DNA of 42,971 nt, from positions 1-42,971 of the forward strand of contig QHRX01000200.1 of assembly GCA_003221455.1 (NCBI GenBank), in the 5' to 3' direction. The notes beneath the pieces are model-generated. The model worked only from the letters and a program-made list of their open reading frames with translations. It was not told the DNA's origin and made no database searches. Shown piece after piece: positions 1-42,971 of this stretch. Positions within the stretch are counted from its first letter, which is position 1; each line of letters begins with the position of its first letter. This DNA is from Candidatus Rokuibacteriota bacterium. GTDB taxonomy: Bacteria; Methylomirabilota; Methylomirabilia; Rokubacteriales; CSP1-6. Made by a program: the position numbers and the translations under genes.

Positions 1-43
1 CCCGGCCTCACCTATCAACTTCCGTGTCTGCCAGGGGGAAGCG

Positions 44-1249
44 ATGAAGACCCACCGCGCGCGCGGCGTCGTCTACGTGGCCCTCGTCGCCTTCGCCGCC
101 CTGTGCCCCTGGCCGCCGGCCGGCTCTCGAGTGGCCGCCCAGGGGAAGGGCACGATCAAGATCGCGACCCAGAGCCCGCTCTCCGGCGGCCAGGCCGCGC
201 TCGGCGAAGGCATCAAGCTCGGCGCCCAGCTCGCGCTCGAGAAGTTCCGGGGCCCGCTGGAGAAGATGGGCTTCGCCGTCGAGCTGGTGCCGTTCGACGA
301 CCAGGCGAAGCCCGACGTCGGCGTCGCGAATGCGAAGAACCTCATCGCGGACACGAACGTTCTCGTCGTGATCGGCCATCTCAACTCGGGCGTGGCGATC
401 CCGGCCTCCGAGGTCTACAAGGACGCGTCGCTGGCGATGATCTCACCGGCCAACACGAACCCGACCGTCACCGACCGCGGATACTCGAACGTCTTTCGCG
501 TCTGCGGCCGGGACGATGTCCAGGGGGCCGTCGGCGCCGAGTTCGCCAAGAGCCTCGGCGTCAAGACTGCCTACGTGATCCACGACAAGACCACGTACGG
601 CCAGGGGGTGGCGGAGTTCTTCAAGGCCGAGGCCGAGAAGAAGGGGATCAAAATCCTCGGCTTCGAGGGCTCTGAGGAGAAGTCGAACTTCGACCCGATC
701 ATCACGCCGGTCAAGGCGCGCAACCCCGAGCTCATCTACTTCGGCGGACTCTACGACCAGGCCGGCCCGTTCTTCAGCCAGGCCCGGGAGAAGGGCGCCA
801 AGTCGAGGTTCATGGGGCCCGATGGCCTGGACTCCTCGGACCTCGCCAAGATCGCGGGCAAGGCCGTAGTCGGCATGTACTACACCTCGGTCGCGGGCCC
901 GGTCTCGGTCTACCCGCAGGCGAGGCAGTTCGCCGAGGAATACCGGAAGAAGTTCGGCAAGAACCCGGAGCCGTTCGCGGCCCAGGCCTATGACGCCACC
1001 GCCATCGCCCTCCGGGGGATCGCCGCCGCCGCCAAGGGCGGCCGCCGCCCCGAGCGCGAGGAGGTGGCGGCGGCCATCCACGCCGTGAAATACACCGGCA
1101 TCACCGGCACGATCGAGTTCGACAAGAAGGGCGACCCCAAGAAGGCGCTCTACTTCGTCCTGCAGGTCACCTCGGACAACCCGGAGAAGTGGGGAGAGAA
1201 TCGGGAAGTGAAGCGGCTGCTGATCGCCACCCCGGCGCCGAAGATGTAG
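44..1249 (+). CDS. livJ: Branched-chain amino acid ABC transporter substrate-binding protein (LivJ-like)
   Basis: 401-aa ORF with N-terminal signal peptide and periplasmic-binding pattern (IKIATQSPLSGGQAALGEGIKLGAQLALE); heads a liv-type operon; purine-rich SD (gggggaag) before ATG. Confidence 0.93.
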   Translation: MKTHRARGVVYVALVAFAALCPWPPAGSRVAAQGKGTIKIATQSPLSGGQAALGEGIKLGAQLALEKFRGPLEKMGFAVELVPFDDQAKPDVGVANAKNLIADTNVLVVIGHLNSGVAIPASEVYKDASLAMISPANTNPTVTDRGYSNVFRVCGRDDVQGAVGAEFAKSLGVKTAYVIHDKTTYGQGVAEFFKAEAEKKGIKILGFEGSEEKSNFDPIITPVKARNPELIYFGGLYDQAGPFFSQAREKGAKSRFMGPDGLDSSDLAKIAGKAVVGMYYTSVAGPVSVYPQARQFAEEYRKKFGKNPEPFAAQAYDATAIALRGIAAAAKGGRRPEREEVAAAIHAVKYTGITGTIEFDKKGDPKKALYFVLQVTSDNPEKWGENREVKRLLIATPAPKM

Positions 1250-1297
1250 AGCGCGGCGCGGCCGCCGCCGCCCCCACCCGCCCGTCGCGTCCACTCG

Positions 1298-2269
1298 ATG
1301 GACTACCCGCTCCTTCTCGGGATCTTTCCCCAGGTCCTGCTCGACGGCTTGATCCTCGGCTTCATGTACGCCCTCGTCGCGCTCGGCTACACGATGGTGT
1401 ACGGCGTGCTCGAGTTCATCAACTTCGCCCACTCGGAGATCTTCGTCACCGGCGCCTTCGTCGGCGTCGAGATCCTCCTGAGCCTCCAGCACGCCGGCCT
1501 CCTCGACCGCGTATCCCCCGTCCTCGTGCTGCTCCTCATCCTGGGGGCGGGGATGACGGTCAGCGGCCTGCTGGCCGTCGCCGTCGAGCGGATCGCCTAC
1601 CGGCCGCTCCGGGGCGCGCCCCGGCTCATCCCGCTGATCTCGGCCATCGGCGTCTCCTTCTTCCTTCAGGACCTCATCCGGCTCGTCGAGAGCGTCTGGC
1701 GGAACGCGTTCAACCTTGTGTATCCGGGGCTCGAGCCCCTGAACCGGCGGTTCGAGCTGACCGCGACCGTCGACGTCTCGGTCAAGGCGCTCGTAGTCAT
1801 TGCCGCCTCGCTGCTGATGCTCCTCGCCCTCCACCTGCTGGTGAACAAGACCCGGCTCGGCACGGCGATCCGGGCGGTCGCCGAGGACCAGGCCACGGCG
1901 AGCCTCATGGGCATCAACGTCGACCGGATGATCTCGATCACCTTCCTCATCGGGGGGGCGATGGGCGGTGCGGCCGGCGTGCTCTTCGGCGTCCAGTACA
2001 GTCTGATCAACCCCTACACGGGCTTCACTCCCGGCCTCAAGGCCTTCACCGCGGCCGTGCTGGGCGGCATCGGCAACATCCCCGGCGCGATGACCGGAGG
2101 CCTCGTCCTCGGCCTGCTCGAGGCGTTCGCCGCCTCCTACCTGTCGCTCCTGACGGGGGGGGCGTTCGGCGCCGAGTACAAGGACATCTTCGCCTTCTCC
2201 GTGCTGATCCTCATCCTGATCTTCCGTCCTCAGGGGCTCCTGGGCGAAGTGGTGCGGGGGCGGGCGTGA
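1298..2269 (+). CDS. livH: Branched-chain amino acid ABC transporter permease LivH
   Basis: 323-aa hydrophobic ORF; YALVALGYTMVYGVLEFINFAHSE and GGIGNIPGAMTGG motifs of LivH. Confidence 0.95.
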   Translation: MDYPLLLGIFPQVLLDGLILGFMYALVALGYTMVYGVLEFINFAHSEIFVTGAFVGVEILLSLQHAGLLDRVSPVLVLLLILGAGMTVSGLLAVAVERIAYRPLRGAPRLIPLISAIGVSFFLQDLIRLVESVWRNAFNLVYPGLEPLNRRFELTATVDVSVKALVVIAASLLMLLALHLLVNKTRLGTAIRAVAEDQATASLMGINVDRMISITFLIGGAMGGAAGVLFGVQYSLINPYTGFTPGLKAFTAAVLGGIGNIPGAMTGGLVLGLLEAFAASYLSLLTGGAFGAEYKDIFAFSVLILILIFRPQGLLGEVVRGRA

Positions 2270-2315
2270 TCGGTCCGGCGGCGGCCAGGGGGCCCTCGGT
2301 GCCCGCGGGAGCGCC

Positions 2316-3539
2316 GTGATGCACGCGGTCGGGGTGCTCGCGCTACTGGCCGCCTCCGGGTACGCGGTGTCCGTCTTTCCGCATTCGATCCTCGCGTTCC
2401 TGCTCTTCCAGGCATCGATCCTGGCGCTCTATCTTGCGCCGATGCGACGCTGGCTGAAGGTCGCGCTCGCGGTGCTGGCGCTCGGCGTGCTGATGCCGGC
2501 CATCGGCACCGTCAACGGCTACTACCTCGAGGTCGCGACCCAGGTCGGGATCTTCGTGGCCCTCGCCCTCGGCCTCAACATCGTGGTGGGGCTCGCCGGG
2601 TTACTCGACCTCGGCTACGTGGCGTTCTTCGCCGTGGGCGCCTATCTCTGGGCCATCTTCGGCTCTCCCCAGGCCAACCAGATCTTCGGGGGCGGATTCC
2701 CGCTGGCCCCCGGCTGGTTCTTCGTCTTCCTGCTGGTGGGGCTCGCCGTCGCCGCCCTCACGGGCGTGCTGCTCGGCCTGCCCGTCCTCCGGCTGCGCGG
2801 CGACTACCTGGCGATCGTCACGCTCGGGTTCGGCGAGGTCGTCCGAGTGCTCGCGAACAACCTCGACAAGCCCATCAACCTGACCAACGGGCCCAAGGGC
2901 ATCACGCCGATCAGCCGCCCGCCCCTGCCGTTCGATCCGGCGCGGCTGCCCGGGGTGTCCCTGGGCCTCCTCTACTCGCTGTACTTCTACTTCCTGGTCC
3001 TGCTCGTCCTCTTCGTCGTCATCGCGGTGAACCAGCGCCTCGCGGACTCGCACATCGGGCGCGCGTGGGAGGCCATTCGGGAAGACGAGACGGCCGCCCA
3101 GGCGATGGGGGTCCCCTTGGTCCGGACCAAGCTGCTCGCCTTCGCCTGCGGCGCTTCCTTCGCCGGCGTCATCGGCGTCCTCTTCGCGGCCAAACAAGTC
3201 TTCATCAACCCGGAATCCTTCACGTTCCTCGAGTCCATCGGCGTACTCGCGATGGTCATCCTGGGTGGCATGGGCTCGATCCCGGGTCCCGCGCTGGGCG
3301 CGACGATCGTCACCGTCCTCAACCTCCAGGTCCTCAAGGGCCTGTCGCTCTGGCTCAACGACCTGCGGAATTCGGGCACGATCGTCTTCGGCTACAACCT
3401 GGCCGACCTCCCCACCCAGCTCGAGCCGGCCAAGTACGAGCGCATGGTCTTCGGCCTCATTCTCGTGCTGATGATGATCTTCCGGCCGGAGGGTATCCTC
3501 CCCGCCCGCCGGCGCCGCCGCGTGCTTGTCGATGACTGA
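2316..3539 (+). CDS. livM: Branched-chain amino acid ABC transporter permease LivM
   Basis: 407-aa hydrophobic ORF; LGLNIVVGLAGLLDLGYVAFFAVGAY and GGMGSIPGPALGA motifs. Confidence 0.95.
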   Translation: MMHAVGVLALLAASGYAVSVFPHSILAFLLFQASILALYLAPMRRWLKVALAVLALGVLMPAIGTVNGYYLEVATQVGIFVALALGLNIVVGLAGLLDLGYVAFFAVGAYLWAIFGSPQANQIFGGGFPLAPGWFFVFLLVGLAVAALTGVLLGLPVLRLRGDYLAIVTLGFGEVVRVLANNLDKPINLTNGPKGITPISRPPLPFDPARLPGVSLGLLYSLYFYFLVLLVLFVVIAVNQRLADSHIGRAWEAIREDETAAQAMGVPLVRTKLLAFACGASFAGVIGVLFAAKQVFINPESFTFLESIGVLAMVILGGMGSIPGPALGATIVTVLNLQVLKGLSLWLNDLRNSGTIVFGYNLADLPTQLEPAKYERMVFGLILVLMMIFRPEGILPARRRRRVLVDD

Positions 3540-3739
3540 GGGGCGGTGTGGCCGACGGCGCCGCATCGCGCGCGCCGCTCGCGGGGAGTCGCTAGTGCGG
3601 GGGCGGACCGCGAGCGGAGTTCATCGCACGCCCCGCCGCCGTGGGCCGCACCGCGGCCTCGGGGCGAGGCCGGCCCGATGATCGGAACGAGCGACGGCGC
3701 GCCCTGGCTCCTGAGGCCGCGGGAGCCGTCCGCCCGCCC

Positions 3740-4505
3740 ATGACGACCCTCCTCCGCGCCGAGGGTGTGACCAAGGCGTTCGGCGGGCTCGTCGCCGTCA
3801 ACAAGGTGGAGTTCGCGATCCAGCCCCACCGTATCGTCTCGATCATCGGTCCCAACGGTGCCGGGAAGACGACCCTCTTCAACATCGTCACCGGGCTGGA
3901 CGTGCCGGAGTCCGGAACGGTGATCTTCCGCGAGAGGTCGCTCGTCGGTCTCCGGCCCGACGAGATCACGGCGTCCGGAATCTGCCGGACGTTTCAGAAC
4001 ATCCGGCTCTTCGCCAACATGACCGCGATTGAGAACGTGCTGGTCGGCATGCACACGCGCGTCGGACTCGGGCTCCGCGACGTGCTCGCGCGCGGCCGGC
4101 GTTTCCGGACAACCGAGGAGAGCCTCTCGCGGCAGGCCGCCGAGCTCCTCACGGTGGTAGGGCTCCGGGCCAAGGCCAATGAGGTCGCGCGTCACCTCCC
4201 GTACGGCGACCAGCGACGGCTCGAGATTGCTCGCGCCCTCGGCGCCGGTCCCTCCCTCCTGCTGCTGGACGAGCCGACCGCGGGCATGACGCAAGGCGAG
4301 GCCGGCCTGCTGATGGCCCTCCTCCGCCGCCTGATCGGCGAGTTTCACCTCACGGTGCTCCTCATCGAGCACAACATGCGCGTCGTCATGGGGGTCTCCG
4401 ACCGTGTCATCGTCCTGGACCATGGCGAGAAGATCGCCGAGGGCGACCCGGCCGAGGTGAGACGTGACCCGCGCGTGATCGAGGCCTACCTGGGGCGCCG
4501 GGCGC

Positions 4506-4513
<8 letters not shown>
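3740..4513 (+). CDS. livG: Branched-chain amino acid ABC transporter ATP-binding protein LivG
   Basis: ORF 3641-4513; family homology starts at ATG 3740 (MTTLLRAEGVTKAFGG); Walker A GPNGAGKTT, C-terminal VIEAYLG. Confidence 0.94.
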
Positions 4514-5210
<697 letters not shown>

Positions 5211-5451
5211 CGCCGACGGGCGTCCCGGCGCGCCCGGCCCAACCGTCAGGGGCGCGGCGGCAGCGGCCGCGCGGGGCCTCGCGCTCGCGCGAGACCGACT
5301 CGGGCGAGGGCGGCCCCGCCACGAGCCAGAGGATCCTGCCGAACGCTCGCAGGCGCCCTCGAACGTGCGGGGATCGGGGGGGAGGGGCCGGGCCGGATCC
5401 GGGTTGAGCCCGAGCCTCCGCGGGGAGCCTTCCGACCTCCGGCCGCCGTCG

Positions 5452-6345
5452 CTACGAGCCTCCGCCCATCCGTCGCTCGACATCCGCGAGCCGGCTCTCG
5501 GCGCACTCAAAGATCGCGGGGAGGGCCGAGACTACACTGATTCCCTGCACCACCTCGAGGGGGGCCCGGGCATCCTCTTTCGCGTTGTCACGGGCCGCCC
5601 GGGCGGCCGGGCAGGAGTCGAGCACGGGATCGCGGGACACCGAGGCGAACGCGGCAGCGGCGCCCCGCTCGTCGCCGGAGTCGGCGCGCAGCCCGGCGTT
5701 CCAGGCGGTCGCCGCAAGCATGTAGAGATCCATGGTCTCGCGCATGCCGCGCTTGAGCTCGGCGTCGCCCCCGGGGGCGCTCGCGTACCTCTCGACGGTC
5801 CTCTTGGCGTCGAACGCGCGCGGCCCGTACTCCGGGTAGTTCACGTGCGCCTGCACGAGAGACCGCAAGCCCTGCAGGACCCGGAGGACGTCGGCCGCGA
5901 GCTGCGCCTCGTCGGCCGCCGCCGGCGGCGGGGGCGGCGGCTGGGGCGGGGACGCCGGCACGGGGGCGGCAACGCGCGGCGGCGCCTGCTGGACGGGGAC
6001 GCCGGACAGCCGGAGGGGGGCGCTGGACAGCCGCTTTAGGCCCAACCAGGCACCGATCACGACTAGCAACAGGATGACGCCCATGATCGTTCCGCGCGTC
6101 ACCGGGCTCACGCGGGGGGCGGTGGCGGCCTGAGCGCGCTCGCGCGCAAGCCGCAGCTGCGCCGTCTCGTATTCGATGAAGTCCACACCGCACGCGTCGC
6201 ACTTCCCCCCGTGAGGCTGCAGGTGGTGGCACGCGGGACACGCGTAGCGGAGGAGGGTGTGGCAGCGCGTGCAGAACCGCACCGTCTCGAGATTCTCCTG
6301 TCCACACTTGGGACAGGGCGAGCCGGCGGGCGCCGTCTCGGTCAC
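5452..6345 (-). CDS. Zinc-ribbon domain membrane protein
   Basis: 297-aa ORF; four CxxC motifs (CPKC, CTRC, CPAC, CDAC), then a TM segment (GTIMGVILLLVVIGAWLGL) and a Pro-rich linker. Confidence 0.8.
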   Translation of the reverse strand: MTETAPAGSPCPKCGQENLETVRFCTRCHTLLRYACPACHHLQPHGGKCDACGVDFIEYETAQLRLARERAQAATAPRVSPVTRGTIMGVILLLVVIGAWLGLKRLSSAPLRLSGVPVQQAPPRVAAPVPASPPQPPPPPPAAADEAQLAADVLRVLQGLRSLVQAHVNYPEYGPRAFDAKRTVERYASAPGGDAELKRGMRETMDLYMLAATAWNAGLRADSGDERGAAAAFASVSRDPVLDSCPAARAARDNAKEDARAPLEVVQGISVVSALPAIFECAESRLADVERRMGGGS

Positions 6346-6908
6346 GCGCCCGTTTCCCGTCGGCGCGCGTCGGCGGCTCCGCGACCGGGCCCAGTGAGGA
6401 ACAGGACAACCCCGCCGGCGAGCAGCACGAGGTGGAGCGGTCGGGCGGTCCGCGACGTCACACGTGAGGGCCAGGGCGCCGATCGGCTCGGGAATGACGA
6501 TGGACGCCTACCGTAGGCGCACACTCCTGATCAGTCTACGGCGGGCCGAGAAGCTTTGGCAAGGATTTTTTGACGACCTGTCACATGCGGCGCTCGCGTC
6601 CACCGAACTCTGGCGTCTCGAAGCCTCTAGGGGGCCGGTGGGGAGCTCCTGCGGCGATCACACTGACGCCCTCACGCTGATCGGCGGGGCGGGTCGTGGC
6701 AGACGCGGGCCGTGACGGGCGCTGGCGCTCGCCTCTCTACGGGCGGGATGGTCCGCGGTTCAGGCGTCTCGCTCGGTTCGCTGCTCGGGTAGCCGCGGCT
6801 CTCCGCGCCGGGGAAACCGCGGACATCAGCCCCCGGGTCCCGCGCGCGGTCGGCACGAACACGGCGGTCGGAGCAGCAGGAAGGGAACGCGGAGCTTCCG
6901 GAGGAGTC

Positions 6909-7301
6909 TTAGCAGTTACCGGCGCATTGCGCGCGCAACGTCTCGAAGGTGGTACTTTGGGTCGCGCCCGAGCCGCTCGGCCAGGTCACCGTCAGGGTGA
7001 TCCGAGCCAGCCCATTGGGCGACGGGGTCGCCCCGACCGTCGCGATCGTCCACGACCGCGTCACGCCGGGGGCCGGGCTATCCGATCCGGTGGCCGGTCC
7101 CGGATTGAACGGTTGGTTTCTGAGCTGCTCGAAGAGCTGTCTCCCCACTTCCGTCGCGGTCGATTGGCCTCCGCTGAACACCACGCTCAGGTAGCCGGCC
7201 GTGACCGAGTTCATCAGCGCAAGGATGCCGACCACGAGAATCGTGATCGCGATCAGGACTTCGATGAGCGTCATGCCGCGTTCGTCTCGCCAGGCTGCCA
7301 T
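6909..7301 (-). CDS. pilV: Type IV pilus minor pseudopilin, PilV-like
   Basis: Prepilin motif ERG|MTLIEVLIAITILVVGILALMNS; start placed at ATG 7301 within a longer ORF; last gene of a four-gene cluster. Confidence 0.85.
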   Translation of the reverse strand: MAAWRDERGMTLIEVLIAITILVVGILALMNSVTAGYLSVVFSGGQSTATEVGRQLFEQLRNQPFNPGPATGSDSPAPGVTRSWTIATVGATPSPNGLARITLTVTWPSGSGATQSTTFETLRAQCAGNC

Positions 7302-7309
7302 TGGTGGCC

Positions 7310-9106
7310 CTAACTCCGCGCCCATCGGCCCTTCTGCATGACGACGCCCTTCGGCGTCCCCGGAGGAATCGTGGTATCGAACAGGGTGTCGTAGCTCCAG
7401 TTCCGCACGGGGGCATTGTAGTAGACGCCCGTGTTCTGCCAGGGCTGCGTCACCTGCTGGCTGTGCCAGAGGTTGACCAGGGACCCGGAGTAGTTGATCG
7501 TCACGCCGCTCCAGTTCTCGAGGAACCGGATGTCGTTCTCGAGCTGACCGTTGCCGGCACCTGACGTGGACTCGTTGCTCGGGCCCGTGGCGATGGCCGC
7601 GTTCACGGAGGTCGCCGTCGGGGTTCGCGAGCCCAGCGTCGAGCTGCTGGTCGCGGCGTTGGCGTCGCTCCAGTTGTTCGACAGCACGGTCACCGCATCG
7701 GCCAGGACCGCGGCCGGCGATTGGGTCGCGGGGAGGCCCGGGTTGTAGTCCCCCTGGATATACACGGGATTCTGCGACACGACCGTCAGGCCCTTGGTCG
7801 GCAGCGTGGTGGTCCCGGCGTTCGCCCCGTTCACCAGCCGCACCGCGGGGCACGCGAGGGTCTTGTTCGAGCTGCACGGCGTCGACGGGCCGAAGCTGTT
7901 CGTCGTGGACGCCACGTAGACCATCCCGTTCCAATTGGTGAGACACCCGCTCGAGCAGGACCCTCCTCCCGAGACCGGCACGGCCGTGTTCAGCTTGCTG
8001 ACGTCCACCTGCGTGACCGCCATCATCTGGCCTTCGCGGGAGTCGAAGAAGGTGCTGGTCGTGGTAATCGTGCCGGCCGGCAGCGTCACGGGGTTGCCGT
8101 TCTGGTCGGTCGCCACGCCGTTCACGATGCGGAGGTCCGCCTGCGTGTAGAGTTTCGCCGCCGTGAGCGCGGAGGAGTCGCCTACCAGGGGCATCTCGAT
8201 CAGCGTGTGGGCCTGCTTGTCCGGGTTACAGGGGTTGTTGAACAGCGACGGCACTGGCGGCGTGATCTCGGTGATCCCCATCGCGCTGTCCTTCACCATG
8301 CCCCCGAAGGTGCTCTGGGCTTGGGCCTGCCACTGGGAGGCCGTCCAGCTGCCGGTGAAGTTTTGCTTGTCGACATGGTCGAAGTTCAACGTCTTGTAGA
8401 CACCGTTGGCGTTCATGATCTGAGGGTTGCCGTTGAGCCCCTCCACGCCGCTGCTCTTGATGGTGCGGTAGATGTTCCCGGCCGTCGCCATGCGCGAGTT
8501 GACCTGGAGCGTGGCACCGGGCGCCATATAGATATTGCTGTTCGCGAAGATCGGCCCGTTCAGCGTCATGTTCGCGCCGGGGGCGATCTCGAGATCCACG
8601 CCCTTGCCGTAAAACACGGCGAACTGGAAGAGGGGCACCTGGATGTACTGGAAGACCTGGGTGAGGCTCGACTGGGTGCCTCCCGCCGCCGCGACCTGGG
8701 CGGCGATCTGATAATCCGTCGCGATGCCCTTCATGCCCGCGTAGGGACCGGTCGCGATCTGGATTTGATAGGGCGCCGGGCTCAGCTGTGTCACCGAGTA
8801 GGCGCTGAAGCTGAGGCCGGGGCTCGTGAGCGTCGGCGCCGTGATCGTGGCGAGCTGCGTACCCGTCGGCGCGGGGGTGCTCACCAAGAGCGCCCGCAAT
8901 CCGACCACCCCCGACTCGAGCCCGCCGTCGGCGGCGTAGAACGCCTTGCTGTAGTCCTTCCAGTTCGCCGACGACGCGACCTCGGTCGTGCCGAGGGTCA
9001 GCAGCGTGAGGCCCAACACCGACAGGGCCGCCAGGATGACAAGAGAGAGGACCAAAGCGTAGCCGTGTTCGGCTCTCAGCAGGTGCCGTGCTTGAAGTCG
9101 CGTCAT
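7310..9106 (-). CDS. PilX-like pilus assembly protein (large)
   Basis: About 598 aa; N-terminal GYALVLSLVILAALSVLGLTLL plus AFYAADGGLE, typical of PilX-type proteins; start ATG 9106. Confidence 0.8.
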   Translation of the reverse strand: MTRLQARHLLRAEHGYALVLSLVILAALSVLGLTLLTLGTTEVASSANWKDYSKAFYAADGGLESGVVGLRALLVSTPAPTGTQLATITAPTLTSPGLSFSAYSVTQLSPAPYQIQIATGPYAGMKGIATDYQIAAQVAAAGGTQSSLTQVFQYIQVPLFQFAVFYGKGVDLEIAPGANMTLNGPIFANSNIYMAPGATLQVNSRMATAGNIYRTIKSSGVEGLNGNPQIMNANGVYKTLNFDHVDKQNFTGSWTASQWQAQAQSTFGGMVKDSAMGITEITPPVPSLFNNPCNPDKQAHTLIEMPLVGDSSALTAAKLYTQADLRIVNGVATDQNGNPVTLPAGTITTTSTFFDSREGQMMAVTQVDVSKLNTAVPVSGGGSCSSGCLTNWNGMVYVASTTNSFGPSTPCSSNKTLACPAVRLVNGANAGTTTLPTKGLTVVSQNPVYIQGDYNPGLPATQSPAAVLADAVTVLSNNWSDANAATSSSTLGSRTPTATSVNAAIATGPSNESTSGAGNGQLENDIRFLENWSGVTINYSGSLVNLWHSQQVTQPWQNTGVYYNAPVRNWSYDTLFDTTIPPGTPKGVVMQKGRWARS

Positions 9107-9156
9107 AGTCTTACTGCCCTCCGTCTGTCGTAGGTTGAGCGGTCGACCGGTCGTCG

Positions 9157-9978
9157 TCACGGGAGATTCCTCGGCCGAACGTAGGTCGTCACCGTGAAGC
9201 TACGGGCGTTGCAGGGATTCGGCGCCGTCGATTGCGCCGTCATCGTGATCGCCACCCGCCGAATGTTGGCGAGATTGGCCGAGAGATTCGACGTGAGGAT
9301 CGCGGTGTCCGTGGTGTCGAAATAGCTGAACTGCTGCACCTGCACCCCCGTGGCCAGCGTCTGCGGCCCCGTCCCGTCGCCCGGATCCTTGGACAGCGTG
9401 TTGCCCGCCCACGAGTAGGTGACCGGCAGCGGCCGCCCGACGACCGCGCCCGCCGGGTAGGCGTTCGCGAGCCCTGTCCCGTTGAGGGTAATGGTCGGGC
9501 CCACGATGGTCTTGACGGTCTGGGTCTCCGAGGTGCTGCCGCTGCTCAGATAGAGCGAATCGCTCGGGTTGATCCCCAGACCGCCCGCCACCGTGAGGAT
9601 CTTGGTCCCGGCGGCCGCCGCCGTCGAGAGCGTGGTCGACACGTTGTTGAGATCGGCCCAGAAGGTGATCGAGGTCTGACTCGCCCCCGTGACCGCGGTC
9701 AGCGCCGGCGGGTAGCCATAGCCCACGAGCCGCAGATCCTCTTCCATCAGCATCGCGGTCCGCGCCGACTGCTGGGCCTGCGCCTGGTTCTCACCCGTGA
9801 CGAACACCGTGTTGCTGCTCACCTGGACCCCGACCAGCGCCGCCATCACCAGCCCCATGATCGCCATCGTCACGAGCAGCTCGGTGAGGGTGAACCCCCG
9901 GCGGTCATGCCACGCCGCCGCGAGGCCGCGGTGAGGTCGGGGGAGGCTGGAGCGCCGTTCGTGGGTGACCATCGCCAT
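9157..9978 (-). CDS. pilW: Type IV pilus minor pseudopilin, PilW-like
   Basis: Prepilin motif RRG|FTLTELLVTMAIMGLVMAALVG; start ATG 9978 (in-frame ATGs also at 9972). Confidence 0.85.
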   Translation of the reverse strand: MAMVTHERRSSLPRPHRGLAAAWHDRRGFTLTELLVTMAIMGLVMAALVGVQVSSNTVFVTGENQAQAQQSARTAMLMEEDLRLVGYGYPPALTAVTGASQTSITFWADLNNVSTTLSTAAAAGTKILTVAGGLGINPSDSLYLSSGSTSETQTVKTIVGPTITLNGTGLANAYPAGAVVGRPLPVTYSWAGNTLSKDPGDGTGPQTLATGVQVQQFSYFDTTDTAILTSNLSANLANIRRVAITMTAQSTAPNPCNARSFTVTTYVRPRNLP

Positions 9979-9983
9979 CACCC

Positions 9984-10517
9984 CTAGGGAATCGTGACCC
10001 GGCCCGGGGCCGTCACGCTCACCGTCCGGCTGCCCCCGCCCTGCGCCGTCACCGTCAGGGCTCCGGTTTGACTGGCGTTGCCGAACGGGGTGAAGATCGG
10101 ATTCGTCCCGCTGTTGGTCACCGTGAAGGAATTCGGAGAGGGGCGGAAGGTTCCCGTGGAGTCCGTGCCCGGGCCCGTCCACACCGTGCCCGCGCACCCG
10201 CCCTGCACGAACTGATACCCCCCGGACACGACCTTCACGCAAATCGTCTGGCGCGTGCTCATCGCGAGCATCTTCGCCCGCATGAGCGAGCCCTGGATCT
10301 CCCGCGCCCCCCAGGTGACGGTCGCCCCGGGAAGGGCGCTCAAGAGCCAGGGAACGGCGGCCGCCCCCATGATCCCGATGATCGCGATCACCACGACGAG
10401 TTCAGACAGGGAATAGCCCCGGCAGCTCCCCGCGGTGCCGGCGAGCGTCGAACGGCCAGGCTCTGCCGTCCTGCTGAGACCGGAGATCGGTACCGCGACT
10501 GCGCCGACGTTTTCCAT
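9984..10517 (-). CDS. Type II secretion/type IV pilus pseudopilin, GspH/FimT-like
   Basis: Prepilin motif CRG|YSLSELVVVIAIIGIMGAAAVPWLL; first gene of the pseudopilin operon. Confidence 0.87.
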   Translation of the reverse strand: MENVGAVAVPISGLSRTAEPGRSTLAGTAGSCRGYSLSELVVVIAIIGIMGAAAVPWLLSALPGATVTWGAREIQGSLMRAKMLAMSTRQTICVKVVSGGYQFVQGGCAGTVWTGPGTDSTGTFRPSPNSFTVTNSGTNPIFTPFGNASQTGALTVTAQGGGSRTVSVTAPGRVTIP

Positions 10518-10530
10518 CGCGTAGGTGACA

Positions 10531-10547
10531 GTGCACGAACGATGCCC
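10531..10547 (-). promoter_or_regulatory. Candidate sigma54 (-24/-12) promoter of the pseudopilin operon
   Basis: Minus-strand GGGCATCGTTCGTGCAC; GG-N10-GC spacing; matches two other sites in the window. Confidence 0.5.
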
Positions 10548-10610
10548 GTTAATAATTTGGGTGCGCGTCGTCTAACATGTCTAATTCAAATCGATTTTCG
10601 GCCTCTATCC

Positions 10611-10635
10611 GCAGCCTGCCAGATCGGCAGGCTGC
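10611..10635. promoter_or_regulatory. Perfect dyad (candidate enhancer/UAS) upstream of the pseudopilin operon
   Basis: gcagcctgcc-agatc-ggcaggctgc, 10-bp perfect inverted repeat centred about 102 bp upstream of the predicted +1. Confidence 0.45.
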
Positions 10636-11067
10636 CGAAATGGCAATTCGACCCGCCCCCACGGAGCCAGATCGTCACGGCTCGCCGTCGGTGTCGCGGG
10701 CTCCGCGTTGGCCCCACGGGGCTCAGGGATTTCGGATACGGGAGCGGGGGAGGAGGAGCGGAAAGCCCGTCTGAACCCATTCCGTGGCGTCGAGGTGTTC
10801 CGGCCCGCGCATGCTGAGGCGCGCCCGCCGCCGCCAGGACACCTTGTGCGAGCACGGGGCGAGGCGCGTGGAACGACGAACCAGTCGACGCGAAGCGCCG
10901 ATCAGTCGAAGGCCTACAGGGCGGCGGTCAGCCGCGGCGTGGCGATACGGCAGCGAGACGAGCCGGTGCGCGTGAGGCGTGGCGGCGGACCGGGACGGAG
11001 GCTCGAGTCGGGCGGGGCCGCGACGACCATGACGATGCCGCTGGTCGAGCGCTCTTCGGCGTGGCCG

Positions 11068-12285
11068 TCATCCAGTCGCGACCGATCGACCGGCGGAAAG
11101 CGAGCTCAGCCGGGCCAGGGGACGCATCGCACGCTTCAAGAACGCCTGCGTGAACTCGGCGCCGTCGAGGGCAACGTCGCGTCGAACGCGCTGCTTGTTC
11201 ATCGCTTCGAGAAGCGCCTCGGCCAGGCGGTCGGGATCGAGGTCCCCAAGCGCAATGGTGTCCGCCAGCCGTCGCTCGGCGAAGCGCTGGGCGCGGAAGA
11301 CCTGGTCGCCCACGTGGGTGCCCGGGACGAGCAAGGCAGGGACGCTCGTGCCGAGAATATCGGTGCAGGTGTTATATCCGGCCCTGCTGACCGACAAGGC
11401 CGTCCCGCGGAGCCGGCACAAGAAATCATCCGAGAAGGGTCGCACGTCGAAGGGCCCCCCGGCAGAGAGTTCCCGCAGGTGGCGGCAATCCTCTCTCGGC
11501 GTGAACGGTCCCAGAAAGAAGACCATCCGTCGATCACCGACGTCTCCTCGCGCGACCAGTCTTCTCCACGCCGCCGCACTCGTCGACATGAGTTCGAGCG
11601 CGTCGATGCCGCCGCCCGCACTCACGACAACGTCGCCCGAGGAGAGATCCTGGGTCCGGTCGGGCGCCGGGGATATCGGCGCCTTCCGGGCCACATAGCC
11701 CGTATAGACGACGGGCACCTTGATCGACGCGACGTCTGGGAAGTGCTCTTCGAGTCGAGTAATCCGCTCGTCGCCGTGCACGAGGACGTAGTCGAAGTAC
11801 TCATTCAGGGTGGCGGCAATCTTCTCGCACTCACCGCGCGTCCGCGGCCGACGGGGGACATCGCGCACGCTGCAACACACGAGAAGCTTCGGGTTCAGCC
11901 GTCGCGCGCGGACGATGGCGCCGACGATCTCGTCGCTGAGCTCCCACCGCTGGAACGGGAAGTATTCAATGACCAGCACATCCGCGGCGAATCGGCACAC
12001 GGCCGCATCGAGCGCCATCTGGCGCTTCCTCAGGACGGCCGTGATCGGCTCGCCGTCCGCCGCGGCAAGGCGAGAGGTTCGTATGTCCCGATAGACTGGA
12101 GGGAGCCGCGTGACGCCCACCCGTGGAGGCAGGGGAGCCTCGGCGACGGACCGCCCGCCATCGATGAGGTGGACGTCGAAGTCGACGCTTAGAGTTCGCG
12201 CGATTTCCCTGATGCGGACGGAGTGACCCACCCCGACCAAGCCCTGGGCGTACAGAAGAACTCGGGGCCTTCCCGTCTCGATCAC
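11068..12285 (-). CDS. Predicted glycosyltransferase (COG4671/MurG-like GT-B fold)
   Basis: RPRVLLYAQGLVGVGHSVRIREIARTL N-terminus and RAGYNTCTDILGTSVPALLVPGTHVGDQVFRAQRF donor-site region; start probably GTG 12285, not the ORF-track start 12576. Confidence 0.8.
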   Translation of the reverse strand: MIETGRPRVLLYAQGLVGVGHSVRIREIARTLSVDFDVHLIDGGRSVAEAPLPPRVGVTRLPPVYRDIRTSRLAAADGEPITAVLRKRQMALDAAVCRFAADVLVIEYFPFQRWELSDEIVGAIVRARRLNPKLLVCCSVRDVPRRPRTRGECEKIAATLNEYFDYVLVHGDERITRLEEHFPDVASIKVPVVYTGYVARKAPISPAPDRTQDLSSGDVVVSAGGGIDALELMSTSAAAWRRLVARGDVGDRRMVFFLGPFTPREDCRHLRELSAGGPFDVRPFSDDFLCRLRGTALSVSRAGYNTCTDILGTSVPALLVPGTHVGDQVFRAQRFAERRLADTIALGDLDPDRLAEALLEAMNKQRVRRDVALDGAEFTQAFLKRAMRPLARLSSLSAGRSVATG

Positions 12286-13426
12286 GACCCTGCCCCCATG
12301 CGCACGTTGGCTTCCTGCCCGGCCTGATCGAGGCTGGCCCCTCCAGAGAAGCGCCAGGAACTTCTCCGTGCGAGGATGCGGGAACCTCGGGAGTCGTCCG
12401 GGCTGCTTCGGCCCCGCGTGCAGGAGATCAACGAAAGAGTCACCGGCTTTCCGCCTGGCTCGCTGGAGCAAGACTCTGTGGTTCTCGTCTGCACCGCCGC
12501 CTGCCCTCCACCCCACCGCATGCGATTTTGAACCTCTGCCCGCCGAGCAAAATGCACGCTGGAGTTCAGGAAGCACAGCCTATGCCAAGGCCGGCAGTAA
12601 CTCGTGAACAGGTGAAGACCTTGATTTTTCCAGATCCGTCACACTCTTCAGATTCGCCACGACTGGAGAGCTCTCCGCATTCGCTGCCAATCTGGTCCGG
12701 CCGGGACACAATGGCAGGCGCGGGCGTCAATCCGGCGACCGCACTACAAGATTTGAGCGTGGCCGACGAGGAACCGCTCAGACCGGCCGCGAGCGAGCGG
12801 ATCCAGCGCGGTGTCGCGCGGCGGGCGCCATCCCTCGATCAGTCAGGCTCCACGCCGAGATCCGGACGCGTCGTTGCCCTTGGCCTCGCACGGCGGAGTT
12901 CCCCCGGCTGTCACCTCCGAGCGGGCCCAGCCCCCTCCGGGTCACTTCTTCCTTCGTCGCACCGCTCGAAGGCATGAACGCCGTGCGGAGACACATGGCG
13001 AATCGGAGGCCCGCCGGTCGAGAGCGTGTCTGCGGCGCACGGCCGCCACGTCGGTCTCGCTCGTGGTCGTCCGGAATTGGCGGGGGGCCGACTCGGAGTG
13101 CCGACCGCGGTCCCGTCCCGACGAGCGGGAGTGACGGCTAACCCGCGGCTCCACGATGCTCGCGCGCGCCGATTCCGGCCTTCGGAATCTCCGAGCGGCG
13201 TCGTCGACGACCGGCCGGATCGCGAGGGTCAGCCGGACGGTGTTGGGGAGTGGGCTACCTTCCGATCACGAGCGGTTGTCCCCTGGGGCATCCGAGGTCC
13301 GAGACGCGCGCGCCCCGGCCTGTGATCAGTCAGGCCGAGGGGGCGCGCAGCTGAGTCTCGATCTGGTAAGCCTTGATCCCGCGCGAGCCGGACGCCGCCC
13401 GCTCGAGAGATCGTACGCTCGAGGGT

Positions 13427-14065
13427 TCACAGCATGCGACAGCGGTCGACGACATACCCCTTGGGACGCCTGCGCACAACCTTCCCGCGAATTGTCACGC
13501 TGGAGTTCGGCTGCAGCTCCGCATCCGACAAGCACCACGCGAGAATCCGCATTCCCTCGCTATCCGTGAATTCGATGCCCAGCAGGTGGTCCGCCCGTGA
13601 GGTACTCTCGACCATGCCGCTCCACGTGACCTCGCGATTCTGGGCGTATCGATTGAACGCTAGGGCGCCTTCGGGATGGGATTGGAGCCAGTCGTCAAGC
13701 TCCTTCGCGGAAAAGGTCATGGGGAGAGGCGCGACCGTCTCGTCACCGCTCCGCGCGACAGACGCTGGCGCGGGCGACGTCGTTGGTGAGCCGCCTGTCG
13801 ACGCGTCGTGGCGCGCGGGTGGCCGAGCGGACGCGGGTGCCTCGCTGACGACGGGTGGCCGCGTGAGATAGTGGTACCACCCAGCGGCTCCCACCAGGGC
13901 CGCGGCGATCACCGCACTCTTTGTCATCCAGCCGCGCCGGCGAACCGGCTCGGCCTTCGTCGGCCCTTGCCGAGCTTTGCGGGGCCCGCCGGGGACCTGT
14001 CGCGCCCCATAGACAGTTCCCCAACCTCCCGGACTTGGCCGTGCCGGACGTCTCTCGGAAGCCAT
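13427..14065 (-). CDS. Hypothetical protein with N-terminal TM segment and OB-fold-like C-terminal domain
   Basis: 212-aa ORF; TM (SAVIAAALVGAAGWYHYL), Ala/Pro linker, then WSGMVESTS...VTIRGKVVRRRPKGYVVDRCRML resembling tRNA_anti-like OB folds. Confidence 0.55.
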   Translation of the reverse strand: MASERRPARPSPGGWGTVYGARQVPGGPRKARQGPTKAEPVRRRGWMTKSAVIAAALVGAAGWYHYLTRPPVVSEAPASARPPARHDASTGGSPTTSPAPASVARSGDETVAPLPMTFSAKELDDWLQSHPEGALAFNRYAQNREVTWSGMVESTSRADHLLGIEFTDSEGMRILAWCLSDAELQPNSSVTIRGKVVRRRPKGYVVDRCRML

Positions 14066-14422
14066 CGAACCTTTAGAATGTTAGCGCACGCCGCGGCGAT
14101 TCGGGAACTTCGTGGAGCAGACGTCGACGCGGTCGGCGCGGAGCGTGATCGCCTCGCCGGCCGCAGCGAGGGCGACCGTGAGGCCGGCGCTCCATCCGAG
14201 AGCGAAGGCGGTCGAGCTGACGCCGAGGGCGGCCTTCGGAGCGCGGCCTTCGAACCGGCCGACGGCGCAGGCTGTCACCTGCGAGGGCGGCGGCGGACTG
14301 AGAATTTTTGACGCCTTCGCTGTCCGAGGTTGATGCTTGCTGACGGGTCCGGGCAGTCGCCTCCAACTCGGCTCGACTGCAGAGCTGAGGTTTCTCAGTA
14401 TCTTCTTGCCGGGGCCCCAGGG

Positions 14423-14439
14423 TGGCGTCAGTTATGCAC
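14423..14439 (+). promoter_or_regulatory. Candidate sigma54 (-24/-12) promoter of the collagen-like gene
   Basis: TGGCGTCAGTTATGCAC; GG-N10-GC; predicted +1 near 14449, leaving about 43 nt before ATG 14492 with SD ggagga. Confidence 0.55.
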
Positions 14440-14491
14440 GGCGTCCTGGTGGGCCGGCTCGGCCTTCGTTCGCAGCTTGAGGAGGACGTCT

Positions 14492-15154
14492 ATGTCGCGA
14501 GCACTGCGGAACGGAGGGGTTGGACGGGCGGCCACGGTCCTTGCCGGGGTGATGATGCTTTCGCTTATGGCCCAAGGGACAGCCAAGGCCGAAGACGACG
14601 AGAGCCACCGACAAGGCCATTCACGCCATCAGCAGTCGAGCTGGCTCAGGACAGGCCCGCCAGGGCCCGCAGGACCGCCAGGACCGGCCGGGGCACAGGG
14701 GCCTGCTGGACCTCAGGGGCCTGCCGGACCGCAGGGAGCCACGGGGCCGCAAGGGCCGCCAGGCGATCCGGCCGGGCTGCTCGTTGACAGCACCGGCAAG
14801 ACCATCGGGACGTTGGTGGACTGTTGCGACGTTCTCGTGAACACCGCCTCCGGTCCGGCCTTGCTGATGGTCGACTCCACCGGGTTTCAGTCAAACGGAG
14901 AATTTTATTTCGTCGAGGACACCAGTAATGGCTGCCACGGTACGAAGTACCTGATCGCGCAGGGCGTCTTTTCGACAGACGTCGTCGACAAGATCAACGG
15001 CACCGTGTATGTTGCGACAAGCCCTCAGAAGCTCACGATGCACTCGCTGACGTTTAATGGCGCCGGCTGCCAACCAACCAGCCAGACGGCAATGTTCGGC
15101 CCCGCGGTGCCCGTGACGATCTCAGGATTCACGCCGCCGTTTTCGGTGAAGTAG
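14492..15154 (+). CDS. Secreted collagen-like protein
   Basis: ATG 14492 with SD gaggagga; hydrophobic N-terminal signal-like segment, 13 uninterrupted Gly-X-Y triplets, unique C-terminal domain. Confidence 0.85.
14654..14770 (+). repeat. Collagen Gly-X-Y repeat tract (13 triplets)
   Basis: Translation [39 protein letters not shown]. Confidence 0.9.
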
Positions 15155-15170
15155 CGTACCAGGCGATTGG

Positions 15171-15198
15171 GAGGGCGACCCTGATGGCGGTCGCCCTC
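15171..15198 (+). terminator. Terminator-like hairpin after the collagen-like gene
   Basis: gagggcgacc-ctgatggc-ggtcgccctc, 10-bp stem 16 nt past the stop; followed by tcgttccct, only a weak T-tract. Confidence 0.5.
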
Positions 15199-15216
15199 GT
15201 TCCCTAGGTGGGCGGT

Positions 15217-15249
15217 CCACGAGCGCCGAGCATCCCTCGGCGCTCGTGG
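15217..15249. repeat. Perfect 14-bp inverted repeat (second hairpin)
   Basis: ccacgagcgccgag-catcc-ctcggcgctcgtgg. Confidence 0.8.
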
Positions 15250-15383
15250 TGCGTTCGCCCGCGGTGCCCCGCACGAGCGGTCGCCCTCAACCGCCGGCGT
15301 GTCGAAGCTAGAAAGCCGGCACACTCACCGAGAAAGGTTGACACACGGGCACCTCTCTCGTCATCTTGTCCGGGAGCCATTCC

Positions 15384-17135
15384 ATGCCCGCGCCGCCCCA
15401 CTCCCTCCCGCAGGACGTCGGGTCGGGCGCCCACTCGTACGGGCCCCCCGCCGCGCTGATCGGCGCCGGCCTCTGCGCCGCGACGTTCTGGGTCGCGAGC
15501 GAGGCGGCGAACCACTACGTCATCCTCTACGGGCGCCACGGATGGGCCCCGCCGGAGGTCGCCTTCCTGCTGAACTTCGTCCTTCTTGGGTTGCCCTGCG
15601 CCGCGCTCCTGACGACGGCCCTCGCCCGCTGGTGGGGTCCGCGCCTTGCCGCCGACTTCGCGCGTCTGGCTGACGTCCCGCCGCGGACCGCGCACTGTGC
15701 CGCGGGGCTCGCCGCGCTCTTCGTCGGCGCCCTCATCGCGCTCGCGCGCTACGGTCTCCTCCGCAACACCGCGATCACGGACGACGAGAACGTCTACGAC
15801 TTCATGGCGCGCATGTGGGCGGGCGGGCATCTCTCCGTCCCGTCCCCCCCGCCGGAAGTGCGGGCCTTCTTCGAGAACCAGTTTGTCGTGAACGACGGGC
15901 GCTGGTACGGAATCTACGCCCCGGGGCATCCCGCCGTCCTCACGCTCGGCCAGTGGCTCGGCGGGATCCACTGGGTCACCACCGTCGAGGCCGTCCTCAC
16001 CGTGCTCTTGGCCTGGTGCCTCGCCGATCGCGTGTTCGGCCGGCGCGCCGCGCTCCTGACGCTCGGGCTCCTCGCCGTCTCGCCCTTCTTCCTCCTGGTC
16101 TCGGCGACGATGCTCGCGCACGCGACGGCCGCCCTGGCGCTGACCGCCTTCGCGTACTCGGCCGTCCGCGCCCTCGAGGCGCCGGCCGCGAAGTGGTGGT
16201 GGCTCGCCGCCGGGTGTGCGCTCGGCGGGGACGGCCTGACCCGCCCCCTGTCGGCGGCCGCCTTCTCCCTTCCCTGGCTCGTCCTCCTGGCCCTCACGGT
16301 GCGCCGCGACCGGCGGGCGGTGCCGGGCGCGGCGCTCTTCCTCCTCGCCGGCGCCGTCGCGGCCGCCCTGTTCGCCGGCTACAACGCCGCCGTCACCGGC
16401 AGCCCCTTCCGGACCGGCTACCAGGTCTTCGCGGAGAACTACCGCTTCACGTTCACGCTGGGCTCCCTCCCGGCGGCGGCGCCGGTGGCGGCGCTCTACG
16501 AGCTCTACTACACTCTCGCGCGTCTGAACTTCTGGCTTCTCGGGTGGCCGGTCTCGCTTGCGCTCATCCCCTTCGCGGGCCGGGCACCGGCGAGCCTCGC
16601 GCTCGCCCTCGGCGCCCTCGGCACCGTCGTCGCATACGCGACGCTCCGGATCCCCAGCATCAACGTGGTGGGTCCGGTCCACTACGGCGAGCTCGTGGTG
16701 CCGCTGGTCGTGCTCACGGCGGGCGGCCTCGAGCGGCTCGCGCTGCGGGCGGAGCGGGTGCTGGGACGCCCCGTGTTCCTGTGGGTGCTCAGCGCCCCCG
16801 CGGCGCTCACGGTGGTGGCGGTCGTCTTCTTCTGGCCGGTCTACGCCCCGTCCCTACGCCAGATGGCGAACGTCGCGCGGGCACCCTACGATCTCGTGGA
16901 GCAGGCGGGTCTCGACAACGCCGTGGTCTTCGTGGAGAGCCTCCCCGCGCTCGAGGCCATGCCGGGCGCGTGGGTCTACCGGCACCGGAACAGCTCTCCC
17001 GACTTCTCCGATCGCGTCCTGTTTGTCAACGACCTCGGGTCCCTGGACGCGCGGCTGCGCGCGTGGCTCCCCGGCCGCAAAGCCTACCGCATGAAGATGG
17101 AGGGTGGCCGGCTCGGGCTGTCGCCGCTCCCATGA
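15384..17135 (+). CDS. Glycosyltransferase family 39/ArnT-like integral membrane protein
   Basis: ORF 15366-17135; many TM segments and an early luminal acidic motif (TDDENVYDFMARMWAGGHLS); ATG 15384 or upstream TTG 15366. Confidence 0.75.
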   Translation: MPAPPHSLPQDVGSGAHSYGPPAALIGAGLCAATFWVASEAANHYVILYGRHGWAPPEVAFLLNFVLLGLPCAALLTTALARWWGPRLAADFARLADVPPRTAHCAAGLAALFVGALIALARYGLLRNTAITDDENVYDFMARMWAGGHLSVPSPPPEVRAFFENQFVVNDGRWYGIYAPGHPAVLTLGQWLGGIHWVTTVEAVLTVLLAWCLADRVFGRRAALLTLGLLAVSPFFLLVSATMLAHATAALALTAFAYSAVRALEAPAAKWWWLAAGCALGGDGLTRPLSAAAFSLPWLVLLALTVRRDRRAVPGAALFLLAGAVAAALFAGYNAAVTGSPFRTGYQVFAENYRFTFTLGSLPAAAPVAALYELYYTLARLNFWLLGWPVSLALIPFAGRAPASLALALGALGTVVAYATLRIPSINVVGPVHYGELVVPLVVLTAGGLERLALRAERVLGRPVFLWVLSAPAALTVVAVVFFWPVYAPSLRQMANVARAPYDLVEQAGLDNAVVFVESLPALEAMPGAWVYRHRNSSPDFSDRVLFVNDLGSLDARLRAWLPGRKAYRMKMEGGRLGLSPLP

Positions 17136-17175
17136 CCGCCGGGCGGCGACGCGCCGTGGACCCGCGGGGCGCGGT

Positions 17176-18108
17176 TCAGACTGAGGGGGCGACCGCCACT
17201 GGGGCCTCGGCAAGGGCGACGACGATGACGGCCCCGGTGTCGCCGGCGGCCGCGCCGCGCCCGGAGGCGCTCTCGGCCGTCGTGAGCCAGCCGACGCACG
17301 GGACCTCGTGGCCGACTCGGTCCCGGATCGCAAGCCATTCGTCCCGCGCCGTCCCGCCGAGAGCGGCGTAACGGGCCGCGCTCTCGGCGACCAGCGCCAC
17401 CCGCACCGGCTGCCCCTCGAGCCGTTTGACCGCCACGGCGGCCGCCTCGGCGGCACCGTGCAGAAGCATCGTCGCGTCGGACTCGCCGGGGCCGGCCGCG
17501 CCCGCGACGCCCACGCCGCTCTTGTAGGCGCCCTCGAGGCACAGCACGGCGAGGTTGCCGGGTTCCGCGGCGCCCTGCCCGCACAGCGGCCGTCCGGCGG
17601 CGCTGATGACCGTGCGCAGCTTCGGGCCTGCCAGGTGCCGCCAGCGGACCAGGAAGGCGTCCGTCAGCGACTCCGTGACCGGCGGCGCAAAGGCGAGCGC
17701 GACGCCGCGGGGGAAGTGACGTCGCTCGCTCGCGCCGGCCAGGACGAGCCGACCGACCCGCTCGGTGGCCGCCGAGAGCCCCATCGGACGCCCGGCACAG
17801 ACGACGCTCGGAGACAGGGCGTCACCGTAGAAGCACATCACCGCCGCTCCCGCCGTCAGAAGACCCGAGTCCGTGAGGATGCCGCTCACCGACGCGCCGG
17901 CCACCGGGGCCCCGCCCGCGGACGCGCGGGCGACCTCCCCGAGCCCGGGCACGCCCGTCCCGCCCGTGACGAGAATGAGGGCCGCCTTCGGCAGCTGGTC
18001 CCCGGCCGCGCGGCGCGCGGCCGCTGCGGCTTCCTCGATGGCCCGGAGCGGATCACTACCCTCCGCGACGCCCAGCCAACCCCTGATCATCATCGCGCAA
18101 GCTCCCAT
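17176..18108 (-). CDS. FIST-domain-like protein
   Basis: 310-aa ORF; ALILVTGGTG...VAGASVSGILTDSGLLTAGAAVMCFYGD pattern resembles FIST_N/FIST_C proteins; start could be an internal Met. Confidence 0.6.
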   Translation of the reverse strand: MGACAMMIRGWLGVAEGSDPLRAIEEAAAAARRAAGDQLPKAALILVTGGTGVPGLGEVARASAGGAPVAGASVSGILTDSGLLTAGAAVMCFYGDALSPSVVCAGRPMGLSAATERVGRLVLAGASERRHFPRGVALAFAPPVTESLTDAFLVRWRHLAGPKLRTVISAAGRPLCGQGAAEPGNLAVLCLEGAYKSGVGVAGAAGPGESDATMLLHGAAEAAAVAVKRLEGQPVRVALVAESAARYAALGGTARDEWLAIRDRVGHEVPCVGWLTTAESASGRGAAAGDTGAVIVVALAEAPVAVAPSV

Positions 18109-18208
18109 TCCGGCTCCGCCGCGAGGCGTTTGGGCGCCGGAAGAACATGGGTGAGCAGCACGCGCGGGAGCCCGCCGCTCGGCGAGCGGGGCCCCGCGCA
18201 GCGCTCCG

Positions 18209-18601
18209 CTACGAGCGGAGCGCCTTTTCCACGACTTCGCCGATCACGCGGTGCGAGGCCGGCTTGTGCGCGTAGAAGAGCAGGCCGACCTTGCGTGCCT
18301 CGGCTTCGAGTTCGGGCCGATGGTCGTTGGTCGTCATGACGACAGGCAGCGCCGGCTCGATGGCCTTCAGGCGCGCCGCGAGCGCCGTTCCCGGCATGTC
18401 GTTCAGGGCGACGTCGATGATCGCGAGGCTGATCCGCCGGGAATTGGCGACGAGGACGGCTTCCTCGCCGAGCGGGGTCTGGTAGGCGCGAAAGCCCTGG
18501 CGGGTGAAATGATTGGCCAGGCGACGCGCGGACAATCGGTCGGCGTCCGCGACGAGGATCCAGCCTGAATCAGGCTGACGTTCCGGTGCCTGGCGACCCA
18601 T
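18209..18601 (-). CDS. Single-domain response regulator receiver protein
   Basis: 130-aa ORF; DAD acidic pocket, IIDVALNDMPG phosphoacceptor, MTTND Thr and HKPA Lys; no output domain. Confidence 0.85.
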   Translation of the reverse strand: MGRQAPERQPDSGWILVADADRLSARRLANHFTRQGFRAYQTPLGEEAVLVANSRRISLAIIDVALNDMPGTALAARLKAIEPALPVVMTTNDHRPELEAEARKVGLLFYAHKPASHRVIGEVVEKALRS

Positions 18602-18614
18602 GGCAACCCGGTCG

Positions 18615-18631
18615 GTGCACGCGGGATGCCA
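18615..18631 (-). promoter_or_regulatory. Candidate sigma54 (-24/-12) promoter of the lone receiver gene
   Basis: Minus-strand TGGCATCCCGCGTGCAC; GG-N10-GC; same distance to ATG as the pseudopilin site. Confidence 0.5.
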
Positions 18632-18775
18632 CGAATTAACTAGCTGATATTATTTACTTTTTATGGATGGGCGGAGAGGCTCTAGGACCGGATGGCACGA
18701 AAACAGAGATCGAGGGGCAAGATTGGCACGGTCAGGAGGAGGGGGCACGAGGTCGCGCGGACCGGACGACGGACG

Positions 18776-20122
18776 CTACAGAAGCCCGTACTCTTTGAGC
18801 CGTCGATAGATCGTCCGACGCGAGAGCCCGAGAGCGCGAGCCGACTGCTCCTTGTCGTTCTTGTGCAGGGCCAGTGCCCGCAGGATGAGCTCTTTCTCGA
18901 CCTCGGCGAGCGTGGGCAGGGAGTGGGTCGAGATCGGCGTGGGCCGGGCCGACAGGGTGAGGCTCGGCAGATCCGTCAGCGAGATGTGATCGCGGGCCCC
19001 CATGGCATAGGCCCGCTCGATCAGGTTCTCGAGTTCGCGGACGTTGCCGGGGAAGTCGAAGGCCTGCAAGGCGGCCAGCGCCTCTGGCGCGATACCGCTC
19101 ACCTCCCGCCGGAAGCGCTGGTTGAACCTGCGGAGGAAGTGAGCGATCAGCGCCGACAGGTCGTCCTTGCGCTCCCTGAGCGGCGGCATCTGGACCCGGA
19201 CGACGTTCAGCCGGTAGAAGAGGTCCTGTCGCAGGCTGCCGTCCTTGACCGCCTCCTCCAGGTTCCGGTTCGTGGCGGCGATGACCCGCACGCTCACCGT
19301 GTACGCTTTCGTCGACCCGACCGGGCGCACCTCCATTTCCTGGAGCACCCGCAGGAGCTTGGCCTGGAGGGCCGGCGGCAGCTCAGCCACTTCGTCCAGG
19401 AAGATCGTGCCGCCGTGGGCCGAGCGAAACAGCCCGACGGAGTCTGAGACGGCCCCCGAAAAGGCGCCCCGCACGTGACCGAAGAACTCTGACTCAAGCA
19501 GCTCCGCGGGGATCGCGCTGCAGTTGACGGGGATGAACGGCCCCTTGGCGCGCGCAGACAGGCGGTGGATGGCGGCGGCGACGAGCTCCTTGCCCGTCCC
19601 GCTCTCTCCCTCGATGAGGACGGGCGAATCGGTCACGGCGACCTTGCCGATGACGTCCTTGATGCGCTGCATGGCGGGTGAGCTGCCGACCAGCTCGTTG
19701 ACGGCGAGTTGCTCGCCGAGCCGGCTCCGGAGCGCGTTCACCTCCCGGCGGAGGAAGCGACGCTCCATCAGGCGGGTCATGAGGTGGCGGAGCTCGTCCA
19801 TGATCAGGGGCTTGGGCAGATAGTCAGAGGCGCCCTCTTTCAGCGCCTCGACCGCGGTTGACACGGTCGGGTACCCCGTCATGATGACGACCTCGATGGA
19901 CTCGTCCTGCCGCTTGACCTCCCGGAGGAAGGTGAGACCATCCATCTCGGGCATCCGGATATCGACCAGCGCGGCGTCGAAGAGCTGGCCCTGCATCGCG
20001 TCGAGTGCCTTCACCCCGGTCCCGACGCAGGTGACGTGATAGCCCCAGGCGGTCAGGGCCTCCTTGAGGAGCATTTGGATCGACTCCTCGTCGTCCACCA
20101 CCAGGATTTTGGGTGCTTCCAT
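18776..20122 (-). CDS. Sigma54-dependent NtrC-family response regulator
   Basis: Receiver (VVDDEES, VDIRMPEMDG, KP), AAA+ (GESGTGKE, GGTIFLDEV), GAFSGA loop, C-terminal Fis-type HTH (SARALGLSRRTIYRRLKEYGLL). Confidence 0.95.
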   Translation of the reverse strand: MEAPKILVVDDEESIQMLLKEALTAWGYHVTCVGTGVKALDAMQGQLFDAALVDIRMPEMDGLTFLREVKRQDESIEVVIMTGYPTVSTAVEALKEGASDYLPKPLIMDELRHLMTRLMERRFLRREVNALRSRLGEQLAVNELVGSSPAMQRIKDVIGKVAVTDSPVLIEGESGTGKELVAAAIHRLSARAKGPFIPVNCSAIPAELLESEFFGHVRGAFSGAVSDSVGLFRSAHGGTIFLDEVAELPPALQAKLLRVLQEMEVRPVGSTKAYTVSVRVIAATNRNLEEAVKDGSLRQDLFYRLNVVRVQMPPLRERKDDLSALIAHFLRRFNQRFRREVSGIAPEALAALQAFDFPGNVRELENLIERAYAMGARDHISLTDLPSLTLSARPTPISTHSLPTLAEVEKELILRALALHKNDKEQSARALGLSRRTIYRRLKEYGLL

Positions 20123-20260
20123 CGGCTCCTCCGCGCCGAACAGGCGTCATCTCGACACTAGCATAGTGGGGTGTCATAGTGACAAACAATAACGGGCCGA
20201 CGCCGAGGGAGGAGATTGCGCTAAGTTGACCAATATGTTAGCGTTTTGCGGGAGGTCCTT

Positions 20261-20587
20261 ATGCCGGAAAGCGCCCTGAACCTGACCGAAGCCACGTTCG
20301 ACACGGAGATCGCCGAGCGCCCCGGCGTGCTGATGGTCGACTTCTGGGCCGAATGGTGCGCGCCCTGCCGGGCGATCGCGCCCGTACTGGACGAACTCGC
20401 CCGGGACTCCGGCGGCAGCGTGGGGCTGGCGAAGGTTAACGTGGACGAGAGTCCTGGCCTCGCGGCCCGCTACGGTGTCCGCTCGATTCCGACGATCCTC
20501 TTCGTGAGGGGCGGCAAGGTCGTCGACCAGGTGATCGGGGCCGTACCCAAGGCGCAGCTGAAGAAAAAGCTCGACGCCCTCGCCTGA
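20261..20587 (+). CDS. trxA: Thioredoxin
   Basis: WCAPCRAIAPVLDELA active site, RSIPTILFVRGGKVVDQVIGA; SD gggagg before ATG 20261 (ORF track starts at TTG 20246). Confidence 0.93.
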   Translation: MPESALNLTEATFDTEIAERPGVLMVDFWAEWCAPCRAIAPVLDELARDSGGSVGLAKVNVDESPGLAARYGVRSIPTILFVRGGKVVDQVIGAVPKAQLKKKLDALA

Positions 20588-20609
20588 TCGGGCGTTTCGG
20601 AGGGGTATC

Positions 20610-22145
20610 ACGTCAGCCGGGGCCCAGATCCCCTCTCTTTCGCCGTCGCGGGATGAGTTCCGCGGCCTTGCCACCAGGGGCAACCTGATCCCGGTCTACG
20701 CCGAGCTGCCGGCGGACCTCGACACGCCCCTGTCGGCCTTCCTCCGGCTCAGGCCGGGCCCGTACGGGTTCCTGCTCGAGTCGGTGGAGGGCGGCGAGAA
20801 GTGGGCCCGGTACTCGTTCCTCGGCACCGACCCCTTCATGGTTCTGACTGCGAAGGACGGCCGGCTCGCCCTCCGGCACGCCGACGGGAGGACGGGACGG
20901 CTGCCGCCGGGCAACCCGCTCACCGCGCTCCGGGAGCTTCTGGCGCGTTTTCATCCGGTGGCGGTCCCCGGGCTGCCCCGCTTCCAGGGCGGCGCCGTGG
21001 GCTACTTCGGCTACGATGTCGTGCGGCACCTCGAGCGCCTGCCCCGGTCGACGCGCGATGACCTCGGCCTCCCAGACGCGGTCTTTCTGCTGACCGACAA
21101 CCTCCTGGTCTTCGACAACCTCCGCCACCGCCTCCTCGTCATCGCGAACTGCCACGTCGACAAGACGGACCCCGCCGCGCTCGACCGGGCCTACGACCGC
21201 GCCGCCGTGAAGATCGGGATGACGCTCGCGAAGCTCGGCCGGCCGGCCCGCGTCCCGGCGCCGCTCACGCTCCCGGCGCTCGACCCGCTGCTCGCGCTGG
21301 ACGAGGAGGGCTTCACCTCGTCGATGGACGAGAGCGCCTTCACCCAGGCCGTGCGTCGGGCCAAGGAGTACATCGCGGCCGGCGACGCCTACCAGATCGT
21401 CCTGTCGCGACGGCTCGACTGCCGCCTCGAGAGCGACCCGTTCACGCTCTACCGCGCTCTCCGGACGATCAACCCGTCTCCGTACCTCTTCTACCTGCGC
21501 CTGGGCCAGACGACGATCGTGGGCTCCTCGCCCGAGGTGCTCGTTCGCGCCGAGGACGGCCGGGTCGAGGAGCGGCCGATCGCGGGAACCCGGCCGCGGG
21601 GACGCTCGGACGACGAGGACGCACGGATCGCCGCTGAGCTCAAGGCTGACCCGAAGGAGCGCGCGGAGCACGTGATGCTCGTGGACCTCGGGCGCAACGA
21701 CGTCGGGCGCGTGGCCGAGCTCGGCTCCGTGCGCGTCACGGAGTTCATGACGATCGAGCGGTACTCGCACGTCATGCATCTCGTCAGTAACGTGGTGGGG
21801 CGGCTTCGGCCGGGCGCCGACGCGCTCGACGTGCTCTCGGCGTGTTTTCCGGCGGGCACGGTGACGGGCGCCCCCAAGATCCGCGCGATGGAGATCATCG
21901 ACGAGCTCGAACCCGCCCAGCGCGGGCCCTACGCGGGCGCGGTCGGCTACGTCTCGTACTCCGGCAATCTCGACTCCTGCATCACCATCCGGACGATCGT
22001 CTGCCACGGCCGCCGCGCGTCCGTCCAGGTGGGGGCCGGGATCGTGGCCGACTCCGACCCCAAGGCGGAATGGAACGAGACCTGCTCCAAGGCCCGCGGG
22101 CTCGTGCTCGCGTTGCGCATCGCCGCCGCTGGAGCCCGGTCGTGA
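20610..22145 (+). CDS. trpE: Anthranilate synthase component I
   Basis: ORF track starts at GTG 20784, but in-frame upstream codons encode typical TrpE N-terminus ([36 protein letters not shown]); no stop back to 20588; ACG 20610 is 6 nt after GGAGG. Exact start uncertain. Confidence 0.9.
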
Positions 22146-22708
22146 TCCTCGTCATCGACAACTACGACTCCTTCACCTACAACCTTGTCCAGTACCTCGG
22201 CGAACTCGGCGCCGAGCCCGAGGTCGTCCGCAACGACGCGGTCGACATGTCCGGGATCAGCGCGATGCGCCCGGAGGGGATCGTGATCTCGCCGGGCCCG
22301 GGGACGCCCGACGACGCGGGTATCTCCCTCGAGGTGATCCGCGGGCTCGGGTCGGGCATCCCGATCCTCGGCGTCTGCCTCGGCCATCAGGCGATCGGCC
22401 AGGCCTTCGGCGCCACGGTCGCACGCGCCCGGCGGCAGATGCACGGCAAGACGTCCGCGGTCGAGCACGACGGCCGCGGCGTGTTCCGGGGCGTCCCCTC
22501 GCCGTTCAGCGCCACCCGGTACCACTCGCTGGCCGTCCTCGCCGACACGGTGCCGGAAGACCTCGAGATCTCGGCGCGCGCCGACGACGGGGAAGTGATG
22601 GGGCTGCGCCACCGCCGGTGGCCCGTCGAGGGCGTTCAGTTCCATCCCGAGTCGATCTTGACCGAGCACGGGAAGATCCTGCTGGCCAACTTCCTCGGCC
22701 TCCGATGA
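22142..22708 (+). CDS. trpG: Anthranilate synthase component II (glutamine amidotransferase)
   Basis: GTG 22142 start, [60 protein letters not shown]; 4-nt overlap with trpE. Confidence 0.96.
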
Positions 22709-23032
22709 CGCGCGGCGGAGCCGAGCATCCCCGGGAGCACGCCCGGCCGGGCCAGCCGCCGTTCGGGCTGTGCGGAGGGGCCGAGCGCCGCCGGCCGCAC
22801 GCGCGGCCCGCCCGGGCCGCGGCGATCCAGCGGGACGCGCCGCTCGGGAGGGGATCGGCGGAGGGGCACCGACGACCGATGCGGCGGGGGACGAGCCGAG
22901 CGCTCGCTCGGGAGAGCGCCACGGCCGCGGCGCGGCGCTGATGGCCCGGGGAGGAGTCGAACCGCCGAGTCCGCTGCCCCCACGGGGGGGCATCGCGGCG
23001 CCGCGGCCGGCACGGACTGGAACAGGCGGCGC

Positions 23033-24016
23033 ATGACGCGGCGCGCGGTGACGGAGCGCGGACTGATCCGGGAGATGCGGCGGCTGTTTCAGGGGGGGGC
23101 AGGGGTCCGCGTCGGCATCGGCGACGACTGCGCGGTGCTGGAGCCCGCCGCCGGCCGCGCCCTCCTCGCCACGACCGACCTGCTGATCGAGGACGTCCAC
23201 TTCCGGCGGCGGTACGCGTCTCCCGGCGACATCGGGTGGAAGGCCCTCGCCGTCAACCTGTCGGATGTGGCGGCGATGGGAGGGCGTCCCCGCTGGGCAC
23301 TCGTGGCGCTCGCGTGCCCCGAGACCGTCACCAGCGCGGAGGTCCTGGAGTTCTGCGAAGCGATGCGCGCGCTCGCCGTGGCCCACGACGTCGCCATCGT
23401 CGGCGGCGACACGTCCGCGTCGCCGTCGGGCTGGATCGTCAACCTCACCGTCCTCGGCGAGACCATTGCGAGCCCGAAGCTCCGGTCGGGAGCCCGGCAC
23501 CTCGCGCGCTCGCACCTCAGGCCCGTGCCGCGCGTCCGCGAGGGGCAGGCGCTCGGCGAGGTCGCCGGGGTGACGGCCATGATCGACCTCTCCGACGGCC
23601 TGGCCAGCGATCTCGGGCGGATCGCGGAGGAGAGCCGGGTCGGCGCGCGGGTCGAGCTCACGCGGCTCCCGATTGATGACGCGACCCACGCCGCGGCGGC
23701 GCGGCTCGCGACCGACGCGACCTCGTGGGCGACCAGCGGCGGGGAGGACTACGAGCTGCTCGTGACCGTGCGGCCGGCGGCGCGCGCGGAGGCCTCGGCG
23801 GCGGCCTCCCTCACCGTCATCGGCGAGATCACCGCGGCCGGGCCGGTGGAATTCCTCTCCGCGGAGGGACGCTCGACCGCCCTGCCCCCCGGCTTCGAGC
23901 ACTTCACGGGGCGACCGCGCCCATCCCCGGCGAGGGCGGAGGCCCCAGACCGCCGGGTCGCCGCGCGCCGCCGGACGGCGGCGACCCGCGCCGCGCGCGA
24001 GCAGACGGATCGCTGA
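23033..24016 (+). CDS. thiL: Thiamine-monophosphate kinase, internally shortened
   Basis: GIGDDCAVLEP, NLSDVAAMGGRP, IDLSDGLASDLG, SGGEDYELL; segment expected after LRSGAR is missing. Confidence 0.87.
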   Translation: MTRRAVTERGLIREMRRLFQGGAGVRVGIGDDCAVLEPAAGRALLATTDLLIEDVHFRRRYASPGDIGWKALAVNLSDVAAMGGRPRWALVALACPETVTSAEVLEFCEAMRALAVAHDVAIVGGDTSASPSGWIVNLTVLGETIASPKLRSGARHLARSHLRPVPRVREGQALGEVAGVTAMIDLSDGLASDLGRIAEESRVGARVELTRLPIDDATHAAAARLATDATSWATSGGEDYELLVTVRPAARAEASAAASLTVIGEITAAGPVEFLSAEGRSTALPPGFEHFTGRPRPSPARAEAPDRRVAARRRTAATRAAREQTDR

Positions 24017-24017
24017 C

Positions 24018-25271
24018 GTGCTCGCCCTCAAGCTCATCGGCCTCGCGTTTCTCGTCGCCTGCTCGGCCCTCCTGACCGGCGCCGAAGCCGCGTACTTCTC
24101 GCTGGGCCGCGCGCGCCTGCGGGAAGCGAGCGGCGCGGCGCGGGCCGCGGCGCCGCTGATCAAGCGCCCCCACGACCTTCTCGTCACCCTCCTCGTCGCG
24201 ATCACCTTCATCAACATCGGCGCGTCGGCGATCGCCGCCGAGATCGCGAGCGAGCTCTTCGGCGCGCACGCGCTCGTGGTCGCGATCGGCGGGATGGTCT
24301 TCCTCCTGACCGTCTTCGGTGAGGTGCTGCCGATGACCGTCGCCGTCCAGCGTCCCGCGCAGTTCACCGCCCTGGTGAGCCGACCCGTCGCCGGGCTGTC
24401 GTGGCTCCTCACGCCGGCGCGGGTGGTTCTCGGGGGGCTCACCGAGCTCACGCTCGCGACGATCGGTCACGGGAGGCCGGCCCCGCCCGAGCTCAGCGAG
24501 GAGGAGCTACGCACCCTGGTGGACGTCGGCGCGCGCGAGGGGGTGGTTGAGCGCGACGAGCGCGATATGATCCACAATGTGTTCGAGCTGGAGGACACGC
24601 TCGTCCGAGAGGTGATGGTCCCGCGCACGGACATCTTCGGCCTAGACGTGAAGACGCCGGTCGAGACGATTCTGCCCGCGCTCCGCGAGCACCTGCACTC
24701 GCGGGTGCCCGTGTACGAGGGCACGATCGACTCGATCATCGGAATCCTCTACACGAAGGAGCTCCTCCGCCACCTGCGCGGTCTGCCGCCGGACTTCGAT
24801 CTCCGGGCCGTCCTCCACCCGCCATACTTCGTCCCCGAGTCCAAGCGCGCCGACGCGCTCCTGCAGGAGTTTCAGGCCAAGAAGCTCCACCTCGCCATCG
24901 TCGTCGACGAGTACGGGGGCACGGCCGGGCTGGTGTCGATCGAAGACCTGCTCGAGGAGCTGGTGGGCGAGATCGCCGACGAGTACGACGAGCCCGAGCG
25001 GCTGATCCACGCCGTCGACGGCAGCACCTTCCGCGTCGCCGGAAAGCTCCCGATCGACGAGCTCAATACCGCCACCGGCCTCAACATCTCGAACACGACC
25101 TACGACACCGTGGGCGGCTGGGTGCTCGACCTGTTCGGACGCGTTCCCCGCAAGGCCGAGCGCGTGGAGACGCCCGAGCTCGCCGTGACCGTCGAGAAGG
25201 TCGAACGCACCCGCGTGGTCGAGGTGCTGGTGACGATCCGGAAGCCGGCGCCCGGGGAGGCGGCGGCATGA
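24018..25271 (+). CDS. Hemolysin-family CNNM/CBS/CorC_HlyC transporter-like protein (paralog 1)
   Basis: N-terminal TM DUF21/CNNM region, CBS pair (VREVMVPRTDI; HLAIVVDEYGGTAGLVSIEDLLEELVGEI), C-terminal transporter-associated domain. Confidence 0.93.
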   Translation: MLALKLIGLAFLVACSALLTGAEAAYFSLGRARLREASGAARAAAPLIKRPHDLLVTLLVAITFINIGASAIAAEIASELFGAHALVVAIGGMVFLLTVFGEVLPMTVAVQRPAQFTALVSRPVAGLSWLLTPARVVLGGLTELTLATIGHGRPAPPELSEEELRTLVDVGAREGVVERDERDMIHNVFELEDTLVREVMVPRTDIFGLDVKTPVETILPALREHLHSRVPVYEGTIDSIIGILYTKELLRHLRGLPPDFDLRAVLHPPYFVPESKRADALLQEFQAKKLHLAIVVDEYGGTAGLVSIEDLLEELVGEIADEYDEPERLIHAVDGSTFRVAGKLPIDELNTATGLNISNTTYDTVGGWVLDLFGRVPRKAERVETPELAVTVEKVERTRVVEVLVTIRKPAPGEAAA

Positions 25272-26512
25272 CGCTGATCGTGGCGGCCGGCGTCTGTCTC
25301 GTCGCGACGATGTTCTTCTCGGCGGCCGAGATGGCGTTCATCGCCGCCAACCGCGCGAAGCTCCAGCACCTCGCCGAGGAGGGCCATTCCGGCGCCCGCC
25401 GCTACCTCGAGAGCTTCCGGCAGCCCGAGCGGTTCCTGTCGACGGTGATGCTGGGCGCCACCCTGGCCCAGATCATCGCCTCGTCCGCGGCGACGTCCGG
25501 CCTCCTCCCCTATCTGGGGGGCCGGGCGCCCGTGGCCGTCACGCTCACCCTGACGCCGGTCATGCTGGTGCTGGGCGAGGTGATCCCCAAGGCGATCGCC
25601 CGCGAGTGGGCGACCGGCCTCATCCTCAAGCTGTACCGGCCGCTCACGTGGGTGGCGGTGCTCCTCTACCCGCTCGTCGCCGTCGCGAACGTCATCGTCG
25701 GCGCGGTGCTGCGGCCGTTCGGGCAGCGCGGGTCGGACACGCGCACGTTCGTTTCCCGGGAGGAGCTGAAGCTCCTGCTCCAGCTGGAGCCGGGCGAAGC
25801 CGACGTGACGACTCAGGAAGCCGAGATGATCGACAAGATCTTCGGTCTCGGCGACACCACCGTCCGGGAGATCATGGTGCCCCTCGTCGAGGTCGTGGCC
25901 GTCCCCAGCACCACCACCCCCGACGATGCCGTCACCGTCATGCTGGAGCGCGGCTTCTCGCGGCTGCCGATCTTCCGGCAACGCGTGACAAACCTGGTCG
26001 GCGTCGTCACCGCCATGGACCTCTTCCGCCGGGGCTCCTCGGTCCGCGCCCTCGAGGAGCTGATGCGCCAGCCGTACTACGTGCCCGAGACGAAGCGGAT
26101 CGACGACCTGCTCCGCGAGATGCAGCGAAGCGGCGTGCACCTTGCCATCGTCGTGGACGAGTACGGCGGCAGCACGGGTATCGTGACGCTCGAGGACATC
26201 GTCGAGCAGATCGTGGGCGACATCCAGGACGCGCACGATCGTGCCCCCGCCAGCATGGAGCGGCTGCCGGACGGCAGCTATCGCGTGCTGGCGCGGACAG
26301 AGGTGGACGAGATCAACAAGGCGCTGGACTGGGATCTGCCCAAGGAGGACTACGAGACGGTCGCGGGGCTGGTCCTGGCCTCGCTCCATCGCATTCCGCG
26401 CACCGGGGAGGAATTCCAGGTACGCGGGTACACGATCACCGTCCTGGAGGCAGACACCCGACGCGTGGTCGTGGTCAAGATCGCACGGACCGGTAAACCC
26501 GAAGGAGGCTAG
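25268..26512 (+). CDS. Hemolysin-family CNNM/CBS/CorC_HlyC transporter-like protein (paralog 2)
   Basis: Same architecture (VREIMVPLVEV; HLAIVVDEYGGSTGIVTLEDIVEQIVGDI); 4-nt overlap with paralog 1. Confidence 0.93.
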   Translation: MTLIVAAGVCLVATMFFSAAEMAFIAANRAKLQHLAEEGHSGARRYLESFRQPERFLSTVMLGATLAQIIASSAATSGLLPYLGGRAPVAVTLTLTPVMLVLGEVIPKAIAREWATGLILKLYRPLTWVAVLLYPLVAVANVIVGAVLRPFGQRGSDTRTFVSREELKLLLQLEPGEADVTTQEAEMIDKIFGLGDTTVREIMVPLVEVVAVPSTTTPDDAVTVMLERGFSRLPIFRQRVTNLVGVVTAMDLFRRGSSVRALEELMRQPYYVPETKRIDDLLREMQRSGVHLAIVVDEYGGSTGIVTLEDIVEQIVGDIQDAHDRAPASMERLPDGSYRVLARTEVDEINKALDWDLPKEDYETVAGLVLASLHRIPRTGEEFQVRGYTITVLEADTRRVVVVKIARTGKPEGG

Positions 26513-26517
26513 AGGCG

Positions 26518-27192
26518 ATGCCAGGACGGATGGTCGAGTTCCCGGCCAATGGCGGCACCGCGAGCGGGTACCTCTCCACGCCCGCCGCCGGGCGCGGACC
26601 GGGCGTGCTCGTGATCCAGGAGTGGTGGGGGCTGGTGCGCCAGATTAAGAGCGTCTGCGACCGGCTCGCAGCCGAGGGCTTCACCGCCCTCGCCCCCGAC
26701 ATGTACCACGGCAAGAGCGCCGACGAGCCAGACGCCGCCGGCAAGCTCTTCATGGCCCTCAACATCGCGCAGGCCGAGAAGGACCTGCGAGGCGCCGCGA
26801 AGGCTCTGGCCGGCCACTCGAGCACCGCCAAGCTCGGCGCCGTCGGCTTCTGCATGGGCGGGCAGCTCGCCCTGTTCGCCGCCACGCTCAACCCGTCGAT
26901 CGGCGCCACCGCCAACTTCTACGGCATCCACCCCAACGTGAAGCCGGATTATGCGAAGCTGGCGGGGCCCGTGCTCGGGCTCTACGCCGAGAAGGATTCC
27001 TTCGTGACGCCGCAGGTCGCGCGGGAGGTCGACAAGGCGATCAAGGCTGCCGGGAAGCCCTCGGAGATCCACATCTATCCCGGCGTGGACCACGCGTTCT
27101 TCAACGAAGAACGGCCGGACGTCTACAACAAAGCGGCGGCCGACGACGCCTGGCGACGGACACTGACCTTCTTTCGGCAACATCTGAGGTGA
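26518..27192 (+). CDS. Dienelactone hydrolase family protein
   Basis: VLVIQEWWGL, VGFCMGGQLA nucleophile elbow with Cys, YPGVDHAFFN. Confidence 0.93.
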   Translation: MPGRMVEFPANGGTASGYLSTPAAGRGPGVLVIQEWWGLVRQIKSVCDRLAAEGFTALAPDMYHGKSADEPDAAGKLFMALNIAQAEKDLRGAAKALAGHSSTAKLGAVGFCMGGQLALFAATLNPSIGATANFYGIHPNVKPDYAKLAGPVLGLYAEKDSFVTPQVAREVDKAIKAAGKPSEIHIYPGVDHAFFNEERPDVYNKAAADDAWRRTLTFFRQHLR

Positions 27193-27199
27193 CCCGCGC

Positions 27200-27231
27200 C
27201 CGGGGCGCCGACCCGCGCGCGGGCGCCCCGG
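27200..27231. terminator. Hairpin between convergent genes (possible bidirectional terminator)
   Basis: ccggggcgcc-N12-ggcgccccgg, 10-bp perfect stem between the DLH stop and the rplQ stop. Confidence 0.55.
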
Positions 27232-27258
27232 CCAACCGACACGCCGGCCACGGGCGGC

Positions 27259-27732
27259 CTACCCTGCAGCGGCCGCCTGCTTCTTCTTGCGCTCCTTCGA
27301 CGCCCCGGCCTCGGCCTCGCCCTTGGGGGTCTTCTCCTTCTTGGCGCCTTTCGCGCTCTTGTCCTTGGGGGCCTCGGGCCGATCCACGAGCTCGAGCAGT
27401 ACCATCGGCGCCGCGTCGCCCGGCCGGGGTCCGATCCGGATGATCCGCGTGTAGCCGCCGTGCCGGTCGCCGAACCGGGCGGCGATCGTGTCGAAGAGCC
27501 GGCGGACGGCCTCTGCGTCCGGCACGAGCGCGGAGACCTGGCGCCGGGCGTGCAGGCTCTCGCGCTTCGCCAGCGTGATCATCTGGTCCGCGAGACCGCG
27601 GACCGCCTTTGCCTTCGCTTCGGTCGTGGTGATCCGCTCGTGACGGAACAGGGCCACGAGCAAGTTCCGGAAGAGCGCCCAGCGATGCGCCGTGACACGC
27701 CCGAGCTTGAAGCCCGCCTTGCGATGCCTCAT
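27259..27732 (-). CDS. rplQ: 50S ribosomal protein L17 with Lys/Ala-rich C-terminal extension
   Basis: [59 protein letters not shown]. Confidence 0.97.
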
Positions 27733-27762
27733 CGGATGACCCGCGCGATGCTCACCACGCCC

Positions 27763-28743
27763 TCACCGGGGAGCACGGTTCAGCGCACCGAGCACGGTCG
27801 GATCGATGCGCATTCCCAGCGAGAGGCCGAGGGCGGCGAGCGCGGCCTTGATTTCTTCGATGGATTTGTCGCCGAGGTTCTTGACCTGCGCGAGATCCGA
27901 TTCCAGCTTCTGCGCGAGGTCGGCGACCACGACGATCTCGGCGTTCTTCAGCGCGTTCACAGCGCGGGCCGGGAGCGGCAGCTCCTCGATCGGCTTGGCC
28001 AGCGTCTCCCGCAGGAAGTCCTCGCCGGACTCCGCCGTCTCCGCCTCTTCCTCGAGCCCGCCCTCGGGCGCCATCAGCGAAAAGTGCTGCTTCAGATAGG
28101 TGGCGGCCCGCACGAGCGCCTCGTCGGGGGCGATCGCGCCGTTCGTCCAGATCTCGATGATGAGCTTCTCGTAGTCGGTGATCTTGCCGAGCCTGGACAT
28201 CTCGACCTCGTACCCAACCCGGAGGATCGGGGAGAACGCCGAGTCCACGGCGAGGGCGCCGGCGGGCACCGTGCCCCGCGGGTGCGCGTCCGCGGCGACG
28301 TACCCGCGGCCGACCCCGATGCCGAGCTCCATCCGCACCCGTCCGGACCCGAGCGTGAACAGGTGGAGCTCGGGGTTCAGCACCTCGATGCCGTCCACCT
28401 CCGGAACGTCGGCGCCCGTCACCTCCCGGGGCCCGGCCACCTCCAGGCGGATCGTCTTCGGCTCCCCCGAGGGAATCTGGATGGCCAGCTTCTTCAGGTT
28501 CAGGAGGACATCGGCCGTGGTCTCGTCGACGCCCGGAATGCGGGCCTCCGCGCTGGAGACGCCGTCGATCTTCGCCCACACGAGCGCCGCGCCCGGGATG
28601 ATCGACAGGAGCGCTCGCCGGAGGGAATTCCCCACGGTCAGGGCATAGCCCTTCTCGAACGGCTCGGCGATCTGACGGCCGTAGCGGTCGGTCAGGATCT
28701 CCCACTCGACCTTCCGCGGCTTCTGAAACGCTATCCTCGGCAT
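27763..28743 (-). CDS. rpoA: DNA-directed RNA polymerase subunit alpha
   Basis: GYALTVGNSLRRALLSIIPGAA; C-terminal domain with NLGDKSIEEIKAAL. Confidence 0.98.
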   Translation of the reverse strand: MPRIAFQKPRKVEWEILTDRYGRQIAEPFEKGYALTVGNSLRRALLSIIPGAALVWAKIDGVSSAEARIPGVDETTADVLLNLKKLAIQIPSGEPKTIRLEVAGPREVTGADVPEVDGIEVLNPELHLFTLGSGRVRMELGIGVGRGYVAADAHPRGTVPAGALAVDSAFSPILRVGYEVEMSRLGKITDYEKLIIEIWTNGAIAPDEALVRAATYLKQHFSLMAPEGGLEEEAETAESGEDFLRETLAKPIEELPLPARAVNALKNAEIVVVADLAQKLESDLAQVKNLGDKSIEEIKAALAALGLSLGMRIDPTVLGALNRAPR

Positions 28744-28771
28744 GCTCGCGCCCCTCTCCTTGGCCGATGGC

Positions 28772-29395
28772 CTACTTGCTGTACAACTCGACGATGAGCT
28801 GCTCGCTCACCGGGATCTGGATGTCCTCGCGGAGCGGGAAGCTCCGTACGAGGCCCTTGCGCTCGTTCGGGTCAAGCTCGAGCCACTGCGGCACCTGGCC
28901 CCGGCCGGCGTTCATGTTCTCGTCGACCCGCGCCAGCATCTTCGAGGTCGAGCGGGCCCGCACCACATCGCCCACCCGGACCAGGTAGGAGGGCACCGAG
29001 ACCTTGCGCCCGTTCACCTCGAAGTGTCCGTGGGCGACCATTTGACGCCCCTCGCGCCGGGAGGCCGCGAAGCCGAGCCGGTGGACGACGTTGTCGAGTC
29101 GCCGCTCGAGGTGCTTGAGGAGGTTCTCGCCCGTGATCCCCTTCTCCCGCTCCGCCGCGGAGAAGTAGCGCCGAAACTGGGTCTCGAGCACCCCGTAGAT
29201 CCGCTTCGCCTTCTGCTTCTCCCGGAGCTGGATCCCGAAGGCGGTCAGCTTGCCACGGTTCAGGCCGTGTTGGCCCGGCGGATAGTTCCGGCGCTCGATC
29301 GCGCACTTGTCGGTGAAGCACCGCGCCCCTTTCAGGAACAGCTTCATGCCCTCTCGCCGGCAGAGCCGGCACTTCGCGTCGCGATATCGCGCCAT
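28772..29395 (-). CDS. rpsD: 30S ribosomal protein S4 (four-Cys zinc form)
   Basis: [36 protein letters not shown]. Confidence 0.98.
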
Positions 29396-29407
29396 CGGCG
29401 AGTCCCC

Positions 29408-29827
29408 CTACACCCGGCGTCGCTTGGGCGGCCGGCAGCCGTCGTGGGGGATCGGCGTCACGTCGTGGATCGCGCTGATCTCCAGGCCCACCGCCTGGAG
29501 CGACCGGATGGCCGCTTCGCGCCCCGCGCCCGGTCCCTTCACGAACACCTCGACCTGCTTGAGGCCGTACTCCATGGCCTTGCGCGCGGCGATTTCCGCC
29601 GCCGTCTGGGCGGCGAACGGCGTGCTCTTGCGCGAGCCCTTGAAGCCGACGCTGCCCGCGCTGGCCCAGGCCACGACGTTGCCCGCCTTGTCGGCGAGGG
29701 TGACGATGGTGTTGTTGAACGTCGCCTGCACGTGCGCCACGCCCGTGCGGACCTCGCGTCGTTCCCGCTTCTTGCCGCCCTTCTTCCGGGCGGGGGCCTT
29801 GGGTGCGGTCGGCTGCGCTTCTGCCAT
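29408..29827 (-). CDS. rpsK: 30S ribosomal protein S11
   Basis: [61 protein letters not shown]. Confidence 0.98.
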
Positions 29828-29830
29828 GGC

Positions 29831-30238
29831 TTACGCTCCTGTCTTCCTGGGCCCCGGCGGGGCCGCCGTCGGCTTCTTCTTGACCATCACGCCCCGGCGC
29901 GGCCCCTTGCGCGTTCGCGCGTTCGTATGGGTGCGTTGCCCGCGCACCGGCAGCCCCTTCCGGTGCCGGACGCCCCGGTAGCTGCCGATGTCCATGAGGC
30001 GCTTCACGTTCATCGAGACCTCGCGGCGAAGGTCGCCTTCCACCTTGAGCTCGCGCTCGATGATCTCGCGGACGCGCGCGGTCTCGTCCTCGTTCCAGGT
30101 CCGCACCCGCTTGTTGGGGTCGATGGCGGCGCGCTGCAGCACGCGCCTGGCCGTCGGCTGGCCGACGCCGTAGATGTACGTGAGGGCCACCTCACCGCGC
30201 TTGTCGCGGGGCAAATCCACTCCGGCCACACGTGCCAT
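29831..30238 (-). CDS. rpsM: 30S ribosomal protein S13
   Basis: [51 protein letters not shown]. Confidence 0.98.
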
Positions 30239-30250
30239 ATTCGCTCCCTC

Positions 30251-30364
30251 TCAGCCCTGGCGCTGGTTGTGCCGGGGGTTCTTGCAGATGACCCGGACGA
30301 CTCCGGATCGTCGCACGATCTTGCAGTTCTCACAGCGCACCTTGACAGACGGTCGAACCTTCAC
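30251..30364 (-). CDS. rpmJ: 50S ribosomal protein L36 (37 aa, GTG start)
   Basis: Not in ORF track; manual translation [37 protein letters not shown], zinc CxxC...C...H pattern. Confidence 0.95.
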
Positions 30365-30380
30365 GACGCTCCTCCCAACC

Positions 30381-30599
30381 CTATTTGAACCGATATGTGA
30401 TCCGGCCGCGGGTCAGATCGTACGGCGACAGCTCGACCTTGACCCGGTCACCGGGAAGAATGCGGATGAAGTTCATGCGCATCTTGCCGCTCACGTGGGC
30501 GAGCACGCGGTGGCCGTTCTCCAGCTCCACGCGGAACATCGCGTTCGGCAGGGGCTCGACCACGGTGCCCTCGACCTCGATCGCGTCCTCTTTGGTCAC
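30381..30599 (-). CDS. infA: Translation initiation factor IF-1
   Basis: [67 protein letters not shown]. Confidence 0.98.
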
Positions 30600-31375
30600 G
30601 CCGCCGTCCTCCGACCGTCCGGCTCGGTCTTGCGAGTGAGGATCTCCGGCCCGTCCTCGGTCACCGCGACCGTGTGCTCAAAGTGCGCCGCCAGGCTCCC
30701 GTCCACGGTCACCGCGGTCCATCGATCCTCGAGGACCCGCACCTCCCAGCTGCCCATCGTGACCATCGGCTCGATCGCGAGCACCATGCCGGGCTTGAGC
30801 TGCGGCCCCCGTCCCGGCTCGCCGAAGTTCGGCACCTGCGGGTCCTCGTGCAGATCGCGGCCGATCCCGTGCCCGACGAACTGTCTGACGACCGCGAAGC
30901 CGTGCGCCTCGACATGCTCCTGGACGGCGTGCGAGATGTCCGACAACCGGCGGCCCGGCCAGCACGCGGCGACGGCACGGGCGAGGCTGTCGCGGGTAAC
31001 GTCGAGGAGCTCCCGCACCCGCGGGGCCACCTCGCCGACCGCGAGGGTCAGGGCGCAGTCCGCATAGTACCCCTCGACGATGCAGCCGAGATCGAGCCCG
31101 ACGATGTCCCCCTCCTTGACCCGCCGGCGTGGCGAGGGAATCCCGTGCACCACCTCGTCGTTGATCGACACGCAGATGGTGGCCGGAAAGCCGCGGTAGC
31201 CCTTGAACGCCGGCGCCGCGCCACGGGCGCGGATGAAGTCCTCGACCTCCTCGTCGATCTCCTGGGTCGACAGACCGGGTTCGACCCACGCCGTGAGCCG
31301 CTCCGTCACCTCGGCCAGGACGTGGCCGGCCGTGCGCATCAGGGCGAGCTCGCGCGGGGACTTCAGCAGGATCAC
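30596..31375 (-). CDS. map: Methionine aminopeptidase type I
   Basis: [23 protein letters not shown] (GTG 31375); [21 protein letters not shown]. Confidence 0.97.
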
Positions 31376-32025
31376 GCCGGACGGCCCACCAGGTTTCGGA
31401 TCGCGCGGCCGACGGCGGCGACGTCGCCCTCGCCGGAGACCGTCGACAGCAGATGGCGGTCGCGGTAATAGTCGAGCAGCGGGACGGTCTGCGTCGCGTA
31501 GACGGCCAGGCGCGCGCGGACCGTCTCTTCCCGGTCGTCCTTCCGCTGCACCAAGGCGCTCCCGCAACGGTCGCACCGGTCGCCCGCCTTCGGGGGCGCG
31601 AACGCGAGATGAAAGGTCGAGCCGCACGTCGGGCACACGCGCCGGCCCGTGAGCCGCCGCAGCAGCTCCGGCTCGGAGACCGAGAAGAAGATGACCCGGT
31701 CGAGACCCTGCCCGAGGTCCTTCAGGAGGCGCTCCAGGCCCTCCGCCTGCGCGAGCGTGCGCGGGAACCCGTCCAGGATGAAGCCCCGCCGGGCGTCGGG
31801 CTGGGCCAGCCGCTCGGCGATCAGGCCGACCACGACGTCGTCGGGCACGAGCGCGCCGGCGTCCATGTAGCGCCGCGCCTCGAGCCCGAGGGCGGTCTGC
31901 GCCGCAACCGCTTCCCGCAGCATGTCGCCGGTGGCGATCTGCGGCACGTGGAGCTCAGCGGCGAGCAGGCGCGCCTGCGTCCCCTTGCCGGCGCCGGGAG
32001 GGCCGAGGAAGACCAGCCGCGTCAC
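31372..32025 (-). CDS. adk: Adenylate kinase with Cys4 zinc LID
   Basis: [33 protein letters not shown]...CDRCGSALVQRKDD. Confidence 0.98.
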   Translation of the reverse strand: MTRLVFLGPPGAGKGTQARLLAAELHVPQIATGDMLREAVAAQTALGLEARRYMDAGALVPDDVVVGLIAERLAQPDARRGFILDGFPRTLAQAEGLERLLKDLGQGLDRVIFFSVSEPELLRRLTGRRVCPTCGSTFHLAFAPPKAGDRCDRCGSALVQRKDDREETVRARLAVYATQTVPLLDYYRDRHLLSTVSGEGDVAAVGRAIRNLVGRPA

Positions 32026-33338
32026 CGAACCGCCCGCGTCTTGGACTTCTTAAGGAAGCCCTCGTAGTGTCGCGTCAGCAGATGAGACTCCATTTGACGC
32101 ACGGTGTCGAGCGCGACGCCGACGACGATGAGCAAGCTCGTCCCGCCGAAGTAGAACGGCACGTTGAACCAGCGGATCATGAAGTCGGGCAGCACCGAGA
32201 TCATAGCCAGGAAGATGGCGCCGGGCAGCGTGATCCGAGTCAGCGTCCGGTCGATGTACTCGGAGGTCTTCTTGCCCGGCCGAACGCCCGGGATGAAGCC
32301 GCCGTACTTCTTCATGTTGTCGGCGAGGTCGATCGGGTTGAAGACGATCGCCGTGTAGAAGTACGTGAAGAAGATGATCAGGGCGCAGTAGAACATCGTG
32401 TAGGTGAAGCGCCCCGGCGAGAGCGCGTCCGCGACCGCCTGCATCCACGGGTGGGGCACGAAGCGGGTCAGCGTCGCCGGAAACAGGATCAGGGACGCCG
32501 CGAAGATGACGGGAATGACGCCCGCGGTGTTGATGCGGAGCGGGATGTGGGTCGACTGCCCGCCGTAGACCCGCCGACCGACCACACGCTTGGCGTACTG
32601 CACGGGAATCTTCCGCTCCCCTTCCTGCATCAGGACGACGGCGGCAGTGACGGCGACCATCATCAACAGGATGAAGAGGAAGAGGAGGATCGGGAGCTCC
32701 CCGGTGGTGATCAGCGTATAGGATGCGACGACCGCCGACGGCAGCCGCACGACGATGCCGGCGAAGATGATGAGCGAGATGCCATTGCCGATGCCGCGCT
32801 CGGAGATCTGCTCGCCCAGCCACATGACGAGCGCGGTGCCGGCGGTGAGCGTCAGCACGGTCAGGAGGCGGAACCCCCAGCCGGGACGGGGCACGATCGC
32901 GAGCCCGTTCGGGCTGCGCATGCTCTCGAGCCCGTAGGCGATGCCGAGCGACTGGACGATCGACAAGAGGATCGTGCCGTACCGCGTGTACTGGGTGATC
33001 TTCTTCCGTCCGGCCTCGCCCTCCTTCGAGAGTCGCTCGAGCGCGGGGATCACGACGACGAGCAGCTGCAGGATGATCGAGGCCGAGATATACGGCATGA
33101 TGCCGAGCGCGAAGACCGAGAGCCGCCGGAGGTTCCCGCCCGAGAAGAGGTCGACCATTCCGAGCAGCGTGTTCGCCGCCTGGTCGAAGAACTGGCTGAG
33201 GGCGTGACCGTCGATGCCCGGGGTGGGCACGTGGGCTCCGACCCGGTACGCCGCCAGCAGCCCGGCGGTCACCAGAACCCGCCGCTTGAGCTCCGGGATC
33301 TTGAAGATGTTCTGGAAGCTGTAGAGGCCCTCGATCAC
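32022..33338 (-). CDS. secY: Preprotein translocase subunit SecY
   Basis: 438 aa; [27 protein letters not shown], 10-TM topology. Confidence 0.98.
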
Positions 33339-33805
33339 GTGGAGCCCACCACGGTCGACGGGAGCAGCTCGACGCTGCCGCCCCGCGCCTCGATCTTCGC
33401 TCGCGCCGACCCGCTGACGGCGTGCACCTTCACCGTGAGCGCGTGCGCGAGCTCCCCCTGGCCCAGGATCTTGACCCGCTCGGTCCCCGACTTCTTGATG
33501 AGGCCGAGCTCGACGAGGCGCGCGGGGTCGACGACGCTGCCGGCGGGAAGCCCGGCGAGCGACCTGAGGTTCACGACTTCGTACTCGGTCTTGCCCCCGT
33601 GGGGGACGAATCCGCGCTTGGGCAAGCGCCGATAAAGCGGCATCTGGCCGCCCTCGAAGCCGCCCCCCTTGCCGCCGCCAGAGCGCGCCTTGTGGCCCTT
33701 GTGACCCCGGGTCGACGTCTTGCCGTGGCCCGAGCCCGGCCCGCGCCCCACGCGTTTCCGCGGCTTCTTCGCCCCCGGCGCCGGCCGGAGATCGTCAAGC
33801 TTCAT
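33335..33805 (-). CDS. rplO: 50S ribosomal protein L15
   Basis: [44 protein letters not shown]. Confidence 0.98.
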
Positions 33806-33983
33806 GGCTCACCTCGAGGACGTGCGGGACCTTCGCGATCATGCCGCGCACGGTCGGCGTGTCGGCGTGCATCACGGTCTGGCGGATCTTCCGGAGCCCG
33901 AGCGCCCGGACGGTCGCCTCCTGCCTGGGACTCAGACCAATCAGGCTCCGCGTCAGCGTGACCTTAAGCGTCTTGCCGGACAC
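33795..33983 (-). CDS. rpmD: 50S ribosomal protein L30 (GTG start)
   Basis: [58 protein letters not shown]; overlaps rpsE by 20 nt and rplO by 11 nt. Confidence 0.95.
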
Positions 33984-34500
33984 CCGACCCCTCCGGGGCG
34001 CCCTCGCCGTCCACGCTCCGCTTCCGCAGCGCGCGCAGGTCCTGGAGCCGCTTGATCTGCCGGAGCGCATCCATCGTCGCCTTCAGCACGTTGTGCGGGT
34101 TGTTGGATCCGAGCGTCTTGGTGAGGATGTCCTGGACGCCCGCCGCCTCCAGCACGGGGCGGACGGCGCCGCCCGCGATGACGCCCGTGCCCGGCACGGC
34201 CGGCTTCAGGAAGACCCGGCCGGCCCCGAAGTGCCCGGTGATCTCGTGGGGGATCGTCGTGTCACGGAGCGGGACGAAGATCAGGTCCTTCTTGGCATGC
34301 TCGACCGCCTTGCGGATCGCCTCCGGGACCTCGTGGGCCTTGCCGAGCCCGACGCCCACGTGTCCGCGTCCGTCGCCGACGACGACGAGTGCCGTGAAGG
34401 AAAAGCGCCGGCCGCCCTTGACGACCTTCGCGACGCGGTTGATGGAGACCACTCGGTCGTTGAGCTCGAGGACGCTGGGATCGATGCGCACCTGGGCCAC
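33964..34500 (-). CDS. rpsE: 30S ribosomal protein S5
   Basis: [39 protein letters not shown]. Confidence 0.98.
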
Positions 34501-34509
34501 TCGCCGCTC

Positions 34510-34875
34510 CTAAAAGACCAAGCCGCCGGCCCGCGCGGCCTCGGCCAGTGCCTTGACTCGTCCGTGATATTGAAAGCCGCCGCGGTCGAAGACCACGCGC
34601 TCCACGCCCCGCTCCTTCGCCTTCTGCGCGATCAGCTCGCCCACGACCTTCGCCGCGGCGACGTTTCCGCCGCTCTTCTGTCGCGCGCGGAACGCGGGGC
34701 TGCGGCTGTCCACTGCGGCCAGCGTCCGCCCGCTCTCGTCGTCGATCAGCTGAGCGTAGATGTGATTCAGGCTGCGGAACACCGCCAGGCGCGGGCGCGC
34801 CGCGGAGCCGCGGAGCCGCCGGCGCAGCCGGAGATGCCGTACGTCCCGCGACGCTCGTCGTTCGCGAGTGATCAT
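34510..34875 (-). CDS. rplR: 50S ribosomal protein L18
   Basis: [57 protein letters not shown]. Confidence 0.97.
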
Positions 34876-35420
34876 TTCGCGCCCGCGCCGGCCTTCTTGC
34901 CCACCTTCCGCCGCACGACCTCGTCGACGTACTTGATCCCCTTGCCCTTGTAGGGGTCGGGTTTGCGGAGCTCACGGAGCTTGGCCGCCGTCTGCCCGAG
35001 GACCGCCTTGTCGGCGGCCCGGAGCGTGATCAGGACCTGCTTGTCGATCTCGGCCGACACCCCATCGGGCAGCGGGAAGATGATCGGGTGCGAGTACCCG
35101 AGGGCCAGCTGGATGGCCTTGCCCTGCATCTGGGCGCGGTACCCGATGCCGACGATCTCGAGCTTCCGCTCGAATCCCTGCTTGACGCCGCTCACCATGT
35201 TGGCCAGCAGCGAGCGCGCGAGCCCGTGGAGGGCCCGGACCGACGCCTGATCGGAGCCCCGCGAGACCACGAGCTGGTTGTCCTTGAGCACGACCGCCAG
35301 CGGCGTCGGTACCGTCTGCGTCAGCGCGCCCTTGGGCCCCTGGGCCCGGACGGTGGCGCCGTCCACGGCCACGGTGACGCCCGGGGGGATTGGGATCGGC
35401 TTCCGACCGATGCGTGACAT
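34872..35420 (-). CDS. rplF: 50S ribosomal protein L6
   Basis: [17 protein letters not shown] (ATG 35420; ORF track extends to 35435); [25 protein letters not shown]. Confidence 0.97.
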
Positions 35421-35428
35421 GGCGCTTC

Positions 35429-35827
35429 CTACCACACGTAGGCGAGGACTTCGCCGCCGACCTTCTCTTTGCGCACGTCCCGGTCGGTGAGCACGCCCTT
35501 CGACGTCGAGATGATCGCGATGCCCATGCCCGCGAGGATCGAGGGGACCTCATCGTGACCCACGTAGACGCGGCGGCCCGGCGTCGAGACGCGCACGAGG
35601 CCGGAGATCATCTTCTCGTTGCTCGTGCCGTACTTGAGGTAGATGCGCAGCGTCCCCTGCTTCGTGTCCTCGATGAGACGGTAGTTCTTGATGAAGCCCT
35701 CTCCCTTGAGAAGTTCCGCGATGCGGATCTTCAGCTTTGAGGCCGGGATGTCGACCTTCTCGTGCTCGGCCCGGCTCGCATTCCGGATTCGCGTGAGCAT
35801 GTCGGCGATCGGATCGGTCATGGACAT
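35429..35827 (-). CDS. rpsH: 30S ribosomal protein S8
   Basis: [58 protein letters not shown]. Confidence 0.98.
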
Positions 35828-35837
35828 CGGCGCCCTC

Positions 35838-36023
35838 CTACCAGCTCGCCTTCACGACGCCGGGGACTTCGCCCCGGAGGGCCAGCTCCCGAAAGCACAG
35901 CCGGCACAATTCGAACTTGCGGAGGTAGCCGCGAGGCCGGCCGCAGAGCTTGCAGCGGTGGTAGGCGCGCGACCGGAACTTGGGCGGGCGTTGCGCCTTG
36001 AGGATGAGGGCCGTCTTCGCCAT
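35838..36023 (-). CDS. rpsN: 30S ribosomal protein S14 type Z
   Basis: 61 aa; [39 protein letters not shown]. Confidence 0.98.
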
Positions 36024-36028
36024 GCTCG

Positions 36029-36712
36029 CTACTCCCTGAACGGCATCCCGAGGTGCGCCAGCAACGCCTTCGCGTCCTCGTCGGTCTTCGCCGTGGTGAC
36101 GATGATCACGTCCATGCCCCGGACCTTGTCAACCTTGTCGTAGACGATCTCGGGAAAGATCAGCTGCTCGCGGAGGCCGAGCGCGTAGTTCCCGCGCCCG
36201 TCGAAGGCCTTCGACGGCACTCCCTTGAAGTCCCGCACGCGCGGCAGCGCGACGTTGATCAGCCGATCGAGGAATTCGTACATCCGGGCGCCCCGGAGCG
36301 TCACCTTGGCGCCGATCGGCACGCCCTCTCGGAGCTTGAAGTTCGCGATCGACTTCTTGGCCCGCGTGACCACCGGCTTCTGGCCGGCGATCGCCTGGAG
36401 GTCCGCGGTCGCAAAGTCGAGGACCTTCGCGTTCTCCCGCCCCTCGCCGACACCCATATTGATCACGACCTTGTCGACCCGTGGCACCTCGAACGGGTTG
36501 GCGTAGCCGCGCTCCTTCATCAGCGCCGGCACGACCACCTTAAAGAACTGCTCTTTCAGCCGCGGGGGCACGTCACCGGTGCCGCGGGGGCGCGCCGCCG
36601 GCGCCGGCGCCGCGGGCGCCGCCTTGTCGGGGCGCCGGGGCTGTGGCTTCGCCGCCGGCGCCTTGGCGGCCGCCGGCTTCGGAGCGGGGGGTTTCGGGTC
36701 TGGCTTGGCCAT
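36029..36712 (-). CDS. rplE: 50S ribosomal protein L5 with Pro/Ala/Lys-rich N-terminal extension
   Basis: ATG 36712 [17 protein letters not shown]...; L5 core [40 protein letters not shown]. Confidence 0.95.
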
Positions 36713-36714
36713 GG

Positions 36715-37038
36715 TCACGCCTTGTCGATGCTCTCGCCGCACCGCTTGCACACCCGGACCTTCCGCCCGTCGGCCAAGATCTGGGTGGCGGTGCGGGCCG
36801 GTCGGTCGCACTTCCCGCACACGACCATCACGTTCGAGAGGTGCACGAACCCCTCGCGCTCGATGATCCCGCCCTGCCGGAGCTTTTGGGTCGGGCGCTG
36901 GTGACGCTTGATCATGTTGACGTGCTCGACGAGCACGCGGCCGGTCTCCGGCATCACGCGCAGCACCTTGCCGCGCTTGCCGCGCTCCTTCCCGGCCAGG
37001 ACCGCCACCGTGTCACCGCGACGAACGTGCACGCTCAT
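36715..37038 (-). CDS. rplX: 50S ribosomal protein L24 (zinc-ribbon-like C-terminus)
   Basis: [35 protein letters not shown]...CKRCGESID. Confidence 0.97.
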
Positions 37039-37041
37039 GGT

Positions 37042-37410
37042 TCAGATCACCTCGGGGGCGAGGGAAATGATCTTCGTGAACTGGCGGTCGCGTAGCTCGC
37101 GGGCGACGGGGCCGAAGATGCGGGTGCCCACCGGGTTCTCGTCCGGCTTGATCAGCACGACCGCATTCCGATCGAACCGGATGTACGAGCCGTCCTTGCG
37201 CCGGACCTCCTTGACGGTCCGGACGACCACGGCCCGCGCGACCTCGCCCTTCTTGACGGTCCCGTCGGGCGCGGCCTCTTTCACCGCGACGATGACCGTG
37301 TCTCCGAGCGAGGCGTAGCGCTTGTTGGCGCCGCCCATGACCCGGATGCACTGGACCTTCTTCGCGCCGGAGTTGTCCGCGACCTCGAGCATCGAGCGTG
37401 GTTGGATCAT
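37042..37410 (-). CDS. rplN: 50S ribosomal protein L14
   Basis: [52 protein letters not shown]. Confidence 0.98.
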
Positions 37411-37413
37411 CGG

Positions 37414-37665
37414 TCAGGACACCACCCGGTGCAGGATCTCGCGGATCCGCCACCGCTTCTCCTTGGAGATCGGCCGCGTCTCCTCGATCAGCACCCGATC
37501 GCCGACGTGGCTCGCGTTCGTCTCGTCGTGGGCCTTCAGCGTCTTGGACTGCCGGATCACGCGCTGGTACTGGGGGTGGCGGAACACGCGTTCGATCCTG
37601 ACGACGCGCGTCTTCGCCATCACGTCGCTCACGACGACTCCCTCCCGGGTCTTTCGCTCTCCCAC
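37414..37665 (-). CDS. rpsQ: 30S ribosomal protein S17
   Basis: REGVVVSDVMAKTRVVRIERVFRHPQYQRVIRQSKTLKAHDE. Confidence 0.97.
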   Translation of the reverse strand: MGERKTREGVVVSDVMAKTRVVRIERVFRHPQYQRVIRQSKTLKAHDETNASHVGDRVLIEETRPISKEKRWRIREILHRVVS

Positions 37666-37677
37666 CGCCGTCTCTCC

Positions 37678-37872
37678 TCAGTGTCCGGCCGCCCGCTGCC
37701 GGAGGATCGTTTTCGCCCGCGCGAGATCCTTGCGCGCGAGGCTGACGCGCGCGGGGTTCTTGGCGACGCCCATGGACACCTGGAAGCGGAGGTTGAAGAT
37801 CTCCTCGGTCAGCTCGCGCACCCGCTGCTCGAGCTCCTCCCCGGACAGGTCCCGCCACTTGATCGCCTTCAC
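37678..37872 (-). CDS. rpmC: 50S ribosomal protein L29
   Basis: [28 protein letters not shown]. Confidence 0.97.
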
Positions 37873-38285
37873 AGCGCCCGGCTCCGCGTCACGAACTTGG
37901 TCGCCACGCCGATCTTCTGACCGGCGGTCCGGAACGCGTCCCGCGCGACCGCCTCGGCGACCCCCTCCATCTCGTAGAGGATCCGACCGGGCTTGACCAC
38001 GGCCACCCAGAACTCCGGGTTCCCCTTGCCCTTGCCCATGCGCGTCTCGGCCGGCTTCTTGGTCACCGGCTTGTCTGGAAAGACGCGGATCCAGATCTTG
38101 CCGCCACGCTTGAGGCTCCGGGTGAGCGCCACCCGCGCCGCCTCGATCTGCCGGTTCGACACCCAGCCCGGCTCCAGCGCCTTGAGCCCGTACTCGCCGA
38201 AGGCGAGGCTCGAGCCGCGCTGGGCCTTCCCCTTCATTCGCCCGCGCTGGGCCTTCCGGTATTTCACCCGCTTCGGCATCAACAT
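37869..38285 (-). CDS. rplP: 50S ribosomal protein L16
   Basis: [41 protein letters not shown]. Confidence 0.98.
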
Positions 38286-38292
38286 CGGGCGC

Positions 38293-38940
38293 TCACACCT
38301 CCGCCGGCTCCGGGCCGCGCAGCACCTCGCCCTTGAAGATCCACACCTTGACGCCGATCGTGCCGTACGTCGTGTGCGACGTCGCCAGCCCGTAGTCGAT
38401 GTCCGCGCGGATCGTGTGCAGCGGCACCCGGCCGTCGCGGTACCACTCCCGTCGCGCGATCTCGGCGCCGCCGAGGCGGCCCGCGCACGCGATGCGGATA
38501 CCGTCGGCGCCGAGCCGGAGGGCGGAGGTGACCGCCTTCTTCATGGCGCGGCGGAACGCCACGCGCTTCTGGAGCTGCAGCGCCACGTTCTCGGCGACGA
38601 GCTGGGCATCCAGCTCCGGATGCATGACCTCCTCGATGTTCAGGTAGATCTCCTTGCCCGTCCGCGTCTGCAGCTCGTTCTTCAGCTTCTCGACCTCGGC
38701 CCCCTTGCGTCCGATGATGATGCCGGGGCGGGCGGTGTGGATCGTGATGCGGGCCCGGTTCGCCGAGCGCTCGATGTCGATCCGGGAGATGCCGGCATGG
38801 TAGAGCGAGTCCTTGATGTACCGACGAATCTTCACGTCTTCGTGGAGCAGCCGCGCGTAGTCCTTGGTCGCGAACCACCGCGACGCCCAGGTGCGGGTGG
38901 ACCCGAGGCGGAAGCCGATTGGATGCGTCTTCTGACCCAT
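38293..38940 (-). CDS. rpsC: 30S ribosomal protein S3
   Basis: [42 protein letters not shown]. Confidence 0.98.
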
Positions 38941-38944
38941 GGCG

Positions 38945-39451
38945 CTATTTCGTCTCCTTGGCCGGCTTCGCCCGGACCGGTTTCTTCTTCGGCGCGCGGG
39001 CCCGCGCGGTCGCCTTCGCGGCGGGGCGCGCGGGCGCGGGCGCGGCGCGCGGCGGGGGCGCGGCCTTCGGCGCCGCCTCGGCCGCCGGGGGCGGCGGGGC
39101 CGTGGCCCCCCCCGGCCGCTCGTCGCTGACGGCGACCCGCAGATGGCTCGTCCGGTGCTTGATGAAGAACGCCCGTCCCATCGCGCGCGGCGAGACCCGC
39201 TTCATCGAGGGACCGCCGTCGGCGACCGCCTCGACGACACGCAGGTCGTCGAGGTTCCGGACCTGGTGGTTGTGCTCCGCGTTGGCGATGGCCGACCGCA
39301 GCACCTTCTCGATGAGCCGCGCCGCGGCGCGCGGCGTGTACTCGAGCGTCGCCAGGGCCTCGCCCACCGGCTTGCCGCGGATCGCGTCGAGCACGAGCCG
39401 GGCCTTGCGCGGCGGCACGCGAACGAACCGGGCGATCGCGTGGGTGCGCAT
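38945..39451 (-). CDS. rplV: 50S ribosomal protein L22 with long Ala/Pro/Lys-rich C-terminal tail
   Basis: [38 protein letters not shown]...; tail after [10 protein letters not shown]. Confidence 0.97.
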
Positions 39452-39744
39452 CAGGCCTTCCCCGTCGGCGTCGTCGCCGCCTTCTCGGCCGAGCCGTGCG
39501 CCTTGAACATCCGCGTCAGCGCGAACTCGCCCAGTCGGTGGCCGACCATGTTCTCGGTGACGTACACCGGAATGAACTTCCTGCCGTTATGCACCGCAAG
39601 GGTGTGCCCGACGAACTCCGGCGCGATCGTCGATCGCCGCGCCCACGTCTTCAGCACCCTCTTCTGGCGGCTCCGGTTCATGTCGTCGATCCGCGCGAGC
39701 AGCTTCTCGTCGATGTACGGCCCCTTCTTGAGCGAGCGTCCCAT
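39451..39744 (-). CDS. rpsS: 30S ribosomal protein S19
   Basis: [66 protein letters not shown]. Confidence 0.98.
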
Positions 39745-39753
39745 CCTGGGCTC

Positions 39754-40578
39754 CTACTTCTTGCGACGCGTGACGATGTACCGGTCGGACGGCCGCGCCC
39801 CCCGGCGGGTCTTGTAGCCCTTCGTCGGTTTGCCCCACGGCGTCATGGGGTGGTTGCCCTTGCCCTTACCCTCGCCGCCGCCCATCGGGTGGTCGACGGG
39901 GTTCATCACCGTCCCGCGGACGGTCGGACGGAATCCGCGCCACCGCGTTCGCCCCGCCTTGCCGACCGAGACGTTCTCGTGGTCGAGATTGCCGACCTGG
40001 CCGACCGTCGCCATGCAGTCGACGGAGACCAGACGGACCTCGCCCGACGGGAGCTTGAGCGTCGCGTGGGCGCCCTCCTTGGCGAGGAGCTGGGCGAGCG
40101 ACCCCGCACTCCGGCAGAGCTGGGCGCCCTTGCCCACCTGGAGCTCCACCGCGTGCACGAGGGTTCCCACCGGAATGTTCCGGATCGGGAGCGCGTTGCC
40201 GGGGAGGATGTCGGCCTGCGGGCCCGACATCAGGGTATCGCCGGGCTTCACCCCGACCGGCGCGATGATATACCGCTTCTCGCCGTCCTTGTAGGCCAGC
40301 AGCGCCAGCCGGGCCGAGCGGTTCGGGTCGTATTCGATCGCGACCACCCGCGCCGGTATCCCCGTCTTGTCCCGACGAAAGTCCACCTGGCGGAGCATCC
40401 GCTTGGCCCCGCCGCCGCGGTGCCGGACGGTGATACGCCCGTACACGTTGCGGCCGCTGATGCGGCCCTTGGGCTGGAGCAAGCTCTTCTCCGGCGCCGT
40501 CTTCGTGATCTCCTCGGACGTCACATAGGTGAGGTACCGGCGGGCCGGCGACGTCGGCTTGACGGTGCGGATGCCCAT
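39754..40578 (-). CDS. rplB: 50S ribosomal protein L2
   Basis: [59 protein letters not shown]. Confidence 0.98.
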
Positions 40579-40581
40579 CGG

Positions 40582-40875
40582 CTACGCCCCCTCCACGAGG
40601 TCGATCTTGTGTCCCGGCTGGAGCGTGACGATCGCCTTTTTCCAGTCCGACCGCCGGCCCTGGTGCCGGCCCATGCGCTTGAGCTTGCCCTCGTACGACG
40701 CCGTCCGAACGTCGGCCACCTTGACGTTGAACACCGTCTCGATCGCCCGCCGGATCTCGACCTTGGTGGCGTCGGTCCGCACCTGGAACGTCACCGCGTT
40801 CTGGTCGTCCTTCAGCCGCATGCTCTTCTCGGTCATGAGCGGCCGGATGATGACCTGGCGCGGATCCCGGCTCAT
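40582..40875 (-). CDS. rplW: 50S ribosomal protein L23
   Basis: ATG 40875; [46 protein letters not shown]. Confidence 0.97.
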   Translation of the reverse strand: MSRDPRQVIIRPLMTEKSMRLKDDQNAVTFQVRTDATKVEIRRAIETVFNVKVADVRTASYEGKLKRMGRHQGRRSDWKKAIVTLQPGHKIDLVEGA

Positions 40876-41501
40876 TGCGCGAGCGCGTCCTGGAGCGCGA
40901 GGAGCGCCGCCCGCTCGAACACGACCTGGTGGTGGCGCAGGAGCTGGTAGACCGAGGTGTGCGACGGCGTCTGCACCGTCAGCCACGGGACGTTCCGCGC
41001 GGCCCGCGCGAGGCCTTCCTCGCGCTCGCCCACGATCACGAGCGTCGGCGCCGGCGGCAGCCCGAGCGCGGCCAGGTGCGTGACGAGCGCCTTCGTCTTC
41101 GGCTCCCGGAGATCGAGCCGCTCGATCACGGTGAGCTCGTCGGCGGCGATCTTCGCGGCGAGCGCCGCCCGGAGCGCCTCGCGTCGTGCCTGCCGCGGCA
41201 TGGACTGGGCGTAGCTGCGGGGCGTCGGCCCGAAGGGCTTGCCGCCGCCCTTCCACTGGGGCGCGCGGATCGACCCCTGGCGGGCGCGGCCGGTCCCTTT
41301 CTGGCGCCACGGCTTCTTGCCGCCGCCCGACACCTCGCTCCGTCCCCGCGTATCTGCCGTCCCGGCCCGTCGGCCGGCGAGCTCGCGGGTGACGGCCTGG
41401 TGCAGGAGCGGCACCCGGAGCTCGACCCCGAAGACGTCCGGGTTCAGCTCCAGCATCTCCTTGGACTGGCCGTTGGCGTCGATCACCCGGACCTGGGGCA
41501 T
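40872..41501 (-). CDS. rplD: 50S ribosomal protein L4
   Basis: ATG 41501; [46 protein letters not shown]. Confidence 0.97.
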
Positions 41502-41503
41502 CG

Positions 41504-42181
41504 TCACTTCCCCGCCGCGGCCTTCTGCTGCTGGGCCTTGGTCATCTTCACGCTCTTGCGCAGCAGCACGAGACCGCCCGGTGCACCCGGCACCGCGCCC
41601 CGCACGAGCACGAGGTTCTGCTCGGGGAGTACGCGCACGACCCGCACGTTCAGCACGGTCCGTTGGTCGCCGCCCATCCGGCCCGGCAAGTGGTGCCCCG
41701 GCCAGACCCGCGACGGGTCCGAGGAGGCGCCGATCGAGCCGGGGGCCCGGTGGAACATCGACCCGTGCGTCGCATCGCCGCCGTACCAGCCGTGGCGCTT
41801 CACCCCGCCCTGGAAGCCCTTGCCCTTCGTGATGCCGACCACGTCCACGAGCTCGCCCGGCTCGAAGATGGCGACGGTCAACGTCTGGCCGACCTGGTAG
41901 CCCTGGGCCGCTTGGGTCTTCTCGAGCCGGAGCTCCCGCACGAAGGCCAGCGGCGCGATCCCGAGCTTCTTGAACCGGCCGCCCGCGGGCTTCGACACGT
42001 TCTTCCGCTTGGGCAGGAAGCCGAGCTGGATCGCGTCGTAGCCGTGGGTGTCGTGGGTCCGGACCTCGAGCACCGTGCACGGGCCCGCCTCGATCACCGT
42101 CACCGGAACGCGGTTGCCGTCGTCGGCGAAGATCTGCGTCATGCCGACCTTCCGGCCGATCAGTCCTTCCTTGCGGGCCAC
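41504..42181 (-). CDS. rplC: 50S ribosomal protein L3
   Basis: [54 protein letters not shown]. Confidence 0.98.
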
Positions 42182-42194
42182 CGTCGGCGTCCTC

Positions 42195-42515
42195 TCAGAG
42201 CTTGATTTCCACGTCGACCCCCGACGGGAGATCGAGCTTCATCAGCGCGTCCACGGTCTGGGGCGTGGGGTCGAGGATGTCCAGTAATCGCTTGTGCGTG
42301 CGCATCTCGAACTGCTCGCGGGAGGTCTTGTCGACGTGCGGCGAGCGGAGCACGGTCCAGCGGTTGATGACGGTGGGGAGTAGGACCGGACCCGCCACGC
42401 GGGCGCCGGTCCGCCGCACCGTCTCGACGATCTCCTTGACCGACCGGTCGAGGAGCTGGTGATCGTAGGCCTTCAGGCGGATGCGGATCTTCTGGTCGGC
42501 CGTCAGCGTGACCAT
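42195..42515 (-). CDS. rpsJ: 30S ribosomal protein S10
   Basis: [40 protein letters not shown]. Confidence 0.98.
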
Positions 42516-42518
42516 GCG

Positions 42519-42971
42519 CTAGCCGACGATCTCGGCGACGACGCCGGCTCCCACCGTGCGCCCCCCTTCCCGGATCGCAAACCGCAGCTCCTTCTCCATC
42601 GCCACCGGCGTGATCAGCTCCACCGCCATCGCCACGTTGTCCCCCGGCATCACCATCTCCACCCCGCCCGGCAGCGTGCACACCCCCGTCACGTCCGTCG
42701 TCCGAAAGTAAAACTGCGGCCGATACCCGTTGAAAAACGGCGTATGCCGCCCCCCCTCTTCCTTCGTCAGCACGTACACCTCCGCCTTGAACTTCTTGTA
42801 CGGCTTGATCGAGCCCGGCTTGGCCAGCACCTGCCCCCGCTCCACCTCGTCCTTGTCCACCCCCCGCAAGAGCGCCCCGATGTTGTCCCCCGCCTGCCCC
42901 TCGTCCAGGAGCTTGCGAAACATCTCCACCCCCGTCACCACGCTCTTCTTCGTCTGCTCCGTCATCCCCAC
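42519..42971 (-). CDS. tuf: Elongation factor Tu, C-terminal part (cut by window edge)
   Basis: [65 protein letters not shown]; gene continues beyond 42971. Confidence 0.97.

Follow-up and report, generated by a model that had tools for sequence, protein, structure and literature searches.

An orphan activator of the NtrC family, encoded in a 42,971-nucleotide stretch of DNA from a Candidatus Rokuibacteriota bacterium, an uncultured soil organism, appears to be autoregulated and to run a sigma54 regulon composed of a receiver-FIST operon and a minor pseudopilin operon, apart from the PilS-PilR-pilA system. We give this reading a probability of roughly 0.7. The stretch, referred to here as the window, forms contig C14 in a draft genome of 4.41 Mb. 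The GC content is approximately 69%. A preliminary description of positions 10,531 to 20,122 had proposed that the activator drives pseudopilins, a collagen-like protein, and a lone receiver from three similar 17-nucleotide sites. That interpretation is partly supported: its outline appears correct for the receiver and the pseudopilins, on different grounds.

In the proposed mechanism, an unlinked sensor kinase would phosphorylate the activator, which would bind a TGYC-N5-GRCA palindrome approximately 65-100 bp upstream of the sigma54 promoters of the receiver-FIST and GspH-PilW-PilX-PilV operons. A hexamer of phosphorylated activator would open sigma54-RNA polymerase at the target promoters, and most target mRNAs would start 3-5 nucleotides upstream of the start codon. 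At its own sigma70-type promoter, the activator would regulate its own gene, probably by repression. The induced receiver and FIST protein would probably tune the signalling branch, and pilA would be controlled separately by PilS-PilR. The sites, their positions, and their conservation are read from the sequence; binding, phosphorylation, the direction of regulation, and the start sites are predicted from them.

The 17-Nucleotide Sites

The three sites are GGGCATCGTTCGTGCAC (site 1, positions 10531-10547, minus strand), TGGCGTCAGTTATGCAC (site 2, positions 14423-14439, plus strand), and TGGCATCCCGCGTGCAC (site 3, positions 18615-18631, minus strand). Their coordinates, strands, and sequences all agree with the original description. 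Each lies 5' of a gene and has the GG-N10-GC spacing and the TGGCA..TGC consensus, with the exception that the first base of the pseudopilin site is G and not T.

The preliminary description had named the frequency of the motif relative to shuffled sequence, the presence of rpoN, and conservation upstream of orthologs as ways to check the sites. The shared pattern, KGGCRTCN4RTGCAC, has three matches in the window, where 0.02 are expected from dinucleotide shuffles. Genome-wide scans, done by pattern matching only, found four matches in the whole 4.41-Mb genome and none for a reversed control pattern. Three of these four copies fall within 8.1 kb; the fourth is at C255:16233. Because the pattern was fitted after the sites were seen, the count by itself overstates significance. 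The clustering of three of the four copies and the conservation at orthologs are free of this problem, and conservation is the better test of a pattern that was derived from these very sites. A single rpoN match (E 5.9e-61) was found in the host genome. With rpoN present and the receiver and pseudopilin sites conserved (described below), the reading of the 17-mers as sigma54 promoters holds up, the match at the collagen ortholog being only moderate. At least three of the four genome copies look like true sigma54 promoters.

The Orphan Activator and Its Own Site

The activator (18776..20122, minus strand) has a receiver domain, a sigma54-interaction AAA+ domain, and a Fis-type HTH, the composition of an NtrC-family enhancer-binding protein. 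Walker A (GESGTGKE) and Walker B (GGTIFLDE) motifs are present. The sigma54-contact loop reads GAFSGA in the window and GAFTGA in some orthologs. A match at E <= 1e-150 was found in 47 of the 57 family genomes, and the activator on a contig of the same genus is 92% identical to that of the window. In family loci, the gene is usually divergent from a thioredoxin-trpE-trpG-thiL block. No kinase gene adjoins it in the window, as originally described, or in the relatives' loci examined.

Identification as AtoC, ZraR, NtrC, or the PEP-CTERM regulator was rejected because the scores fall under the family cut-offs (AtoC, 458.6 of 714; PEP_resp_reg, 362 of 502.6). Identification as PilR was also rejected, since no kinase is near the gene in the loci examined and a PilR-like gene lies beside pilA on contig C177.

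Upstream of the activator, a palindrome of the TGTCA-N3-TG[AG]CA type is present in 18 of 18 loci, window included. The copy in the window (20172..20184, TGTCACTATGACA on the minus strand) is the best predicted activator site of the window, with a score of 18.4, and looks to overlap a possible -35 box. Given its presence in every locus and its position over an apparent -35 box, the activator is likely autoregulated. Palindromes of this kind are common among Fis-type activators, the host genome encodes at least 19 related proteins, and some relatives carry a second activator paralog; another activator could therefore use the same sites.

The Activator-Site Matrix

The conserved palindrome TGYC-N5-GRCA occurs before the receiver or FIST gene located 3' of the activator, and before the activator itself. 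A matrix was trained on these upstream palindromes from other genera only, excluding the genus of the window. When the 43-kb window was scanned, the activator's own site ranked first and a tandem pair upstream of the pseudopilin operon ranked second and fifth. Ranks 3 and 4 (positions 21150 and 38149) lie within coding sequence.

The combined pattern of enhancer, 50-80 bp, and promoter has 76 matches in 57 genomes, compared to 10 for the reversed control. A looser version was found at five places in the host genome, compared to three for the control. These are the window pseudopilin operon, its second copy on contig C331, a methyltransferase gene on C255, a response-regulator gene on C238, and a coding-sequence site on C252. 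With five such places, the regulon in the host genome is small, and some of the five may be chance. The fourth copy of the 17-mer, on C255, falls within a gene if its longest ORF reading is taken, and in relative G033 the copy is conserved together with an identical palindrome 5' of it (TGCCCGGCCGGCA).

The Receiver-FIST Operon

The receiver gene (18209..18601, minus strand) is the first of a pair. The second gene (17176..18108, minus strand) encodes a FIST-domain protein that is absent from the preliminary description. The receiver (Response_reg) is a single-domain, CheY-like protein with complete phosphorylation residues and no output domain; the acidic pair, the phospho-acceptor D, and the T and K are all kept in orthologs. 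The window FIST protein has a weak FIST_C match below cut-off, and orthologs at the equivalent position have full FIST_N and FIST_C domains. A literature search on the FIST domain with sigma54 or response regulators found no mention of the domain in the papers listed.

The promoter of this operon (18615..18631, minus strand) is conserved upstream of orthologs, with TGGCAN7TGC at the equivalent place in 24 of 24 orthologous loci, the window itself being one of them. The 5' neighbour in these loci is mostly the ortholog of the activator or a paralog of it. Most of them have an inverted repeat (TGCCACGGCGGCA, TGTCAGTTCTGACA, and variants) at a distance of 65-100 bp 5' of the -24 element. Genomes that lack the receiver have the FIST gene immediately after the activator; there, the same promoter is kept, and the palindrome begins 66 bp before the FIST -24 motif. 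When promoters were sought within 120 bp of the 305 genes of the window and neighbour loci, 15 genes scored at least 14.5; 12 of the 15 are receiver or FIST genes that follow the activator or its paralog.

In the window, the position of the relatives' strong site is occupied by a degenerate one (18716..18728, TGCCAATCTTGCC on the minus strand), with a score of 3.6 and p of about 0.13. In relative G047, TGCCAATCTGGCA stands at a similar distance. Searches for receiver orthologs in genomes of genera g2 and g8 and in G032 gave only weak generic receiver matches, which makes the receiver an optional component of the system.

The Minor Pseudopilin Operon

Four consecutive genes on the minus strand make up this operon, a set of pilus-tip genes roughly 8 kb from the activator. 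The first encodes a GspH/FimU-type minor pseudopilin (9984..10517; Pfam GspH and N_methyl) and is followed by genes for a PilW-like pseudopilin (9157..9984; N_methyl, TIGR02532), a PilX-like pilus assembly protein (7310..9160; PilX_N), and a PilV-like pseudopilin (6909..7316; N_methyl, with 40 bits against the 52.2 cut-off of TIGR02523 pilV). The N-terminal methylation motif, the PilX_N domain, and the consecutive placement of the genes identify it as a minor pseudopilin operon of the GspH/FimU-PilW-PilX-PilV type.

The sigma54-type promoter (10531..10547, minus strand) is conserved. The second copy of the operon in the same assembly (C331), which is 89% identical, keeps it as CGGCATCGTTTGTGCAC, and orthologs in several genera have [CTG]GGCACACGCCTTGCTC-type sites in front.

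Two predicted activator sites of the form TGCC-N5-GGCA precede this promoter. The proximal site (10617..10629, score 15.1) is 82 bp 5' of the -24 element and has p = 0.0005 by shuffling of the upstream segment. The distal site (10633..10645, score 14.7) is 16 bp from it. Two such sites together were found in 0 of 2000 shuffles of the segment. An activator-type site also precedes the operon in the C331 copy (p < 0.003), G032 (0.03), G013 (0.005), and G027 (0.003), and is weak in G002, G004, and G011 (p 0.08). A further one precedes pilB, identified by Pfam, in two genomes of genus g12, G035 and G037 (p 0.005). Matches of the TGGCCCTTTCCTTGCAG type before the pilins of some relatives were discarded, as they lie inside upstream prepilin-peptidase-like coding sequence. 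The pilin genes of other genomes usually lie far from the activator gene or on a separate contig, and the regulon is thus not the local one first proposed. A literature search found no paper on type IV pilus regulation in Rokubacteria.

The Collagen-Like Gene

The third gene (14492..15154, plus strand) encodes a collagen-like secreted protein with Gly-X-Y repeats (Pfam Collagen at cut-off). Its sigma54-like promoter (14423..14439, plus strand) matches the shared 17-mer, and its leader has an ordinary Shine-Dalgarno sequence (GAGGAGG) before the ATG at 14492. There is no activator site within 150 bp of this promoter; the best score is -0.5, with a shuffle p of 0.69. Membership in the activator's regulon is not supported on this count. 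The C-terminal domain of the protein was found only in G033 among 56 relatives, where TGGCGCTTCGCTTGCAG, a moderate sigma54 match, lies approximately 46 nucleotides before the ATG. The gene is regarded as sigma54-like and is provisionally assigned to another activator. The original proposal that the activator drives all three genes is thus supported for the receiver-FIST and pseudopilin operons by conserved palindromes, which also precede the activator's own gene, and is not supported for the collagen-like gene.

The pilA Promoters

Five sigma54-like sites were found upstream of pilA-like genes in the host genome, all reading TGGCATC. In another genus, pilA is preceded by TGGCATCAAAGGTGCAC, which carries the same TC and CAC extension of the -24/-12 consensus as the window sites. 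The preliminary description had taken this extension as evidence for a common regulator. The argument fails because pilA promoters share the extension and have a different enhancer; it is a trait of many sigma54 promoters of the lineage. The pilA promoters mostly carry the enhancer element TGACG-N5-CGTCA, at approximately -110, as is the case for sites of the TGGCATCAAAGGTGCAC kind in other genera, and are mostly without the activator-type palindrome. The TGACG-N5-CGTCA element is lacking before the window pseudopilin promoter (best score 5.6, p 0.075). The PilR matrix was built partly from the same pilA promoters, which makes this contrast between pilA and the pseudopilins partly circular. 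Likeness in the extended -24/-12 region does not identify a common activator; the upstream enhancer does.

Where the cluster was seen, pilA adjoins PilS-PilR. On C177 of the host genome, a PilR-like gene lies just 5' of pilA-like genes, and its product is 69% identical to a G048 protein encoded beside a PilS. The C-terminal ends of the activator and PilR, which include the HTH, differ.

Predicted Near-Leaderless mRNAs

At sites 1 and 3, exactly 13 nucleotides separate the end of the motif from the ATG. A start codon 12-14 nucleotides after the 17-mer is found for the window receiver and pseudopilin genes, the C255 methyltransferase gene, and most FIST genes of the relatives. The receiver genes of genera g12, g17, and g20 have a spacing of 22 nucleotides or an alternative TTG start. 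Leaders of pilA and the collagen-like gene are ordinary. Transcription from sigma54 promoters usually starts approximately 12 nucleotides 3' of the -12 element, so a spacing of 12-14 nucleotides would leave a leader of 3-5 nucleotides. The mRNAs of the targets would then be near-leaderless, with start sites predicted from this spacing.

The predicted near-leaderless targets are the most unusual trait of the regulon. We tentatively suggest, at somewhat short of even odds, that a lineage-wide near-leaderless sigma54 regulon exists, in which the receiver, FIST, and window pseudopilin genes are driven by a single orphan activator, together with a close paralog of it, from promoters at a fixed 12-14 nucleotides from the start codon. 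If true, activation would be coupled to leaderless translation, unlike that of the PilR targets of the same genomes, which have Shine-Dalgarno leaders. A small literature search found no description of a near-leaderless sigma54 mRNA class; such a class could be confirmed by ordinary 5'-end data.

Alternative Explanations

The pseudopilin operon could be under a PilR encoded elsewhere, with the local activator serving only itself and the receiver-FIST operon from true sigma54 promoters. RpoN-dependent control of pilin by PilR is well known (PMC6058289), and the C177 gene just 5' of pilA-like genes is a candidate. This arrangement is unlikely, however, as two sites of the type assigned to the local activator precede the window pseudopilin promoter and the PilR-type element is lacking there. 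It is equally improbable that the local activator controls all three genes as a single regulon, as first proposed. The collagen promoter fits the shared 17-mer and the G033 ortholog has its moderate sigma54 match, but the activator site is missing upstream, the leader architecture is unlike that of the others, and the extension that joins the three promoters is also found at pilA.

That the sites are chance matches, or some other conserved element such as a repeat, a riboswitch, or an untranslated structure, is very improbable. The post hoc choice of pattern speaks for chance, as do the 49 matches against 31 for the reversed control in 57 genomes, a ratio which means that many matches elsewhere are chance, and the location of the fourth host-genome copy inside an ORF reading. 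Yet that copy is conserved in G033 along with its palindrome, and an Rfam scan of the window returned no match. In the 24 orthologous receiver loci, the position and the -24/-12 bases are kept while the flanks have diverged. For sites 1 and 3, this reading has already been refuted in large part. The preferred reading remains an autoregulated orphan activator with the receiver-FIST and minor pseudopilin operons as its probable targets.

Comparison with Known Systems

The proposed system would be a new example of a familiar type of sigma54 regulon. PilS-PilR-RpoN controls pilA in Pseudomonas and Myxococcus (PMC6058289, PMC6211767), and the system described here likewise combines an NtrC-family activator with sigma54 promoters for type IV pilus genes. 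It differs in that the activator is an orphan located beside thioredoxin and trpE, the site is different, and the predicted targets are not pilA but the minor pseudopilins, with pilB added in genus g12; the family has PilS-PilR-pilA as a further, distinct set. The minor pilins, together with the pilB of one genus, would thereby answer to a signalling branch that is distinct from PilS-PilR.

The activator has the same domain order as the AtoC, ZraR, NtrC, and PEP-CTERM response regulators of NCBIfam, but is well under the curated cut-offs and is thus an equivalog of none of those families. The analysis assigns a predicted target set and a predicted binding site to an orphan activator that is widely retained and belongs to an uncultured phylum. 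In Desulfovibrio vulgaris, autogenous NtrC-family regulons were inferred by footprinting, with yGTCA-N6-TGACr as one of the repeats (PMC4641369). The present regulon resembles these in being drawn from an inverted repeat 5' of an auto-regulated activator together with sigma54 promoters, and differs in its lineage, its targets, and its spacing, with N3 between TGYCA and TGRCA.

Second pseudopilin copy and fourth motif copy

The first pseudopilin gene of the window has a second copy in the same draft genome (contig position C331:1088-1618; loci L065 and L277), with 89% identity between the copies. The C331 copy adjoins PilW/PilX-like genes and has the same putative promoter and predicted enhancer as the pseudopilin operon of the window. 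It may be either a paralog or the gene of a second strain within the assembly. The window also encodes (13427-14065, minus strand) a protein that is putatively anchored in the membrane and belongs to no known family; its homologs adjoin the pseudopilin gene both on C331 and in a relative's genome (G032).

The fourth copy of the shared motif KGGCRTCN4RTGCAC lies within C255:16146-16249 of the same genome. Here, the promoter and predicted enhancer TGCCCGGCCGGCA precede a methyltransferase gene that adjoins a receiver gene. The G033 counterpart has a similar putative promoter and an identical predicted enhancer.

Other genes with predicted enhancer and promoter sites

In genus g12, pilB (T2SSE and MshEN domains; L235 3051-4790 and L236 3-1637) has an activator-type predicted enhancer upstream, and its promoter TGGCATCCTCCCTGCA is identical to that of the receiver gene. 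In genus g7, the same combination of predicted enhancer and sigma54 promoter lies upstream of secreted beta-propeller-like proteins (L215, L222, L238, L239, and L249), which are possibly a lineage-specific extension of the regulon. The same predicted architecture is present at a STAS and acetyltransferase protein in two genera (L240 2788-3777; L241).

c-di-GMP riboswitches

Two c-di-GMP-I riboswitches (Rfam RF03167) were located on the minus strand (L031 1023-1103 and L138 2279-2360). One is immediately 3' of a sigma54-like site TGGCATCCGCCGTGCAC, and the other is directly 3' of the activator gene in genome G056. These positions hint that the regulatory branch of the activator is under c-di-GMP control.
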